From Candidatus Methylopumilus universalis (GTDB taxonomy: Bacteria; Pseudomonadota; Gammaproteobacteria; Burkholderiales; Methylophilaceae), in contig NZ_CP040968.1 of assembly GCF_006365315.1 (NCBI RefSeq), positions 372,001-436,000 on the forward strand: DNA of 64,000 nucleotides. The letters run 5' to 3'. This document shows positions 1-64,000 of the stretch, piece after piece. A program made the translations under genes and the position numbers. Within the stretch, counting starts at the first letter, position 1. The number at the start of each line of letters is the position of its first letter. The notes beneath the pieces are model-generated. The model saw nothing but the letters and a program-made list of their open reading frames with translations. It was not told the origin of the DNA and did not search any database.

Positions 1-1215
<1,215 letters not shown>

Positions 1216-1218
1216 GAT

Positions 1219-2046
1219 TTAAATACCTCTAAGTAACTCGTTAATACCTACCTTGCCAAGCGTTTTTTCATCTACCTTTTTTACAATCACTGCACAATAA
1301 AGACTATAAGAGCCATCTTTTGAAGGGAGGTTTCCTGAGACTACAACAGAGCCTTTAGGAATGCGACCGTATGTCACTTCGCCTGTTTCGCGATCATAGA
1401 TCTTAGTTGATTGGCCAATATAAACACCCATAGAAATAACCGCATTATCTTCAACCACAACACCTTCGACCACTTCTGATCGGGCGCCAATAAAACAATT
1501 ATCGCCAATTATAGTTGGACCTGCTTGAATGGGCTCTAATACTCCACCAATACCAACTCCGCCTGAGAGGTGAACGTTTTTCCCAATTTGCGCACATGAT
1601 CCAACGGTGGCCCATGTATCAACCATCGTACCTTCATCTACATAAGCACCGATATTGACATAAGAAGGCATAAGCACAACATTTTTACCAATAAACGAAC
1701 CGCGTCTTGCAATGGCGTTAGGCACAACACGATAGCCACCTGCTTTAAAATCTTCATCTGTGAAGTTCGCAAATTTTGAATGTACTTTATCAAAGTAATT
1801 TGTATAACCACTTTTCATAACTTCGTTATCGTAGAGTCTAAAAGAGAGAAGCACCGCTTTTTTAATCCATTGATGCGTTTCCCATTCTTGGGAGTCTTTA
1901 ATGCGTGTTGCAACGCGAAGCGATCCATTATTTAGGTTGTTGAGGACTTCATCCACAGCATCTTTAATTTCTTTTGGCGCATTTTTTGGATTGATTTCAG
2001 CTCTTATTTCAAAAGCATTTTCGATAATTGATTTTAATTGGTCCAT
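1219..2046 (-). CDS. dapD: 2,3,4,5-tetrahydropyridine-2,6-dicarboxylate N-succinyltransferase
   Basis: Transfers succinate from succinyl-CoA to tetrahydrodipicolinate in lysine/meso-DAP synthesis. The 275-residue length matches the family (274 in E. coli). Residues about 105-235 form a left-handed hexapeptide-repeat helix, with runs such as [18 protein letters not shown] and [20 protein letters not shown]; the [15 protein letters not shown] stretch is characteristic of DapD. It precedes the Spx-like gene and dapE in a compact minus-strand run, so acylation and deacylation of the same pathway are encoded together. Confidence 0.96.
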
Positions 2047-2097
2047 GAGAGTATTTATTTTAGTTAAAACAGTATTTTACATTAAAGTCTAATGTAA

Positions 2098-2913
2098 TTA
2101 GCGTGGTCGGTTTGATTCGTATAAAGGTTTTAATTGATATGCAAGCTCGGTGAGATCTCTAATACGGTTATCGTCCGATGGGTGAGTGCTTAGAAATTCA
2201 GGTGGTTTTTTTGTATTTTGTTGTTTCATTTTTTCCCATAAGGTCACTGCCGCAAAAGGATTAAAGCCAGATCTTGCAGAAAGCTCAAGACCAATAGCGT
2301 CTGCCTCTCTTTCTTGTGTGCGACTATTAGGGAGAGCAAAAAATAGGGTAGCGCCTAATGAAGCTGCTTGCATCGTTGCATTAGCTCTATTTCGACTGGA
2401 TGTATTAGAAATGTAAGCTGCAAATCCAATTAAACCAAACTGCTGAATGGCGGCCGTCGACATTCTTTCTCGCCCGTGTTCGCGAAGTGCGTGAGAGATT
2501 TCATGACCTATCACAGCTGCTAATTCATCATCTGTTGCTTTGAGCTTTCGAATGAGGCCTGAGTAAACCATGATTTTTCCTCCAGGCATACAATAAGCAT
2601 TTACTTCGTCACTATCTTCAACATTTATTTCCCATGCCCATTGACTCGCTTCAGGTTTAAAATAATTTGTATTGGCAATGAGTCTGTTGCTAATTTTTTT
2701 GACGCGCTTAACTTGGAAAGGATCGACATTGAGTTTATTTTTTTTGCTCGCTGCTTCAAGTGCGCCTCGGTAGCTATCACTTGCTATTCCTGCCACCATA
2801 GATTGCGGCATAAGTAACAGTTGTTTCCTATCGACACCTGATTGATTTTTTAGAGTTGTTGAAGCACAACCCAAGGTAAGAAAGGCTAATAAAAATAAAA
2901 TGCTATATTTCAT
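2098..2913 (-). CDS. M48-family periplasmic metalloprotease, lipoprotein
   Basis: A 271-residue protein with a lipoprotein signal (LTLGC, lipidated Cys16) and a zinc-protease core: HEISH at residues 137-141 supplies two His ligands and the general base, and Glu203 in EREADAIG is the likely third ligand. The family (LoiP/YcaL/BepA-like) acts in outer-membrane protein quality control; this copy lacks the long TPR tail of BepA, so it is closer to LoiP/YcaL in build. It starts two bases after the kup stop, so it is probably co-transcribed with it. The exact orthologue cannot be named from sequence alone. Confidence 0.85.
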   Translation of the reverse strand: MKYSILFLLAFLTLGCASTTLKNQSGVDRKQLLLMPQSMVAGIASDSYRGALEAASKKNKLNVDPFQVKRVKKISNRLIANTNYFKPEASQWAWEINVEDSDEVNAYCMPGGKIMVYSGLIRKLKATDDELAAVIGHEISHALREHGRERMSTAAIQQFGLIGFAAYISNTSSRNRANATMQAASLGATLFFALPNSRTQEREADAIGLELSARSGFNPFAAVTLWEKMKQQNTKKPPEFLSTHPSDDNRIRDLTELAYQLKPLYESNRPR

Positions 2914-2915
2914 TC

Positions 2916-4796
2916 TTAAAATAATACTTGGCTTCCTAACTCAACCACGCGGTTGGGAGGTAATTTAAATTGATTGGTAATTGTTTCTGCACTTCTAAAT
3001 AAACCTATAAACAATTTCTTTCTCCAATAGTTCATATTCTCTTTTGGTGTTGCCAATAAAATTTCCTTACCAATAAAGTAAGAGCTATTCATTGGGTCAA
3101 TATTGATACCATTTTTAGCATGCAGGGCAAGGTCTTTGGGTAAGTCAGGCTCATCTTTAAATCCATATTTCACAGTAACTTTATAAAAGTTGTGAGGTAA
3201 TTTTTCAACAGTAACAAGATCTTTTGTAAGTGAATGAGGGTAATCCATAAACATCACAGTCAGAATAATAACTTTTTCATGGATAACTTTGTTGTGCTTG
3301 AGATTATGAAGCAGGGCATGAGGCACACCATCTGGATTAGGCGTTAAGAATATTGCTGTACCTTCCACCCGAGGTGGAGGGTTCGTGCCCATGGAAGTAA
3401 TAAATGAATTAATTTCAATAGCCTCACCTTTAAGTATTTTGTACAGAAGTGCACGCCCCTTTTTCCAAGTCGTCATTAAAATAAAAATAACAGTGCCAAT
3501 TAAAATTGGGAACCAGCCGCCATCAGGTATTTTTAAAATATTTGCACTAAAGAATGCAAGATCGATTATTAAAAAGATTGCCATGAAAATAACTGTTTTT
3601 ATGGAATTCCATTTCCATACTTCATAGAACACAAAGCTTGCGAGAAGTGTCGAGATCACCATGTCACCCGTAACTGCAATACCATAAGCCCCTGCAAGAT
3701 TACCTGAGCTTTTGAAGGTTACTACTAAAGCCATAACTGCAATCATTAAGAGCCAATTAATTCTTGGTAGATAAATTTGCCCTTCTTGATTTTCAGAAGT
3801 ATGTTCGACATGCATTCTTGGCAGAAATCCTAAGAGAAGCGCTTGTCTTGAGACTGAAAAAGCGCCTGTAATGACAGCTTGTGATGCAATGATTGCTGCA
3901 AGCGTTGCTAAAATAATAAGAGGTATGACAAGAAATTCAGGCGCCATGAGATAAAAGGGATTTTTAATATTCTCAGGGTTGCTAATAATTAATGCGCCTT
4001 GGCCAAAGTAATTTAATGTAAGCGCTGGAAGTACAAAAATAAACCATGCCAGTCTAATGGGCTGCCGACCAAAATGCCCCATATCTGCATAAAGTGCCTC
4101 AGCGCCTGTGACTGATAAAACGACCGCGCCTAATGCTACGAATGCCACCATGGGTGCTAGCTGAAAGAAATGAAATGCATACAATGGATTAATAGCTTCT
4201 AGAACATGTGGCTCCTGAGCGATATTGATGATCCCTAATAGTGCAAGCGTTAAGAACCAAAAAAACATAATTGGCCCAAAGAAGGCACCCACAACATTCG
4301 TCCCTTTGCTTTGTGCATAAAATAAAATAAATAACACTGCAAGAGTAATAGGAATAATAAGATAACTTAAAGAGGGCGCTACAACTTCAAGACCTTCGAT
4401 CGCAGATAAAACAGAAATTGCAGGGGTAATCATTCCGTCTGCATAAAACATGCATGCCCCAAGAATACCTAAAATCACAATTAAATTTCTTTTATTGCCA
4501 CTGGGTGCATTTTTATTAGCAAGAGAGAGTAGAGCCATAATGCCTCCTTCACCTCTATTGTCAGCACGCATAATAAAGGCAACATATTTAACTGACACAA
4601 TCATAATGAGTGACCAGAAAATAAGAGACAGTATGCCGAGGACGTTAAACTGGGTGAGCTCGACAGGATGTTTGCTGAGAGAAAAAACTTCTTTCATGGT
4701 GTATAGCGGGCTTGTACCAATATCACCAAATACAACACCTAATGCTGAAAGTGAAAGTGTAGCTAGAGAAACCTTGTGATTTTTTTTATCTTCCAT
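2916..4796 (-). CDS. kup: Low-affinity potassium transport protein Kup
   Basis: Potassium/proton symporter of the KUP/HAK/KT family in the inner membrane. At 626 residues it has the usual bacterial length. The N-terminus carries the family signature GVVFGDIGTSPLYTMKEVF, followed by about a dozen hydrophobic segments up to residue 440 and a soluble C-terminal domain of about 180 residues. It sits between xseA and the M48 protease on the same strand with short gaps. Nothing in the sequence suggests a defect. Confidence 0.95.
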   Translation of the reverse strand: MEDKKNHKVSLATLSLSALGVVFGDIGTSPLYTMKEVFSLSKHPVELTQFNVLGILSLIFWSLIMIVSVKYVAFIMRADNRGEGGIMALLSLANKNAPSGNKRNLIVILGILGACMFYADGMITPAISVLSAIEGLEVVAPSLSYLIIPITLAVLFILFYAQSKGTNVVGAFFGPIMFFWFLTLALLGIINIAQEPHVLEAINPLYAFHFFQLAPMVAFVALGAVVLSVTGAEALYADMGHFGRQPIRLAWFIFVLPALTLNYFGQGALIISNPENIKNPFYLMAPEFLVIPLIILATLAAIIASQAVITGAFSVSRQALLLGFLPRMHVEHTSENQEGQIYLPRINWLLMIAVMALVVTFKSSGNLAGAYGIAVTGDMVISTLLASFVFYEVWKWNSIKTVIFMAIFLIIDLAFFSANILKIPDGGWFPILIGTVIFILMTTWKKGRALLYKILKGEAIEINSFITSMGTNPPPRVEGTAIFLTPNPDGVPHALLHNLKHNKVIHEKVIILTVMFMDYPHSLTKDLVTVEKLPHNFYKVTVKYGFKDEPDLPKDLALHAKNGINIDPMNSSYFIGKEILLATPKENMNYWRKKLFIGLFRSAETITNQFKLPPNRVVELGSQVLF

Positions 4797-4828
4797 GTGT
4801 GCGTCAGTTTTTTTAAATCAATCTAAAA

Positions 4829-6058
4829 TTATTGATCTTTGAGGTCTGAAATATTTGCGTCAGCTTGCCCATGGTTTAGTTGAATATGAATTTTATCATC
4901 AAGCTTTAACTGGGCTACATTATTTATAATCTGGCCATCCACATTCGTAATAATGGAATAGCCTCTTGATAAAACAGCATGAGGGCTTAAGTGATCCAAA
5001 TTTAACTTTAATTTATCGATGTGCAAACGATATTGGATCACAGCATTTCTCATGCTTTGATTAATCCTTTGTATATATTGATGAATCTGTTCTTTTTGTC
5101 TTTGAATCTGTTGGTGAGGCGATACAAGACGTTTTTCTAGATAATCAATTTTCTGCATCACTTCTCGAATAAGAACTGCCATGACTTTATTTAATTGGTT
5201 TTTATAAATCTGAATTGTTTTAATAAGTTCGACAGTATGGCTGGTAACGAGCTCAGCAGCACCTGTCGGCGTGGGGGCTCTTAAATCAGAAACAAAATCA
5301 GCTATCGTTGTATCAGTTTCATGTCCAACACCTGTAATTGTAGGTATTTTTGATGCAACAATCGCACGCGCTACGATTTCCTCATTAAAGGCCCATAAGT
5401 CTTCAATCGAACCTCCACCGCGTGCCAAGATCAGTACATCACATTCTTTTCTTAAATTTGCAGTTTCAATGGCTTTCACAATTGCGAGAGGTGCTTCTTT
5501 ACCCTGAACGAGACTAGGATAAATAATGACCGGAATATGAGGACTTCGTCTTTTAAGTGTAATTAAAATATCTTCGATCGCAGCCCCTGTGGGTGAGGTA
5601 ATGACCCCAATGGATTGAGGAAATTGAGGTATAGATTTCTTGCGCGAATCCTCAAAAAGACCTTCTTTGAGCAGTTTTTCTTTTAATTGATTGAAGGCTT
5701 CTGATAAAAGCCCCGCACCTGCTTGTCTAATTGACTCAATATTGAGTTGATATTCGCCCCGCGCCTCATATAAACCGATAAAACATTTTGCTTCAATTTT
5801 TTCGCCATTTTTGGGTGTCCAATCCATGGCCATATTTTTATTTTTAAACATGGTGCAACGGACTTGAGCTTCATCATCTTTAAGGGAAAAGTACCAGTGC
5901 CCTGAAGATGCACTTATGAAATTAGAGATTTCACCCGAAATCCAAAATGAGGGAAAGCTTTGCTCAAGGAGCTCCCTTACAAGACGGTTAATTTCTTTAA
6001 CAGAAAAAACCCTTGCTTCGTTAGGTTTGGTGGTATTTATTGGCGTTGAATTAATCAA
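4829..6058 (-). CDS. xseA: Exodeoxyribonuclease VII large subunit
   Basis: Large subunit of exonuclease VII, which degrades single-stranded DNA from both ends and works with XseB (not in this window). The 409 residues show an N-terminal OB fold (about 18-110, FWISGEISNF...GHWYFSLKD), the catalytic core with TSPTGAAIEDI and RGGGSIEDLWAFNEE, and a long helical region (about 270-370) expected to form the coiled-coil arm. It is first in a minus-strand run with kup and the M48 gene and is divergent from dsbB, with a 64-base gap that must hold both promoters. Confidence 0.95.
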   Translation of the reverse strand: MINSTPINTTKPNEARVFSVKEINRLVRELLEQSFPSFWISGEISNFISASSGHWYFSLKDDEAQVRCTMFKNKNMAMDWTPKNGEKIEAKCFIGLYEARGEYQLNIESIRQAGAGLLSEAFNQLKEKLLKEGLFEDSRKKSIPQFPQSIGVITSPTGAAIEDILITLKRRSPHIPVIIYPSLVQGKEAPLAIVKAIETANLRKECDVLILARGGGSIEDLWAFNEEIVARAIVASKIPTITGVGHETDTTIADFVSDLRAPTPTGAAELVTSHTVELIKTIQIYKNQLNKVMAVLIREVMQKIDYLEKRLVSPHQQIQRQKEQIHQYIQRINQSMRNAVIQYRLHIDKLKLNLDHLSPHAVLSRGYSIITNVDGQIINNVAQLKLDDKIHIQLNHGQADANISDLKDQ

Positions 6059-6122
6059 ACTAGAAGGATATCCGTTACAATTATCTTCATTATAGAGTTA
6101 ATGAATAACTAAAGAGCTTTAA

Positions 6123-6623
6123 TTGAAGAAATTTTTTTTATCACATAGACAAGCCCACTTAACTGCTTTTGTTGCTGCTTATTTTTTAGTTGCTTTAGCA
6201 GTTTTTATCCAAAAAAAATTCAACCTCGAACCATGCCCTTTATGTGTGACCCAGCGAATTATTTTTATGGTCCTTGGGTTACTTTTTTTAATCAACGCCT
6301 TCATTAAACCTACATATTTAATTAAAAAGTTATCTTTAGTCGTTTTATCTATAACTTCAATCACGGGCATGGTATTTTCTTTTAAACATATATTGATTCA
6401 ATCAAAAGCTATTCAGGTGCCAAATGAATGCGGTGTTGATCTAAATTATATGTTTGAAAATTTTCCATTCTCAAAAGCTTTGAATTTACTTTTTAAAGGA
6501 ACAGGCGACTGCTCACATATTGATTGGACTTTGTTAGGCCTTACGCTTCCTGAATTAGCTTTAATTGGATTCGTATCATTTTTTATCTATACCGTTTTTT
6601 TATTTCGGATGAATTTAAAGTAA
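6123..6623 (+). CDS. dsbB: Disulfide bond formation protein B
   Basis: Inner-membrane quinone reductase that reoxidises DsbA. The 166-residue protein has four hydrophobic segments, the first periplasmic pair CPLC (Cys38, Cys41) after the first helix, and the second loop pair Cys103 (PNECGVD) and Cys130 (GDCSHIDW), all as required for electron passage to quinone. The start is a TTG at 6123; no in-frame ATG is nearby and the N-terminus aligns with family expectations. It overlaps cysM by one base (TAATG), so the two are translationally coupled. Confidence 0.93.
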   Translation: MKKFFLSHRQAHLTAFVAAYFLVALAVFIQKKFNLEPCPLCVTQRIIFMVLGLLFLINAFIKPTYLIKKLSLVVLSITSITGMVFSFKHILIQSKAIQVPNECGVDLNYMFENFPFSKALNLLFKGTGDCSHIDWTLLGLTLPELALIGFVSFFIYTVFLFRMNLK

Positions 6624-7504
6624 TGCAATTAGAAGATTTTATTGGAAATACACCACTCGTCGCTTTGCAGCGGATGCACGGAAATTCAAGCAGTGCTATC
6701 CACTTAAAGTTAGAAGGGAATAATCCCGCCGGCTCAGTCAAGGACAGGGCGGCATTCTCTATGATTCACAATGCTGAATTACGAGGTGAGATTAAACCTG
6801 GTGACACCCTCATTGAAGCGACATCTGGCAATACAGGTATAGCGCTTGCCATGGTGGCTGCAATGAAAGGTTACAAAATAATTCTGGTCATGCCAGAAAA
6901 TCAAACCATCGAAAGACGGCAAACCATGAAAGCATTCGGCGCAGAATTTATTCTGACTTCAAAAGAAGGCAGTATGGAGCTTGCTAGAGATACTGCATTA
7001 AAAATGCAAAAAGAAGGTAAGGGTTTTGTGTTGGATCAATTCAGCAATCTTGATAATCCTAAAGCGCATTATGAGACTACAGGTCCTGAAATTTGGAAAG
7101 ACACAAAGGGTCGTATCACACACTTTATTGCGAGCATGGGAACCACAGGTACGATTGTAGGCACTTCGCAATTCTTAAAAGAAAAAAATAAAAATATTCA
7201 AATTATTGGTGTGCAGCCAGAAGAGGGTGCTCAGATTCCAGGTATACGTAAATGGCCGGAAGCCTATTTGCCGAAAATATACAGCGCAAAAAATATTGAT
7301 CGCATTGAATACGTTTCTCAACAACATGCAGAAGAGACTGCGAGACGCCTTGCAAAAGAAGAAGGTATTTTTTCTGGGGCATCGACAGGTGGAGGACTTT
7401 ATATAGCACTTCAAATCGCAAAAGCAAATAAAGATGCCGTCATTGTTTCTATTGCATGCGATCGCGGTGACCGTTATTTATCTTCTAATTTATTTTTGAG
7501 TTAA
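6623..7504 (+). CDS. cysM: Cysteine synthase B (O-acetylserine sulfhydrylase)
   Basis: PLP enzyme that makes cysteine from O-acetylserine and sulfide or thiosulfate. Residues 36-42 (AGSVKDR) include the PLP lysine Lys40; TSGNTGIAL near residue 68 binds the substrate carboxylate, and a glycine-rich loop TGTTGTIVG binds the PLP phosphate. The 293-residue length and the EGNNPAGSVKDR wording fit CysM better than CysK. It overlaps dsbB by one base and precedes the PolB-like exonuclease closely, so they probably share a transcript. Confidence 0.93.
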   Translation: MQLEDFIGNTPLVALQRMHGNSSSAIHLKLEGNNPAGSVKDRAAFSMIHNAELRGEIKPGDTLIEATSGNTGIALAMVAAMKGYKIILVMPENQTIERRQTMKAFGAEFILTSKEGSMELARDTALKMQKEGKGFVLDQFSNLDNPKAHYETTGPEIWKDTKGRITHFIASMGTTGTIVGTSQFLKEKNKNIQIIGVQPEEGAQIPGIRKWPEAYLPKIYSAKNIDRIEYVSQQHAEETARRLAKEEGIFSGASTGGGLYIALQIAKANKDAVIVSIACDRGDRYLSSNLFLS

Positions 7505-7508
7505 TACA

Positions 7509-8285
7509 TTGGTCCCTATTTTAGTTTTTGATATTGAAACCATTCCTGATATTCAAGGCATTAGATCTTTATACGCCTTAGATAAAAATTTATCTGATGA
7601 TGATGTCGTCAATGTAGCTACTTACAAAAGAAGACAAAAAAATGGCTCTGATTTCCTGCAGCATCATCTTCAAAAAATTGTAGCTATATCGTGTGTCCTT
7701 CGAGAAAAAGACCAGTTAAAGATTTGGACGCTTGGAGAGATTGATGATCCTGAAGAAGAAGTCATCCAACGTTTTTTTGATGGCGTTGATAAATATACAC
7801 CCACCCTTGTATCCTGGAATGGCTCAGGGTTTGATCTTCCTGTATTAAATTATAGGGCGTTAATGCATGGCATTAATGCATCCAAGTATCTAGACATGGG
7901 TGAAATAGATAAAGATTTTAAATGGAATAATTATTTAAGCCGGTATCACACACGCCATACGGATTTAATGGAATTTTTAGCCATGTTTCAAGGTAAAAAT
8001 AACGCGCCCCTAGATGATATTGCAAAGCTGTGTGGCTTCCCGGGTAAGCTAGGTATGGATGGCGGTAAAGTTTGGGACACTTACAGGCAAGGAGATATTC
8101 AGTCGATCAGAGATTATTGTGAAACGGATGTCGCCAATACTTATCTTGTATATCTTAAATTTCAATTGATCAGAGGCCATCTCAACCAAAATGAATATGA
8201 ATCTGAAATTAATTTAATTAAAAATACCATTCAAGAATATCAAAAAGATTATTGGGATGAATTTTTGTCCGCTTGGAAATCATAA
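7509..8285 (+). CDS. Predicted 3'-5' exonuclease related to the PolB exonuclease domain
   Basis: A 258-residue DnaQ-fold (DEDD) nuclease without a polymerase domain. The ExoI motif FDIETIPD (Asp8, Glu10), the ExoII-like SWNGSGFDLPVLNYRA and the ExoIII-like YCETDVANTYLVY give the expected acidic residues. Family members are annotated as PolB-like exonucleases of unknown physiological role; it does not look like RNase D or DnaQ. The start is TTG at 7509, four bases after cysM. The end overlaps the longest reading frame of rlmD, but not the rlmD start chosen here. Confidence 0.88.
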   Translation: MVPILVFDIETIPDIQGIRSLYALDKNLSDDDVVNVATYKRRQKNGSDFLQHHLQKIVAISCVLREKDQLKIWTLGEIDDPEEEVIQRFFDGVDKYTPTLVSWNGSGFDLPVLNYRALMHGINASKYLDMGEIDKDFKWNNYLSRYHTRHTDLMEFLAMFQGKNNAPLDDIAKLCGFPGKLGMDGGKVWDTYRQGDIQSIRDYCETDVANTYLVYLKFQLIRGHLNQNEYESEINLIKNTIQEYQKDYWDEFLSAWKS

Positions 8286-8295
8286 GCATTTCTCA

Positions 8296-9633
8296 ATGCA
8301 AGACGACATTAAACCTAAAAAAAAATTATTACTCGCCACAATAGAAAATATTGATCAAGAGGGTAGGGGTGTTACCCATATTGATGGTAAAGCTATTTTT
8401 GTGGAGGGTGCTCTTCAGGGCGAGCTTGTCGAATTCGAGTCTTATGTTAAAAAGCCAAGTTACGAAATTGCCTTTACAGAAAGAGTGATTCGGCAATCTA
8501 ATTTAAGAGTTAAGCCCAAATGCGAACACTTTAATCGTTGTGGCGGTTGCTCTATGCAGCATTTTGAGTTCCAAGCTCAAATTGCAGCTAAGCAAAGAGT
8601 CTTTGAAAATACATTATCCCGCATTGGTAAAGTTAAAACTGAAACAATACTCACGCCTCTTGCAGGACCCTCATGGCATTACCGATATAAAGGTCGCTTA
8701 AGGGTTAAGTTTGTTGTTAAGAAAAATAAAGCGCTTGTGGGGTTCAATGAAAAAAGGACACATTTCATTGCTGATATTTCTAGTTGTGAAGTATTGCCTC
8801 AAACTCTTTCCGATATTTTGCCTCCACTTCAAGACTTAATAACTCAGCTTTCGATTAAAGATAAGATTCCTCAAATCGAATTTGCTGCCGACCAAAACCA
8901 TTTAGTACTCGTATTAAGAATACTAGACGCATTAAATACGAATGATGAGTTGCTCTTAAATACATTTTCATCTCAACACCCGGTGCAATTTTGGACCCAA
9001 TCCAAAGGGCCTGATACGATAAAGCCTTTATCGCCGAGAGATGACGTTAAACTTTCTTATGCATTAAAAGAATTTGGGTTGCGATTTAGTTTTATGCCTT
9101 ACGACTTCACGCAAATTAACCCCTTCATTAATCAAGTGTTAGTTAGAAGGGCAATGAGTTTATTAAAGCCTTCAAAAGATGATCGTATTTTCGATTTTTT
9201 TTGTGGTTTAGGAAATTTCACATTACCTATAGCAACAAGTGGCGCAAAAGTTATGGGTATCGAAGGATCCGCATCGCTTATAGAAAGAGCAAAGCAATGC
9301 CGAGATGAAAATCACTTAAACGATTTTGTTGAATACCAATGTATGAATTTATTCGAAATCACTAAAGAATCCTTATTAAAGTTAGGTCACGCAAATAAAT
9401 GGCTCATTGACCCGCCACGAGACGGCGCATTTCAATTGGTCCAACTGATTGATAATGACATTCAGCCATCAGTCATTGTTTATGTATCTTGCAATCCAGC
9501 GACGCTAGCAAGAGATGCTCAAATATTAGTGCATGAGAAGGGTTACAAATTAGATAAAGCTGGTATTGTAAATATGTTTCCCCATACTTCACATGTTGAA
9601 TCTATTGCATTATTTGTAAAGACGGAATCTTAA
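8296..9633 (+). CDS. rlmD: 23S rRNA (uracil-1939-C5)-methyltransferase
   Basis: SAM-dependent TRAM/RumA-type enzyme that forms 5-methyluridine in 23S rRNA. With the ATG at 8296 the protein has 445 residues: a TRAM domain (about 10-68), an FeS cluster with Cys76, Cys82, Cys85 and probably Cys164, and a Rossmann methyltransferase domain with DFFCGLGNFTLPIA, IDPPRDGA and the catalytic-loop cysteine in YVSCNPATLARD. The frame is open from 8257, but starting there would add 13 atypical residues and overlap the exonuclease gene by 29 bases; 8296 is preferred. Confidence 0.93.
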   Translation: MQDDIKPKKKLLLATIENIDQEGRGVTHIDGKAIFVEGALQGELVEFESYVKKPSYEIAFTERVIRQSNLRVKPKCEHFNRCGGCSMQHFEFQAQIAAKQRVFENTLSRIGKVKTETILTPLAGPSWHYRYKGRLRVKFVVKKNKALVGFNEKRTHFIADISSCEVLPQTLSDILPPLQDLITQLSIKDKIPQIEFAADQNHLVLVLRILDALNTNDELLLNTFSSQHPVQFWTQSKGPDTIKPLSPRDDVKLSYALKEFGLRFSFMPYDFTQINPFINQVLVRRAMSLLKPSKDDRIFDFFCGLGNFTLPIATSGAKVMGIEGSASLIERAKQCRDENHLNDFVEYQCMNLFEITKESLLKLGHANKWLIDPPRDGAFQLVQLIDNDIQPSVIVYVSCNPATLARDAQILVHEKGYKLDKAGIVNMFPHTSHVESIALFVKTES

Positions 9634-9646
9634 AAATCATTTAACT

Positions 9647-10129
9647 ATGCATATTAAAATTTCAATTGCAGAACAGAAGCTTCATTTATATCGCGACGAT
9701 AATCTGTGGGTAAAATCTTTTGTGATATCCACAGCCGAAAAAGGCACAGGTCAAAATAAAGGTAGTTTTTGTACACCATTAGGCCAACATATCGTTCGCG
9801 CAAAAATTGGTCAAGGCGCACCTCTTTATGCTCAGTTTGCAGCTCGAAGACTTACAGGAAAAATATGGGATCCATCGATGTCAGCAAATAACACGAAAGA
9901 AGATTGGATTTTAACGCGCATCCTTTGGCTCTCAGGTCTCGAGATTGGATTTAATCGCCTAGGCAATCAAGATACGATGCAGCGTTTTATTTACATTCAT
10001 GGGACTAATGATTTATCACGCCTAGGTATGCCCGTGTCACATGGATGCATTCGCATGGATAACCAAGACATCATTGATTTGTTTGAAGAGATTAATATAG
10101 GTGATCATGTATTGATCAATGAAATCTAA
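9647..10129 (+). CDS. L,D-transpeptidase (YkuD domain) without a signal peptide
   Basis: A 160-residue YkuD-domain protein with the catalytic HGT (118-120) and SHGCIRM (131-137, nucleophile Cys134) motifs. Such enzymes form 3-3 peptidoglycan cross-links or attach lipoproteins, and some cytoplasmic relatives cleave or exchange peptides. No signal sequence is seen: the first residues already form strand 1 of the domain, and the frame has no room for an extension because rlmD ends 13 bases upstream. It therefore either acts in the cytoplasm or is exported by an unseen route. It is followed by yhhQ after two bases. Confidence 0.87.
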   Translation: MHIKISIAEQKLHLYRDDNLWVKSFVISTAEKGTGQNKGSFCTPLGQHIVRAKIGQGAPLYAQFAARRLTGKIWDPSMSANNTKEDWILTRILWLSGLEIGFNRLGNQDTMQRFIYIHGTNDLSRLGMPVSHGCIRMDNQDIIDLFEEINIGDHVLINEI

Positions 10130-10131
10130 AT

Positions 10132-10830
10132 ATGTTTAAAAACCAATACCGATATTACGATCTTGTCATGGCAGCATTTGTGACTGTATTGATCACTTCA
10201 AACTTAATTGGACCTGCAAAAATTTCTCAATTAGAGGTTCCATTTTTTGGACTTCTTACCTTCGGTGCCGGAGTTTTATTTTTCCCTATCTCATTTATTT
10301 TTGGCGATATCTTAACTGAGGTTTATGGTTATGCCGCTTCAAGAAGAGTGATATGGGCAGGATTTGTCGCACTTGCTTTTGCATCTTTCATGGCTTGGAT
10401 GATTGTAGCACTTCCACCAGCACCCTATTGGCACAATCAAGAAGCATATGAAATTGCATTTGGCTCTGCCTGGCGAGTTTCATTAGCGAGTTTGATTGCT
10501 TTTGCCGCTGGCGAGTTTGTAAACTCTTTTGTTATGGCAAAAATGAAAATTATGACAAAAGGAAAATATTTGTGGAGCCGCACGATCGGATCGACTGTTG
10601 CAGGGGAAGCGATTGATTCTATTTTATTCTATCCATTAGCTTTTTATAATAGTGGCGTGATTCCAAATGACAAGCTCATCCTTGTTGTGATTGCGCAGTT
10701 CATTGCTAAAACATCGATAGAAATTCTATTTACGCCAGCAATTTATAAGATTATCGCTTTCTTAAAAAAGAAAGAAAATCTAGATCATTTCGATACACAC
10801 ACCAATTTCAATCCTTTTATTTTTAAATAA
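10132..10830 (+). CDS. yhhQ: Queuosine precursor transporter (YhhQ/VUT family)
   Basis: A 232-residue inner-membrane protein with about six hydrophobic helices. The segment FGDILTEVYGYAASRRVIW is the hallmark of the YhhQ/DUF165 family, which takes up the 7-deazaguanine precursors of tRNA queuosine. It follows the L,D-transpeptidase gene by two bases and is followed by nagZ after 21 bases, so it is probably part of the same transcript. The substrate is assigned from the family only. Confidence 0.88.
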   Translation: MFKNQYRYYDLVMAAFVTVLITSNLIGPAKISQLEVPFFGLLTFGAGVLFFPISFIFGDILTEVYGYAASRRVIWAGFVALAFASFMAWMIVALPPAPYWHNQEAYEIAFGSAWRVSLASLIAFAAGEFVNSFVMAKMKIMTKGKYLWSRTIGSTVAGEAIDSILFYPLAFYNSGVIPNDKLILVVIAQFIAKTSIEILFTPAIYKIIAFLKKKENLDHFDTHTNFNPFIFK

Positions 10831-10851
10831 TATGAACGTGATGCAATCAAA

Positions 10852-11871
10852 ATGAAGATGGGCCCATTAATGATTGATGTTGAAGGGATCGCATTAACCG
10901 ATGAGGATGTTAAAAGAATTTCACATCCCTTGGTTGGCGGACTTATTTTATTTACAAGAAACTATCAAGACACTTCTCAATTAAAAACATTAACAGACGC
11001 TATTAGAAAGATCAGGGGCCATGACTTCTTAATCGCTGTGGATCATGAAGGCGGGCGCGTACAAAGATTTAGAGAAGGCTTTACTGCCATCCCTGCCATG
11101 AGAAAGTTGGGTGAAATATGGGATAAAGATCCCAAAAAAGCGAATCACTTAGCTTTTTTAATTGGTCAAATTATCGCCATGGAATTAAGAGTATTCGATA
11201 TCGATTTTAGTTTTACACCCGTTTTAGATATTGATTACAGCGAAAGTACCGTGATTCGAGACAGAGCCTTTCATGGGGATATTGAAGCTATTAAAGCTTT
11301 GGCATCTCATCTTTTGGAAGGTTTAAACGAAGGGGGTATGCATGGGGTTGGAAAACACTTTCCAGGGCATGGGTATATTAAGGCCGATTCACATCTAAGC
11401 ATTTCGGAAGACACGAGAACGTTCGACGAGATTGAGTCTAAAGACATGAGTATTTTTATCTCATTAATCAAGCATGGATTAAATGCAGTCATGCCTTCCC
11501 ACGTCCTATACTCTGCCGCAGATAATGAACCGGCTGGGTTTTCGTCTTTTTGGCTTAAAAATCAATTGAGAGAAAAGGCTCAATTTAAAGGCGCTATTTT
11601 TAGCGATGATATGAGTATGAAAGGGGCTATACTTGGCGGTGAAATGAAGGATAGAATTGCTAAAGCACTCGAGGCTGGTTGTGATATGGTTTTATTATGT
11701 AATAGCCCTCAACTGGTAGATGAAGTTTTGGCTCAACTAGACTGGAAGATGTCATCTGAAAGCATTGAAAGACTTCTTGCTATGAAAGGCTTTAAAGCGC
11801 CTCATATAGCCCTAAAAACCACCCAAGAAAAAGGTTTCAAGGATATGACAGATCAAGTTAGAGCGATGTAA
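10852..11871 (+). CDS. nagZ: Beta-N-acetylhexosaminidase, peptidoglycan recycling
   Basis: GH3-family cytoplasmic glycosidase that removes N-acetylglucosamine from anhydromuropeptides. The 339-residue length matches NagZ. Visible motifs are DHEGGRVQRF, the mobile loop KHFPGHGYIKADSH with the catalytic Asp/His dyad, and the nucleophile context FSDDMSMKGA. The start could be ATG 10852 or 10858 (MGPLMIDVEG); the second matches typical N-termini more closely. It lies downstream of yhhQ and a peptidoglycan transpeptidase, loosely a cell-wall group. Confidence 0.93.
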   Translation: MKMGPLMIDVEGIALTDEDVKRISHPLVGGLILFTRNYQDTSQLKTLTDAIRKIRGHDFLIAVDHEGGRVQRFREGFTAIPAMRKLGEIWDKDPKKANHLAFLIGQIIAMELRVFDIDFSFTPVLDIDYSESTVIRDRAFHGDIEAIKALASHLLEGLNEGGMHGVGKHFPGHGYIKADSHLSISEDTRTFDEIESKDMSIFISLIKHGLNAVMPSHVLYSAADNEPAGFSSFWLKNQLREKAQFKGAIFSDDMSMKGAILGGEMKDRIAKALEAGCDMVLLCNSPQLVDEVLAQLDWKMSSESIERLLAMKGFKAPHIALKTTQEKGFKDMTDQVRAM

Positions 11872-11887
11872 AAAAATCACATGAATA

Positions 11888-11916
11888 TTGAAACTATTTA
11901 GTAAGTTATATAATCT
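11888..11916 (+). promoter_or_regulatory. Predicted sigma-70 promoter of the BAX-inhibitor-1 gene
   Basis: TTGAAA at 11888-11893 is followed after 17 bases by TAATCT (11911-11916), or after 15 bases by a perfect TATAAT (11909-11914). The gene start at 11952 has a clear AAGAGG ribosome site about 9 bases upstream. The pattern is convincing, but which -10 register is used cannot be decided by eye. Confidence 0.6.
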
Positions 11917-11951
11917 AAGAAATGTATTAAAAACTTTTAAGAGGAAAACAT

Positions 11952-12638
11952 ATGCAAGAAAATATAAGAATTGAAAGTCAGTCGCAATCAGTATTAGCGA
12001 CAAATAAAGTACTGAGAAATACTTATGCTTTACTTGGTTTATCACTTATTCCAACCGCCATCGGCGCTTACATAGGTATGAGCATGAATTTCATATTTGC
12101 TCAACAACATCCTATTATGTTTGCCATTATGCTTATGGCAGGTATGTTTGGTTTATTTTTTGCAATTCAAGCAAATCGCAATAACAGCTTTGGTGTTGTT
12201 TTATTATTAGCGCTCACTTTATTTTTAGGTGTGATGTTAGGCCCGATTCTTCAAGTAGCCTTCAGTTTAAGTAATGGCGCTCAAATCGTAGGTTTAGCGG
12301 CGGGTGGCACAGCTGCAATATTTTTAACCTTAGCTACGATCGCTACCACAACTAAAAAAGATTTTAGCTTTATGGGAAAATTTTTGATGGTTGGTATTAT
12401 TCTTCTCATCTTAGCTTCCCTAGCTAATTTATTTTTCCAAATACCTGCGATGGCTTTAGCATTGTCTGGTGTAGCAGTTTTATTATTTTCTGGATTTATT
12501 CTCTACGACGTAAGCCGTATTGTGAATGGTGGAGAAACGAATTACATCATGGCAACTTTAGCGCTTTATATGAACATCTATAACTTATTTGTAAATTTAC
12601 TTCAGTTATTGATGGCACTTTTAGGCAACAGAGACTAA
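11952..12638 (+). CDS. BAX inhibitor-1 family membrane protein (YccA/YbhL-like)
   Basis: A 228-residue protein with seven hydrophobic helices and the BI-1 pattern (LGLSLIPTAIGAYIG at the first helix, SGFILYDVSRIVNGGETNYI near the end, where conserved acidic residues lie). YccA is a substrate and modulator of FtsH, and eukaryotic relatives are calcium leak channels; the bacterial role here is unproven. It has its own promoter and ribosome site and ends at a strong bidirectional terminator, so it is a single-gene unit. Confidence 0.88.
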   Translation: MQENIRIESQSQSVLATNKVLRNTYALLGLSLIPTAIGAYIGMSMNFIFAQQHPIMFAIMLMAGMFGLFFAIQANRNNSFGVVLLLALTLFLGVMLGPILQVAFSLSNGAQIVGLAAGGTAAIFLTLATIATTTKKDFSFMGKFLMVGIILLILASLANLFFQIPAMALALSGVAVLLFSGFILYDVSRIVNGGETNYIMATLALYMNIYNLFVNLLQLLMALLGNRD

Positions 12639-12651
12639 GTTAATTTTGCTC

Positions 12652-12684
12652 AAAAAAAAGCCGTAGTTTTCTACGGCTTTTTTC
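12652..12684. terminator. Bidirectional terminator between the BI-1 gene and tadA
   Basis: A perfect stem AAGCCGTAG/CTACGGCTT with a short TTTT loop is flanked by A-runs on the left and T-runs on the right, so it can terminate both convergent genes. The tadA stop codon (12671-12673) lies inside the stem, so tadA translation runs into its own terminator. Confidence 0.88.
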
Positions 12685-13132
12685 TTTTTGAAAGAAAGAA
12701 ATCTTTTAGTATTTGACTGCATTCCTTTTCTAAGACGCCACCCATAGCTTCTGCATGATGGTTAATTTCTTTAATGCCAATAAGATCAATCATACCTCCG
12801 CAAGCACCCGTCTTAGGGTCCGGAGCGCCATAGATAATTTTTCCAATACGCGCATGCTGAATGGCGCCTACACACATCGCGCAGGGCTCAAGGGTCACAT
12901 AAATCGAACAGTCTTTTAATCTATAGTTTTGGATAAGTTTAGCCGCTTCTCTTATGGCATTAATTTCAGCATGTGAAGTGGGGTCGTGGTCGCTAATTGA
13001 TGTGTTCATGCCGCTACCAATCACTTTACCGTCCTGAACAATCACCGCGCCTACGGGTACCTCATCTTTTAATTCAGCTTTTTTTGCTAGCTCTAAAGCC
13101 AGATTCATAAACTTAAGATCTTCATCAGTCAT
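12671..13132 (-). CDS. tadA: tRNA-specific adenosine-34 deaminase
   Basis: Zinc enzyme that converts A34 to inosine in tRNA-Arg(ACG). The 153-residue protein has the cytidine-deaminase-fold motifs SHAEINAI (His54 zinc ligand, Glu56 proton shuttle) and PCAMCVGA (Cys84, Cys87 zinc ligands). Length and start (ATG 13132) are normal. It follows the psiE-like gene by 8 bases on the same strand and ends inside the shared terminator. Confidence 0.93.
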   Translation of the reverse strand: MTDEDLKFMNLALELAKKAELKDEVPVGAVIVQDGKVIGSGMNTSISDHDPTSHAEINAIREAAKLIQNYRLKDCSIYVTLEPCAMCVGAIQHARIGKIIYGAPDPKTGACGGMIDLIGIKEINHHAEAMGGVLEKECSQILKDFFLSKRKKP

Positions 13133-13140
13133 GCAATAGT

Positions 13141-13611
13141 TTATTTTCTCTTAAGGTCGGGGATTGTTTTTCTAAACCGAATAACGAGGATATAGAGAAC
13201 ACCGATAAGAAATGCGCCTCCTACCCAAATACCCACTTCTTCAAGGGTTGGTTTTGTGTCTTGAACTGGAAGTACGATCAACTTTCTAAGAAAGAGCACC
13301 ATCACAACCTCAATAAAAGTTTCAACTTCCAATTTACTTCCATTGAGATAGCGCATTTCAGCTGAAATAAGGGCTGATATCGACCAAAGTAACATTAATG
13401 TACCCAGTGCATGAATAAAGCCATGAATGAGGTTGTTAGCATGCGCTGCGACACTTATTTCAATGAAGAAAAGCCAAGTAAACATAATGATAGATGTTGC
13501 CAAAGCTAGACCAATGACAATATGAGCAAAACCATTTAAATACAGCATAGCTTTAATAGCAAATCGATTAATACCTTTGAATTCTGAAGGGAGTTCAGTT
13601 TGAAGCATCAT
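13141..13611 (-). CDS. PsiE-family (phosphate-starvation-inducible E) membrane protein
   Basis: A 156-residue protein with four hydrophobic segments in the arrangement of the PsiE family, including AEMRYLNGSKLEVETFIEVVMVLFLRKLIV, in which the conserved acidic and basic residues lie in the middle of the chain. The family has no known biochemical function. It is transcribed away from the nitroreductase gene and precedes tadA by 8 bases. Assignment rests on topology and the central motif. Confidence 0.75.
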   Translation of the reverse strand: MMLQTELPSEFKGINRFAIKAMLYLNGFAHIVIGLALATSIIMFTWLFFIEISVAAHANNLIHGFIHALGTLMLLWSISALISAEMRYLNGSKLEVETFIEVVMVLFLRKLIVLPVQDTKPTLEEVGIWVGGAFLIGVLYILVIRFRKTIPDLKRK

Positions 13612-13644
13612 GGAATCCTTGTTAATTAAATTTGAAGGAAGTGA

Positions 13645-13689
13645 AAACTATCTTTATTATAGAGACAACTTTAAATATAAAGATAGTTT
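13645..13689. promoter_or_regulatory. 13-bp inverted repeat just upstream of the nitroreductase start
   Basis: AAACTATCTTTAT (13645-13657) is repeated as its exact reverse complement at 13677-13689, with a 19-base loop. The right arm ends four bases before the nitroreductase ATG (13694), in the intergenic space between divergent genes. It could be an operator for a dimeric regulator or an RNA hairpin that covers the ribosome site. There is no T-run, so it is not a terminator. Confidence 0.55.
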
Positions 13690-13693
13690 CTCA

Positions 13694-14290
13694 ATGAAAA
13701 AACCAGCAATTACTGAGCAGCCTATCCATTCGATTTTGGCAGATAGATGGAGTTCAAGAGCTTACGATCCCACTCAATTTGTGTCTCAAGAATTGCTTTT
13801 ATCTCTCATGGAAGCGGCACGATGGAGTCCTTCATGTATGGGAGATCAGCCGTGGCAATTTATTGTATTTAATAAGAAGGATGCGACCCCTTGGACACAG
13901 GCGCTTAATTGCTTGTCTATTGGGAATCAAAATTGGGCTATGGATGCATCTATATTAATTTTGGCTTGTGCCCATCAAAACTTCTCGAATAATGAGAAAA
14001 CGAACCGATGGGGCCAATACGATACAGGCGCTGCTTCTGAAAATATCAGTCTTCAAGCCACAAGCTTGGGGTTGGTAGCTCATCAAATGGGTGGATTTGA
14101 TGTTGAAAAAACTAGACAATTATTTCAAATTCCAAGCCAGTATGATTTAATGTCTTTTATTGCGATTGGTTATCCACTCGCCATAGAAAAAGTGAATGCT
14201 GAAGCATTAGCTAAAGAAAAAGAAGCTAGAAAGCGCAAACCCTTAAGAGAGATTTTTTATACCAACCAATGGGGCGAGCAGTCGTTATAG
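13694..14290 (+). CDS. Nitroreductase-family FMN oxidoreductase
   Basis: A 198-residue protein of the nitroreductase fold. Visible are the N-terminal DRWSSRAYDP (FMN phosphate binding, the usual RRSxR position), MEAARWSPSCMGDQPWQFIV, and DTGAASENISLQATSLGLVAHQMGGFD, the canonical FMN-binding helix. The substrate is unknown. The frame is open back to 13610, but that would overlap the psiE-like start and include the inverted repeat; the ATG at 13694 gives a typical N-terminus. It is followed by a thioredoxin gene after 31 bases, a plausible redox pair. Confidence 0.87.
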   Translation: MKKPAITEQPIHSILADRWSSRAYDPTQFVSQELLLSLMEAARWSPSCMGDQPWQFIVFNKKDATPWTQALNCLSIGNQNWAMDASILILACAHQNFSNNEKTNRWGQYDTGAASENISLQATSLGLVAHQMGGFDVEKTRQLFQIPSQYDLMSFIAIGYPLAIEKVNAEALAKEKEARKRKPLREIFYTNQWGEQSL

Positions 14291-14321
14291 TTTTTTTAAT
14301 CGAATATAACTAGGATACTAG

Positions 14322-14711
14322 ATGGCAACGGTAAAGCTTACAAAAAAGAACTTTAAAAAAACAATCGAAGATAACGATTTTGTTATTGTTGATTTTTGGG
14401 CGCCATGGTGTGAGCCTTGTATTGAATTTACCCCATTATTTGAAGCAGCTTCAGAAAAGAATAAAGATATTATATTTGGCATGGTAGATATAGAAGCCGA
14501 TCCAGAAATTGGTGAATATTTCCAAGTTGATAAAATACCAGGCCTTCTTATTATTAGAGAGCAAGCAGGTATTCATACTCAAATCGGTCAAATCGGTGAC
14601 TCAGCGCTTGATGAAATTATCAAGTGGGCAAGAGAACACGATATGTCAACTGTCAGAGATTATTACGAAAGAGAAGCTAAAGGCGAAATTAAGGTTGCCC
14701 GAGAAAAGTAG
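14322..14711 (+). CDS. Thioredoxin-family protein (WCEPC)
   Basis: A 129-residue thioredoxin fold with the active-site motif FWAPWCEPC (Cys30, Cys33) and the cis-proline loop near KIPGLLII. The CEPC dipeptide differs from the CGPC of classical TrxA, and there is a C-terminal extension of about 20 charged residues, so it is a specialised thioredoxin rather than TrxA itself. It has no signal peptide. Its 3' end overlaps the 3' end of nlpD tail to tail by 23 bases. Confidence 0.85.
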   Translation: MATVKLTKKNFKKTIEDNDFVIVDFWAPWCEPCIEFTPLFEAASEKNKDIIFGMVDIEADPEIGEYFQVDKIPGLLIIREQAGIHTQIGQIGDSALDEIIKWAREHDMSTVRDYYEREAKGEIKVAREK

Positions 14712-15654
14712 TCGGATCGACTGACTGCCCTTGTTTTCTAATTTCAAAGTGAAGTTTCACTTTGTCAGCGCCAGAGTCACCCATCGTTGCGATCTTCTGC
14801 CCCTTCATAACCACCTGACCTTCTTTAACGAGAAGCTCTTTGTTGTGAGCATATACAGATAAGTAAGAGTTATTGTGTTTAATGATCACAAGTTTGCCAT
14901 ACCCCTTTAGATCTTCCCCGCTGTAAATGACTTTCCCTGGACCAGCTGCTTTAATTTCTTGACCAAGTGTTCCTACAATATCAATTCCTTTTTGGCCTTG
15001 TGCTTCATTAAAAAGATTTTCTAACTTACCTTTAGTAGGCCATTGCCAATCTAATTTATCTTCTAAAGCAATAGGCGCACTTTCTTTAGGTGTGATTGAT
15101 GTGACATTATTTGTAGATTGATTCGTCGTCTTAAGGTTATAGGCTTCATCGGTATATTTTTCTCTATAAGCCTTTGGGTTATCTAAGTGAGTGATGCCAT
15201 TTGGAGCTGCTTTTGTTTGGGGTTGCGGTGCAGCTTCCGAATTGGCAACCGCTTCTTCATTGTTTTTTAATGGCGTAGTGACGACATCTTCATTTTTCTT
15301 AATTTCATTTGTATTGACCACAGGGTTATTTGTTTTAACTTGATCGAATTTTATTTTTTCGCCCACTTTAATTGCATAAGGCTCTTTAATATCATTTGCC
15401 TGTGCAACTTCTTTGTAATAAAAACCACAATCAAGACTTAAGCTATAGAGTGTATCGCCTGGTTTGACGATATAAACATCTGGACATGGTTGGCTCGGAT
15501 CTCTTTTTGCTCTTGCAACGGGTTTATTTTTTTGTATGGTAATTGATTTATCCGCTGGAATTTTTTTCTCTATGACGGGCGCTGGTGAATTCGATGCGCA
15601 ACCGACGATCAACGAAAATAGTGCCATATAAATAATAAAAAAACTTAATCTCAT
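14689..15654 (-). CDS. nlpD: NlpD-like lipoprotein (LysM + degenerate LytM), amidase activator
   Basis: Outer-membrane lipoprotein with lipidated Cys19 (LIVGC), one LysM domain (about 57-103, [29 protein letters not shown]), a low-complexity linker rich in Asn, Lys and Pro, and a C-terminal M23/LytM domain (about 210-318). The first zinc-ligand motif is absent (GIDIVG in place of HxGxD), as in NlpD and EnvC, so it should activate a septal amidase rather than cut peptidoglycan. It overlaps surE by four bases (ATGA), an arrangement seen as surE-(pcm)-nlpD in many proteobacteria. Confidence 0.9.
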
Positions 15655-16400
15655 TTAAAGTTATTCATCCATGTTTTTAAATCATTAATTTGATTATGTC
15701 TTGTAAGGTCTGCGTGAATAGGCGATACAGAAACAAAACCATGGCCGACAGAATAAAAATCAGTACCTTCTCCTCCATCATTCGGCAAGCCTGCAGCACC
15801 CACCCAGTAAACGGTATTGCCATCAGCATCTTGTGTTTTATTAACAGGCTCTGCTTTATGTCTTTTTCCAAGTCTTGTGATGTGTATACCTTGAATTTTT
15901 TCTAAAGGCACATCAGGCACATTAATATTTAAGAGCATGGCTTCTTTAGGTTTATTATTTTGGTAATGCAAAATAAGATCATTTGTAATAGATGCAGCTG
16001 TTTCAAAATAAGTTGCTTCATGTTGTGACATTGAAATAGCAAAGGAGGGAATGTCCAACAAGTAGCCTTCCATAGCCGCTGCTACCGTGCCAGAGTAAAT
16101 AGTGTCATCACCCATATTAGCGCCATTATTAATACCAGAAATCACCATGTCTGGCATATGATCTAGTAATCCCGTCAATGCTAAATGCACGCAATCTGTT
16201 GGTGTGCCATCAATATAGTAATAATCTTTTTCAACTTCTGTGACTGTCAATGGACGATCAAGCGATAAGGAGTTACTTGCGCCACTTCTATTTCTATCAG
16301 GTGCCACGATAGTAACGTGCGCTATTTTTTTTAAATAGCTTGCAAGTTTTTTAATGCCAGGCGCATCGTAACCATCATCATTAGATAAAAGAATATTCAT
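15651..16400 (-). CDS. surE: 5'-nucleotidase SurE
   Basis: Metal-dependent phosphatase acting on nucleoside 5'- and 3'-monophosphates and short polyphosphates, linked to stationary-phase survival. The 249-residue protein begins with [13 protein letters not shown] (metal ligands Asp8, Asp9), followed by [15 protein letters not shown] (metal-binding Ser) and [22 protein letters not shown] (metal-binding Asn). It overlaps nlpD at its 3' end, and DUF2069 lies one base upstream. No pcm gene is between surE and nlpD here. Confidence 0.95.
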
Positions 16401-16401
16401 A

Positions 16402-18706
<2,305 letters not shown>

Positions 18707-18728
18707 CTATGAGATATATAGTGTTATT

Positions 18729-19568
18729 TTAACTCGTTTTTGCATCAATTTCATAGGAACCATGGCCGTTAAGCCCTAATTGCTGGCTTAAATACGGCAT
18801 GATTTCTTGTAATTGTTCTTTGAGTTTCCATGGTGGATTGATGATAAAAAGATAGCTACCGAACATCCCAATATCATCACTAGGTTTGGCAATTGAAAGG
18901 CTTACATAAAGCCATTCTTTAACATTCAATTTTTGAAGTTGTTTGAGCATCGTTAAGGGTTCCGTTCGATCAATCAAAGGACACCAAATCATATAGATGC
19001 CAGTTTCAAAACGTTTTAAGCTATCTTTTAAGGATTCCACCACTTTTAGGTAATCGTTTTTAATTTCATAAGAGGGATCAGTTAAAACAAGGCCTCTTTT
19101 TGGAGGTGGCGGAATAAGGGCTTTTAATCCCTGGAAGCCATCTTCACCATAGATTTTAATATTATGCTTTTTACCTAACGCATGAAGAAGGGAAGTTAAG
19201 TCGGTAGGGTGTAATTCAAAGAGTCTGATTCTGTCTTCATGAGATAGCATATGGCTTGCGATCCAAGGAGAGCCAGGATATTGCTTCAATTGATCGCCAC
19301 CATTCAGATGCCTGATAACTTCAATATATTTTGCTAAAGCTAATGGCTTTTTTTCATCATGAAAGATTTTTTTAATGCCATCAAGATGTTCAGATGTTTT
19401 ATTAGAAAACTCACTTTCAAGCGAATACTTGCCTGCCCCTGCGTGCGTATCAATAAACCAATAAGGTTTATTTTTTTGTTTGAGGTAATCCAAGATAAGG
19501 GTTAGCACAATATGTTTTAACACATCTGCATGATTGCCTGCGTGAAAGCCGTGACGATAACTAAGCAT
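18729..19568 (-). CDS. rlmJ: 23S rRNA (adenine-2030-N6)-methyltransferase
   Basis: Methylates A2030 of 23S rRNA. The 279-residue protein begins with MLSYRHGFHAGNHADVLKH, the RlmJ hallmark, has the SAM loop IDTHAGAGKYSL, and carries DPSY (Asp164 to Tyr167) where most N6-adenine methyltransferases have DPPY. The Ser replaces a Pro beside the catalytic Asp, which is retained. It is divergent from the UDG gene, with a 75-base gap. Confidence 0.93.
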   Translation of the reverse strand: MLSYRHGFHAGNHADVLKHIVLTLILDYLKQKNKPYWFIDTHAGAGKYSLESEFSNKTSEHLDGIKKIFHDEKKPLALAKYIEVIRHLNGGDQLKQYPGSPWIASHMLSHEDRIRLFELHPTDLTSLLHALGKKHNIKIYGEDGFQGLKALIPPPPKRGLVLTDPSYEIKNDYLKVVESLKDSLKRFETGIYMIWCPLIDRTEPLTMLKQLQKLNVKEWLYVSLSIAKPSDDIGMFGSYLFIINPPWKLKEQLQEIMPYLSQQLGLNGHGSYEIDAKTS

Positions 19569-19643
19569 GGATAGAGGACATGATGAACATGGGCTATTAT
19601 AGAGTTTATAAATAAAATACGTGAATTCTCACGATATAAAATA

Positions 19644-20276
19644 ATGACACAATATAAAGAAGACTGCAGAGAATGCCCTCGACTTGCTACATTTCTAGAT
19701 CAAGTTAAATTAGAGCAACCGAATTATTTTTGTAAGCCTGTCCCACCTTTTGGTGACACATCGATTCGTTTATTGATTGTAGGCTTAGCGCCTGGCATGC
19801 ACGGCGCAAACAGAACAGGCAGGCCCTTTACTGGCGATTACGCAGGCATTCTTTTATATAAAGCCTTATTTCACTTTGGATTTTCAAACCAACAAGAGTC
19901 GATCGCAGCTGATGATTCGTTAAAGCTTATGGATTGTAGGATTACAAATGCTGTGAAATGTTTGCCTCCACAAAATAAACCCGAACCTAAAGAAATAAAA
20001 CAATGTAATCATTATTTAAAATCGGAACTAGATTTACTAAAGCCTCGCACATTAGTTTTAGCTTTAGGCAGTATCGCGCATCAATCTATCTTATCTGCTT
20101 TTCAATTGAAAAAATCTGATTATGTATTTTCACATGGCGCTCGTCATAATTTACCTAATCAATTAGTTTTATATGATAGTTATCATTGCAGTCGATACAA
20201 TACGCAAACAAAAAGACTCACCGAAGAAATGTTTTTTAGTGTTTTTCAATCAATCAAAAAAGAAATGGAGAATTAA
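19644..20276 (+). CDS. Family-5-type uracil-DNA glycosylase (UDGb-like)
   Basis: A 210-residue base-excision repair glycosylase with an FeS-type cysteine set (CRECPR near the N-terminus, further cysteines at about 30 and 113) and the UDG motif GLAPGMHGANRTGRPFTGD, whose APG..GANRTG form points to family 5 rather than family 4. Motif 2 reads SYHCSRYN, where family members usually have SYHPSxxN, a Pro-to-Cys change worth noting. It acts on uracil and related lesions in single- and double-stranded DNA by family knowledge. It is followed directly by a tautomerase and uvrC. Confidence 0.88.
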   Translation: MTQYKEDCRECPRLATFLDQVKLEQPNYFCKPVPPFGDTSIRLLIVGLAPGMHGANRTGRPFTGDYAGILLYKALFHFGFSNQQESIAADDSLKLMDCRITNAVKCLPPQNKPEPKEIKQCNHYLKSELDLLKPRTLVLALGSIAHQSILSAFQLKKSDYVFSHGARHNLPNQLVLYDSYHCSRYNTQTKRLTEEMFFSVFQSIKKEMEN

Positions 20277-20278
20277 AA

Positions 20279-20458
20279 ATGCCTTACATCAATATTAAAT
20301 TAGCAGGAACCTTAAACCGCGATCAAAAAGAAACAATCGCAAAAGAAATCACAACGCTTATGGAAAAAGTAGCTCATAAACCAGCTTCGTACACCTACAT
20401 TGTATTTGATGAAGTTAAAGGTGAAGATTGGTCGGTAGGGGGCAGTTTGTTAGGCTAG
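20279..20458 (+). CDS. 4-oxalocrotonate tautomerase family small protein (59 aa)
   Basis: A 59-codon gene that starts with Met-Pro-Tyr-Ile, so that after Met removal Pro1 is the catalytic base of the tautomerase superfamily. The rest (INIKLAGTLNRDQKE, ITTLMEKVA, SYTYIVFDEV) follows the beta-alpha-beta monomer pattern of 4-OT/DmpI/XylH homologues. The physiological substrate is unknown; such genes often lack any catabolic context. It begins two bases after the UDG stop and ends four bases before uvrC, so it is inside one transcript. Good reading frame and context support it despite its size. Confidence 0.88.
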   Translation: MPYINIKLAGTLNRDQKETIAKEITTLMEKVAHKPASYTYIVFDEVKGEDWSVGGSLLG

Positions 20459-20462
20459 TCAA

Positions 20463-22259
20463 ATGGACATTAAACCCTTTTTAAAAACACTGCCTAATTT
20501 ACCTGGTGTATATCGAATGATTAATCAGGCTGGGGAAGTCATTTATGTCGGGAAAGCCAAAGACCTAAAGAAGAGGGTTTCATCTTACTTTGTGAAAACG
20601 ATTGTAAGTCCTAGAACTAAAATGATGGTGGGTCACATCGATCATATTGAAATAACAGTGACCCATTCGGAAGCTGAGGCGTTGATCCTAGAAAACAATA
20701 TGATCAAGTCACATATGCCCCGTTATAACGTTATTTTTAGAGACGATAAATCTTATCCATACATTGTATTAACAAATGAAAAATATCCACGTTTAGCTTT
20801 TCATCGCGGCGCCCAGAAAAAAGGAAACCAATATTTTGGACCCTTCCCAAATACAAATGCAGTCAGAGAAAGCATTCAGCTTTTACAAAAAGTTTTTAAA
20901 TTAAGAACATGTGAAAACTCAGTGTTCAAAAATCGATCAAGGCCATGTCTTCAATATCAGATTCATCGCTGCACAGCGCCATGTGTCGATTTTATTCCAG
21001 AGGATGAGTATAAAAATGACATCAAACATGCCTCACTTTTTTTAGATGGAAAAGACAGCGAAGTCATAAGCCAACTTACAAACCAAATGAATGAGGCAGC
21101 TAATTCACATGCATATGAACATGCAGCTTTATATCGCGATCGCATTCAAAGTTTAAGACAAGTAAGAACAAAACAGTTTGTCAGTGACTTTAGTGCTAGC
21201 GATGCTGACATTATTGCTTGCGTTGAAGAAGCTGGAGAATATTGTCTGAACTTAGTTATGATCAGAGCAGGTAGACATTTAGGTGACAAAAGTTTCTTTC
21301 CAAAAAACGCTGCCGACATTGAAACTCAAGATGTGATCGAAACTTTCATCGCTCAATACTATACAAATCAGACCATACCTAAATTGATCGTGACCCAACA
21401 GCATGTGAATCAATCGCTTCTTTCTGAATTTTTTAAATTAAATTACGACATTGAAGTGAAGGTGATTAACAAAGCAATTGGTGATAAGCGTGTATGGCTC
21501 GCTATGGCACAAAAGAATGCGCAGATTGCATTAAAACAAAAACTGATGCAAACAGAAAGCCAGGAAAATAGGGTAGAAGCATTGAAAGCGATTTTCAATC
21601 TTTCGGACTCATTTTCAAGAATTGAATGTTTTGATATTAGCCACACAATGGGTGAGGGCACCGTCGCCTCTTGTGTTGTATTTGATAAAGGTAATCTTCA
21701 AAATAAAGAATATAGACGTTTTAATATTCAAGATATTACGCCAGGCGATGATTATGCCGCCATGCGAGAAGTCTTGATGCGTCGCTATAAAAAAATTGCA
21801 ACAGGTGAGGGCGTTAAGCCGGATCTTATTTTTATTGACGGAGGCAAGGGCCAGCTCAATATAGCCATTGAGGTGATCCAAGAATTAGGCTTGAGCGACA
21901 TTATGCTTGTTGGTATTGCAAAAGGTGAGGGAAGAAAACCAGGATTGGAGCAGCTTTTTTTAGAGGGCAAAAGCGAGCCTATCATTGTGAGAAAAGATAA
22001 TGTTGGATTTCATTTAATACAACAAATAAGAGACGAAGCGCATCGTTTTGCTATTTCAGGTCATAGAGCTAAGCGCGCTAAGAAAAGAATCACTTCATCT
22101 CTAGAAGATATTGAGGGTATTGGTTCGCAAAAGAGAAAAAATCTACTCGTCTATTTTGGCGGTATAGAGCGTATTAAAAATGCTAGTATTGAAGAAATAA
22201 TCATGGTTGATGGTATTGATAAGAAATTAGCTGAAAAAATTTACGACTACTTTCATTAA
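20463..22259 (+). CDS. uvrC: Excinuclease ABC subunit C
   Basis: Dual-incision nuclease of nucleotide excision repair. The 598 residues comprise a GIY-YIG domain (about 13-95, LPGVYRM...VIYVGKAKDLKKRV), a cysteine-containing segment with CLQYQIHRCTAPC, a UVR motif (about 200-235), an RNase H-like C-terminal endonuclease domain (FDISHTMGEGTVASCVVFD, DLIFIDGGKGQLN) and a helix-hairpin-helix pair at the end. Length is normal. Its neighbours UDG and pgsA match common proteobacterial order (uvrC-pgsA). Confidence 0.97.
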   Translation: MDIKPFLKTLPNLPGVYRMINQAGEVIYVGKAKDLKKRVSSYFVKTIVSPRTKMMVGHIDHIEITVTHSEAEALILENNMIKSHMPRYNVIFRDDKSYPYIVLTNEKYPRLAFHRGAQKKGNQYFGPFPNTNAVRESIQLLQKVFKLRTCENSVFKNRSRPCLQYQIHRCTAPCVDFIPEDEYKNDIKHASLFLDGKDSEVISQLTNQMNEAANSHAYEHAALYRDRIQSLRQVRTKQFVSDFSASDADIIACVEEAGEYCLNLVMIRAGRHLGDKSFFPKNAADIETQDVIETFIAQYYTNQTIPKLIVTQQHVNQSLLSEFFKLNYDIEVKVINKAIGDKRVWLAMAQKNAQIALKQKLMQTESQENRVEALKAIFNLSDSFSRIECFDISHTMGEGTVASCVVFDKGNLQNKEYRRFNIQDITPGDDYAAMREVLMRRYKKIATGEGVKPDLIFIDGGKGQLNIAIEVIQELGLSDIMLVGIAKGEGRKPGLEQLFLEGKSEPIIVRKDNVGFHLIQQIRDEAHRFAISGHRAKRAKKRITSSLEDIEGIGSQKRKNLLVYFGGIERIKNASIEEIIMVDGIDKKLAEKIYDYFH

Positions 22260-22272
22260 AAAATAAATACAT

Positions 22273-22851
22273 ATGAAGATTAATGTTCCGAATGCGCTTA
22301 CTTTTTTCAGGGTATTTTTGATTCCTTGTTTTGTAGGCATTTATTACCTGCCCCATACTTTAATTGGTCAGCCCTTAATGAATTGGATAGGTGCTGGTAT
22401 TTTCTTATTTGCGGCAATCACAGACTGGTTAGATGGATTCTTTGCCCGGTATTTAAATCAAGCCTCTAAATTTGGTGCTTTTTTTGATCCCGTAGCAGAT
22501 AAATTGATGGTAGTTGCTGCCCTTCTTGTTTTGATAGAGCTTGATCGGGTCAACGCGATTATCTCTCTAATAATCATTGGTCGCGAGCTTTCCATCAGCT
22601 CATTACGCGAATGGATGGCAACCATTGGTAAGCCAGGCGGTATGGCAGTGATGTTTGTCGGTAAGCTTAAGACTACGATCCAAATGATTGCTATTTTGAT
22701 GCTTCTTTACTACGACAATTTATGGTTTATCAATGTAAAGTGGATAGGTAATATATTGATTAATATAGCCGCACTGCTTACTGTGATTTCGATGGGTTAT
22801 TACATCCGCATGGCATGGCCTACCTTAAGAAAGAGCATTAAAATAAGGTAA
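22273..22851 (+). CDS. pgsA: CDP-diacylglycerol-glycerol-3-phosphate 3-phosphatidyltransferase
   Basis: Inner-membrane enzyme making phosphatidylglycerol phosphate. The 192-residue protein has about six hydrophobic segments and the CDP-alcohol phosphotransferase motif D-x2-DG-x2-AR-x8-G-x3-D-x3-D, visible as DWLDGFFAR followed by GAFFDPVADK. It follows uvrC by 13 bases and precedes the tRNA-Gly/Cys/Leu cluster. Identity is clear. Confidence 0.95.
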   Translation: MKINVPNALTFFRVFLIPCFVGIYYLPHTLIGQPLMNWIGAGIFLFAAITDWLDGFFARYLNQASKFGAFFDPVADKLMVVAALLVLIELDRVNAIISLIIIGRELSISSLREWMATIGKPGGMAVMFVGKLKTTIQMIAILMLLYYDNLWFINVKWIGNILINIAALLTVISMGYYIRMAWPTLRKSIKIR

Positions 22852-22878
22852 GCCTTAAGGTTTGGGCGAGACTTTAAA

Positions 22879-22906
22879 TTGACACTAGCTCAAAAAACGC
22901 TAAAAT
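22879..22906 (+). promoter_or_regulatory. Sigma-70 promoter of the tRNA-Gly/Cys genes
   Basis: A consensus TTGACA (22879-22884) and TAAAAT (22901-22906) are separated by 16 bases, and tRNA-Gly begins 14 bases after the -10. This is one of the best promoter matches in the window and shows the local stable-RNA -10 form, TAAAAT, also seen at tRNA-Lys. Confidence 0.85.
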
Positions 22907-22920
22907 ACTCGCTTCTTTAC

Positions 22921-22996
22921 GCGGGAATAGCTCAGTTGGTAGAGCGCAACCTTGCCAAGGTTGAGGTCGCGAGTTCGAGACTCGTTTCCCGCTCCA
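22921..22996 (+). tRNA. tRNA-Gly (GCC)
   Basis: A 76-base cloverleaf with a GCGGGAA/TTCCCGC acceptor, a D-loop with AGTTGGTA, the anticodon loop CTTGCCAAG giving GCC, a T-loop GTTCGAGAC and encoded CCA. A strong promoter lies just upstream, and a hairpin separates it from tRNA-Cys. Confidence 0.97.
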
Positions 22997-23006
22997 AATC
23001 AAAATC

Positions 23007-23030
23007 GGGGAAGCATCGTCTTCCCCTTTT
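23007..23030 (+). terminator. Hairpin with T-run after tRNA-Gly
   Basis: GGGGAAG and CTTCCCC form a 7-bp stem around CATCGT, followed by TTTT. It can terminate the tRNA-Gly transcript; because tRNA-Cys follows only 22 bases later with no obvious promoter, partial read-through seems likely. Confidence 0.7.
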
Positions 23031-23051
23031 TAATTTTGGAGATATTGATGT

Positions 23052-23125
23052 GGCGCGATAGCAAAATGGTTATGCAGCGGCCTGCAAAGCCGTAGACGCC
23101 AGTTCGATTCTGGCTCGCGCCTCCA
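23052..23125 (+). tRNA. tRNA-Cys (GCA)
   Basis: A 74-base cloverleaf with acceptor GGCGCGA/TCGCGCC, the anticodon loop CCTGCAAAG giving GCA, T-loop GTTCGATTC and encoded TCCA end. It is placed between tRNA-Gly and tRNA-Leu, an order common in proteobacteria. Confidence 0.97.
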
Positions 23126-23194
23126 CTTATTAGTAGTTGAGCCTATTTAAGAATAATTTAGTGATAAAATTCGGTCTTAGTTTTATTTCAAAAG

Positions 23195-23281
23195 GCCCGG
23201 GTGGTGAAATTGGTAGACACAAGAGACTTAAAATCTCTCGCTCGCAAGGGCGTGCCGGTTCGATTCCGGCCCCGGGCACCA
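23195..23281 (+). tRNA. tRNA-Leu (TAA)
   Basis: An 87-base class II tRNA with acceptor GCCCGGG/CCCGGGC, anticodon loop CTTAAAA giving TAA, a long variable arm and encoded CCA. A TGATAAAAT -10-like element lies about 25 bases upstream; the matching -35 is unclear. Confidence 0.96.
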
Positions 23282-23303
23282 CATTCTATTATTTCCTTGT
23301 AGT

Positions 23304-24224
23304 TTGAATACAACACTTATTTGCAAAGCTTCTCTTGAAGATCATCCAATACTTGATCGATTTTTAACGATAGGAGAAGCGGAGTCTTTAAATTTTTCCT
23401 ACGAAGAATTTTTATGTCATTTATTGGGCGTCAAACCTAATCCAGATTACCCATTAGCTTCGGTGGACTATCGGAAAAATCAAACACATTATTATCTCTA
23501 TGCAGACCCTGTGTATTTAAGTCTTCAAAGGGATACATTTTTTTTGGAAAAAAAATTAACAGAGGATTTTACTCAAAAAGAAATCAAAAGTTTATGCGAA
23601 GCCCTGAATGAGACATTTCAAGATGACGCTCGTGCATTTGTCTTCAACGATCAAGGGCAGTTATTTCTTGAGTTAAAAAAACAGCCTCATATTAAAACGA
23701 CGTCGATTGCACATATCAAGCGTCAGTCTATTGAACTATCTATGCCGCAAGGTGATGAAGCTATGGCATGGCATGCATTTATGAATGAAATTCAAATGTT
23801 TCTTTTTGATCATCCTTTCAATCAAGACAGGATTCGTCGAGAACTTCTACCGTCTAATAGCATTTGGTTTTCGGGCGGCGGTGTCATACCTCAGGTTATT
23901 CAAAATCCATACAGAGCTATTTTTTCCAATACCGACTTCTTAAAAAAGTTATTGTCGATTGATACAAATAGTTCTCTTCAAAGTTTAGATAAGTTTCGTC
24001 AAGATGATAGTAATCAAGACACATTAATTGTCTTTGAAGATGACGATGAGTTAGATCGTATTTTAGAAATGATATGGAATAATTTTAAAAAAAGAAAAAT
24101 AAGGAATTTAAATATTTATTTGAGTTACCAAGATCAGCTTTTGCATATTAACAATCAATTCATACAGCTATTTAAAGTATGGAAAAAAACCAATACCGTA
24201 AAAAATTATTTCAATGTTCATTAA
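23304..24224 (+). CDS. RpfE-type conserved protein of unknown function
   Basis: A 306-residue soluble protein without recognised catalytic motifs. It has the build of the proteins found before recJ in beta- and gammaproteobacteria and named RpfE after the Xanthomonas rpf cluster: an acidic N-terminal half with a YPLASVDY segment and a WFSGGGVIPQ motif near residue 190. Some databases label such proteins as phosphoglycerate mutases, which I see no support for. The start is TTG at 23304, 22 bases after tRNA-Leu. It overlaps recJ by 11 bases, so it is translationally coupled to it. Confidence 0.7.
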   Translation: MNTTLICKASLEDHPILDRFLTIGEAESLNFSYEEFLCHLLGVKPNPDYPLASVDYRKNQTHYYLYADPVYLSLQRDTFFLEKKLTEDFTQKEIKSLCEALNETFQDDARAFVFNDQGQLFLELKKQPHIKTTSIAHIKRQSIELSMPQGDEAMAWHAFMNEIQMFLFDHPFNQDRIRRELLPSNSIWFSGGGVIPQVIQNPYRAIFSNTDFLKKLLSIDTNSSLQSLDKFRQDDSNQDTLIVFEDDDELDRILEMIWNNFKKRKIRNLNIYLSYQDQLLHINNQFIQLFKVWKKTNTVKNYFNVH

Positions 24225-25896
24225 ATCAAAAAAAATTGACCATACTGCTTTAGATGCACTTGTGAATGCAGGGCTTAATCGTCATTTGGCAAAGTTTTAT
24301 TCAGCACGTGGCATTAAGCATATTGATGACGCCACACTCTTGATTGAGAAAATTATCCCACCGGAAGCTTTAACTAATAATACCTTGATGGCATCTATCT
24401 TAGCTGACGCTATCTTACAAAAACATAAAATTCTTATCATTGGTGATTATGATACTGATGGTGCAACTTCAACGGCTGTAGGGGTGAGAGCGCTTAAGAT
24501 GATGGGCGCTGAGGTAGATTACTTGGTTCCTAACCGGTTTGAATTTGGTTATGGTTTGACACCTGAAATTGTTGATTTAGCGAAAGAAAAAAATCCTAAA
24601 ATTATTATTACCGTGGATAACGGTATCGCCAGTGTAGAGGGAGTAAATCAAGCCAATCAATATGGGATTGATGTGTTGGTCACAGATCATCATCTTCCTG
24701 GTGAAACATTACCGCATGCTAAATGTATTGTGAATCCTAATCAGCATGGCTGTTCATTTCCAAGTAAATACTTATGTGGGGTAGGTGTTATTTTTTATGT
24801 GATGCTAGCTTTGAGAGCTGAACTTAGAAAACGAGATTATTTTAAAGATAATATTGAGCCTAACTTAATGCAGTTAATCGACCTTGTAGCTTTGGGTACA
24901 GTTGCAGATTTAGTCCCTTTAGATCGGAATAATCGTACTTTAGTTGAATACGGCATTCGAAGAATCAGATCAGGCCAGGCTAATCCTGGTATTCGAGCAC
25001 TGATGGCATTAACTAAAAAAAATCCATCGCAATTTCATACTTCTGATCTCGCTTTTAGCATTGCACCAAGACTTAATGCCGCAGGAAGATTAGATGATAT
25101 GACTTTAGGTATTCAATGTCTTTTGTCTGAAAGTTATGAGGATGCCCGATTAATTGCATCATCACTTGAAGCTTTAAATCTCAAAAGAAGATCGATTGAA
25201 TCTGAAATGAAAGATGGTGCATCTATTCAATTACATGATTTGAATTGTGAGGCTCAATTCAGTATCGCTCTCTATGACTCCACGTGGCATCAAGGTGTGA
25301 TTGGTATTATTGCTTCCCGTATCAAAGATAAATATCATCGCCCCGTCATTGTGTTTGCTAAGTCTGAAGAAGGTATTCTTAAAGGCTCAGGCAGATCTAT
25401 TCAATCGCTCCATTTAAGAGATGCACTTGATCTTATTTCGAAAAAGGATCCAAGCATTCTGATCACGTTTGGTGGTCATGCGATGGCTGCTGGGCTCACT
25501 ATAAAAGAAAAGGATTTTGATCGCTTCGTTCATTTCTTTGAAGAAACAGTCCAGGGTTTAATTACCTCAGAGGACCTTGAGTTAACTATTGAAGTTGATG
25601 ATGCGCTTAATTTTTCAGAAGTAACTTATGAAGATGTGGAACATATCAATTCACAAGTGTGGGGACAAGGTTTTCCGCTTCCTATTTTTGAAGGTGAGTT
25701 TGAAGTTGTTGAGCAAAGAATCCTTGCAGATAAACATTTAAAGTTAAATCTTTTACTACAAAATAAGGTATTTGAAGCTATTTATTTTAATCACAGTGAG
25801 CATCTCCCTAGAAAGATTAAAGCGATCTATCAGGTTGATTCTAATGAGTTTAATGGCAATAAAAAAATTCAAATTCAATTAAGGATGTTGACCTAA
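24214..25896 (+). CDS. recJ: Single-stranded-DNA-specific exonuclease RecJ
   Basis: 5'-3' ssDNA exonuclease of the DHH family used in recombination, mismatch and base-excision repair. The 560 residues include the DHH motifs GDYDTDGATSTA (about 78), ITVDNGIAS, VTDHHLPGE and LVALGTVADLVPLD, then the DHHA1 segment with SGRSIQSLHLRDAL and FGGHAMAAGLTI, and a C-terminal OB-like domain. Length is typical. It overlaps the RpfE-like gene and is followed by tpiA on its own promoter. Confidence 0.95.
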   Translation: MFIKSKKIDHTALDALVNAGLNRHLAKFYSARGIKHIDDATLLIEKIIPPEALTNNTLMASILADAILQKHKILIIGDYDTDGATSTAVGVRALKMMGAEVDYLVPNRFEFGYGLTPEIVDLAKEKNPKIIITVDNGIASVEGVNQANQYGIDVLVTDHHLPGETLPHAKCIVNPNQHGCSFPSKYLCGVGVIFYVMLALRAELRKRDYFKDNIEPNLMQLIDLVALGTVADLVPLDRNNRTLVEYGIRRIRSGQANPGIRALMALTKKNPSQFHTSDLAFSIAPRLNAAGRLDDMTLGIQCLLSESYEDARLIASSLEALNLKRRSIESEMKDGASIQLHDLNCEAQFSIALYDSTWHQGVIGIIASRIKDKYHRPVIVFAKSEEGILKGSGRSIQSLHLRDALDLISKKDPSILITFGGHAMAAGLTIKEKDFDRFVHFFEETVQGLITSEDLELTIEVDDALNFSEVTYEDVEHINSQVWGQGFPLPIFEGEFEVVEQRILADKHLKLNLLLQNKVFEAIYFNHSEHLPRKIKAIYQVDSNEFNGNKKIQIQLRMLT

Positions 25897-25911
25897 AGAT
25901 GACATCCTTAA

Positions 25912-25940
25912 TTGCCCATCCTGCCCCAACAAAGTAAAAT
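25912..25940 (+). promoter_or_regulatory. Predicted promoter of tpiA-secG
   Basis: TTGCCC (25912-25917) and TAAAAT (25935-25940) are separated by 17 bases, 26 bases before the tpiA ATG. Just upstream, an 8-bp perfect inverted repeat (AAGGATGT at 25881-25888 and ACATCCTT at 25902-25909) spans the recJ stop and could be a weak recJ terminator, although no T-run follows. Confidence 0.6.
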
Positions 25941-25965
25941 TTAACAAACTATTTAAGAGACTGTC

Positions 25966-26718
25966 ATGAGACGTAAAATCGTTGTGGGTAATTGGAAAAT
26001 GAATGGTTCCTTGGCGTCTAACGAAAGACTTCTTAAGGCCTTGGCAGAAAAGATCCCCCAAGCAATTTCGGTGGATATTGTGGTCTGTGCCCCTTATCCT
26101 TATTTGTTTCAAACACAATCCTACCTAAAGCATTCACCTATTTTTTGGGGCGCTCAGAACGTGGCTAAGTTTGAGTCAGGCGCTTTTACAGGCGAAGTGA
26201 GCGTTTCTATGCTCAAAGAATTTGGTGCAAGCTATGTGATCATCGGCCACTCAGAGCGAAGTACAGCTTATTGCGAGTCCGATGAAAATATTGCCACTAA
26301 ATTTATGATGGTTAAAAAAGCAGGCATGACGCCGATTCTCTGTGTAGGTGAAACTTTAATTGAGAGAGAAGCTGGCATCATGGAAAAGGTCGTATCTAAG
26401 CAGCTTGATACGATTATTGAAATGTATGGCGAAGAAATTTTCGACGAGACCGTGATTGCTTATGAGCCTATATGGGCTATTGGCTCTGATTTGGCGGCTT
26501 CACCTGAGCAAGCGCAAGCGATGCATCAATTTATTCGTGAGAAATTATCCTCAAATACTAAGGTCATAAAGAGCCTTAAAATCATCTATGGAGGGAGCGT
26601 AAACCCCCAAAATGCGTTACAATTATTCTCTATGCCAGACGTAGACGGCGGACTCGTAGGGCGAGCATCTTTAAATGCAAGTGATTTTGAGTCTATTTGT
26701 CATTCAGCCGAAATATAA
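25966..26718 (+). CDS. tpiA: Triosephosphate isomerase
   Basis: Glycolytic/gluconeogenic TIM-barrel enzyme interconverting DHAP and G3P. The 250-residue protein shows GNWKMNG (substrate Lys), IIGHSERS (catalytic His), AYEPIWAIG (catalytic Glu) and YGGSVNP plus GGLVGRASL for phosphate binding. tpiA-secG-tRNA-Leu-nuo is a common arrangement. In a methylotroph it would also serve C3 steps after formaldehyde fixation, but that is inference. Confidence 0.97.
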
Positions 26719-26736
26719 ATCAAAGAAAATAGGATT

Positions 26737-27087
26737 ATGGAAAATTTAGTAACAATTATTCATGTGATTGCATGCTTAGGTGTCATTGGTTTGGTGCTGA
26801 TGCAACACGGCAAGGGCGCTGATATGGGTGCCGCTTTTGGAAGCGGATCATCAGGTAGTTTATTCGGCGTAAGTGGTTCATCGAATTTTTTAAGTAGAAC
26901 AACAGCAATATTTGTTTTAGTCTTTTTTCTGACCAGCATTTCCTTGGCATTCATCGCAGGTCAAAAATCAGGCACCGGAAGTGTGGTGAAAACAACTGGG
27001 TCATCAGAAGTGCAAAAACCTTCTGAAACTAAAAGCGGTGAAGCTCAGTCGAATTCATCAAGTGGCGCTCAAAATATCCCAAAATAG
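26737..27087 (+). CDS. secG: Preprotein translocase subunit SecG
   Basis: Small inner-membrane subunit of SecYEG. The 116 residues contain two hydrophobic helices (about 3-25 and 52-74) joined by the conserved loop LMQHGKGADMGAAFGSGSSG, and a Ser/Gly/Lys-rich hydrophilic tail of about 40 residues, longer than in E. coli but common in this group. It follows tpiA by 18 bases and is followed by tRNA-Leu(GAG) after 19 bases, probably in one transcript. Confidence 0.93.
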   Translation: MENLVTIIHVIACLGVIGLVLMQHGKGADMGAAFGSGSSGSLFGVSGSSNFLSRTTAIFVLVFFLTSISLAFIAGQKSGTGSVVKTTGSSEVQKPSETKSGEAQSNSSSGAQNIPK

Positions 27088-27106
27088 AGACTGTTAAATC
27101 TATAAA

Positions 27107-27191
27107 GCCGTCGTGGTGGAATTGGTAGACACGCTATCTTGAGGGGGTAGTGACGAAAGTCGTGAGAGTTCGAGTCTCTCCGACGGCACCA
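27107..27191 (+). tRNA. tRNA-Leu (GAG)
   Basis: An 85-base class II tRNA with acceptor GCCGTCG/CGACGGC, anticodon stem CTATC/GGTAG around TTGAGGG (anticodon GAG), a long variable arm and encoded CCA. It sits between secG and nuoA with no clear promoter of its own, so it is probably processed from a longer RNA. Confidence 0.96.
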
Positions 27192-27230
27192 AATTAAGAA
27201 AATCATGTGGTATTTGTTTAAGGAATCGCT

Positions 27231-27587
27231 GTGCTGGAAAATTATTTTCCAATTTTATTGTTCATATGCGTAGGACTTGCGGTTGGTGCAGGGCCTCTTC
27301 TCATCGGCAGCATTCTCTCACCTAATAAACCTGATAGTGAAAAAAATTCCCCATACGAATGCGGCTTCGAAGCTTTCGAAGATGCGCGTATGAAATTTGA
27401 TGTCCGATATTATCTTGTCGCTATCCTCTTTATTTTATTTGATCTTGAAATAACATTTCTTTTCCCCTGGGCAGTAGTCATTCAAAAAATTGGTATGTTT
27501 GGATTTATTGCCATGATGATTTTCTTAGCTATTTTAGTTGTTGGGTTTATTTACGAATGGAAGAAAGGTGCCCTTGATTGGGAATAG
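27231..27587 (+). CDS. nuoA: NADH-quinone oxidoreductase subunit A
   Basis: Membrane subunit of complex I. The 118-residue protein has three hydrophobic helices and the conserved loop [33 protein letters not shown] shortened here to its key feature, the Cys-containing ECGFE loop near the quinone site. It begins the 14-gene nuo operon with a GTG start at 27231, right after tRNA-Leu, and is followed by nuoB after three bases. Confidence 0.95.
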
Positions 27588-27590
27588 CGA

Positions 27591-28067
27591 ATGAGCATTG
27601 AAGGCATTATGGAAAAAGGATTTGTCACTACAAATCTAGATACCCTTATTAATTACACACGCACAGGATCTTTATGGCCTATGACTTTTGGCTTGGCTTG
27701 TTGCGCTGTTGAAATGATGCATGCTGGTGCAGCTCGATATGACCTAGATCGATTTGGTGTTGTATTTAGACCTAGCCCAAGGCAGTCAGATGTGATGATT
27801 GTGGCAGGAACGTTAGTGAACAAAATGGCACCCGCATTAAGAAAAGTTTATGATCAGATGGCGGAGCCTCGCTGGGTTATTTCAATGGGCTCTTGTGCAA
27901 ATGGTGGTGGTTACTATCATTACTCTTATTCAGTGGTTCGTGGTTGTGATCGTATTGTTCCTGTAGATGTGTATGTGCCTGGTTGCCCGCCAACAGCCGA
28001 GGCTCTCATGTTTGGGATCATTCAACTTCAAAACAAAATTAAACGAACCAATACGATTGCGCGCTAA
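27591..28067 (+). CDS. nuoB: NADH-quinone oxidoreductase subunit B
   Basis: Peripheral-arm subunit carrying the terminal 4Fe-4S cluster N2, which reduces quinone. The 158 residues hold the four ligands: the adjacent pair in [10 protein letters not shown], the Cys in GSCANGGG and the Cys in VPGCPPTAE. An N-terminal amphipathic part lies at the membrane. It is second in the operon and is followed by nuoC after three bases. Confidence 0.97.
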
Positions 28068-28070
28068 TTC

Positions 28071-28664
28071 ATGAGCTCAGTTGAAACTTTACTTAAAGAA
28101 ATAAAATCTATTTTTGGTAAAGAAATCATTCAAGCATCTATTGAGCACAATGAACTTACAATTGAAGTAAAGATCGATGATCTCCTACCTACTTTAAAAA
28201 CTTTAAAACAACACAAAGCATTTCAATTTGCGCAGTTAATTGATCTTTGTGGAGTTGATTTCAAGGATTATGGCGAAGGCACTTGGACGAAATCTCGCTT
28301 TGCTGTCGTCTACCATTTCTTATCGATTGAACATAATCATCGGATTCGTGTAAGAACTTTTTCTCAAGAAGAAGATTTTCCATTGTTCCCATCAATTATA
28401 GATTTATGGCCAGCTGCTAATTGGTATGAGCGTGAAGCTTTCGATTTATTTGGTTTTATGTTTGCCGACCATCCCGATTTGAGACGCATACTCACTGATT
28501 ATGGATTTGTAGGTTATCCATTCCGAAAAGATTTTCCGATGATTGGTAAAGTTGAAGTGCGTTACGATGATGTGCAAAAACGTGTGATTTACCAACCCGT
28601 CTCCATCGAAGAAAGAAATAACGTCCCACGAATCATTCGTGAAGAAGGTTTCCATAATGGCTGA
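28071..28664 (+). CDS. nuoC: NADH-quinone oxidoreductase subunit C
   Basis: Peripheral-arm subunit (30-kDa type) without cofactors. The 197-residue protein has the signature [26 protein letters not shown] followed by [10 protein letters not shown] and D are separate genes here, unlike the fused NuoCD of E. coli. The end overlaps nuoD by eight bases. Confidence 0.96.
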
Positions 28665-29907
28665 GATTCGAAATTACACAATGAATTTTGGTCCTCAACA
28701 CCCTGCGGCACATGGCGTGTTGCGATTGGTATTAGAGCTTGATGGCGAAGTAATTCAGCGTGCAGATCCTCATATTGGATTACTGCATCGTGGCACAGAA
28801 AAGCTAGCTGAAAATCGAACGTACTTACAAACCGTTCCTTATATGGATCGTTTAGATTATGTATCCATGATGGCGAATGAACATGCTTATGTTTTGGCTA
28901 TTGAAAAATTGCTCAATATAGATGTACCCCTTCGCGCACAATATATTCGTGTAATGTTTGATGAGATTACGCGCATCTTAAATCACCTATTATGGTTAGG
29001 CGCACATGCGCTTGATGTAGGTGCTATGACTGTCTTCTTGTATGCATTTCGTGAAAGAGAAGATCTCTTCGATTGTTATGAGGCGGCATCAGGTGCCAGA
29101 ATGCATGCAGCATACTATCGTCCTGGCGGTGTTTATCGCGACCTCCCTGATCGCATGCCTCAATATGAATCCAGTTTGAAAAACAAAAAAGAATTGGATG
29201 GTTTAAATCAAAATCGTAGCGGATCACTTTTAGATTTTATCGAAGATTTTGCAAATCGCTTTCCAACATATGTAGATGAATATGAAACGTTGTTAACAGA
29301 TAACCGTATTTGGAAACAACGTACAGTGGGTATTGGTGTTGTTGATCCTGATCGAGCAATAGCGCTTGGCATGACGGGCCCTATGTTAAGGGGATCAGGT
29401 GTTGCATGGGATTTAAGAAAAAAACAACCTTACGAAGTGTATGACAAACTTGATTTTGATATTCCTGTTGGTGTTAATGGAGATTGTTATGACCGATACC
29501 TCGTTCGTATTGAAGAGTTTAGACAATCTAATCACATTATTAAGCAATGCATAGACTGGCTAAGAAAAAATCCAGGCCCTGTAATTAGTGATAATCATAA
29601 AGTAGCACCTCCTCCAAGAGCTGCCATGAAAGAAGATATGGAAGCTATGATCCATCACTTTAAATTATTTACAGAAGGTTTTCATATCCCAGCAGGGGAG
29701 GCCTATGCTGCAGTTGAACACCCTAAAGGCGAATTTGGTATTTATTTAATTTCAGATGGTGCAAATAAACCTTACCGTTTAAAAATACGGGCTCCTGGCT
29801 TTCCTCATTTAGCAGCATTAGATGAAATGACACGTGGTCATATGATTTCTGACTTAGTTGCCATTATTGGTACACAAGATATTGTGTTTGGTGAGATTGA
29901 TCGGTAA
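28657..29907 (+). CDS. nuoD: NADH-quinone oxidoreductase subunit D
   Basis: 49-kDa-type subunit that forms the quinone pocket with NuoB. From ATG 28657 it has 416 residues starting [24 protein letters not shown], with the quinone-head His and Tyr expected around HGVLRL and the [10 protein letters not shown] loop. The frame is open from 28639, but the six extra residues (MKKVSI) would lie deeper in nuoC and are not typical. NuoC/NuoD coupling by overlap is usual. Confidence 0.96.
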
Positions 29908-29910
29908 AAA

Positions 29911-30384
29911 ATGATACACGCTGACGACATTAAATTAATTGATAAAGAGTTAAAGAAATTCCCGGATAGCCAAAAGCGATCCGCAGTCATTTCTGCATTA
30001 CGTATTGTTCAAACAAGACATGGTTGGTTATCGCATGAACATATTTCTGATGTGGCACATTATCTTGAGATGCCAGAAATTGCAGTGATGGAAGTTGCAA
30101 CTTTTTATAATATGTTCAATTTAGAATCAAAGGGTAAGTATCAAATTACTGTATGTACCAATATTTCATGCATGTTAAGAAATTCTGATGAAATTGTTCA
30201 GCACCTAGAAAAGAAATTAGGTATTCGTTTTGGTGAGTTGACCAAAGATAAAAAGTTTTCACTTAAAGAAGGTGAGTGCATGGGAGCATGCAGTGGTGCA
30301 CCTTTATGCCTAATTAACAATCACACTATGCATGAACATTTGACTACTGAAAAAATTGACAAGCTGATAGCGAGCCTTAAATAA
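29911..30384 (+). CDS. nuoE: NADH-quinone oxidoreductase subunit E
   Basis: 24-kDa-type subunit with the 2Fe-2S cluster N1a. The 157-residue protein has the four ligands in the pattern CTNISC and GECMGACSGAP. N-terminal helices (residues 10-75) pack against NuoF. It follows nuoD by three bases and abuts nuoF exactly (stop 30384, start 30385). Confidence 0.96.
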   Translation: MIHADDIKLIDKELKKFPDSQKRSAVISALRIVQTRHGWLSHEHISDVAHYLEMPEIAVMEVATFYNMFNLESKGKYQITVCTNISCMLRNSDEIVQHLEKKLGIRFGELTKDKKFSLKEGECMGACSGAPLCLINNHTMHEHLTTEKIDKLIASLK

Positions 30385-31704
30385 ATGGTCAAGCAAATAG
30401 ACATCATTAAGCCGCATAAAATTTTTCCTAATCAAGATTTGGTTTGTCTAAGAACTATGGTCCATGACGATCCAGGTTCAATAAGAACCTATCTGAAAGT
30501 AGGTGGGTATGAGCAGTTTAAAAAAATTCTTAAAAAGAAAATAAAGCCGGAAGAAATTCTAGCTGAATTAAAAACTTCAGGTTTAAGAGGTCGCGGTGGT
30601 GCAGGATTCCCAACTGCTATTAAATGGTCTTTTATGTCTCGGGATTACGATGGTATTAAATATCTTGTATGTAACTCAGATGAAGGTGAGCCTGGCACAT
30701 TTAAAGATCGCGATATTCTTAGATACAATCCTCATCAACTTATCGAAGGTATGCTCATAGCTGCCTATGTGATGGGCACTCGCACTGGTTACAACTATAT
30801 TCATGGCGAGATCTGGCGTGAGTACGAGATTTTTGAAAAAGCACTCGACGAAGCAAGAGACCATGGATTTTTAGGCGAAGACATTTTGGGTTCAGATTTT
30901 AGTTTCGATTTGTACGCGTTCCATGGGTATGGGGCATACATATGCGGCGAAGAAACAGCCCTTATTGAATCGATTGAAGGTAAAAAAGGACAGCCACGTT
31001 ATAAGCCACCTTTCCCAGCAACTTATGGTATTTACGGTAAACCTACTAATGTGAATAACACTGAAACATTTGCATCAGTTCCTTGGATTTTAGAGCACGG
31101 TGGTCAGGCATTTCAAGATTTAGGTGTTGAAAATTCAGGCGGTGTTAAATTATTTTCTGTATCAGGCCACGTTGAGATGCCAGGTAATTACGAAATTAGA
31201 ATGGGCACGCCTTTTAGTGAATTGTTAAATATGGCTGGCGGTGTGTGGAATCGAAGAAAATTAAAAGCAGTTATTCCTGGCGGACCTTCCACAGCAGTTG
31301 TTCCAGCTGCCCTCATTGAAAATGCAACCATGGATTATGATGGATTACAAAAGATTGGATCGAGTTTAGGTGCTGGCTCCGTGATTATCATGGATGATTC
31401 AACATGTATGGTCACGGCTTTAAAACGTCTTTCTTATTTCTTTTATGAAGAGTCTTGTGGTCAATGCACACCTTGCCGTGAAGGAACAGGTTGGGTTTAT
31501 CGTGTCATCAAAAGAATTGTCGACGGTAAAGGCACTATGGAAGATCTTGATCTTTTAACGGATGTTAGTAAAAAAATTTCTGGCAGGACAATATGCGCTT
31601 TAGGTGACGCAGCCGCGACACCTGTATTAAGTTTTATTAAACACTTTAGACCAGAGTTTGAATATTTTATTCAGCATGGTCATTCTATGATTAAAGCTAA
31701 ATGA
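30385..31704 (+). CDS. nuoF: NADH-quinone oxidoreductase subunit F
   Basis: 51-kDa-type subunit that binds NADH and FMN and carries cluster N3. Of 439 residues, the glycine-rich [17 protein letters not shown] forms the NADH/FMN loop, [13 protein letters not shown] lines the flavin, and the cluster ligands are CGQCTPC plus the later Cys in [11 protein letters not shown]. It overlaps nuoG by four bases (ATGA). Confidence 0.97.
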
Positions 31705-34091
31705 CAATCACAATTGAAATTGATGGCAAGAAGATCAAAGTAGAAAAAAATACGACGATCATTGCAGCTGCAGATAAAGCAGGAATTCCAATTCCTCGTT
31801 TCTGTTATCACAAAAAATTATCGATCGCTGCAAATTGCCGTATGTGTTTGGTGGAGGTAGAGAAATTTAATAAACCATTACCCGCATGCGCTACGCAAGT
31901 TTCAGATGGGATGAAGGTTTCAACAAAATCTAAGATTGCTGTCGAGGCACAGCAAAGTGTCATGGAATTCTTGCTCATTAATCATCCTTTAGATTGTCCA
32001 ATTTGCGATCAAGGTGGCGAGTGTGAGCTTCAAGATACTGCTGTTGCATTTGGCGGTGGTCAAACACGTTATAAGGAAGAAAAACGTGTGGTATTTAATA
32101 AAAATATAGGCCCACTTATTTCAACAGATATGACCCGATGCATTCAATGCACGCGATGTGTAAGATTTTTACAAGAAGTGGGCGGTATGATGGAGCTAGG
32201 TATGGTCGGTCGTGGCGAGCATTCAGAAATTACCGCTTACGTTGATCGATCCATTCAATCAGAACTCTCTGGCAATATTATTGATTTATGTCCTGTAGGA
32301 GCACTTACAAGTAAACCATTTAGATATAAAGCGCGCACATGGGAGTTAATTAGAAGAACAACTTTTGCTCACCATGATAGTCTTGGCTCCCCTCTTGAAG
32401 CACATATTAAACAAAACAAAGTGATCAGAATGCTTCCTCGTGAAGAGGAGTCTATTAATGAATGCTGGATTTCTGATCGTGATCGTTTCTCATATGAAGG
32501 CTTGAATAGTGAAGATCGCTTACAAGTTCCTATGATTAAAGAAAAGGGTCAATGGAAAGAATCAGATTGGGAAACTGCTTTAGCACTTGTAAGTGAAAAA
32601 TTAAAACATGTCCTAGATCATAATGGCCCTGAAGAATTAGGTATCTTAATATCACCTCAAAGCTCAATCGAAGAGGGTTTATTAGCTAAGCAAATAAGTA
32701 ACGCATTAAAGTCACCTCATATTGACCATCGGATACGTCAATCGGACTTTTCAATAAAGCATCAAGGCTCGCCTTGGCTGGGTTGTCGTATTGATGAAAT
32801 CGGTCACTTTGATCAATACCTTTTAATTGGTAGCAATATAAGAAATGAACAGCCACTTTTAGCATCAAGAATTCGTAAGGCCGTAAATCATGGCGCCAAT
32901 CTTTTTATAGTCAACTCAATAGATGCAGATCCTCTTATGACCGTGTCTGAGAAAATGATACAGGCTCCACATAAGCTCCCTTATGCGCTCGCAAAAATTT
33001 TAAAATCGATGACGGAAATAAAAGGCATATTAAAAAAAGATATTAAATTTATAAAAGCTGATATCGAAAAAGTTAAAACAGATAAAACAAGCGATGCAAT
33101 AGCAGAGCATTTAATGAAAAATGTTTTAGCAGGTAAAAAAAATAATACATCATTACTTTTAGGCCAAGCAGCGCAAGAGCATCCAGATTATGCAACCATC
33201 TATCAACTTGCTTTAGAAATTTCAAAATTATCTCAAGCTACTTTTGCTCTATTGCCAAGCTATGCAAATAGTGTCGGACTTCATGCTATCAATGTTCTCC
33301 CTGAAAAAGACGGCTTAAATGCGCGTACGATGTTAGAGAAAAAATTAAAAGCTTATATTTTATTAAATATTGAGCCTCAATTAGATGCATCAAATGCACA
33401 GCTAATGGAAAATGCAATTGTTTCGTCAGACTTCACTGTTGCATTAACTTCATATAATTCGAAATACCTTGAAAATGTGGACGTACTTCTCCCCATCTCA
33501 CCATTTACAGAATCATCAGGTACGATCATTAATATAGAAGGGCGAGTTCAAAGCTACACAGCTGTTACTCAGCCTTTAGGTCAATCAAGACCGGCCTGGA
33601 AAGTGTTAAGAGTATTGGCTAATCATCTTGACTTAAAAGGATTTGATTATGAATCGAGTCTAGATGTTAAAGAAGCGCGCATTAAATCTAATGTTCAATT
33701 CATCTCAAAAGAGCTTTCTAATGAAATCGATATTACAAGCGATTACAAAATACGCAACACGAAGCCAAAGCAATTCTCTCGCATTGGTGAAATACATCAA
33801 TACCTTATAGATCCAATTGTAAGAAGAGCCCCATCTCTTCAAACAGCGATTCAAAAATCAAAAGCACATGCAAAGTTACATCCCTTAGAAATGAAAACAT
33901 TAAGACTTAAAGCGAACGATAAAATTAAAGTTATGCAAGGTAATCAATGGGCGAGTCTTATGGTTATTGAAGACATAAGCATTCCAGAAGGCTCCATCTA
34001 TATACCAAGCGGTATCGATGAAACGGCTAATCTGGCTGATATTTACGGTGATATCACAGTTCAAAAAATAATTCCAAGGGGCGCATCTTAA
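31701..34091 (+). CDS. nuoG: NADH-quinone oxidoreductase subunit G
   Basis: 75-kDa-type subunit with three FeS clusters and a molybdopterin-oxidoreductase-like C-terminal region. The 796 residues begin with a 2Fe-2S ferredoxin domain ([15 protein letters not shown]), continue with the His-ligated cluster region ([18 protein letters not shown]) and [10 protein letters not shown], and then a long domain that has lost its cofactor. Residues about 430-480 are Lys-rich and look less conserved. The gene is in frame and intact. Confidence 0.95.
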
Positions 34092-34092
34092 G

Positions 34093-35124
34093 ATGGATGC
34101 TTTGATGACATCTATATTTGGAATTTGGTGGCCTGATATTGCCAAAACATTATGGGTGCTTTTAAAAATTGTAGCTGTCGTTTTGCCTTTGATGATATCT
34201 GTGGCCTACCTTACTTATTTCGAAAGAAAAGTGATTGGATACATGCAAGTCCGTATCGGACCTAATCGTGTCGGTTATTTTGGATTGCTGCAGCCTATTG
34301 CTGATGCATTAAAGCTTCTATTTAAAGAAATTATTCTTCCTACAGCATCAAATAAAGTTTTATTTTTCTTAGCACCCATTTTGGCAATTGCTCCAGCTTT
34401 TGCAGCCTGGGCTGTCATTCCTTTCGATCTCAATGTGGTGATCGCAGATATTGATGCAAGTCTTTTATATATTTTAGCTATGACATCTATCGCTGTGTAT
34501 GGGGTAATCATTGCTGGTTGGGCTTCAAATTCTAAATATGCTTTTTTAGGAAGTTTACGTTCCGCAGCTCAGATTGTGTCGTATGAAATTGCAATGGGAT
34601 TTACTTTAGTAGGCGTTTTAATGTGTGCCAACAGCTTAAATTTAGGAAAAATTGTCATGGGACAAGAGGGTGGGTTTTGGCATTGGTATATCTGGCCTTT
34701 ATTTCCTTTATTCATCATTTACTTTATTAGTGCTGTAGCAGAAACAAATCGAGCGCCTTTTGACGTGGCTGAAGGTGAGTCAGAAATTGTAGCTGGATTT
34801 CACGTAGAGTATTCAGGCATGGCCTTTGCAGTTTTCTTCTTGGCTGAATATGCAAATATGATTTTAGTATCGATGCTTGCAGCTTTAATGTTCTTAGGTG
34901 GATGGTTATCACCCATTCCATTTATTCCAGATAGCTTTTTATGGCTTTTAATTAAAGTCGCATTTTTATTATTTTTCTTCTTATGGTTTAGAGCGACATT
35001 TCCTCGTTATCGATATGATCAGATTATGCGTCTGGGTTGGAAGATTTTTATTCCAATCACCATTGCTTGGATTGTATTTATTGGAGGCATGATGCAAACC
35101 TCATGGGGATATTTATTTCACTAA
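34093..35124 (+). CDS. nuoH: NADH-quinone oxidoreductase subunit H
   Basis: Membrane subunit that links the quinone chamber to the proton channels. The 343-residue protein has about eight hydrophobic helices, with the family segments [20 protein letters not shown] and [25 protein letters not shown] shown by their key residues (Glu and Asp of the E-channel). It starts one base after the nuoG stop. Confidence 0.96.
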
Positions 35125-35616
35125 ATGATTAAAAAAACTAAACAATTCTTATCAAGCTTGATGCTTATCGAGCTACTTAAAGGCATGCTCCTTACGGGCC
35201 GTTATTTCTTTGCAAGAAAAATTACTGTTCAGTATCCGGAAGAAAGAACGCCACAATCTAATCGCTTTAGAGGCCTTCATGCGCTCCGTCGTTATGCAAA
35301 TGGTGAAGAGCGATGTATTGCATGTAAGTTATGTGAGGCTGTATGTCCTGCAATGGCAATCACTATTGAATCTGAAGAGCGCGAGGATAAAACGAGACGG
35401 ACAACACGTTACGATATTGATCTTACTAAATGTATCTTTTGTGGTTTCTGCGAAGAATCTTGCCCAGTAGACTCGATTGTTGAGACGAGAATTTTTGATT
35501 ATCACGGCGAATCGCGAGGCGATTTGCTTTATACAAAAGAAATGTTACTTGCGGTAGGTGACAAATATGAAAAACAAATTGCGGAAGATCGCGCTCAAGA
35601 TGAGAGGTTTCGATAA
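35125..35616 (+). CDS. nuoI: NADH-quinone oxidoreductase subunit I
   Basis: Peripheral subunit with two 4Fe-4S clusters (N6a, N6b) that pass electrons to NuoB. The 163-residue protein contains two ferredoxin motifs: [12 protein letters not shown] and [12 protein letters not shown]. The N-terminal amphipathic helix rests on NuoH. It abuts nuoH (start 35125) and is followed by nuoJ after two bases. Confidence 0.97.
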
Positions 35617-35618
35617 AC

Positions 35619-36245
35619 ATGTTTGAGTTTAAAGATTTCGTCTTTTATGTTTTGTCTTTCGTCCTTCTAGCTTCAGGATTAAGCGTCATTACTTCCAGAA
35701 ATCCTGTAACTGCAGCGCTATCTCTTGTTCTAGCATTTTTTAATGCTGCAGGTATTTGGCTTCTTTTGCATGCTGAATTTTTAGCGATTGCTTTAGTGCT
35801 TGTGTATGTTGGTGCTGTGATGGTCTTATTTCTTTTTGTGGTCATGATGCTTGATATTAATCTTGATAAATTAAGAGAAGGTTTTTGGGATTATCTGCCT
35901 ATGGCAGGATTTATTGGCGTCCTCATGATGGTTGAAATGGTGATGGTATTTAAAACTAAACAATTTAATCTTTCACCTATTTCAGAATCAATTTCAAGTA
36001 CATCGAATACAGAAATGATAGGCAATACATTGTATTCAACTTATGTGCTTCCATTTGAGCTAGCTTCTGTCGTATTGCTTATCGCAATTATTTCAGCCAT
36101 TGCATTGACGCTTCGCGATCGTAAAGATAGTAAAAAGGCTAATCCTGGTGATCAGGTGGCTGTAAAACGAGAAGATCGAGTGCGATTAGTTCAAATGAAG
36201 TCGGAAGAAAAATACATAAAACCTAAAAAGAAGGAGAGAACATGA
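35619..36245 (+). CDS. nuoJ: NADH-quinone oxidoreductase subunit J
   Basis: Membrane subunit with five hydrophobic helices in 208 residues. The third carries the conserved [17 protein letters not shown] segment, where a pi-bulge is known in the family. The C-terminal 40 residues are charged and Lys/Arg rich. It overlaps nuoK by four bases. Confidence 0.94.
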
Positions 36246-36547
36246 TTGGTTTATCGCATTATCTTATCCTTGCCGCGATTTTATTTACAATCAGTGTGGT
36301 GGGTATTTTTCTTAATCGAAAAAATATCATTATTTTACTTATGTCGATTGAGTTAATGTTGCTCGCAGTTAATATCAACTTTATTGCTTTCTCACATTAT
36401 TTAAATGATATTGCTGGTCAAATTTTTGTTTTTTTTATTTTAACGGTGGCAGCTGCAGAATCTGCGATAGGTTTAGCAATTATCGTTTTAATTTTCAGAA
36501 ATACTCGCTCTATTAATGTAGACGACTTAAATCGTCTTAACGGGTAA
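36242..36547 (+). CDS. nuoK: NADH-quinone oxidoreductase subunit K
   Basis: A 101-residue membrane subunit with three helices and the two conserved buried glutamates: one in [14 protein letters not shown] and one in [14 protein letters not shown]. These belong to the proton pathway. It overlaps nuoJ and is followed by nuoL after four bases. Confidence 0.96.
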
Positions 36548-36551
36548 TCAT

Positions 36552-38555
36552 TTGAATTCTATCTATCCATATCTAGCCGTTCCTTTATTGCCCCTAATCG
36601 CATCTTTTTGCGTGGGTATTTTGGGTCGAAAATTGCCAGAGTATTTTGCTTCAAGCATGACAATCGCCTCTGTCTTTTTTGCGTTTGTTATCTCATGCAT
36701 AACTTTAAATGAGACTCTAAACGGTTTAGTTTTAAATCAAACCATCTATCAATGGCTTGTCACAGGCCACTATCAATTTGAAGTCGGATTCTTAATTGAT
36801 AATTTAACTGCCATGATGATGGTGGTTGTGACTTTTGTATCTTTGATGGTTCATATTTATACGATGGGTTACATGAAAGGTGACCCAGGCTATCGAAGAT
36901 TTTTTAGTTACATCTCCTTGTTTACCTTTTCAATGCTGATGTTAGTCATGAGCAATAACTTTATGCAGCTCTTTTTTGGATGGGAGGCGGTAGGTCTTGT
37001 TTCATATCTTCTGATTGGATTCTGGTTTGAGAGACCCACTGCAATCTATGCAAACTTAAAAGCCTTTTTAGTAAATCGCGTCGGCGATTTCGGTTTTATT
37101 TTAGGGATTGCTTTGATTCTATATTGGACAGGTTCTCTTGATTACGCGACGGTTTTCAAAAGTACAGGCATTATGGCGGCCCATACAATGCAGTTATTTG
37201 GTCAGCCTATTAATGTGGTTACCGTAATATGTATTTTGTTATTTATTGGGGCTATGGGCAAATCTGCACAAGTGCCTCTTCATGTGTGGCTTCCAGATTC
37301 GATGGAAGGTCCGACACCTATATCAGCCCTGATTCATGCGGCAACCATGGTAACTGCAGGTATCTTTATGGTCTCACGCACATCACCTTTATTTGAGCTT
37401 TCTGATACAGCGCTTTCATTCGTTATGATCATTGGTGCTATTACAGCCTTGTTTATGGGCTTATTGGGCATCATTCAAAATGATATTAAGCGTGTCATAG
37501 CTTACTCAACACTTTCACAATTAGGTTATATGACGGTGGCGTTAGGCGCTTCAGCTTATTCGGTGGCTATGTTTCATCTCATGACGCACGCATTCTTTAA
37601 AGCCTTACTTTTCTTAGGTGCTGGTTCAGTCATTATAGGTATGCATCACGATCAAAATATTCAAAACATGGGCAACTTAAAAAAATACATGCCTGTGACT
37701 TGGATAACTTTTTTGATTGGCTCTTTAGCATTAATAGGGACGCCATTATTTTCAGGATTTTATTCAAAAGATAGTTTGATTGAGGCTGTGAAGTTATCCC
37801 ACATTTCAGGAAGTCACTTCGCTTATTTTTCTGTATTGGTTGGTGTATTCGTAACAGCTTTTTATTCTTTTAGACTTTATTTCCTTGTGTTTCATGGCAA
37901 AGAGAAGTGGCGTCTTCAAAAACTTGCTCATCATGACGATCATCATCATGGCTTAAGTCCAAAAGATAACCCACATGAGAGTTCGTTAAGCGTTACTTTG
38001 CCATTAGTGCTTCTCGCTATCCCTTCTGTTGTGATTGGCTTTATGACAATCGAGCCAATTTTATTCGGTAGTTTTTTTGCACAAAGTATTTTCTTAGATA
38101 TTGAAGCGCATCCTACGATGGAATACTTAAGCCATCACTATAGAGAAATTTATCATGGACCCTTTGGTATGGCTTTGCATAGCATCACAAGCCTACCTTT
38201 CTTATTCGCACTTAGTGGCGTTGCTTTTGCTTATTACTGTTATGAAGTGAATTTAAATTTACCTAAAGTAATTTTTAACCGCACACAAATAATTTACAAA
38301 GTGTTACAAAACAAATATGGCTTTGATTCATTCAATGAAAAGTTCTTTGCATTTGGCAGTCGTCTCTTAGGTGAGAAATTCTGGCAAATTGGCGATGTCA
38401 AAATTATTGATGGATGGCTTGTGAATGGAACTGCTAAATCAATTAGTAAGTTTGCAGAAAAAATACGTGTGATTCAATCAGGTTATATTTACCACTATGC
38501 TTTTGCGATGGTGATAGGTGTATTTTTATTCTTAACCTTCTTTATCAAAATATAA
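36552..38555 (+). CDS. nuoL: NADH-quinone oxidoreductase subunit L
   Basis: Distal antiporter-like proton-pumping subunit with the lateral helix. The 667-residue protein has about 15-16 hydrophobic helices; FFGWEAVGLVSYLLIGFW holds the key Glu, and GKSAQVPLHVWLPDSMEGPTP contains the key Lys. A His-rich cytoplasmic/periplasmic loop (HHDDHHHGLSPKDNPH, about 460) stands out. The start is TTG at 36552, five bases after the nuoK stop; the N-terminal MNSIYPYLAVPLLP is typical. Confidence 0.95.
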   Translation: MNSIYPYLAVPLLPLIASFCVGILGRKLPEYFASSMTIASVFFAFVISCITLNETLNGLVLNQTIYQWLVTGHYQFEVGFLIDNLTAMMMVVVTFVSLMVHIYTMGYMKGDPGYRRFFSYISLFTFSMLMLVMSNNFMQLFFGWEAVGLVSYLLIGFWFERPTAIYANLKAFLVNRVGDFGFILGIALILYWTGSLDYATVFKSTGIMAAHTMQLFGQPINVVTVICILLFIGAMGKSAQVPLHVWLPDSMEGPTPISALIHAATMVTAGIFMVSRTSPLFELSDTALSFVMIIGAITALFMGLLGIIQNDIKRVIAYSTLSQLGYMTVALGASAYSVAMFHLMTHAFFKALLFLGAGSVIIGMHHDQNIQNMGNLKKYMPVTWITFLIGSLALIGTPLFSGFYSKDSLIEAVKLSHISGSHFAYFSVLVGVFVTAFYSFRLYFLVFHGKEKWRLQKLAHHDDHHHGLSPKDNPHESSLSVTLPLVLLAIPSVVIGFMTIEPILFGSFFAQSIFLDIEAHPTMEYLSHHYREIYHGPFGMALHSITSLPFLFALSGVAFAYYCYEVNLNLPKVIFNRTQIIYKVLQNKYGFDSFNEKFFAFGSRLLGEKFWQIGDVKIIDGWLVNGTAKSISKFAEKIRVIQSGYIYHYAFAMVIGVFLFLTFFIKI

Positions 38556-38556
38556 G

Positions 38557-40059
38557 ATGAATTTAACTCACCTACTAAGCTTCTCAATTTGGACACCTAT
38601 TTTTTTAGGTGGCCTTATACTTTTATTAAGTGGAAAAATGAGTGATACCCAAGCCAAATGGTTTTCACTTTTCAGTAGCGTGATTTCATTTTTAATCACT
38701 ATCCCACTTTACACAGCATTTGATTTTTCATTTGGACAGTTTCAGTTTCAGGAATTCTTTCATTGGATTCCTGCCTTTCATATTAATTACCATTTAGGCG
38801 TCGATGGTTTTGCGGTGCCGTTAATTCTTTTAACAAGCTTCACTACAGTTATTGTTGTGATGGCTTCATGGCGATCAATACAAGATAGAGTTGCGCAATA
38901 CATGGCAGCTTTCTTGATCATGTCAGGCCTCATGATTGGTGTTTTTAGTGCACTTGATGCCATGCTCTATTACATTTTTTGGGAGGCAATGCTTATCCCT
39001 ATGTTCTTGGTGATTGGTATTTGGGGTGGACCTAATAGAATTTATGCCACGATCAAATTCTTTTTATATACCGTTTTAGGCTCATTATTAATGCTAGTCG
39101 CATTCATTTACCTTTACTTGCATACACATTCATTCGAGGTAGTAGATTTTTATAATGCCGGTCTAGGTCTCTATCCGCAGATCTTTATTTTCTTAGCTTT
39201 CTTTATGGCTTTTGCAGTAAAAATTCCTATGTGGCCTTTGCATACATGGTTACCTGATGCTCACGTTGAAGCACCTACTGGTGGATCAGTTGTTTTGGCA
39301 GCAGTGATGTTGAAATTAGGCGCATATAGTTTTATGCGATTTGCAATGCCGATTGCACCTGAAGCCGCGATTTATTTAAAAGATTTTATGGTGACTTTGT
39401 CACTCATTGCTATTTTATATATTGCATTGATTGCTATTGTGCAAAAAGATATGAAAAAATTGATCGCTTATTCATCGATATCACATATGGGCTTTGTCAC
39501 GCTAGGTCTATTTATGTTTAATGCAATTGGTATTGAGGGTGCGTACGTTCAAATGATTTCTCATGGTTTTATTTCTGCAGCCATGTTCTTATCTGTAGGT
39601 GTTTTATATGACAGATTACACACAAGACAGATTGCAGATTATGGTGGTGTCATTCACGCAATGCCTACCTTTGCAGCTTTTGCTGTATTTTTTGCCATGG
39701 CCAATTGTGGGCTTCCTGGTACTTCAGGTTTTGTAGGAGAATTTATGGTGATCATGAGTGCGATGCAAAACAATTTTTGGATTGCATTAATAGCGGCAAG
39801 CTCTCTGATCTTCGGTGCTGCTTATTCTTTATGGATGGTGAAGCGCGTATTTTATGGCGAACCACGTAATCAAAAAATTAGTGCACTTAAAGATATCTCA
39901 TGGCGTGAATTCTTTATCCTGTCTATATTGGCAGTGCTCATTATTTTAGTGGGTGTTTACCCAAAAGTTATTACGGATATGACAAATGCAACGACAGTTC
40001 AATTTCTAGAGCATATGCATTTGATAAAACCAGTCACACCATTACCTTTGGATATATAA
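38557..40059 (+). CDS. nuoM: NADH-quinone oxidoreductase subunit M
   Basis: Antiporter-like proton-pumping subunit. The 500-residue protein has about 14 hydrophobic helices, the charged residue context YYIFWEAMLIPMFLVIG (Glu) and KIPMWPLHTWLPDAHVEAPT (Lys), and a second Lys in QKDMKKLIAYSSISHMG. It starts one base after nuoL and abuts nuoN. Confidence 0.96.
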   Translation: MNLTHLLSFSIWTPIFLGGLILLLSGKMSDTQAKWFSLFSSVISFLITIPLYTAFDFSFGQFQFQEFFHWIPAFHINYHLGVDGFAVPLILLTSFTTVIVVMASWRSIQDRVAQYMAAFLIMSGLMIGVFSALDAMLYYIFWEAMLIPMFLVIGIWGGPNRIYATIKFFLYTVLGSLLMLVAFIYLYLHTHSFEVVDFYNAGLGLYPQIFIFLAFFMAFAVKIPMWPLHTWLPDAHVEAPTGGSVVLAAVMLKLGAYSFMRFAMPIAPEAAIYLKDFMVTLSLIAILYIALIAIVQKDMKKLIAYSSISHMGFVTLGLFMFNAIGIEGAYVQMISHGFISAAMFLSVGVLYDRLHTRQIADYGGVIHAMPTFAAFAVFFAMANCGLPGTSGFVGEFMVIMSAMQNNFWIALIAASSLIFGAAYSLWMVKRVFYGEPRNQKISALKDISWREFFILSILAVLIILVGVYPKVITDMTNATTVQFLEHMHLIKPVTPLPLDI

Positions 40060-41511
40060 ATGAATCAACTTATTCAATCCGATCTTTTTTTAATCTTGCC
40101 AGAAATTTTTGTGCTTTCAATGGCAATGGTTGTGCTGATGACAGATTTATTCATTAAGCCTTCTTCGCGTTGGATTATTTTTGCTTTATCTCAATTCACT
40201 TTATTAGGCGGTGCTTATTTAACTGGCCAACATTTTAGTCACGAAACACAATTTGCTTTTTCAAATATGTTTGTTCGTGACGGCTTGGCAGATTTTTTAA
40301 AAATGATAAGTTATATAGGCACCTCACTTATTTTTTTCTATAGCCGGTCTTACATGAAAGATCGGGATTTATATCGTGGCGAATACTTTGCGCTCGTTCT
40401 ATTTGCATTGCTGGGCATGATGATTATGATCTCAAGCCATAACATGCTTCTTGTTTATATGGGCTTAGAGCTTCTCTCTTTATGTTTATATTCTCTTACG
40501 GCCCTTGATCGTGATAACCAAAAAGCCACTGAGTCAGCAATTAAATATTTTGTATTAGGTGCTCTTGCATCAGGTCTTCTTCTATACGGTATGTCGATGA
40601 TTTATGGTGCGACCTCGAGTCTAGATTTAAGCGTTATTTCAACAACATTATTGAATCATCCTACAGACCATGCAATTCTTATACTAGGTCTGGTCTTTGT
40701 GGTCGCCGGCCTTGCATTTAAATTAGGCGCAGTACCTTTTCAAATGTGGGTCCCTGACGTCTACGAAGGATCACCTTCATCAATTGCCATGCTCATTAGT
40801 TCTGTACCTAAATTAGCAGCTTTTGCAATTACACTTCGTATACTAGGCGAAGGACTTCAATCTATGATGGTTGATTGGAAACAAATGATGCTCATTATGG
40901 CGGTGCTTTCCATTGGTATTGGAAATATCACAGCTATTGCACAAACAAATATTAAACGTATGTATGCATACTCAACGATTTCTCATATTGGCTTTATTCT
41001 TTTTGGCTTGATGAGCGGTACACTTAATGGTTATGCATCTAGTTTATTTTACGTTGTGAGTTATATGTTTATGACTCTTGTATCTTTTGGAATACTCATG
41101 ATGATGTCTCGGAAAAATTTTGAGTGTGAGCTGCTTGAGGATTTTAAAGGTTTGAATAAGAGAAATCCTTGGTATGCATTCCTTATGCTCATTACTATGT
41201 TGAGCATGGCAGGTATACCTCCTACCATAGGGTTCTATGCAAAATTCATGGTGCTTCAAGCGGCCTTTGATGCGGGCTTTGCAATTTTTGTTGTCTATGC
41301 AGTTATGATGGCCTTGATAGGGATGTTTTATTATATGAGGATTGTAAAGCTGATGTATTTTGATGAGCCAAAATTAAAAGGTAAATTAGATGTCCCAATG
41401 GATATGCAATGGATTTTATCGGCTAACGCATTAGCACTTCTGGTTATTGGTTTAGTACCCCATACATTTATGCAAGCAACAACGCAAGCAGTAGCTTTGA
41501 GTCTTCATTAA
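40060..41511 (+). CDS. nuoN: NADH-quinone oxidoreductase subunit N
   Basis: Third antiporter-like subunit, 483 residues with about 14 hydrophobic helices. Key contexts are YMGLELLSLCLYSL (Glu), KLGAVPFQMWVPDVYEGSP (Lys) and TNIKRMYAYSTISHIGF (Lys). It closes the complex I operon and abuts the DUF2818 gene directly (41511/41512). All 14 subunits A-N are present and intact. Confidence 0.96.
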   Translation: MNQLIQSDLFLILPEIFVLSMAMVVLMTDLFIKPSSRWIIFALSQFTLLGGAYLTGQHFSHETQFAFSNMFVRDGLADFLKMISYIGTSLIFFYSRSYMKDRDLYRGEYFALVLFALLGMMIMISSHNMLLVYMGLELLSLCLYSLTALDRDNQKATESAIKYFVLGALASGLLLYGMSMIYGATSSLDLSVISTTLLNHPTDHAILILGLVFVVAGLAFKLGAVPFQMWVPDVYEGSPSSIAMLISSVPKLAAFAITLRILGEGLQSMMVDWKQMMLIMAVLSIGIGNITAIAQTNIKRMYAYSTISHIGFILFGLMSGTLNGYASSLFYVVSYMFMTLVSFGILMMMSRKNFECELLEDFKGLNKRNPWYAFLMLITMLSMAGIPPTIGFYAKFMVLQAAFDAGFAIFVVYAVMMALIGMFYYMRIVKLMYFDEPKLKGKLDVPMDMQWILSANALALLVIGLVPHTFMQATTQAVALSLH

Positions 41512-41799
41512 ATGACGCAATCAATACTCATTCTGATTACGATCATCATGGCCAATATCCCTTGGATGTTTAGTGACTTTCTTTTTATTAAGAAATTTAC
41601 ATCCCATAAAAAACCTTTTTCTTGGGCTTTGTTTGAAGTGGTGATTCTGTATTTTATTACCGGTGGCATTTTACTTTTTGCAGAGCTTAAAATGATAGGA
41701 CATATTCAATCGCAAGCTTGGGAATTTTATGCGGTGACTTTCTTTTTATTTTTAGTTTTCTCTTTTCCTGGATTTATTTTTAAAACGCTTTGGAAATAA
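41512..41799 (+). CDS. DUF2818 membrane protein after nuoN
   Basis: A 95-residue protein with three hydrophobic helices. Proteins of this family follow nuoN in many betaproteobacteria, and NIPWMFSDFLFIKKF with the FFLFLVFSFPGFIFKTLW tail fits it. No function is known; the tight position suggests a role in complex I assembly or stability, which is inference. It overlaps the start of the epimerase gene by ten bases. Confidence 0.8.
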   Translation: MTQSILILITIIMANIPWMFSDFLFIKKFTSHKKPFSWALFEVVILYFITGGILLFAELKMIGHIQSQAWEFYAVTFFLFLVFSFPGFIFKTLWK

Positions 41800-42638
41800 A
41801 ATCTCTTAAAATTTTAATTGTAGGCTGCGGTCAACTCGGTTTTTCAATCGTCAAAAATGCTGATCCTGATATATTTAAATTATATGGATTTAGTCGAAGT
41901 TTAAGAAAATCACCCCCTTCTATCGAAATGCATCAAGTTGATATTTTAAAAACTGAAGCTATTGATGCCATTAAGTTAATAAATCCTGAAATTATTATCT
42001 ACGCTGTTTCTGCAGATACTCAGTCAATTGAAAGTTACCAAGAGCATTATGTAGCGGGCTTAAAAAATACTTACAAAGCGATTTTAGAGCTTGATCAATT
42101 CAAGCATCTTTTCTTTGTTTCAAGTACAAGAGTTTATGGACAAAAAACGACTAAGATTTTAAGTGAGCTTGATATAGCAGAGCCTTCTGATTATGGAGGT
42201 GAAGCTTTATTAGAAGCTGAAACGGTTGCCCGCCAACTAAAAGATAAAGCCACTATATTACGTTTGTCTGGTATTTACGGCCCTAATCGAACGCGTATGA
42301 TTCAATTGGCCCAAAGTAATCCAGGTAATTGGCCTGCAACTAATAATTGGTCTAATCGAATTCACGAAGAAGATGCTGCGCGTTTTATTGTATTTCTTAT
42401 AAATCGAATTATGCTGAATGAACCTATCGAGTCACTTTATCTTGTGACGGATGGTGTGCCGACTAAACAATATGACGTATTAACGTGGATCAGAAATCGT
42501 CTGCAATTAACAACCGATACTATTGAAGTTCCGATCTTGGAAAGCGGGAAACAATTGCAATCTGTTTTGTTGAATCAAAGTGGATTTGAATTAAAGTACC
42601 CCGATTTTACATATGGTTACGAAGCGATCATTGATTAG
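41790..42638 (+). CDS. NAD(P)-dependent epimerase/dehydratase-like SDR protein (YeeZ type)
   Basis: A 282-residue extended short-chain dehydrogenase-like protein. The nucleotide loop reads VGCGQLG near residue 13 in place of the usual GxxGxxG, as in YeeZ-type proteins; SSTRVYG holds the Ser/Tyr area but no full YxxxK follows, so catalysis is uncertain. The start is TTG at 41790, inside the end of the DUF2818 gene. The substrate is unknown. The promoter of tRNA-Val lies inside its last codons. Confidence 0.75.
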   Translation: MEIKSLKILIVGCGQLGFSIVKNADPDIFKLYGFSRSLRKSPPSIEMHQVDILKTEAIDAIKLINPEIIIYAVSADTQSIESYQEHYVAGLKNTYKAILELDQFKHLFFVSSTRVYGQKTTKILSELDIAEPSDYGGEALLEAETVARQLKDKATILRLSGIYGPNRTRMIQLAQSNPGNWPATNNWSNRIHEEDAARFIVFLINRIMLNEPIESLYLVTDGVPTKQYDVLTWIRNRLQLTTDTIEVPILESGKQLQSVLLNQSGFELKYPDFTYGYEAIID

Positions 42639-42659
42639 GGTTCTTCAATAGGATAGAAT
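42631..42659 (+). promoter_or_regulatory. Predicted promoter of tRNA-Val
   Basis: TTGATT (42631-42636) and TAGAAT (42654-42659) are separated by 17 bases, and the -10 ends 19 bases before the tRNA. The -35 lies in the last codons of the SDR gene. Confidence 0.6.
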
Positions 42660-42678
42660 CCAAACTCCTAAATTCTTT

Positions 42679-42755
42679 AGGCGCGTAGCTCAGCTGGTTA
42701 GAGCACCACCTTGACATGGTGGGGGTCGTTGGTTCGATTCCAATCGCGCCTACCA
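42679..42755 (+). tRNA. tRNA-Val (GAC)
   Basis: A 77-base cloverleaf with acceptor AGGCGCG/CGCGCCT, anticodon stem CCACC/GGTGG around TTGACAT (anticodon GAC), T-loop GTTCGATTC and encoded CCA. It separates the nuo transcript from the thrS cluster. Confidence 0.97.
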
Positions 42756-42836
42756 ATTTTTTGCCTCATGGCTCAAGCTATCAAGAATGCTTAAAAGCTT
42801 ATAAAATGATGCAATGCTAAATGATTCAATTCAACT

Positions 42837-44744
42837 ATGCCTGAAATAAGATTACCAGACGGGTCTAAGCGACAATTTGAAGGTGACGTTACCGTCGCAG
42901 AAGTTGCACAAAACATCGGCGCTGGACTAGCGCGCGCAGCTCTCGCAGGCCGAGTGAATGATCAGCTTGTCGATCTTTCATTCGTCATTCGTCAGGATAG
43001 CGATCTTGCAATCATTACTGACAAAAATCCTGAAGGGCTTGAGGTTATTCGTCATTCAACTGCCCATCTTTTAGCGTATGCCGTAAAAGAGTTATTTCCG
43101 GATGCACAAGTAACGATTGGCCCTGTCATTGAACATGGTTTTTATTATGACTTTTCATATACACGACCTTTCACACCAGAAGATCTAGAAAGTATTGAAA
43201 AGAAGATGACAGAAATTGCTAATCGCGATTTACCCATCACAAGAAAAGTATTGCTGCGTAATGATGCAGTGAAATATTTCAAATCAATTAAAGAAAATTA
43301 TAAAGCTGAAATTATTGAATCTATTCCAGCTGATCAGGAAGTTTCTCTATACACCGAAGGTGAATTTACAGATCTTTGTCGAGGCCCACATGTGCCATCA
43401 ACTGGAAAATTAAAAGTATTCAAATTAATGAAAGTGGCTGGTGCATATTGGCGTGGCGACTCTAAAAATGAAATGCTACAAAGAATTTACGGCACTGCAT
43501 GGACTAATAAAGAAGACTTGCAAAACTATCTCTTCATGTTGGAAGAGGCGGAAAAAAGAGATCATCGTAAATTAGGAAAGCAACTCGATTTATTTCATAT
43601 GCAAGATGAAGCACCTGGTATGGTGTTTTGGCATCCCAAGGGATGGTCGATTTGGCAAGAAGTTGAACATTACATGCGAAAAATGTTCTTAGATTATGGG
43701 TATCAAGAAGTTAAAACCCCAACAGTCATGGATAAGACTTTGTGGGAAAAATCTGGGCATTGGCAAAACTATCGCGACAATATGTTTACAACCTCTTCTG
43801 AAAATAGAGACTATGCGGTGAAGCCTATGAATTGCCCTGGTCATATTCAAATTTTTAATAACGCTCTGCATAGCTATCGTGACTTACCTCTAAGGCTTGC
43901 AGAATTTGGTTCATGCCATCGTAACGAACCATCAGGATCGCTCCACGGTTTAATGCGTGTTCGTGGATTTACGCAAGATGATGCTCATATTTTTTGCACA
44001 GAAGAACAAATTAAAGATGAAGTGGCTAAGTTTATTGTCATGCTATTTAAAGCCTACCAAGACTTCGGATTTAAGGACGTTTTAGTGAAATTATCCACTC
44101 GCCCTGAGAAACGTGTAGGTGCTGACGAAACTTGGGATAAAGCGGAATCTGCCCTTAAAGCTGCTTTAGTGGAAAATAAGCTTGAATTTGACCTTCAGCC
44201 TGGAGAAGGGGCTTTTTATGGACCTAAGATCGAATTTACCCTAAAAGATAGCTTAAGTCGTCTTTGGCAGTGCGGTACGATCCAGCTCGACTTTAACTTG
44301 CCTGAACGCCTAGGCGCTGAATATGTCACGGAAGACAATAGCCGCAAGCACCCTGTGATGCTACATCGGGCTATTGTAGGTTCTATGGAGCGTTTTATTG
44401 GGATTCTTATTGAGCATTACTCGGGTGCTATGCCTCTTTGGCTTGCCCCGACACAAGCGGTTATCCTTAATATTGCTGACGCACATGCAAGCTACGCCTC
44501 AAAAGTCATGGATGAACTCAAGAAAAACCACATCCGATGCGATTCTGACTTGAGAAATGAGAAAATAACCTATAAAATACGCGAACATAGCTTACAAAAG
44601 ATTCCTTATCTCTTAATTGTAGGGGAAAAGGAAATGGAAGCTGGGCAAGTTGCCGTGCGAACCCGAAAAGGCGAAGACTTAGGATCCATGTCGATTAAGT
44701 CATTGATTGATCGACTAAATCAGGAAGTTCAAACTAAAGTCTAG
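42837..44744 (+). CDS. thrS: Threonyl-tRNA synthetase
   Basis: Class II synthetase, 635 residues. Order: TGS domain (1-62), editing domain with [15 protein letters not shown] (about 72) and the [10 protein letters not shown] editing motif, catalytic core with [12 protein letters not shown] (zinc Cys) and [25 protein letters not shown] reduced to its motif 2 arginines, and the anticodon-binding domain after residue 535. It starts the translation cluster thrS-infC-rpmI-rplT-pheS-pheT-ihfA. No leader with tRNA-like structure was recognised before it. Confidence 0.97.
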
Positions 44745-44790
44745 CAACAAGGTAGCGCGGTTTTTCTTTTATATTTACAGGGGATTTGTT

Positions 44791-45345
44791 ATCGCTCAAG
44801 AGAAAGAAGTCAGAATTAACGGAGACATTACAGCTCAAGAAATTCGATTAATTGGCGTAAACGGCGAAGCGCTTGGCATAGTGACACTAGCTGAGGCATT
44901 TGCAAAAGCAGAAGAGATAGATATCGATCTAGTGGAAATTGCTCCACAAGCCCAACCTCCCGTATGTCGATTGCTTGATTACGGTAAGTTTAAATATGCA
45001 GAAAGTAAGAAGCAACACGAAACCCGCTTAAAACAGAAGCAGGTCAAGATTAAAGAAGTGAAGTTTAGACCGGGAACAGATGATGGTGATTACAACATCA
45101 AAATACGAAACCTCATTGGGTTCCTTTCAGACGGCGATAAGGCAAAGATCACCTTGCGCTTTAGAGGTCGAGAAATAACGCATCAAGAATACGGTTTAGC
45201 AATTTTAAAACGTGTTGAACATGATTTAATGGAATACGCAGTCGTCGAACAATTTCCGAAAATGGAAGGTCGACAAATGGTGATGGTTCTGGCTCCGCAA
45301 AAAAAAGTCAAACCAAAAACCACTGAAGCAAAAGTTTCTGAGTGA
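44791..45345 (+). CDS. infC: Translation initiation factor IF-3, probable ATC start
   Basis: IF-3 keeps ribosomal subunits apart and checks the start codon. Aligning with known IF-3 shows that an N-terminal part ([20 protein letters not shown]) precedes the first ordinary start (GTG 44881). The frame is open to an ATC at 44791, six bases after an AGGGGA ribosome site, and there is no ATG, GTG or TTG in between that keeps RING-I-AQEIRL. infC is known to use rare AUU-type starts for autoregulation. From ATC the protein has 184 residues, a normal length, with [10 protein letters not shown] and [11 protein letters not shown] visible. Confidence 0.88.
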
Positions 45346-45400
45346 TACGGCTTAAACGGCATGCCTAAGCACTCTTATTACTCTAACTAAGGAGATCAAA

Positions 45401-45598
45401 ATGCCAAAAATGAAAACAAAAAGTGGCGCGAAAAAGCGCTTCAAGTTTTTAGGAAGTGGTATGGTAAAGAGAACACGTTCTCATTTACGTCATATCTTGA
45501 CCAAAAAAACAACGAAACAAAAACGTAATCTTAGAGGCACTGTCCTCATTTCAGCAACCGATATCAAACGCGTTCGCGCGATGATGCCAACTCAATAA
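45401..45598 (+). CDS. rpmI: 50S ribosomal protein L35
   Basis: A 65-residue basic ribosomal protein beginning [16 protein letters not shown] and containing [11 protein letters not shown], both diagnostic of bL35. A strong AAGGAG ribosome site precedes the ATG. It lies between infC and rplT, as in nearly all proteobacteria, where L20 can repress the pair in trans. Confidence 0.97.
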
Positions 45599-45608
45599 GG
45601 GGAATAAT

Positions 45609-45971
45609 ATGCCTAGAGTAAAACGTGGTGTCACCGCTAGAGCGAAACATAAAAAAGTTTTAGCACTTGCTAAAGGTTATCGCGGCCGTCGTAAAAACGT
45701 ATACCGTATAGCTAAACAAGCAGTGATGAAGGCAGGTCAGTATGCATACCGTGATCGCCGTCAGAAAAAACGTCAATTTAGAACACTATGGATTGCGCGT
45801 ATCAACGCAGCATCTCGTGAATGTGGTCTTACCTATAGCCGTTTCATGAATGGCCTTAAGAAAGCTTCTGTTGAAGTGGATCGTAAGGTATTAGCAGATA
45901 TGGCAGTATTCGATAAAGCAGCTTTTGCTAAGTTTGTCGAAATTGCTAAATCTGGTTCAGGAGCAGCATAA
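45609..45971 (+). CDS. rplT: 50S ribosomal protein L20
   Basis: A 120-residue ribosomal protein, [28 protein letters not shown] at the N-terminal 28S-like helix reduced here to its key basic run, and [21 protein letters not shown] in the globular domain. It follows rpmI by ten bases and ends 20 bases before a strong terminator. L20 is the known repressor of the infC-rpmI-rplT messenger. Confidence 0.97.
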
Positions 45972-45986
45972 AAATTATTAATTTTT

Positions 45987-46016
45987 AAAAGGAGGCTTCT
46001 AGCCTCCTTTTTTTTA
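45987..46016 (+). terminator. Rho-independent terminator after rplT
   Basis: GGAGGCT (45991-45997) and AGCCTCC (46001-46007) form a perfect 7-bp stem with a TCT loop and a run of nine T. It separates the ribosomal protein genes from pheST; pheS then starts only 16 bases later, so read-through or a promoter in the stem region must feed it. Confidence 0.9.
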
Positions 46017-46028
46017 TTAAAATAATAG

Positions 46029-47015
<987 letters not shown>

Positions 47016-47027
47016 AGATATCTCAAT

Positions 47028-49379
47028 ATGCAATTTTCTGAAAATTGGTTAAGGTCATATGTGAATACATCACTGGATAGTGATGCGCTGAACCACATCA
47101 TGATTATGGCAGGCTTAGATGTTGATGAATCTCATCCTCTAGGCGCATCTTTTACTCATGTGGTGGTGGGTGAGATTGTTTCGATTAAAAAACATCCTGA
47201 TGCTGATCGACTTCAGGTCTGCGATGTCAATATCGGAGACAAGACATTACAAATTGTATGCGGCGCATCAAACGCAAGACAGGGTATTAAGGTGGCGTGC
47301 GCATTAGTAGGTGCTACATTACCTTCCATCGATATTAAGGAAGCAAAAGTTCGTGGCGTTGAATCATTCGGTATGCTTTGCTCGTTAAAAGAATTAGGAT
47401 TGGCTGAAGAAGCTGAAGGCATTTTAGAATTAAGCCATGATTTAAAAAATGGTACTGATTTAAGAGTAGCACTTGATCTTAATGATCAAATTACGACATT
47501 AAAATTAACACCCAATCGAAGCGACTGTTTGAGTTTATGGGGTGTCGCCCGAGAAGTCGCTGCCATTAGTCAATCTTCACTATCTCCTATCACCTATGAA
47601 GTGAATCCGATCAAGCAAAGTGAAAAGAAAAATATAGTTGTCGAAGAAAAATCGGCATGCCCTCGTTACTGTGGTCGCATCATTAAAAATGTAGACAATA
47701 CCAAATTATTACCTGATTGGATGATCTCGAGACTCGAGCGCTCCAATATTAAATCAATCAGTCCGATTGTGGATATCACTAATTATGTATTGCTTGAAAT
47801 TGGACAACCCCTTCATGCATTTGATCATGACAAATTGCAAGGTGATGTTGTGGTGAGATTCGCAAAGCCTGAAGAGCCTATCCATTTGCTCAATGACACA
47901 AAAATTAAATTATCTAAAAAAGATTTAGTGATTGCAGATAATTCAGGTGCAATTGCTTTTGCAGGTGTGATGGGTGGGTTGTCATCGTCAGTGACCGAAG
48001 CTTCTAGAAATATTTTCTTAGAAAGCGCTTTTTTTGATCCTATTGTGATTGCTGGTAAAGCAAGAGCGTATAACTTATCTACAGATTCATCTTACCGTTT
48101 TGAACGAGGGGTTGATTTTTCGAACACTCGACATGCGCTAGAGCGAGCTACATCTCTTATTATCGAATACTGTGGCGGTGAAGCAGGTGAGATCTCAGAA
48201 GTTTTAAACGCTTTACCAAAGCGTAATGAAATCCATCTAAGACTTAAAAAATTAAATGCTATTTTAGGCATTGAAGTACCGAGCCAAGATGTTGAGCAGA
48301 TATTCCATCAGTTAGGTTTTGAAGTGAACAAAACTATCGAAGGTTTTAAAGTCACACCACCTTCTTATCGATTTGATATTGCGATTGAAGAAGATCTTAT
48401 TGAAGAAGTAGTTCGCTTATATGGTTATGACAAAATACCTTCTCATCATCCTGTGAGTCATCAGGCGATGTTACCCTCTTCTGGACCATGTCAGCGAGAT
48501 CTTAAAGAAGCACTCACATCACGCGGTTTTTATGAAGTAGTGACTTATAGTTTCATTGAAGATGAGATTGAAAAAGCATTGCACGGAAATTTAAACCCTA
48601 TTCAATTACAAAATCCAATAGCAAGTCAGATGTCGACGATGCGATCATCATTGTGGGGAAGTCATCTTGAAGTCTTAACTTATAATTTAAATCGACAAGT
48701 ATCGCGATTAAATATTTTTGAAATTGCACAAACTTTCCAAGGCGCAAAAAAAGATTTTATTGAGACCGAAGTGATATCTGGTTTAAGTTACGGTAGCTTT
48801 TTGCCTGAGCAATGGGCTGACAAGATACGCGAGATTGATTTTTATGATATGAAAGCGCATGTTGAAGCTCTAACGTCTAAATCACTCACATTTAAAAGAA
48901 GTGATAAAACACCATTAGCGCTTCATCCCGGACAGTCTGCAGAAGTCTTTTTAGACGGTCAGTCGATAGGTTGGGTAGGTAAATTGCATCCAAAATGGCA
49001 GCAACACTTTTCTCTTCCAAAAGCCCCCTTTATCTTTGAGTTAAAAATAGAGAAGCTTTTAGAAGATAAAGCGTTTAAATACGAAGATATCTCAAAATTC
49101 CTTCCCGTAAGACGTGATATTGCCATCGTGGTAGATGAGTCAGTCGAGGTCGATTCGATTTTAGATGCTGTATTTAAGGCTAAAATCCCGTTCTTAAATC
49201 GAATGGCTTTGTTCGATCTTTACCAAGGAAAAGGCATCGCCGAAAACAAAAAAAGTGTTGCATTTCTGATACTTATGCAGGATACTTCAAAGACATTAGT
49301 TGATAGCGAAGCTGATTCTTCTGTATCAAAAATCGTTGAATTACTTGAAAAACAATTTGGCGCAACGCTCCGCAACTAA
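47028..49379 (+). CDS. pheT: Phenylalanyl-tRNA synthetase beta subunit
   Basis: Structural and editing subunit of PheRS, 783 residues. Domains: EMAP-type RNA-binding fold (about 40-150, VVVGEIVSIKKHPDADRLQVC), B3/B4 editing domain (about 210-395), B5 (about 400-475), catalytic-like region and FDX-ACB at the C-terminus (about 690-783, SKFLPVRRDIAIVVDESV). Length and order are normal. It is followed by ihfA. Confidence 0.97.
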   Translation: MQFSENWLRSYVNTSLDSDALNHIMIMAGLDVDESHPLGASFTHVVVGEIVSIKKHPDADRLQVCDVNIGDKTLQIVCGASNARQGIKVACALVGATLPSIDIKEAKVRGVESFGMLCSLKELGLAEEAEGILELSHDLKNGTDLRVALDLNDQITTLKLTPNRSDCLSLWGVAREVAAISQSSLSPITYEVNPIKQSEKKNIVVEEKSACPRYCGRIIKNVDNTKLLPDWMISRLERSNIKSISPIVDITNYVLLEIGQPLHAFDHDKLQGDVVVRFAKPEEPIHLLNDTKIKLSKKDLVIADNSGAIAFAGVMGGLSSSVTEASRNIFLESAFFDPIVIAGKARAYNLSTDSSYRFERGVDFSNTRHALERATSLIIEYCGGEAGEISEVLNALPKRNEIHLRLKKLNAILGIEVPSQDVEQIFHQLGFEVNKTIEGFKVTPPSYRFDIAIEEDLIEEVVRLYGYDKIPSHHPVSHQAMLPSSGPCQRDLKEALTSRGFYEVVTYSFIEDEIEKALHGNLNPIQLQNPIASQMSTMRSSLWGSHLEVLTYNLNRQVSRLNIFEIAQTFQGAKKDFIETEVISGLSYGSFLPEQWADKIREIDFYDMKAHVEALTSKSLTFKRSDKTPLALHPGQSAEVFLDGQSIGWVGKLHPKWQQHFSLPKAPFIFELKIEKLLEDKAFKYEDISKFLPVRRDIAIVVDESVEVDSILDAVFKAKIPFLNRMALFDLYQGKGIAENKKSVAFLILMQDTSKTLVDSEADSSVSKIVELLEKQFGATLRN

Positions 49380-49414
49380 TCCCATATTTAATACCGATTT
49401 AAAAGTAGGCCGTT

Positions 49415-49717
49415 ATGACATTAACTAAAGCAGATTTATCCGAAATTCTATTTGACCGTGTAGGTTTAAATAAGCGCGAAGCGAAAGATATGGTTGAAGC
49501 TTTTTTTGAAGAGATTCGCAACGCACTTGAAAATGGCGACAGTATCAAGCTATCTGGTTTTGGCAATTTTGAATTAAGAAAAAAATCAGAAAGACCAGGT
49601 CGCAATCCTAAAACGGGTGAAGAGATTCCTATCAAAGCAAGACGTGTGGTTACTTTTCACGCAAGTCAAAAACTAAAAAGCAATGTAGAAGAGAACTACT
49701 CTGGAAAGAAAGCTTAA
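49415..49717 (+). CDS. ihfA: Integration host factor subunit alpha
   Basis: DNA-bending HU/IHF-family protein. The 100-residue chain has the IHF-alpha pattern [56 protein letters not shown] with the DNA-intercalating Pro, and [13 protein letters not shown]. It follows pheT, as in E. coli. The end overlaps the likely true start of the MerR-family gene. IHF could also assist site-specific recombination at the tRNA-Lys modules, which is inference. Confidence 0.96.
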
Positions 49718-50141
49718 ATCCCCCGTCTTACCTGAAATACCTTCAAAGAGATATTTTGCAATCGGAGAGGTAAGTGAGCTTTGTCTCGTCAAGGCGCATG
49801 TGCTGCGATATTGGGAGCAGGAGTTTGATCAGCTCAAAGATGTCAAGCGACGTGGCAATCGACGTTATTATCAATTACCTGAAGTGCTTCTCATTCGTAA
49901 AATTAGAGAGCTTCTACATGACGAAGGCTTTACGATTCAAGGCGCTAAACAGCGACTTAAAGATAAAAGTTTTGTTAAAGAAGTAAAGCAAGCTGAGCCA
50001 CCTAGAGAGCTTCAAGTGACTAAACAAGGTCAAGTTGAGTTGCCTTTAGAGAATCTCAATCAATCCAATTCACTTGCCGGCCTTAATATAAAGTCGATTA
50101 AAGATGAATTGCTCAGTATCATAGATCTGCTTAAAAAGTAA
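49701..50141 (+). CDS. MerR-family transcriptional regulator (start uncertain, non-ATG)
   Basis: A MerR-type regulator of the kind found between ihfA and tRNA-Pro. The open frame runs from 49689 and includes [27 protein letters not shown], of which the first half of the HTH (IGEVSEL) lies upstream of the first ordinary start (GTG 49800). Starting at 49800 would remove the recognition of helix 1, so translation must begin earlier. There is no in-frame ATG, GTG or TTG after the stop at 49686; CTG at 49701, six bases after AGAAGAGA, is the best candidate and overlaps ihfA. Other choices are ATA 49737 and ATC 49761. Effector unknown. Confidence 0.75.
50109..50137 (+). promoter_or_regulatory. Predicted promoter of tRNA-Pro
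   Basis: TTGCTC (50109-50114) and TAAAAA (50132-50137) are separated by 17 bases, in the last codons of the MerR gene and 24 bases before the tRNA. The match is moderate. Confidence 0.45.
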
Positions 50142-50161
50142 TTCATCATGGTTTTGATTTT

Positions 50162-50238
50162 CGGGGCGTAGCGCAGCCTGGTAGCGTACTTGCATGGGGT
50201 GCAAGGGGTCGTGAGTTCGAATCTCACCGCTCCGACCA
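50162..50238 (+). tRNA. tRNA-Pro (GGG)
   Basis: A 77-base cloverleaf with acceptor CGGGGCG/CGCTCCG, anticodon stem CTTGC/GCAAG around ATGGGGT (anticodon GGG), T-loop GTTCGAATC and encoded CCA. The ihfA-merR-tRNA-Pro order is conserved in many proteobacteria. Confidence 0.96.
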
Positions 50239-50400
50239 ATTAAAGCAATGAATTAGTTTTCAAAAATAGATTTCTTAGCCTTATAATTTTCATAGATCAT
50301 TTTTAAGCCTATTCAATTTTTCAGGTGATTCATCATAAAACCTAAGCAATCCTCTAAAAACATAAGCACGCAAAATCGTAACAGTTCGATATTAAATACG

Positions 50401-51618
50401 TTGTGGGTGAGTTTTTTCTTTGTCGCTTTATTAAGTGCAATATGGAGATGGGTAGTTAAAGGTGACACTGAAGTGTTTGCCTCTATGGTGGATAGCCTTT
50501 TTTCCATGGCAAAGCTATCTGTTGAAGTGATGATATTGCTTTTTGGAACCCTAACGCTTTGGCTAGGCTTTTTAAAGATTGCTGAACACGCAGGTTTAGT
50601 TGAAAAAATAGCATCTTGGCTTTCACCGCTTTTTAGGCGTCTCATGCCTGAGGTTCCTAAAAATCATCCAGCAGCAGGTCTGATCACCATGAATTTTATT
50701 GCGAATGGATTAGGTCTTGATAATGCTGCGACACCTATTGGACTTAAAGCGATGCGATCATTGCAATCACTTAATCCAACACCAAAGATCGCAAGCAATG
50801 CACAAATTCTTTTTTTGGTTATGAATGCTTCATCACTCACCTTACTTCCAGTATCAATCTTTATGTATCGTGCACAGCAAGGAGCATTAGATCCCACACT
50901 TGTTTTTTTACCTATTCTTTTAGCAACAAGCGCTTCCACTTTGGCTGGTTTTTTCTCAGTCGCTTTTATGCAACGAATTAAATTAAACGACCCTGTAGTC
51001 ATTACATGGATGTTAGCCATTGCAAGTTTATTAAGTGTGTTTATCTTATTCTTAAGTCACTTATCAGCATCGGCATTGGGCGCATTCTCATCCCTCTTAG
51101 GCAATGCTGTCCTGTTTGGACTGATTGTTACTTTTTTACTTATAGGCATATTAAAACGTGTGCCAGTCTATGAGTCATTTATTGAAGGTGCTAAAGAAGG
51201 TTTTGATGTATCTAAAAATTTACTGCCTTATTTAGTTGCGATGTTATGTGCAGTCGGTATTCTTCGAGCATCAGGTGCGCTTGATGTTGTATTGGATATG
51301 ATTCGTTATCTTGCTGATAGCTTTCACTGGGATACACGTTTTGTAGATGCGCTACCAACAGCGCTTGTGAAACCTTTTTCTGGAAGTGCTGCAAGAGCTA
51401 TGCTCATTGATACTATGACAACACATGGTGTCGATAGCTTCCCGTCACTTTTAGCAGCAACTGTTCAAGGCAGCACTGAAACTACTTTTTATGTTTTGGC
51501 AGTTTATTTCGGTGCAGTTGGTATTCAGCGTGCACGACACGCAGTTGCTTGTGCACTATTTGCAGATCTTGTTGGTGTGTTAGCCTCTATTGGTGTTTGT
51601 TATTGGTTTTTTGGATAA
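50401..51618 (+). CDS. SpmA/SpmB-like nucleoside-recognition (Gate) membrane protein, fused form
   Basis: A 405-residue protein with about ten hydrophobic helices that joins the two spore-maturation halves: an SpmA-like N-terminal half (LLFGTLTLWLGFLKIAEHAGL, FIANGLGLDNAATPIGLKAM) and an SpmB-like C-terminal half (EGAKEGFDVSKNLLPYLVAML, KPFSGSAARAML, GSTETTFYVLAVYFGAVGI). The organism is not a spore former, and the substrate is unknown; Gate-domain proteins are transporter-like. The TTG at 50401 lacks a clear ribosome site; the frame is open to 50329, with ATA 50389 or an ATC shortly after AGGTGA as other starts. Confidence 0.82.
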   Translation: MWVSFFFVALLSAIWRWVVKGDTEVFASMVDSLFSMAKLSVEVMILLFGTLTLWLGFLKIAEHAGLVEKIASWLSPLFRRLMPEVPKNHPAAGLITMNFIANGLGLDNAATPIGLKAMRSLQSLNPTPKIASNAQILFLVMNASSLTLLPVSIFMYRAQQGALDPTLVFLPILLATSASTLAGFFSVAFMQRIKLNDPVVITWMLAIASLLSVFILFLSHLSASALGAFSSLLGNAVLFGLIVTFLLIGILKRVPVYESFIEGAKEGFDVSKNLLPYLVAMLCAVGILRASGALDVVLDMIRYLADSFHWDTRFVDALPTALVKPFSGSAARAMLIDTMTTHGVDSFPSLLAATVQGSTETTFYVLAVYFGAVGIQRARHAVACALFADLVGVLASIGVCYWFFG

Positions 51619-51637
51619 AATTATTTAATAAGGATAA

Positions 51638-51937
51638 ATGATGTATGTATTTATGATTGTGATGTATGCCGGTATTCTTTTTTTAATAGCTGCTTTATCT
51701 TTCGGTTTTCTTTCATGGCTCATCTATCAAAAGAATAAAAAAAGTAAGCAATTAAAAAATTTATATTGGGCGCGTGTTATATCTGCAATTCTTTTAACCC
51801 CCTATATATTCTTCCAATATATATTTTCTGATCTGACTTATCTCCCAATCCGAATTTCTTTTGTAGTTTTTTCTTTTGTTATTCTTTATCTTCTTGTAAA
51901 AAGATGGGGTAAAGACGCGATACCAAAACGTAAATGA
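51638..51937 (+). CDS. Hypothetical small membrane protein (99 aa)
   Basis: Unrecognised protein with three hydrophobic helices (about 5-30, 48-65, 70-87) and a basic tail. AAGGA at 51630-51634 serves either ATG 51638 or the adjacent ATG 51641; spacing favours the second. The stop overlaps the next start by four bases (ATGA), so the two unknown genes are coupled. It follows the SpmA/B-like gene by 19 bases. Confidence 0.7.
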   Translation: MMYVFMIVMYAGILFLIAALSFGFLSWLIYQKNKKSKQLKNLYWARVISAILLTPYIFFQYIFSDLTYLPIRISFVVFSFVILYLLVKRWGKDAIPKRK

Positions 51938-52203
51938 TTACCGTTAAATCAATTAAGGAATCAGATTTTGAGGTAATAGTTGAATCGAAGTCGATCACAC
52001 AACATAAAGTTCATGTCTCAAATGATTTCTATAATTTCCTAACTGATGGCAAAGTTTCTTACGAACATTTAATTATTGCGTCGTTTGAATTTTTGTTAGA
52101 GCGAGAATCGAATAACTCCGTACTTTCTCAGTTTGATTTAAAGGTCATCTCTCACTATTTCCCTGAGTATGAAAAAGAGATTAAGAAGCGGCTGAAGGCT
52201 TAA
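51934..52203 (+). CDS. Hypothetical small acidic/basic soluble protein (89 aa)
   Basis: Unrecognised 89-residue protein with no signal peptide or membrane helix. The sequence alternates charged helices; LIIASFEFLLERE followed by LSQFDLKVISHYFPEYEKEIKKRL suggests a compact helical fold. It overlaps the preceding membrane-protein gene by four bases, which suggests the two act together. No function is proposed. Confidence 0.7.
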   Translation: MITVKSIKESDFEVIVESKSITQHKVHVSNDFYNFLTDGKVSYEHLIIASFEFLLERESNNSVLSQFDLKVISHYFPEYEKEIKKRLKA

Positions 52204-52251
52204 TCTTTCGTATACAATAATCATTTAAACAACCTATTAAAGAGGCGATAT

Positions 52252-52320
52252 ATGGGCAGTAAAGACAAAAGAAAAGAATCTAAAGGTAAAAAACCACAAC
52301 CTAAACCAGCCAAGGTGTAA
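52252..52320 (+). CDS. Lysine/proline-rich micro-ORF (22 aa)
   Basis: A 22-codon frame, MGSKDKRKESKGKKPQPKPA plus three residues, preceded by AAAGAGGCG at a good ribosome-site distance. Composition is about one-third lysine, with no hydrophobic residues apart from one Val, so it is likely disordered and could bind RNA or the ribosome. Ribosome site and codon use support translation, but with so short a frame chance cannot be ruled out. Confidence 0.45.
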   Translation: MGSKDKRKESKGKKPQPKPAKV

Positions 52321-52380
52321 TTTTATAACCTATTGATTTATATAGTTTTTTTATAATTATACCGGTTTAGTGTTACTTCT

Positions 52381-52410
52381 CTCATGATTTTCATGAGACC
52401 TCATTCATGA
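52381..52410. promoter_or_regulatory. Cluster of TCATGA palindromes upstream of pqqA
   Basis: CTCATGA and TCATGAG form a perfect inverted repeat around TTT (52381-52397), and a third TCATGA lies at 52405-52410, so three copies of a palindromic hexamer fall in 29 bases, 82 bases before the pqqA ATG. The placement suits an operator; no regulator is identified. Confidence 0.4.
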
Positions 52411-52491
52411 TCCTCAAGGTGTTTACTTTTTAAGTCCGAGTAAGATTACATTTAAGTAATTTCTCATTAACTTAATAAAAGGATCAACATC

Positions 52492-52563
52492 ATGTGGACA
52501 ACTCCAGCTGCTACTGAAATGCGTTTCGGTTTCGAAGTTACAATGTATGTAATGAATAAGTAA
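52492..52563 (+). CDS. pqqA: PQQ precursor peptide PqqA (23 aa)
   Basis: A 23-codon gene whose peptide begins MWTTPAATEMRFGFEVTMY and ends in four more residues. The E-V-T-x-Y segment holds the Glu and Tyr that PqqE cross-links to build pyrroloquinoline quinone. AAGGA lies nine bases before the ATG, and a strong terminator follows 14 bases after the stop, so it is a monocistronic unit. pqqBCDE are not in this window; separate pqqA genes are known in methylotrophs. PQQ serves methanol dehydrogenase and possibly the sugar dehydrogenase encoded at 59331. Confidence 0.92.
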   Translation: MWTTPAATEMRFGFEVTMYVMNK

Positions 52564-52576
52564 TTATTCAGATTTA

Positions 52577-52612
52577 ACAAAAAAGCCCGCTTAATGCGGG
52601 CTTTTTTGTTTC
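52577..52612 (+). terminator. Terminator after pqqA
   Basis: AAAAAAGCCCGC and GCGGGCTTTTTT form a perfect stem around TTAAT with an A-run on the left and T-run on the right. It can end pqqA and also the convergent oxidoreductase gene, whose stop lies just to the right. Confidence 0.92.
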
Positions 52613-52620
52613 TAATCCAT

Positions 52621-53625
52621 TTAAAAATTAATCCAAGCTTTTGTTCTGATAGAGGCTTGAGCGGCTTCTAATACTTTTGTATTCCAAAGAGCATCATCTA
52701 AAGAAAGTTTTGGCGCAGTATTGTTGATAATGCATTGGTTAAAATGATCAATCTCAAGTGTAAAGTGATTCGCTTTTTCAATATGCTCATTCTTTGATCC
52801 GTCTTTGTCAGTTGTTATGGTTAATTGTGCCTCGTCATTTTCATGCTGCCACACCGTGTGGCACATCAACTTTCCTTTTTCCCCAAAGATTTCAAATTGA
52901 GAACGTCTCACGCATTCAAAGCTAATATCAAATTGCGCGCGTCGATTCAGGCCAAAATTAATCATGCCCGAAGTTGTGAGATCTGCCCCATGTTCATTCA
53001 GATGGCTTGTTGCAACCATTGATAGAGGGTTCTGATTAAAGCATTGTCGAATCGTATGGATAGCATAAGGTCCAATGTCCCAAAGAGCGCCACCACCATT
53101 TTCAATGGATCGATCGATACGATAAAAACGCGCAGGCTGGATTGGGAAAGAAAACATAGAATGCACATACTGCACATCACCTAATAATCCTGAACTAATA
53201 ATTTCTTTTATACGATTAAACTGTGGATGAAAGACATACATAAATCCTTCCATCACTTTGACGTGATTTTGATGAGCCGCTTCCTGAATTAACTCAACTT
53301 CCTTTGAATGAAGTGCGATAGGCTTTTCTATGAGTACATGTTTTTTATGATTGATTGCTTGAAGAGCGGGCTTGGTATGCTCCTCGTTTGAAAGTGGGAT
53401 ATATATAGCGTCTATATCAGGATGATTAATCACTTCATCTAAAGAATTGAAGGTCTGAACTTTACCTAAAAGTGATGGCTGGTATTTTTCTAAACATTCT
53501 GCCGCTGCATTGACTCTTCGACTTCCAATAGCAGCAAGCTCACCAAAAGGGCTATTTGCAATAGCGGGAAGAAGTCTCTCATTGACACGTGCTGCTCCTA
53601 GAATACCCCAACGTACTTTTTTCAT
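52621..53625 (-). CDS. Gfo/Idh/MocA-family NAD(P) oxidoreductase
   Basis: A 334-residue sugar-type dehydrogenase. The N-terminal Rossmann fold shows VRWGILGAARVNERLLPAI, DAIYIPLSNEEHTKPALQAINHKKHV and the conserved EKPIAL (catalytic Lys); the C-terminal domain has GGALWDIGPYAIHTIR with the usual Asp/His. The substrate (sugar, inositol or dihydrodiol) cannot be told. It is convergent with pqqA and divergent from the gene at 53744. Confidence 0.88.
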   Translation of the reverse strand: MKKVRWGILGAARVNERLLPAIANSPFGELAAIGSRRVNAAAECLEKYQPSLLGKVQTFNSLDEVINHPDIDAIYIPLSNEEHTKPALQAINHKKHVLIEKPIALHSKEVELIQEAAHQNHVKVMEGFMYVFHPQFNRIKEIISSGLLGDVQYVHSMFSFPIQPARFYRIDRSIENGGGALWDIGPYAIHTIRQCFNQNPLSMVATSHLNEHGADLTTSGMINFGLNRRAQFDISFECVRRSQFEIFGEKGKLMCHTVWQHENDEAQLTITTDKDGSKNEHIEKANHFTLEIDHFNQCIINNTAPKLSLDDALWNTKVLEAAQASIRTKAWINF

Positions 53626-53743
53626 TTTTTTGTCTTAAATTAAACGATGTTTTATTATGCTTAGCCTTCAGTGAATAGACAAGCCATCATTTCTCAGAAG
53701 TTTCAGGTTGAGAAAAGCCTTATTAAATGCGATCATTTGATCC

Positions 53744-54124
53744 ATGAAATTTTTACTACTTCTTTCATTTCTCATTCCAATTAATTCCTTTGCTGATTGG
53801 TCTTTAGTGCATCAAGATGATGCTGATCATTATATTGATTATAAGTTGATGAGCAAAAGTGGACATAAGACAAGGGCGTGGTATTTGCAAAATTATGCTG
53901 AGCCACAAACTATTAAAAATCTTCAATATCACTCTGTTAAAAATAGATCAGAATTTGATTGCAAGGCTCGAAAAATGAGAATTCTAGCTTATGCTTTATA
54001 CCCAGAACCTATGGGTCAAGGCCACGCTTTATTTAACAAAGGCGAAGCATTAGATTGGCAAGTGATCAAACCTAAAACGCTTAATGATTTATATTTAAAG
54101 CGCGTCTGTAGCAAAAAGAAATAG
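53744..54124 (+). CDS. Secreted protein resembling the surface-adhesin E family
   Basis: A 126-residue protein with a cleavable signal peptide (MKFLLLLSFLIPINSFA) followed by a small domain with DWSLVHQDDADHYIDYKLM, KTRAWYLQNYAEPQ and two cysteines (SEFDCKARKMR, KRVCSKKK), which fits the small beta-rich surface-adhesin protein E/CNP1-like group. A periplasmic or surface location is likely; function is unknown. It ends five bases before the convergent gene at 54129. Confidence 0.65.
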   Translation: MKFLLLLSFLIPINSFADWSLVHQDDADHYIDYKLMSKSGHKTRAWYLQNYAEPQTIKNLQYHSVKNRSEFDCKARKMRILAYALYPEPMGQGHALFNKGEALDWQVIKPKTLNDLYLKRVCSKKK

Positions 54125-54128
54125 AGTT

Positions 54129-54443
54129 TTATTTACGTCCGCGTTTAGGAAGTACAACACCAAGTCTTTGAGCAGCCATTTCATTATTACCTTCTGAGTC
54201 TGCTAAAACCCATCCAGCCATAAACATACGTGTCATATATTGTCTGTTGTATAAAAAAGCCACAATCGCCTGCCATAGTCCCAGTGTGATAATTGAGAAA
54301 AGCATATGAAGCGCTGCCACACCTAATTCACCTCTAAAAAGCGGCACAAACCATCCAAAAAAAAGATAGGTCCAACTAAAACCATAGTAACCAATTTTGA
54401 TCATGCCCGAATTCGGGTGTTTAATAATTACGGCAGTAGCCAT
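54129..54443 (-). CDS. Small membrane protein (DUF2628-like)
   Basis: A 104-residue protein with two hydrophobic helices (about 24-42 and 47-66) and the pattern FSWTYLFFGWFVPLFRGE, QYMTRMFMAGWVLAD, similar to DUF2628-type proteins of bacteria. Function unknown. It is the last ordinary gene before the tRNA-Lys site and is transcribed in the same direction as the tRNA, 63 bases beyond the tRNA 3' end, so it could be reached by read-through. Confidence 0.6.
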   Translation of the reverse strand: MATAVIIKHPNSGMIKIGYYGFSWTYLFFGWFVPLFRGELGVAALHMLFSIITLGLWQAIVAFLYNRQYMTRMFMAGWVLADSEGNNEMAAQRLGVVLPKRGRK

Positions 54444-54506
54444 TGTTATCCCTTGTTTTAGAAAATTAAATTTTAGTAGAGATTATGAGAAATAAACTAA
54501 TTGTAG

Positions 54507-54582
54507 TGGTGGGGGATGCGAGGGTCGAACTCGCGACAAACGGATTAAGAGTCCGCTGCTCTACCAACTGAGCTAATCCCCC
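54507..54582 (-). tRNA. tRNA-Lys (CTT), intact, target of serial integration
   Basis: A complete 76-base cloverleaf on the minus strand: acceptor GGGGGAT/ATCCCCC, D-loop AGTTGGTA, anticodon stem GCGGA/TCCGT around CTCTTAA (anticodon CTT), T-loop GTTCGACCC and encoded CCA. Its 5' half plus promoter recurs at 56359, 57131 and 58310 and, decayed, further right. All clear copies stop in the anticodon loop or stem. Lys(TTT) tRNA can read AAG by wobble, so a CTT gene is a fairly tolerant target (inference). Confidence 0.97.
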
Positions 54583-54650
54583 AGGAACGGATATTTTACA
54601 GTAATTGTGGGGGTTGTAGAGGGGGTTTCAGTGTGCTAACAGTGCTCTAA
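54583..54650. repeat. Upstream arm of the tRNA-Lys repeat at the intact locus
   Basis: This stretch carries the same ATATTTTACAGTA, TTGTAGAGGG and GTGTGCTA elements as the displaced copies, in the same order but in a shorter form lacking the GATTTTGGCAGG segment. From 54650 to 54808 I see no gene, only G-runs and AT-rich sequence before the HTH gene. Confidence 0.7.
54593..54620 (-). promoter_or_regulatory. Promoter of tRNA-Lys(CTT)
   Basis: On the minus strand, TCTACA (54615-54620) and TAAAAT (54593-54598) are separated by 16 bases, and the -10 ends ten bases before the tRNA. The -10 matches that of tRNA-Gly. The same two boxes and spacing occur in copies B and C of the repeat; copy A keeps the -10 but has a changed -35. 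Confidence 0.65.
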
Positions 54651-54808
54651 AGTTTGTGGTGCGTAATTGAAAGTTAAAAAAAAGTAGATTTTTGTCTTTG
54701 CTTAGAGGGTTTTTTTTAACTATTTCCCTTAAGTATTCCTACGGTCGCAGGATAGTCAAAGCAGGGGGGGGGTAGATAAAATATTTAAAATCTTTCGCGC
54801 CTTAGAAA

Positions 54809-55075
54809 TTGGATAATTTTGAATATAACTTTGAGCTATTAAAAGCTACACGCCTAAGCAAAAAAATCTCAGCGCAAAGTATAGCTGCTGATTTATGTTT
54901 AGCAGAACGTCAAATCATTTCTATCGAAGAAAATAGCGCTCAATATTTTCCTTCTAAATCTCTTAAATACACCAGCTTAAAAAAATACATAGCAGCACTT
55001 GGTTTAAAAAATGAGGATGTCATCTTCAATTTTAATGAAGTTGACCCCACCCCAAGTTTGTTAAAGAAGCCATAG
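54809..55075 (+). CDS. Small helix-turn-helix protein resembling the RodZ N-terminal domain
   Basis: An 88-residue protein with an XRE/RodZ-type HTH: LLKATRLSKKISAQSIAADLCLAERQIISIEEN, followed by YFPSKSLKYTSLKKYIAALGL, which matches the RodZ layout where the HTH is followed by a short 'growth through the ring' helix. It lacks the membrane and periplasmic parts, but the next gene encodes a membrane protein, so the pair could be a split RodZ-like system (inference). Start is TTG at 54809. It is the first gene of the module next to tRNA-Lys. Confidence 0.6.
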   Translation: MDNFEYNFELLKATRLSKKISAQSIAADLCLAERQIISIEENSAQYFPSKSLKYTSLKKYIAALGLKNEDVIFNFNEVDPTPSLLKKP

Positions 55076-55078
55076 AGT

Positions 55079-55468
55079 ATGCGAGCATTTGGTAATCTAT
55101 TCATTATTTTAAGTATTTTCACCTCAATACTCTTTGGACTTGAGTATTTTTCTGAAGCAACGACTGTGTTCTTAGCAGTTCTTCTGTATCTCACCGGTCA
55201 TTATGTGAGGCATAATTTTACCTATCGCAATTTTAAGATAAGCAGGCGATCAAAACCTTTTTTTGAATCAATATTAAAAAATACAATACAAGCCATTGCC
55301 TATGTAACTATCTTCATTTTTGTAGGCTACATACTCCTAAAAATCTCAAAAACTGATTTTTATCTAAATAATCTCCAAAGTTTGATGCAAAGCTCCATTG
55401 ATCTAATCAATGAAATGATTAATTTTTGGATAAGCCTACCTAACCGATTGATGAAATATGGACAATAA
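55079..55468 (+). CDS. Hypothetical membrane protein of the tRNA-Lys module (129 aa)
   Basis: Unrecognised protein with three to four hydrophobic helices: two at the N-terminus (about 4-22 and 24-40), one at about 68-87 and a weaker C-terminal one. A basic stretch (FTYRNFKISRRSKPF) lies between helices 2 and 3. It starts three bases after the HTH gene and overlaps the AraC-like gene by 11 bases, so the three form one translational unit. Confidence 0.6.
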   Translation: MRAFGNLFIILSIFTSILFGLEYFSEATTVFLAVLLYLTGHYVRHNFTYRNFKISRRSKPFFESILKNTIQAIAYVTIFIFVGYILLKISKTDFYLNNLQSLMQSSIDLINEMINFWISLPNRLMKYGQ

Positions 55469-55787
55469 GCATCCTTTATTGACGAGTGCTTGTGAATATA
55501 TAGAAATAAATCTTCATCTTAAGATTTCGATGTTTGATCTCAAGCGCCATACCAATTATTCCGAACGATCTTTACAGTTAATATTTAAAAAACACTTAAA
55601 TAAAAGTCCATTTGAATATATTGAAGAGCAAAGATTGTTAAAGGCCTACGAATTAATTAAACAACATAAACAATCAAAGAACACCACTGACATTGCTTCA
55701 GAAGTAGGATTTAGACATTTAGGAAGATTCTCTGTGAACTTCAAAAAAAGGTTTGGCATTCATCCTTCCGCATTGGCTCGAAGTTAG
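55458..55787 (+). CDS. AraC-family single-domain DNA-binding protein
   Basis: A 109-residue protein consisting of the AraC/XylS DNA-binding domain only: first HTH KISMFDLKRHTNYSERSLQLIFKKHLNKSPFEYI and second HTH TDIASEVGFRHLGRFSVNFKKRFGIHPSALARS. There is no ligand domain. Stand-alone AraC domains of this kind (SoxS/MarA type) are controlled by abundance rather than effector. It overlaps the membrane-protein gene and ends 12 bases before a convergent lipoprotein gene. Confidence 0.85.
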   Translation: MDNKHPLLTSACEYIEINLHLKISMFDLKRHTNYSERSLQLIFKKHLNKSPFEYIEEQRLLKAYELIKQHKQSKNTTDIASEVGFRHLGRFSVNFKKRFGIHPSALARS

Positions 55788-55799
55788 TGTAGTTAATTT

Positions 55800-56189
55800 T
55801 TAATCATCAAGTTCGTGTTGAATCCGCCAAAGAGCTATTCTCGTTTTAGGTCCAATTTTCCCGGTTTGCTCTAAATCTTTAGATTTTTGAAAGGCTTTTA
55901 TCTTTTCTGGAGTTGAGACATCAGGTATAGGTGTTTTGCATATTTTCTTTTTATCAAAGATATTAAATACGCGACAGTCTTTTCCTGATAATGCACTTAA
56001 AGCATGATCGGTTAAAGTTTTCTTTGTGACGGCAGCGCTTCCAACATCACCAGCTGTTTTTAACATATCAATGGTTTGTGCGGTCTGAACAGTTGCCACT
56101 GAACCACCTGCAGATGACGCTAGCAAAACACAGCCTTGGAGGCAGGTTGATAGCAGGAATAACAAAATAAGTTTTATTGAAATTTTCAT
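55800..56189 (-). CDS. Lipoprotein with a partial peptidoglycan-binding-like C-terminus
   Basis: A 129-residue protein with a lipobox (CLQGC) after a 19-residue signal. The mature part has a small-residue, Ala/Thr-rich helix and two cysteines (KDCRVF, KICKT), then IKAFQKSKDLEQTGKIGPKTRIAL, which resembles the second half of a PG_binding_1 domain. Function is unknown; anchoring to the envelope is likely. Repeat copy A lies upstream and its displaced tRNA promoter points toward this gene. Confidence 0.65.
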   Translation of the reverse strand: MKISIKLILLFLLSTCLQGCVLLASSAGGSVATVQTAQTIDMLKTAGDVGSAAVTKKTLTDHALSALSGKDCRVFNIFDKKKICKTPIPDVSTPEKIKAFQKSKDLEQTGKIGPKTRIALWRIQHELDD

Positions 56190-56251
56190 TTAACTTGCAA
56201 CGTTAAACTGATTATGTGGCTAGTTTGTGACAACGTCAAAACTTTTGACAC

Positions 56252-56474
56252 TCGGTGTGCTTTGGTGTGCTTGCAGAAATTTACTGAATAAAAACTTCTA
56301 CTTCTGCCACTGCTAGGATCTTACAGGGTCTCTAGTCTTGATATTTAACTGATACTGCGAGTCCGCTGCTCTACCAGCTGAGCTAATCCCCCAGAAACGG
56401 ATATTTTACAGTATTTGTGGGCTAGGCAGAAGGTTCAAGGCGGGGGATTTTGCGAGTGGTGGAATAGGGGTGTG
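56252..56474. repeat. Module junction A: element end + tRNA-Lys 5' half + promoter region
   Basis: From left to right: a 107-base segment starting CGGTGTGCTTTGGTGTGC (56252-56358), nearly the same as 58204-58309; then 34 bases identical, save one D-loop change, to the tRNA-Lys 5' half (56359-56392, ending at the first G of the tRNA); then the promoter region ATATTTTACAGTATTTGTG and a G-rich stretch ending GGAATAGGGGTGTG. The segment 56190-56498 holds no gene. The tRNA part stops exactly after ACTC of the anticodon loop and cannot form a tRNA. Confidence 0.9.
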
Positions 56475-56498
56475 TTTGTAAGTGCTGGTTTTTTTAGT

Positions 56499-57104
56499 TC
56501 AAATTTCTCTAATAGCCGTGCTAATGACTTTATAGGATGAGCGTAGCAAAAAGATTGATAGTGCTAATCCCACCACGATATCTGCCCAACCGCTCTGTGT
56601 AAACCACACAATAAGTGATGCAATGATGACAGCAATATTATTTGCAATATCATTTCTTGAACATTCCCAAACAGATGACATATTAATATCTTGATCTTTG
56701 TGTTTTGTAAGCAAATACAAACAAGTTAAGTTTCCTACTAATGCTATTACTCCAGCAATACTCATGATTTCAAAAATGGGTGTCGTATGGTCAATGATGT
56801 TCTGAATGACTTGTGATAAAACAAAGAGCGCACCTATTAAAATTAATATCCCTTTAAAAAGTGCTACGCGAGCTTTAGCTTGATTACTTTTGTAAATAAC
56901 AAATAGACTTAATACATAGGTGATTGCATCTCCTAAATCATCTAAGCTCTCTGACATAAGACCTGTGGATTGAGCAATCAAGCCTGAACTAAAAACAACA
57001 ATAAATAAAAAGACATTAATCGCTAAAACGATTTTTAATGTTTTAGACTGATTCACTTTCATAGCTTCAATAGCACAGCTTTTATTTTCGCAGCAATCTG
57101 ACAT
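56499..57104 (-). CDS. Truncated cation diffusion facilitator-like protein
   Basis: A 201-residue membrane protein with six hydrophobic helices and the CDF layout: SLDDLGDAITYVLSLFVIY in helix 2 and SVWECSRNDIANNIAVIIASLIVWFT in helix 5, where CDF proteins place their zinc ligands (HxxxD, here partly replaced by Cys, Asp and Asn). It lacks the C-terminal cytoplasmic domain of full CDF proteins. A Cys-rich start (SDCCENKSC) may bind metal or mercury-type ions. It begins 27 bases after junction B, whose displaced tRNA promoter points into it. Confidence 0.8.
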   Translation of the reverse strand: MSDCCENKSCAIEAMKVNQSKTLKIVLAINVFLFIVVFSSGLIAQSTGLMSESLDDLGDAITYVLSLFVIYKSNQAKARVALFKGILILIGALFVLSQVIQNIIDHTTPIFEIMSIAGVIALVGNLTCLYLLTKHKDQDINMSSVWECSRNDIANNIAVIIASLIVWFTQSGWADIVVGLALSIFLLRSSYKVISTAIREI

Positions 57105-57130
57105 TTGTTATCTTATTAAGTTGAGTTTTA

Positions 57131-57250
57131 GCTGCTCTACCAGCTGAGCTAATCCCCCAGAAAAGAATATTTTACAGTATTTGTCTGAGTTGTAGAGGGT
57201 CTAGGTGGGGGGATTTTGGTGCAGGCGGAATAGGGGTGTGCTAGGAAACA
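57131..57250. repeat. Module junction B: tRNA-Lys 5' part + promoter region
   Basis: The tRNA portion is shorter here (57131-57158, GCTGCTCTACCAGCTGAGCT and on to the CCCCC), then AGAAAAGAATATTTTACAGTATTTGTCTGAGTTG reduced to its boxes, TGTAGAGGG, GGATTTTGG and GGAATAGGGGTGTGCTAGGAAAC. The 107-base element end seen in A and C is absent to its left. Between 57105 and 57413 there is no other gene; 57250-57413 is AT-rich leader of the next gene. Confidence 0.88.
57169..57196 (-). promoter_or_regulatory. Displaced tRNA-Lys promoter facing the CDF-like gene
   Basis: TCTACA (57191-57196) and TAAAAT (57169-57174) on the minus strand keep the exact 16-base spacing of the intact tRNA-Lys promoter. 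Transcription from it would pass through the 28-base tRNA fragment and reach the CDF-like ATG (57104) after about 55 bases. Confidence 0.55.
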
Positions 57251-57413
57251 ACAATTATTGCTAATTATTGTATACATTCAAAACAATCATCTTGCTGTAT
57301 AGTGACGGTTAGATTCAGTCACAAGCACTAAAGGTCACTAACCTTTTAGTCTAATCCTCATCTCTCCTGTTAATGAGTTTTTCTCTAAAACTTAATTTAC
57401 AAGGAATTCTCTG

Positions 57414-58121
57414 ATGAGAAAATTTATATTTGCACTTGGTTTATTTGCTCTTCCGCTTATTTCTTTTGCAGTTGGTCTCCAATTGTCATGTGGTGACGCA
57501 GGGACTTGTGAGCTTCCTATTAGCTCAGCATTAGGTGCGAACTCAAGAAACGATACAACTTGCTATTTAGGTTTAGTCGGATCCTGGCATCAAAATTTAT
57601 TTAAAGATTGGCCTGATTTGTCTGCAGGTTGTAGATTTATAAAAGTTAAATCTAACGACGATGTAAGTGGCGTAGATATTAATACGCGATGGACGGCAAA
57701 CCGAAATGAAGGAAAAGGTATTTTTGATAGCGCTAAAGTTATGGCTGTCATGGGAGATAGAAACAATATGTTTGAACCTGGTATTGGTTGGTCTAAAACA
57801 TACAATGGTTTAATTTTACCTGTCTTCTTGCAAAAAGATCATATGCGTATTGGTGCAGACATTGCAATTAAACCTGACTACCGTCCAGATGACTGGAAAA
57901 ATTCTAAGCCTAACTATACAACTCAAGGACAATTTTTAGCCATCGATGGAAGCTTTGAAATTAACACACTAAGTAAGCCAAGTGCAGTCGTTGGTGGCAA
58001 TGGTGCATTAAGCTGTGGCGTTGGTCGAACACTAGTTCCTATTTCAGTTATTACAGATCGCAACTACTTAATTTCTGATGATCGCCAACTGAATGGCCAA
58101 ACTTGCACTAATTTACCATGA
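57414..58121 (+). CDS. Exported protein of unknown function (235 aa)
   Basis: Unrecognised protein with a signal peptide (MRKFIFALGLFALPLISFA) and six cysteines in the mature part, enough for three disulfides. The body has no membrane helix, is rich in Asn, Gly and Asp, and contains WHQNLFKDWPDLSAGCRF and GIGWSKTYNGLILPVFLQ, which suggest an outer or periplasmic beta-rich fold. It is the only gene of its module, between junctions B and C, and has its own terminator. AAGGAATTC near 57402 gives a ribosome site. Confidence 0.7.
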   Translation: MRKFIFALGLFALPLISFAVGLQLSCGDAGTCELPISSALGANSRNDTTCYLGLVGSWHQNLFKDWPDLSAGCRFIKVKSNDDVSGVDINTRWTANRNEGKGIFDSAKVMAVMGDRNNMFEPGIGWSKTYNGLILPVFLQKDHMRIGADIAIKPDYRPDDWKNSKPNYTTQGQFLAIDGSFEINTLSKPSAVVGGNGALSCGVGRTLVPISVITDRNYLISDDRQLNGQTCTNLP

Positions 58122-58170
58122 CCTGTGTAATTCTTAACAGTATTTTTTTGATTTAGATTTTTATAAAACT

Positions 58171-58199
58171 AAAGCCACTCTTAGCAGTGGCTTTTTTTA
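58171..58199 (+). terminator. Terminator after the 235-residue exported protein gene
   Basis: GCCACT (58174-58179) and AGTGGC (58186-58191), extended by AAA/TTT, form the stem around CTTAGC, followed by seven T. The same stem sequence occurs in the terminator at 60673. Confidence 0.88.
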
Positions 58200-58203
58200 T
58201 GTT

Positions 58204-58432
58204 CGGTGTGCTTAGGTGTGCTTGCAGAAATTACTTCCAAAAAAAACTTCTATCTCTGCCACTGCCTGGGTCTTACAGGGTCTCTAGTCTTGATATTTAA
58301 CTGATCTGCGAGTCCGCTGCTCTACCAACTGAGCTAATCCCCCAGAAGAGAATATTTTACAGTATTTGTCTGGGTTGTAGAGGGGGAAGGCTAGGGGATT
58401 TTGGCAGGGGTGGAATAGGGGTGTGCTAGGAA
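58204..58432. repeat. Module junction C: element end + tRNA-Lys 5' half + promoter region
   Basis: The layout copies junction A: element end 58204-58309 (CGGTGTGCTTAGGTGTGC ... TTGATATTTAACTGAT), tRNA 5' half 58310-58343 with the same D-loop base as the intact tRNA, then the promoter (TAAAAT at 58354-58359, TCTACA at 58376-58381, spacing 16, minus strand) and GATTTTGGCAGGGGTGGAAT to GTGTGCTAGGAAAC. The region 58122-58558 holds no gene apart from the terminator. Confidence 0.9.
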
Positions 58433-58558
58433 ACATCCGGAATCCGGTTATTTTGGATTGAACTCACCAGCTTAAATGAACTCTTAAGAACAATATGATT
58501 AAAAATACTATTAACTATAAAGATAACTTGAATCACAGTCCGATTGTGTTTGATTAAT

Positions 58559-59062
58559 ATGGCTATTGAAACAGTATATTTGGCAGGAGGTTGTTATTGG
58601 GGGTTCGAGGATCTTTTAAGTAAAATACCGGGTGTTGTTGATACAACGGTAGGGTTCTCCGGCGGGCATGTTAAAAATGTATGTTATAGAGAAGTTACAA
58701 CAGGAACTACAGGGCATGCAGAGACAGTAAAAGTTGTTTTTGATTCTGATATTTTAAGTTTTAAGGACTTACTTCTATTCTTTTTTAAAATACATGATCC
58801 CACAACACTTAATCAACAAGGTAATGATATAGGCACTCAATACCGATCAGCTATTTTCGCAACAAACAATGAGCAAATCTTGTTAGCTGAAGATTTGATT
58901 AAAAAGATTGATGCATTAGGTGTGCTTAAAAGTAAGATTACGACAGAAGTAAATACATTCAACTCATTTTTCTCGGCTGAAGAAAATCACCAAAAATACT
59001 TAAAGAAATTCCCAGATGGTTACTCATGCCATTTCATTAGAGATATTAATTTATCTGTTTAA
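58559..59062 (+). CDS. msrA: Peptide methionine-(S)-S-oxide reductase MsrA
   Basis: Repairs oxidised methionine. From ATG 58559 it has 167 residues with the active site GGCYWGFEDLL (catalytic Cys, with Tyr where GCFWG is usual), TTGHAETVKVVFD, and IHDPTTLNQQGNDIGTQYRS for substrate binding; a further Cys in GYSCHF may recycle the enzyme. The frame is open to TTG 58544, but MAIETVYLAGG is the natural N-terminus. It lies just right of junction C, a typical stress-related cargo gene. Confidence 0.92.
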   Translation: MAIETVYLAGGCYWGFEDLLSKIPGVVDTTVGFSGGHVKNVCYREVTTGTTGHAETVKVVFDSDILSFKDLLLFFFKIHDPTTLNQQGNDIGTQYRSAIFATNNEQILLAEDLIKKIDALGVLKSKITTEVNTFNSFFSAEENHQKYLKKFPDGYSCHFIRDINLSV

Positions 59063-59105
59063 TTGATAATGATTCATTCTAACTTTATTAAATATAATGT
59101 AATTT

Positions 59106-59270
59106 ATGGCTATGGAAGATAAAAGATGTTGTGGAAGAGGGGTATGTATTATTAATGCCCAAGGTATTTGTTGGTGTGGTCAGAAGTGGGATGGCGAGAA
59201 AATGATTTCTGCAAAACCAGATAACAGCAAAAAAATAGAATTAGATAAAAAACAACAATCAAAAAAATAA
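59106..59270 (+). CDS. Cysteine-rich miniprotein (54 aa)
   Basis: A 54-codon gene between msrA and the sugar dehydrogenase. The N-terminal half reads KRCCGRGVCIINAQGICWCG followed by QKWDGEKM: five cysteines in the pattern CC-x4-C-x6-C-x-C, suited to a small zinc or FeS knuckle; the rest is a Lys/Asp/Gln-rich tail. There is no signal peptide. No strong ribosome site is visible before ATG 59106 (or ATG 59112). Not recognised as a named family; the ordered cysteines support a real gene. Confidence 0.68.
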   Translation: MAMEDKRCCGRGVCIINAQGICWCGQKWDGEKMISAKPDNSKKIELDKKQQSKK

Positions 59271-59330
59271 TGTTCATTTAGATTTATTTTAATCTATAAA
59301 AATATAGTAATAATTCTATAAAATAAGACT

Positions 59331-60635
59331 ATGAAAAAAATTGCATATATTTTTTTGCTAGCCGCTCTCTTTTCTTGTCAAACAATACCTTCTGCAGACT
59401 CACCTGGTTTGAGTTTAGGTAAAAATCCTAAATTACCTGAACCAAGCTCATCAATTATCCCTACAGTTAGTATTGCAAAAGCATCGCAATGGCCAGATGG
59501 CGTCATGCCAAAAGTCATAGATAGTTTTATGATTAGTCTTTATTCAAAAGAACTCACACATCCTCGATGGTTATATGTTTTACCTAACGGCGATGTTCTT
59601 GTTGCTCAAAGTAATAAACAACCCCCTAAAAAAACACAAGGATTAAAAGACCTTGTATCAAAATATTTTATGAATCGTGCTGGAGCAGGTAAAGATAGCC
59701 CAGACAAAATTACACTACTTCGAGATTCTAATGATGATGGTGCTGCCGAATTGGCTAATGATTTTTTAACTCACTTGCATTCGCCCTTTGGAATGACTTT
59801 GATTGGTAATGATTTATATGTAGCTAATACTGATGCCATTTTGCGCTTTCATTATGAGGCAGGCGACATAAAAATTGATACTAAAAAACATCCCCCTGAA
59901 AAAATTGTAGATTTGCCAGAAGGGGAGATTAATTCACATTGGACAAAAAATATTATTGCATCTTTGGATGGTACAAAGCTTTATGTAACAGTTGGGTCGA
60001 ATAGTAATATTGGAGAGCGTGGATTAGACCAAGAAAAAGATAGAGCGGCAATTATAGAAATTGATCTTAAAACAAAACAAAAAAGAATTTATGCATCAGG
60101 CTTGAGGAATCCTAATGGCCTTGCATGGCATCCATCTTTAGGCCAATTATGGACGGTAGTGAATGAAAGAGATGAATTAGGTAATGATTTGGTTCCTGAT
60201 TATTTAACTTCCGTTAATGACGGCGATTTTTTTGGATGGCCTTATGTGTACTTTAAAAATTATAAAGACCCTCGTGTAAAAGAATCTATGCCAAAAAATC
60301 TTAAGCCTCGTTCACCCGATTATGCACTAGGAGCGCATGTTGCAGCTTTAGGCTTAGTTTTTTCTAATACATCGCAATTTAAATCACCATATAACAATGG
60401 TGTATTTATAAGTGAGCATGGCTCATGGAATAGGAAGCCACGTAGTGGCTATAAAGTTGTTTTTATACCTTTTGAGAATAATGAACCTCAAGGATTACCC
60501 ATAGATATTGTCACTAATTTTGTGGTCGGTGACGAAGCGTATGGAAGACCTGTAGGATTGGCTATTGATAAAAAAGGAAATCTTCTTGTTGCTGACGATG
60601 TAGGAAATCGTGTTTGGAGAATTACTTCAAAATGA
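59331..60635 (+). CDS. PQQ-dependent sugar dehydrogenase-like lipoprotein (L-sorbosone dehydrogenase type)
   Basis: A 434-residue protein with a lipoprotein signal (LFSCQ) and a six-bladed propeller of the soluble-glucose/sorbosone dehydrogenase family: PRWLYVLPNGDVLVAQSN, SPFGMTLIGNDLYVANTDAI, GLRNPNGLAWHPSLGQLWTVVNERDELG, and SEHGSWNRKPRSGYKVVFIPF. WNRKPRSG-type and ERDELG-type segments line the PQQ/metal site in the family. It probably acts in the periplasm; the sugar is unknown. Its cofactor could come from the pqqA product at 52492. Confidence 0.85.
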   Translation: MKKIAYIFLLAALFSCQTIPSADSPGLSLGKNPKLPEPSSSIIPTVSIAKASQWPDGVMPKVIDSFMISLYSKELTHPRWLYVLPNGDVLVAQSNKQPPKKTQGLKDLVSKYFMNRAGAGKDSPDKITLLRDSNDDGAAELANDFLTHLHSPFGMTLIGNDLYVANTDAILRFHYEAGDIKIDTKKHPPEKIVDLPEGEINSHWTKNIIASLDGTKLYVTVGSNSNIGERGLDQEKDRAAIIEIDLKTKQKRIYASGLRNPNGLAWHPSLGQLWTVVNERDELGNDLVPDYLTSVNDGDFFGWPYVYFKNYKDPRVKESMPKNLKPRSPDYALGAHVAALGLVFSNTSQFKSPYNNGVFISEHGSWNRKPRSGYKVVFIPFENNEPQGLPIDIVTNFVVGDEAYGRPVGLAIDKKGNLLVADDVGNRVWRITSK

Positions 60636-60672
60636 TAAAAAATTAGACCGCCAAAAATTTTGATGTTCAAAT

Positions 60673-60700
60673 AAAAAAAAGCCACTCGAAAGTGGCTTTA
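60673..60700 (-). terminator. Terminator between the sugar dehydrogenase and the duplicated-peptide gene
   Basis: GCCACT (60681-60686) and AGTGGC (60691-60696) pair around CGAA. An eight-base A-run lies on the left, so the T-run is on the minus strand, fitting the minus-strand gene at 60724; it may also serve the plus-strand dehydrogenase weakly. Confidence 0.8.
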
Positions 60701-60723
60701 ATGAGTAATTATAAAATTTAATA

Positions 60724-60984
60724 TTACTTGCCCCCACTGTTTTCAGCTCCAGGGTTAAATGGGCCATTGCCACCAATCAATAATGCATCTGTAGGGTGAA
60801 ATGGTTTAAAGTCAGGTTCTGCTTCAACCTTATTTCCACTTTCAGCACCAGGATTAAATGGGCCATTACCGCCAATCAATAAGGCATCCGTCGGATGAAA
60901 GGGTTTAAAGCCCAAATCTTCTTGAGCAAAAAGAGGAACGTTTAAGAAAGAAAGTAAAAAAACAAAAGCTAATATTTTTTTCAT
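60724..60984 (-). CDS. Exported peptide with a perfect internal 23-residue duplication
   Basis: An 86-residue protein: a signal peptide (MKKILAFVFLLSFLNVPLFAQ) and then two copies of a unit beginning FKPFHPTDALLIGGNGPFNP and ending GAE, separated by a linker of about 12 residues. The copies are identical at protein level but differ at several third codon positions, which suggests selection on the peptide. Not recognised. Asp/His and Asn/Gly content would allow metal or sugar binding, but no function is claimed. The gene ends at its own terminator; junction D lies upstream. Confidence 0.75.
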   Translation of the reverse strand: MKKILAFVFLLSFLNVPLFAQEDLGFKPFHPTDALLIGGNGPFNPGAESGNKVEAEPDFKPFHPTDALLIGGNGPFNPGAENSGGK

Positions 60985-61068
60985 AATGTTTACCCCAGTA
61001 ATTTTTTAAATTAAACGATCTAAATTCCAAAAAATGAAGTTTTTTTGACTTTTAGAAAATAATCGTAT

Positions 61069-61186
61069 TCCTGAGATATATAGATGTCAACAATGAGCAT
61101 TATTTACATTAAATTAATCTGGCTGTGTAGATTTAGGTTCATGATTTTGGCAGGAGTCAAAAAGAGGTGTGCTAAGAAATGCTAAT
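61069..61186. repeat. Module junction D: decayed tRNA-Lys/promoter repeat
   Basis: CTGAGATATAT at about 61073 may be the end of the tRNA part; then ATTATTTACA (61099-61108), CTGGCTGTGTAGA (61120-61131), GATTTTGGCAGGAGT (61143-61157) and AGGTGTGCTAAGAAA (61165-61179) follow in the same order and about the same spacing as in junction C. The -35 box TCTACA is kept on the minus strand (61126-61131), although with a longer spacer. Confidence 0.65.
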
Positions 61187-61414
61187 TACCTGTTCAATTT
61201 CTTCGATAAAAAAACTAGGCTTCACTTTCAAGGCGTCGCTCAATTTAAATATAGTAAATAAGCTTGGATCTTTTTTACCCATTTCTAACTCGCTGATATA
61301 GGGTCTAGATAATCCTGACTTTAGACCAAGTTGTTCTTGAGACAAGTTTGAACTGCACCTTCTTGATTTAAGAGTTTTTCCAAAAGCTCCATCTAATTTA
61401 GCTAATAGTATCAA
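61172..61414 (-). CDS. XRE-family helix-turn-helix regulator
   Basis: An 80-residue single-domain regulator: LKSRRCSSNLSQEQLGLKSGLSRPYISELEMGKKDPSLFTIFKLSDAL is a full XRE HTH of the Cro/CI type, with LSQEQLG and SRPYISELE as the two HTH helices. It is small enough to be an antitoxin or phage-like repressor, but no partner toxin is adjacent. Its end overlaps junction D. A 7-bp inverted repeat sits 39 bases upstream. Confidence 0.85.
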   Translation of the reverse strand: MILLAKLDGAFGKTLKSRRCSSNLSQEQLGLKSGLSRPYISELEMGKKDPSLFTIFKLSDALKVKPSFFIEEIEQVISIS

Positions 61415-61452
61415 GTCATTACTATGCTCTTTATCCTGTTAATAGCTAGTAA

Positions 61453-61473
61453 AACCTTATTTTTTTTAAGGTT
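61453..61473. promoter_or_regulatory. Inverted repeat upstream of the XRE gene, candidate operator
   Basis: AACCTTA (61453-61459) and TAAGGTT (61467-61473) are exact reverse complements around seven T, in the space between the divergent XRE gene and the small membrane genes. The position suits autoregulation. The rest of 61415-61601 is AT-rich, with TTGACA near 61536 as a possible -35 for the plus strand. Confidence 0.45.
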
Positions 61474-61601
61474 AAATATAGGGCTTGCTTTAAAGCGGCC
61501 GATGTTTTGATTTTCAGGATATTTAATGATTTTTTGCTTGACAGTAGGGGCTTAAAAAATACATGCTGACATTATTCTTTAAATTACAAGAAAATAGATT
61601 T

Positions 61602-61796
61602 ATGAGTTTTAGAAAAAAAATCGCTCGTGTTACATTTTTGTTAGCTGTAATTTCGCTAGCATGGTTAATTTTAGGAATTTTAGAATTAGCCCCCTTATTA
61701 TTTCAAATACCTGGCGAGACAAGTTTTAGAACTCATGCTTCAGCAACTGTTTTGTTCTTGCTCTTTGCTTCATGGGCCTTTTGGAATGAAAAATAG
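61602..61796 (+). CDS. Small membrane protein (64 aa) of the module-5 trio
   Basis: Unrecognised; two hydrophobic helices (about 9-30 and 43-60) with a basic start (MSFRKKIARVTF) and WAFWNEK at the end. The frame is open from ATG 61563, adding 13 residues, but neither start has a strong ribosome site; 61602 gives the more natural positive N-terminus. It is the first of three consecutive small membrane genes on the plus strand. Confidence 0.6.
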   Translation: MSFRKKIARVTFLLAVISLAWLILGILELAPLLFQIPGETSFRTHASATVLFLLFASWAFWNEK

Positions 61797-61825
61797 TAAA
61801 AATCTTTAAATGATTAGGAGAACTT

Positions 61826-61996
61826 ATGCTTAAAATGTCCGATATATGTATTTTGTTGTCTGTTTTTGTGGCTTTTATTACTACAGCTTACTTATGGTTT
61901 ACTGGCCAACAGCAGGAGGGGTTATTTACAGCTACCTGGATTCCTTCTATTTTGTCCTTCGCAATATACTTTAAAGTTATCTCGAGAAAGGGATAA
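61826..61996 (+). CDS. Small membrane protein (56 aa) of the module-5 trio
   Basis: A 56-codon gene with an excellent ribosome site (TTAGGAG five bases before ATG 61826). Two hydrophobic helices: MSDICILLSVFVAFITTAYL and TWIPSILSFAIYFKVI, with a polar GQQQEG turn between them and a basic end. No family recognised. It is followed by the next small gene after two bases, with AAAGGGA as ribosome site inside its own end. Confidence 0.7.
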   Translation: MLKMSDICILLSVFVAFITTAYLWFTGQQQEGLFTATWIPSILSFAIYFKVISRKG

Positions 61997-61998
61997 AC

Positions 61999-62127
61999 AT
62001 GACTAATCCAATATTATTTGGCACAGGCTTATTCTGTTTTTTTCTTGCAATTGTTGGCGTTGTTTTAACAGTTCAAGAATTTAAAAACATGGAATTAAAA
62101 GAAAAATTAAAAAACAAAAGCAAATAA
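61999..62127 (+). CDS. Single-helix membrane peptide (42 aa) of the module-5 trio
   Basis: A 42-codon gene with one hydrophobic helix (PILFGTGLFCFFLAIVGVVL) followed by a Lys/Glu-rich amphipathic tail (EFKNMELKEKLKNKSK). Ribosome site AAAGGGA at good spacing. It is tightly coupled to the preceding gene and ends just before junction E. Such single-helix peptides commonly modulate a larger membrane complex, but no partner is seen. Confidence 0.65.
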   Translation: MTNPILFGTGLFCFFLAIVGVVLTVQEFKNMELKEKLKNKSK

Positions 62128-62200
62128 TTAGCTTTTAATTAGATTTGGTGTTCTAGAAGAGCATTTTGGCAGGAGTATCATCGGGCGTGCCTCGGAGCAT
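62126..62200. repeat. Module junction E: strongly decayed repeat
   Basis: TTTGGTGTTCTAGAAGAGC, then ATTTTGGCAGGAGTA (62163-62177) and CGGGCGTGCCTCGG (62181-62194) follow the order TTGTAGAGG, GATTTTGGCAGG, GGGGTGTGCTAGG of the clear copies. The tRNA part itself is not recognisable. The match is short and rests on order as well as identity. Confidence 0.5.
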
Positions 62201-62212
62201 GCCTACTGAACT

Positions 62213-62362
62213 TTACTTGTTAAGAAGATGCAGCATTAAACCAAAGTATAGAAAAGCAAAAATAGCGACAATCCAAAATACTTTTAGCATATTCGCATTG
62301 ATGTCTGAAAGCTTTTGATAAATTTTTTCTAGTAATTCCTCTTGTTTTATTTTTTTTGTCAT
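62213..62362 (-). CDS. Single-helix membrane protein (49 aa) downstream of the photolyase
   Basis: A 49-codon gene on the minus strand with a strong ribosome site (AAAGGGGA six bases before the ATG at 62362). It has a charged N-terminal helix (MTKKIKQEELLEKIYQKLSD) and one membrane helix (VFWIVAIFAFLYFGLML). It begins 17 bases after the photolyase stop on the same strand, so it is probably co-transcribed. No family recognised. Confidence 0.7.
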   Translation of the reverse strand: MTKKIKQEELLEKIYQKLSDINANMLKVFWIVAIFAFLYFGLMLHLLNK

Positions 62363-62379
62363 ATATCCCCTTTGAATGT

Positions 62380-63909
62380 TTAGATATTTTCAATATTTTT
62401 GATTAAATTTTTAGCCTGTAATTTAATATCTTCAATGAGATTAGGATCCATATCTCGGATTTGTTTATTAACAATTGCTAATCTTGGGTTTTTGCTTAAT
62501 TGTTGTGAGTTCGCAATAAAAAAATTCCAGTATAGGCTGTTGAACGGACATGCCTTATCGCCAACCCTCTCATTTTTCGAATAATAACACCCCTCACAAT
62601 AGTTACTCATTTTGTTTATATAGTTCGCTGTTGATACATAAGGCTTGCTTGCTAGTTTGCCACCATCAGCAAATTGACTCATACCGAGTGTATTAGGCAT
62701 CTCAACCCATTCAAATGCATCAATATAGATACCTAAATACCACTCATGAAGGCTTTTAGGATGAAGGCCTGCAAGTAGAGAAAAGTTACCAACAATCATC
62801 AGTCTTTGGATATGGTGAGCGTATGCTTCATCAAGAGATTGGTTGATTGTATATTTAAGGCAATTCATTTTAGTTTGCCCATTCCAAAACCAATTGGGCA
62901 CTGGCAATTGATGATTGAAATAATTCTGATCACCAAGGGCTGGCATATGAGCCCAATAATATCCCCTGATATATTCTCTCCAGCCTATGATTTGTCTGAT
63001 AAAGCCTTCGGCAGTATTGATAGATAATTTGCTAGAAAGATATGATTTTTCGACGGCTGATACAACCTCTTTAGGAGAAAGCATTTTAGTATTCAATGCA
63101 AAAGAGATTAAAGAATGAAACATTCTTGTTTCATCTTTATGCATCGCATCTTGATAGTCGCCGAAGAAAATTAGTATATGCCCAATAAAAAAATCTAAAT
63201 GCTTTAATGCTTCTTTTCTATTTAAAGGCCAACGAAATTGAGATGCATTATGATTTCCAAAGCTCTTTATTTTAGCCGCTGTAATTTCATCCCATAATTC
63301 ACTGTGATCATGGATAGGCCTATAATCCTCAAAGGCTTTAGGTTCTCCTTTCCAAGCTTTTCTATTCTCGTGATCAAAATTCCATTTTAAGCCAACAGGT
63401 TTTCCATCTTCAGACATGAGGACACAGTGTTTTTTTCTCATAGCACGATAGAAAGATTCCATCAGCCACTGCTTCTTACCCGCAAACATTTCACTAACCT
63501 CGAAACGATGTGTAAAAAAGTGTTCTGATGGAAAGCACTCAGATGGTATAGAGACTTCATTACAAAGCTCGATTAAATCTTGATCAAGTCTATATTCGTC
63601 AGGCTCTTGGTACTCAAACTTTTGAATATTGTATTGATCAAATAAATTTTTTAGATTTGCTTTAAAGGAATGAAGATTGGACTTCTCATTAATTCCAAGA
63701 TAAATGACTTGATGATTTTCTTTGATAAGTGCACTTTTAAAATCTCTCATCGCTGCAAAAATACCTAAAATCTTTTGCGCATGATGAAGAACATAATTTG
63801 TTTCTTGCTTAACTTCCATTAAAACATAGAGGATTTCATCATCTAGTTTTTTAAACCAAGAATGGTTAGGATTAAGCTGATCTCCCAGAATGAGTCTAAG
63901 GATTTTCAT
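62380..63909 (-). CDS. FeS-cluster photolyase/cryptochrome-related protein (PhrB, (6-4) type)
   Basis: A 509-residue flavoprotein of the FeS bacterial cryptochrome/photolyase group, whose studied members repair (6-4) photoproducts with FAD and a lumazine-type antenna. The N-terminus LRLILGDQLNPNHSWF is diagnostic. The four FeS cysteines are visible: one in KMNCLKYTINQSLDEAYAHH, and CEGC plus ACPF near the C-terminus. FAD-site stretches GWREYIRGYYW and MSQFADGGKLASKPYVSTANYI are present. It is cargo of the outermost module and may be driven by the displaced promoter at 63993. Confidence 0.92.
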   Translation of the reverse strand: MKILRLILGDQLNPNHSWFKKLDDEILYVLMEVKQETNYVLHHAQKILGIFAAMRDFKSALIKENHQVIYLGINEKSNLHSFKANLKNLFDQYNIQKFEYQEPDEYRLDQDLIELCNEVSIPSECFPSEHFFTHRFEVSEMFAGKKQWLMESFYRAMRKKHCVLMSEDGKPVGLKWNFDHENRKAWKGEPKAFEDYRPIHDHSELWDEITAAKIKSFGNHNASQFRWPLNRKEALKHLDFFIGHILIFFGDYQDAMHKDETRMFHSLISFALNTKMLSPKEVVSAVEKSYLSSKLSINTAEGFIRQIIGWREYIRGYYWAHMPALGDQNYFNHQLPVPNWFWNGQTKMNCLKYTINQSLDEAYAHHIQRLMIVGNFSLLAGLHPKSLHEWYLGIYIDAFEWVEMPNTLGMSQFADGGKLASKPYVSTANYINKMSNYCEGCYYSKNERVGDKACPFNSLYWNFFIANSQQLSKNPRLAIVNKQIRDMDPNLIEDIKLQAKNLIKNIENI

Positions 63910-63964
63910 TTTTGAGTTCTAATAATAGAATTGGCACGTTTAAGATTAAATGGTACTTAGATTT

Positions 63965-64000
63965 AAGCTGGGCTTATCTCTCAGATTTAAATATTTTACA
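63965..64000. repeat. Module junction F: decayed tRNA-Lys/promoter repeat, cut by the window edge
   Basis: Aligned without gaps to the 36 bases of junction A that start CAGCTGAGCT and end ATATTTTACA, 26 positions match by my count, including AGCTGxGCT, TCAGA and the whole ATATTTTACA promoter core. The site lies 55 bases upstream of the photolyase start, as expected for a further junction; the rest is outside the window. Confidence 0.55.

Follow-up and report, generated by a model that had tools for sequence, protein, structure and literature searches.

What is the 107-base segment that occurs twice in the DNA before a tRNA-Lys gene of Candidatus Methylopumilus universalis, each time ending where a fragment of that tRNA begins? 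The stretch analysed, referred to here as the window, comprises 64,000 nucleotides (C1:372001-436000) of a 1.275-Mb genome (G000). An earlier note, made from the letters alone, had taken the segment for the likely distal terminus of one element family and had considered recombinase binding sites in it probable. The reading preferred here, which is considered fairly probable, is that the segment is the P arm of an attP site, carried by small integrative elements that enter the anticodon region of tRNA-Lys(ctt) by means of a tyrosine recombinase.

Layout of the array before tRNA-Lys(ctt)

The features are given in window coordinates, and the arms are named after the proposed attachment site.

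54507-54582, minus strand: tRNA-Lys(ctt), the target gene (ARAGORN and junction alignment)
54507-54548, minus strand: 3′ half of tRNA-Lys(ctt), chromosomal (junction alignment)
54549-54582, minus strand: 5′ half of tRNA-Lys(ctt), from unit 1 (junction alignment)
54549-54627: P′ arm of unit 1, tRNA 5′ half and promoter leader, distal part divergent (profile R2, E 2.8e-21, model 1-79)
54620-54593, minus strand: promoter-like TCTACA-16-TAAAAT in the P′ arm of unit 1
54549-56358: unit 1, 1810 bp, without recombinase
54809-55075: HTH_25 ORF of unit 1
55079-55468: membrane ORF of unit 1
55458-55787: AraC-type HTH of unit 1
55800-56189, minus strand: PG_binding_1 lipoprotein-like ORF of unit 1
56252-56358, plus strand: P arm A (segment under study)
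56255-56260 and 56265-56270, plus strand: two arm-type-like GTGTGC repeats in P arm A, 10 bp apart
56359-56366, plus strand: core GAGTCCGC of junction A, with the crossover at GAG or to its right (junction alignment)
56359-56475: P′ arm of unit 2, displaced tRNA 5′ half, leader and GTGTG at 56470 (R2, E 1.2e-31)
56359-57124: unit 2, 766 bp, P arm missing
56499-57104, minus strand: cation-efflux (czcD-like) gene of unit 2
57125-57241: junction B, damaged tRNA 5′ half (57125-57158) and P′ arm, without P arm (R2, E 4.1e-29, model 6-117)
57125-58309: unit 3, 1185 bp
57414-58121: ORF of unit 3, no Pfam match
58171-58194: terminator-like hairpin in unit 3, immediately before P arm C
58204-58309, plus strand: P arm C (segment under study), GTGTGC at 58206-58211 and 58216-58221
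58310-58426: P′ arm of unit 4, displaced tRNA 5′ half, leader and GTGTG at 58421 (R2, E 1.1e-33)
58544-59062: msrA, after the P′ arm of unit 4
61143-61179, plus strand: remnant of the P′ arm distal end (GATTTTGGCAGGAGTCAAAAAGAGGTGTGCTAAGAAA; repeat family D3, 84%)
63966-64000, plus strand: start of a decayed P′ arm that continues beyond the window (C1:435966-436062; R2, E 1.7e-9)

The tRNA lies on the minus strand, and the fragment found at the junctions is its 5′ half. Beyond the core the conserved unit extends rightward for about 117 nt. Units 1-3 contain no integrase. The decayed P′ arm at the right end of the window is an old displaced tRNA 5′ half, common to strain G015. Two 84-nt coding repeats (FKPFHPTDALLIGGNGPFNPGAE) are located at 60741-60923, in a small secreted-protein-like ORF (60724-60984, minus strand).

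The two arms and the core

Both copies of the segment carry the motifs that the earlier note had quoted, and they are 89% identical over 109 alignment columns. Each reaches (A)CTGC, directly followed by GAGTCCGC, with which identity to tRNA-Lys(ctt) starts. As had been described, the segment is absent from junction B, where only the damaged tRNA 5′ half is found. A BLAST search with the 106-nt segment over 16 genomes of the genus finds it 20 times, in 8 of them and with E values from 2e-50 to 2e-3, so that its recurrence is not due to chance; the cargo and neighbouring genes vary from copy to copy. A recent local duplication that includes neighbouring cargo, which the note had named as the finding that would speak against it, is rejected on these grounds. 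A profile (R1) built from 16 arms has 29 matches, spread over 11 genomes that belong to g1 and to a second genus, g19; 21 matches cover nearly the whole arm. Since 16 of the matches are its own seeds, the BLAST search is the independent evidence. When 399 genomes, sampled evenly over the order, are searched, P arm matches come only from genomes of the genus of the window (g1). One P arm, in G012, abuts the 5′ half of a tRNA-Phe. Recurrence with unrelated cargo in many genomes, together with this tRNA-Phe copy, supports the view that the segment is the end of one element family.

The characteristic feature of the P arm is GTGTGC, which stands twice, 10 bp apart, at the distal end in 13 of the 14 canonical arms. 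At least two other arm sequences exist (the L052/L053/L054 and L056 types), and their better-preserved copies start similarly, with GGTGTG. The proposal of recombinase sites within the segment has indirect support: the distal direct repeats are putative sites, the motif is also present on the opposite arm, near +111, and it is enriched beside related integrase genes. Scattered remnants, probably scars of lost units, consist of the outer 50 nt or so of the P arm (L048:11856-11899, L139:17793-17856, L052:9354-9414 and L035:16621-16678), and some of them are fused, with nothing in between, to the outer end of a P′ arm.

Phage and plasmid collections gave no meaningful match, the phage matches listed spanning the tRNA-like part only, and viral contigs contain no exact match to the P arm. 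Full arms are absent from the matches to short patterns. The sole AACTGATNCTGCGAGTCC match was dismissed, being inside a phage gene of another kind.

On the other side of the core, the 117-nt P′ arm consists of the 34-nt tRNA-Lys 5′ half, a promoter leader and GGGGTGTG. About 44 near-full P′ arms are found in 13 of the 16 genomes (profile R2). A comparison of about 50 junctions places the break in most of them immediately before GAGTCCGC, which corresponds to the 5′ side of the tRNA anticodon arm. Of 41 junctions, 26 have GTGTG at precisely +111, and 35 have it between 105 and 113. The same promoter-like TCTACA-16-TAAAAT marks the start of units 1, 3 and 4; matches to such a pattern are overall not commoner than in shuffles. 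Intact tRNA genes differ at a D-loop base, reading CTACCAAC or CTACCAGC, as would be expected if tRNA halves are exchanged. With conserved arms of 107 and 117 nt carrying GTGTG(C) as putative sites on either side of the core, the layout is that of a lambda-type attP of about 225 bp, to which binding of an integrase is predicted; for tRNA-gene integrative elements, an attP of about 250 bp with integrase sites on both sides of the core is expected.

The canonical junctions read CTGC/GAG, whereas the tRNA and the integrase-bearing elements have TTAA/GAG. A 7-bp overlap in the anticodon loop would therefore be mismatched, and canonical units may have their overlap to the right of the anticodon loop, or may use a different integrase.

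In the proposed mechanism, the excised circle would carry, in order, the P arm with its two arm-type sites, the core and the P′ arm with a single GTGTG. Recombination with the tRNA would join the chromosomal 3′ half to the 5′ half and promoter of the element. Because the element supplies both, the tRNA would remain intact, while the old 5′ half would be left beside the P arm, at the opposite end of the element. Since the P′ arm is made of a tRNA half and its leader, each insertion would renew the front half and promoter of the tRNA and push the old half outward, and successive insertions would line the units up in tandem, the most recent one being nearest the tRNA. Units of one to four genes that lack an integrase would be moved in trans by a related integrase of about 410 residues, and some would settle at other cores, such as tRNA-Phe or GAGTCC sites in other mobile DNA. 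Of this scheme, the unit boundaries, their recurrence, the exchange pattern of 5′ half and promoter, the presence of the same units at several loci and the integrases of one clade at 5′-half junctions are observed, while binding of the segment by the integrase, circle formation and action in trans are predicted.

Integrases, movement of units and competing readings

The genome of the window encodes only two tyrosine recombinases, of 302 and 311 residues, a pair that is present across the genus and presumably represents XerC and XerD. It has no relative of the candidate integrase. In the sister species G002, a 412-residue tyrosine integrase (L049:680-1918, minus strand; Pfam Phage_integrase, 4.7e-9; phrog_1, 1.3e-29) is located at the end of a 6.2-kb unit, beside a tRNA-Lys 5′-half junction and a GTGTGC-bearing P arm. 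The same unit contains a 188-residue tyrosine recombinase with a catalytic domain only (L037:18715-19281). A degraded relative sits beside another P arm in G010, and the arm adjacent to the L074 integrase matches the P-arm model weakly (E 0.0028); that of L049 was not detected with a model made of canonical arms only. No intact integrase was found beside a canonical (CTGC/GAG) P arm like A or C. A related integrase is found beside a variant P arm and not beside an identical one. Neither viral relatives of the 412-residue integrase nor solved structures matching it by sequence were found.

Relatives of this integrase are encoded at 45 loci. Where a tRNA can be recognised, the integrase in most cases follows closely on a complete tRNA-Lys or tRNA-Met, which is the usual 3′-half arrangement. 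Several 3′-half loci have GCTTACACACCGCTTACACAC or a similar sequence between tRNA and integrase; this is the complement of the GTGTGC arm motif, and in 28 loci it is found 22 times in the sense direction, against 5.6 expected, and three times in antisense. The Methylophilaceae integrases L049, L074, L075, L076 and L102 have only the 5′ half of tRNA-Lys at the junction, and the tRNA-Lys 5′-half integrases form one clade (support 100/99), which lies beside the tRNA-Lys(ttt) 3′-half integrases of Polynucleobacter and relatives. Since the 5′-half clade stands beside 3′-half relatives, its arrangement looks like a switch that evolved within a 3′-half integrase family. G098 has two elements, each bounded by a complete tRNA-Lys on one side and by its displaced 5′ half on the other; the integrase is frameshifted at tRNA-Lys(ctt) and open at tRNA-Lys(ttt).

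Three further loci deserve mention. The L074 contig (JAJTEE010000033.1), labelled as an alphaproteobacterial MAG, carries an integrase 98% identical to that of G002 and a full P′ arm, and is probably misbinned. A truncated integrase of the same superfamily in G012:C38 (L038:1293-2553) adjoins a tRNA-Phe 5′ half of its own, possibly a second origin of 5′-half targeting. In G001, the same tRNA-Lys has on its 3′ side a conventional element of about 20 kb (C1:441571-461912; L045, L046), which encodes a 427-residue integrase of its own, contains two DNA cytosine methyltransferase-like genes and leaves a 3′ half at 441571; a single anticodon core thus serves for insertion from either side.

The same units are found at different loci. 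Units 1 and 2 of the window, at the Lys locus, also occur beside tRNA-Ser in G015, a strain of the same species, with 95-97% identity. Unit 2 also has a copy with 96.5% identity at this tRNA-Ser-adjacent locus in G002, where the copy at the Lys locus reaches only 86%. For unit 1, G000 and G002 are 95.9% identical, versus 91.8% for 13.6 kb of flanking chromosome. Units in g19 are apparently located at GAGTCC within a gene of another mobile element. These comparisons of sequence support horizontal movement with the site chosen at the core.

A different kind of exchange is probable to the right of junction B. The czcD unit lacks its P arm alike in G000, G001, G002 and G015, and all four share the damaged junction, whereas the cargo to its right differs. 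Since the P arm is gone while this cargo still varies, exchange would have gone through the P′ repeats, and cargo is probably reshuffled by homologous recombination between P′ arms as well. In G015, a block inserted by a P′ arm (L048:11999-14228) holds methionine-salvage-like genes that are absent there in G000, including a methylthioribose-1-phosphate isomerase-like gene, an aldolase and a cupin.

Such exchange might be the whole explanation: the array would be a homologous-recombination hotspot in which P′ repeats of about 100 nt swap cargo, the P arms being fossils with no present recombinase. The missing cognate integrase, the shared junction B with differing cargo and the fused P/P′ scars at several places agree with this reading. 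It is nevertheless rather unlikely, since it explains neither the units at loci without P′ homology (tRNA-Ser-adjacent, tRNA-Phe and the GAGTCC sites in g19) nor the breaks that are sharp to a single base and the conserved GTGTG spacing. That the resident XerC and XerD move the units, in the manner of IMEX, is very improbable even though they are the sole tyrosine recombinases of the genome: the units enter a tRNA anticodon region instead of dif, and an Xer/dif origin is rejected because the core contains no counterpart of the host's dif-like site (CGTATAATGTATATTATGTAAAAT, at 670 kb). Long arms with repeated sites are, moreover, a property of lambda-Int-like rather than Xer-like systems. Least credible of all is the idea, suggested by the hairpin before P arm C, that the segment serves as a terminator or leader of transcription and spreads together with cargo through local duplication. 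This hairpin lies outside the segment, a different sequence precedes P arm A, and the copies adjoin the recombination core and stand beside differing genes in several genomes.

Integration through an attP thus remains the preferred reading. In a wider picture, which is put forward only tentatively, cassettes of one to a few genes with a 225-bp attP would pile up before tRNA-Lys in streamlined freshwater bacteria, replacing its front half and promoter, and an integrase acting in trans from rare autonomous relatives would move them between loci and species with no integron involved.

Meaning and relation to known systems

A published but unexplained island of abundant freshwater methylotrophs is here resolved into units with defined ends, so that gain and loss of cassettes can be counted in genomes and metagenomes. 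The array also provides a worked bacterial example of the rare tRNA integration at the 5′ half, with replacement of the promoter, and the switch to it can be traced inside one integrase family, in which a 5′-half clade stands beside 3′-half relatives at tRNA-Lys. Because the units lack an integrase, they are missed by island finders that require one.

Several known classes share some of these features. An integron gene cassette is rejected, as the genome has no IntI-type integrase, only the recombinases of 302 and 311 residues; none of the insertions screened by Layoun et al. (PMC10872708) was a bona fide integron either. The same authors assign the tycheposon to fGI-3 at tRNA-Met. This class, marked by a tyrosine recombinase of its own and large cargo beside a tRNA, is rejected for the window units, which encode no recombinase. 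Units 1 and 3 have att sites at both ends and no recombinase or transfer genes, as in a cis-mobilizable element (CIME), while unit 2 is without its P arm. For mobilisation by the recombinase of a related element, which also marks CIMEs, there is a candidate integrase in sister species. CIMEs and the ssrA island arrays of Dehalococcoides likewise have tandem units without integration genes and att sites at one RNA gene; the latter, unlike the window, use a serine recombinase and the 3′ end of ssrA (PMC3146451). As in tRNA-gene integrative elements, a complete tRNA stands at one end and a displaced fragment in the same orientation at the other, in G098 as well; the internal integrase of that class is absent from the window units and present in the G002 and G098 relatives.

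Integration that leaves a 5′ tDNA fragment is rare, accounting for 159 of 3919 islands in Islander (PMC4383910). These islands resemble the window in having a complete tRNA and a displaced 5′ half at their ends and a crossover in the anticodon region, but Islander needs an internal integrase and at least 2 kb, whereas the window units are 0.8-1.8 kb without integrase (PMC4383910). In the pTN3-type elements, too, the 5′ half is restored and the promoter is brought by the element; they are, however, archaeal and their integrase gene is split on integration, while here it is beside the P arm or absent (PMC8371274).

The island itself, and with it the closest system, is fGI-2 of Ca. Methylopumilus, with its 20-nt tRNA-Lys repeats (Layoun et al. 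2024, PMC10872708). In the available part of that paper, it is an island after tRNA-Lys(ctt) with recurring ACCAGCTGAGCTAATCCCCC repeats and czcD and msrA as cargo, as in the window. As described there, it has the 20-nt repeats only, called the last 20 bp of the tRNA, and is given without att arms, integrase or mechanism, whereas here these repeats are the tRNA 5′ end within the 117-nt P′ arm. A search of an open-access library gave no earlier account of the att anatomy, the promoter replacement or the integrase clade. The att anatomy, the promoter-replacing mode for fGI-2 and the integrase clade are new here.
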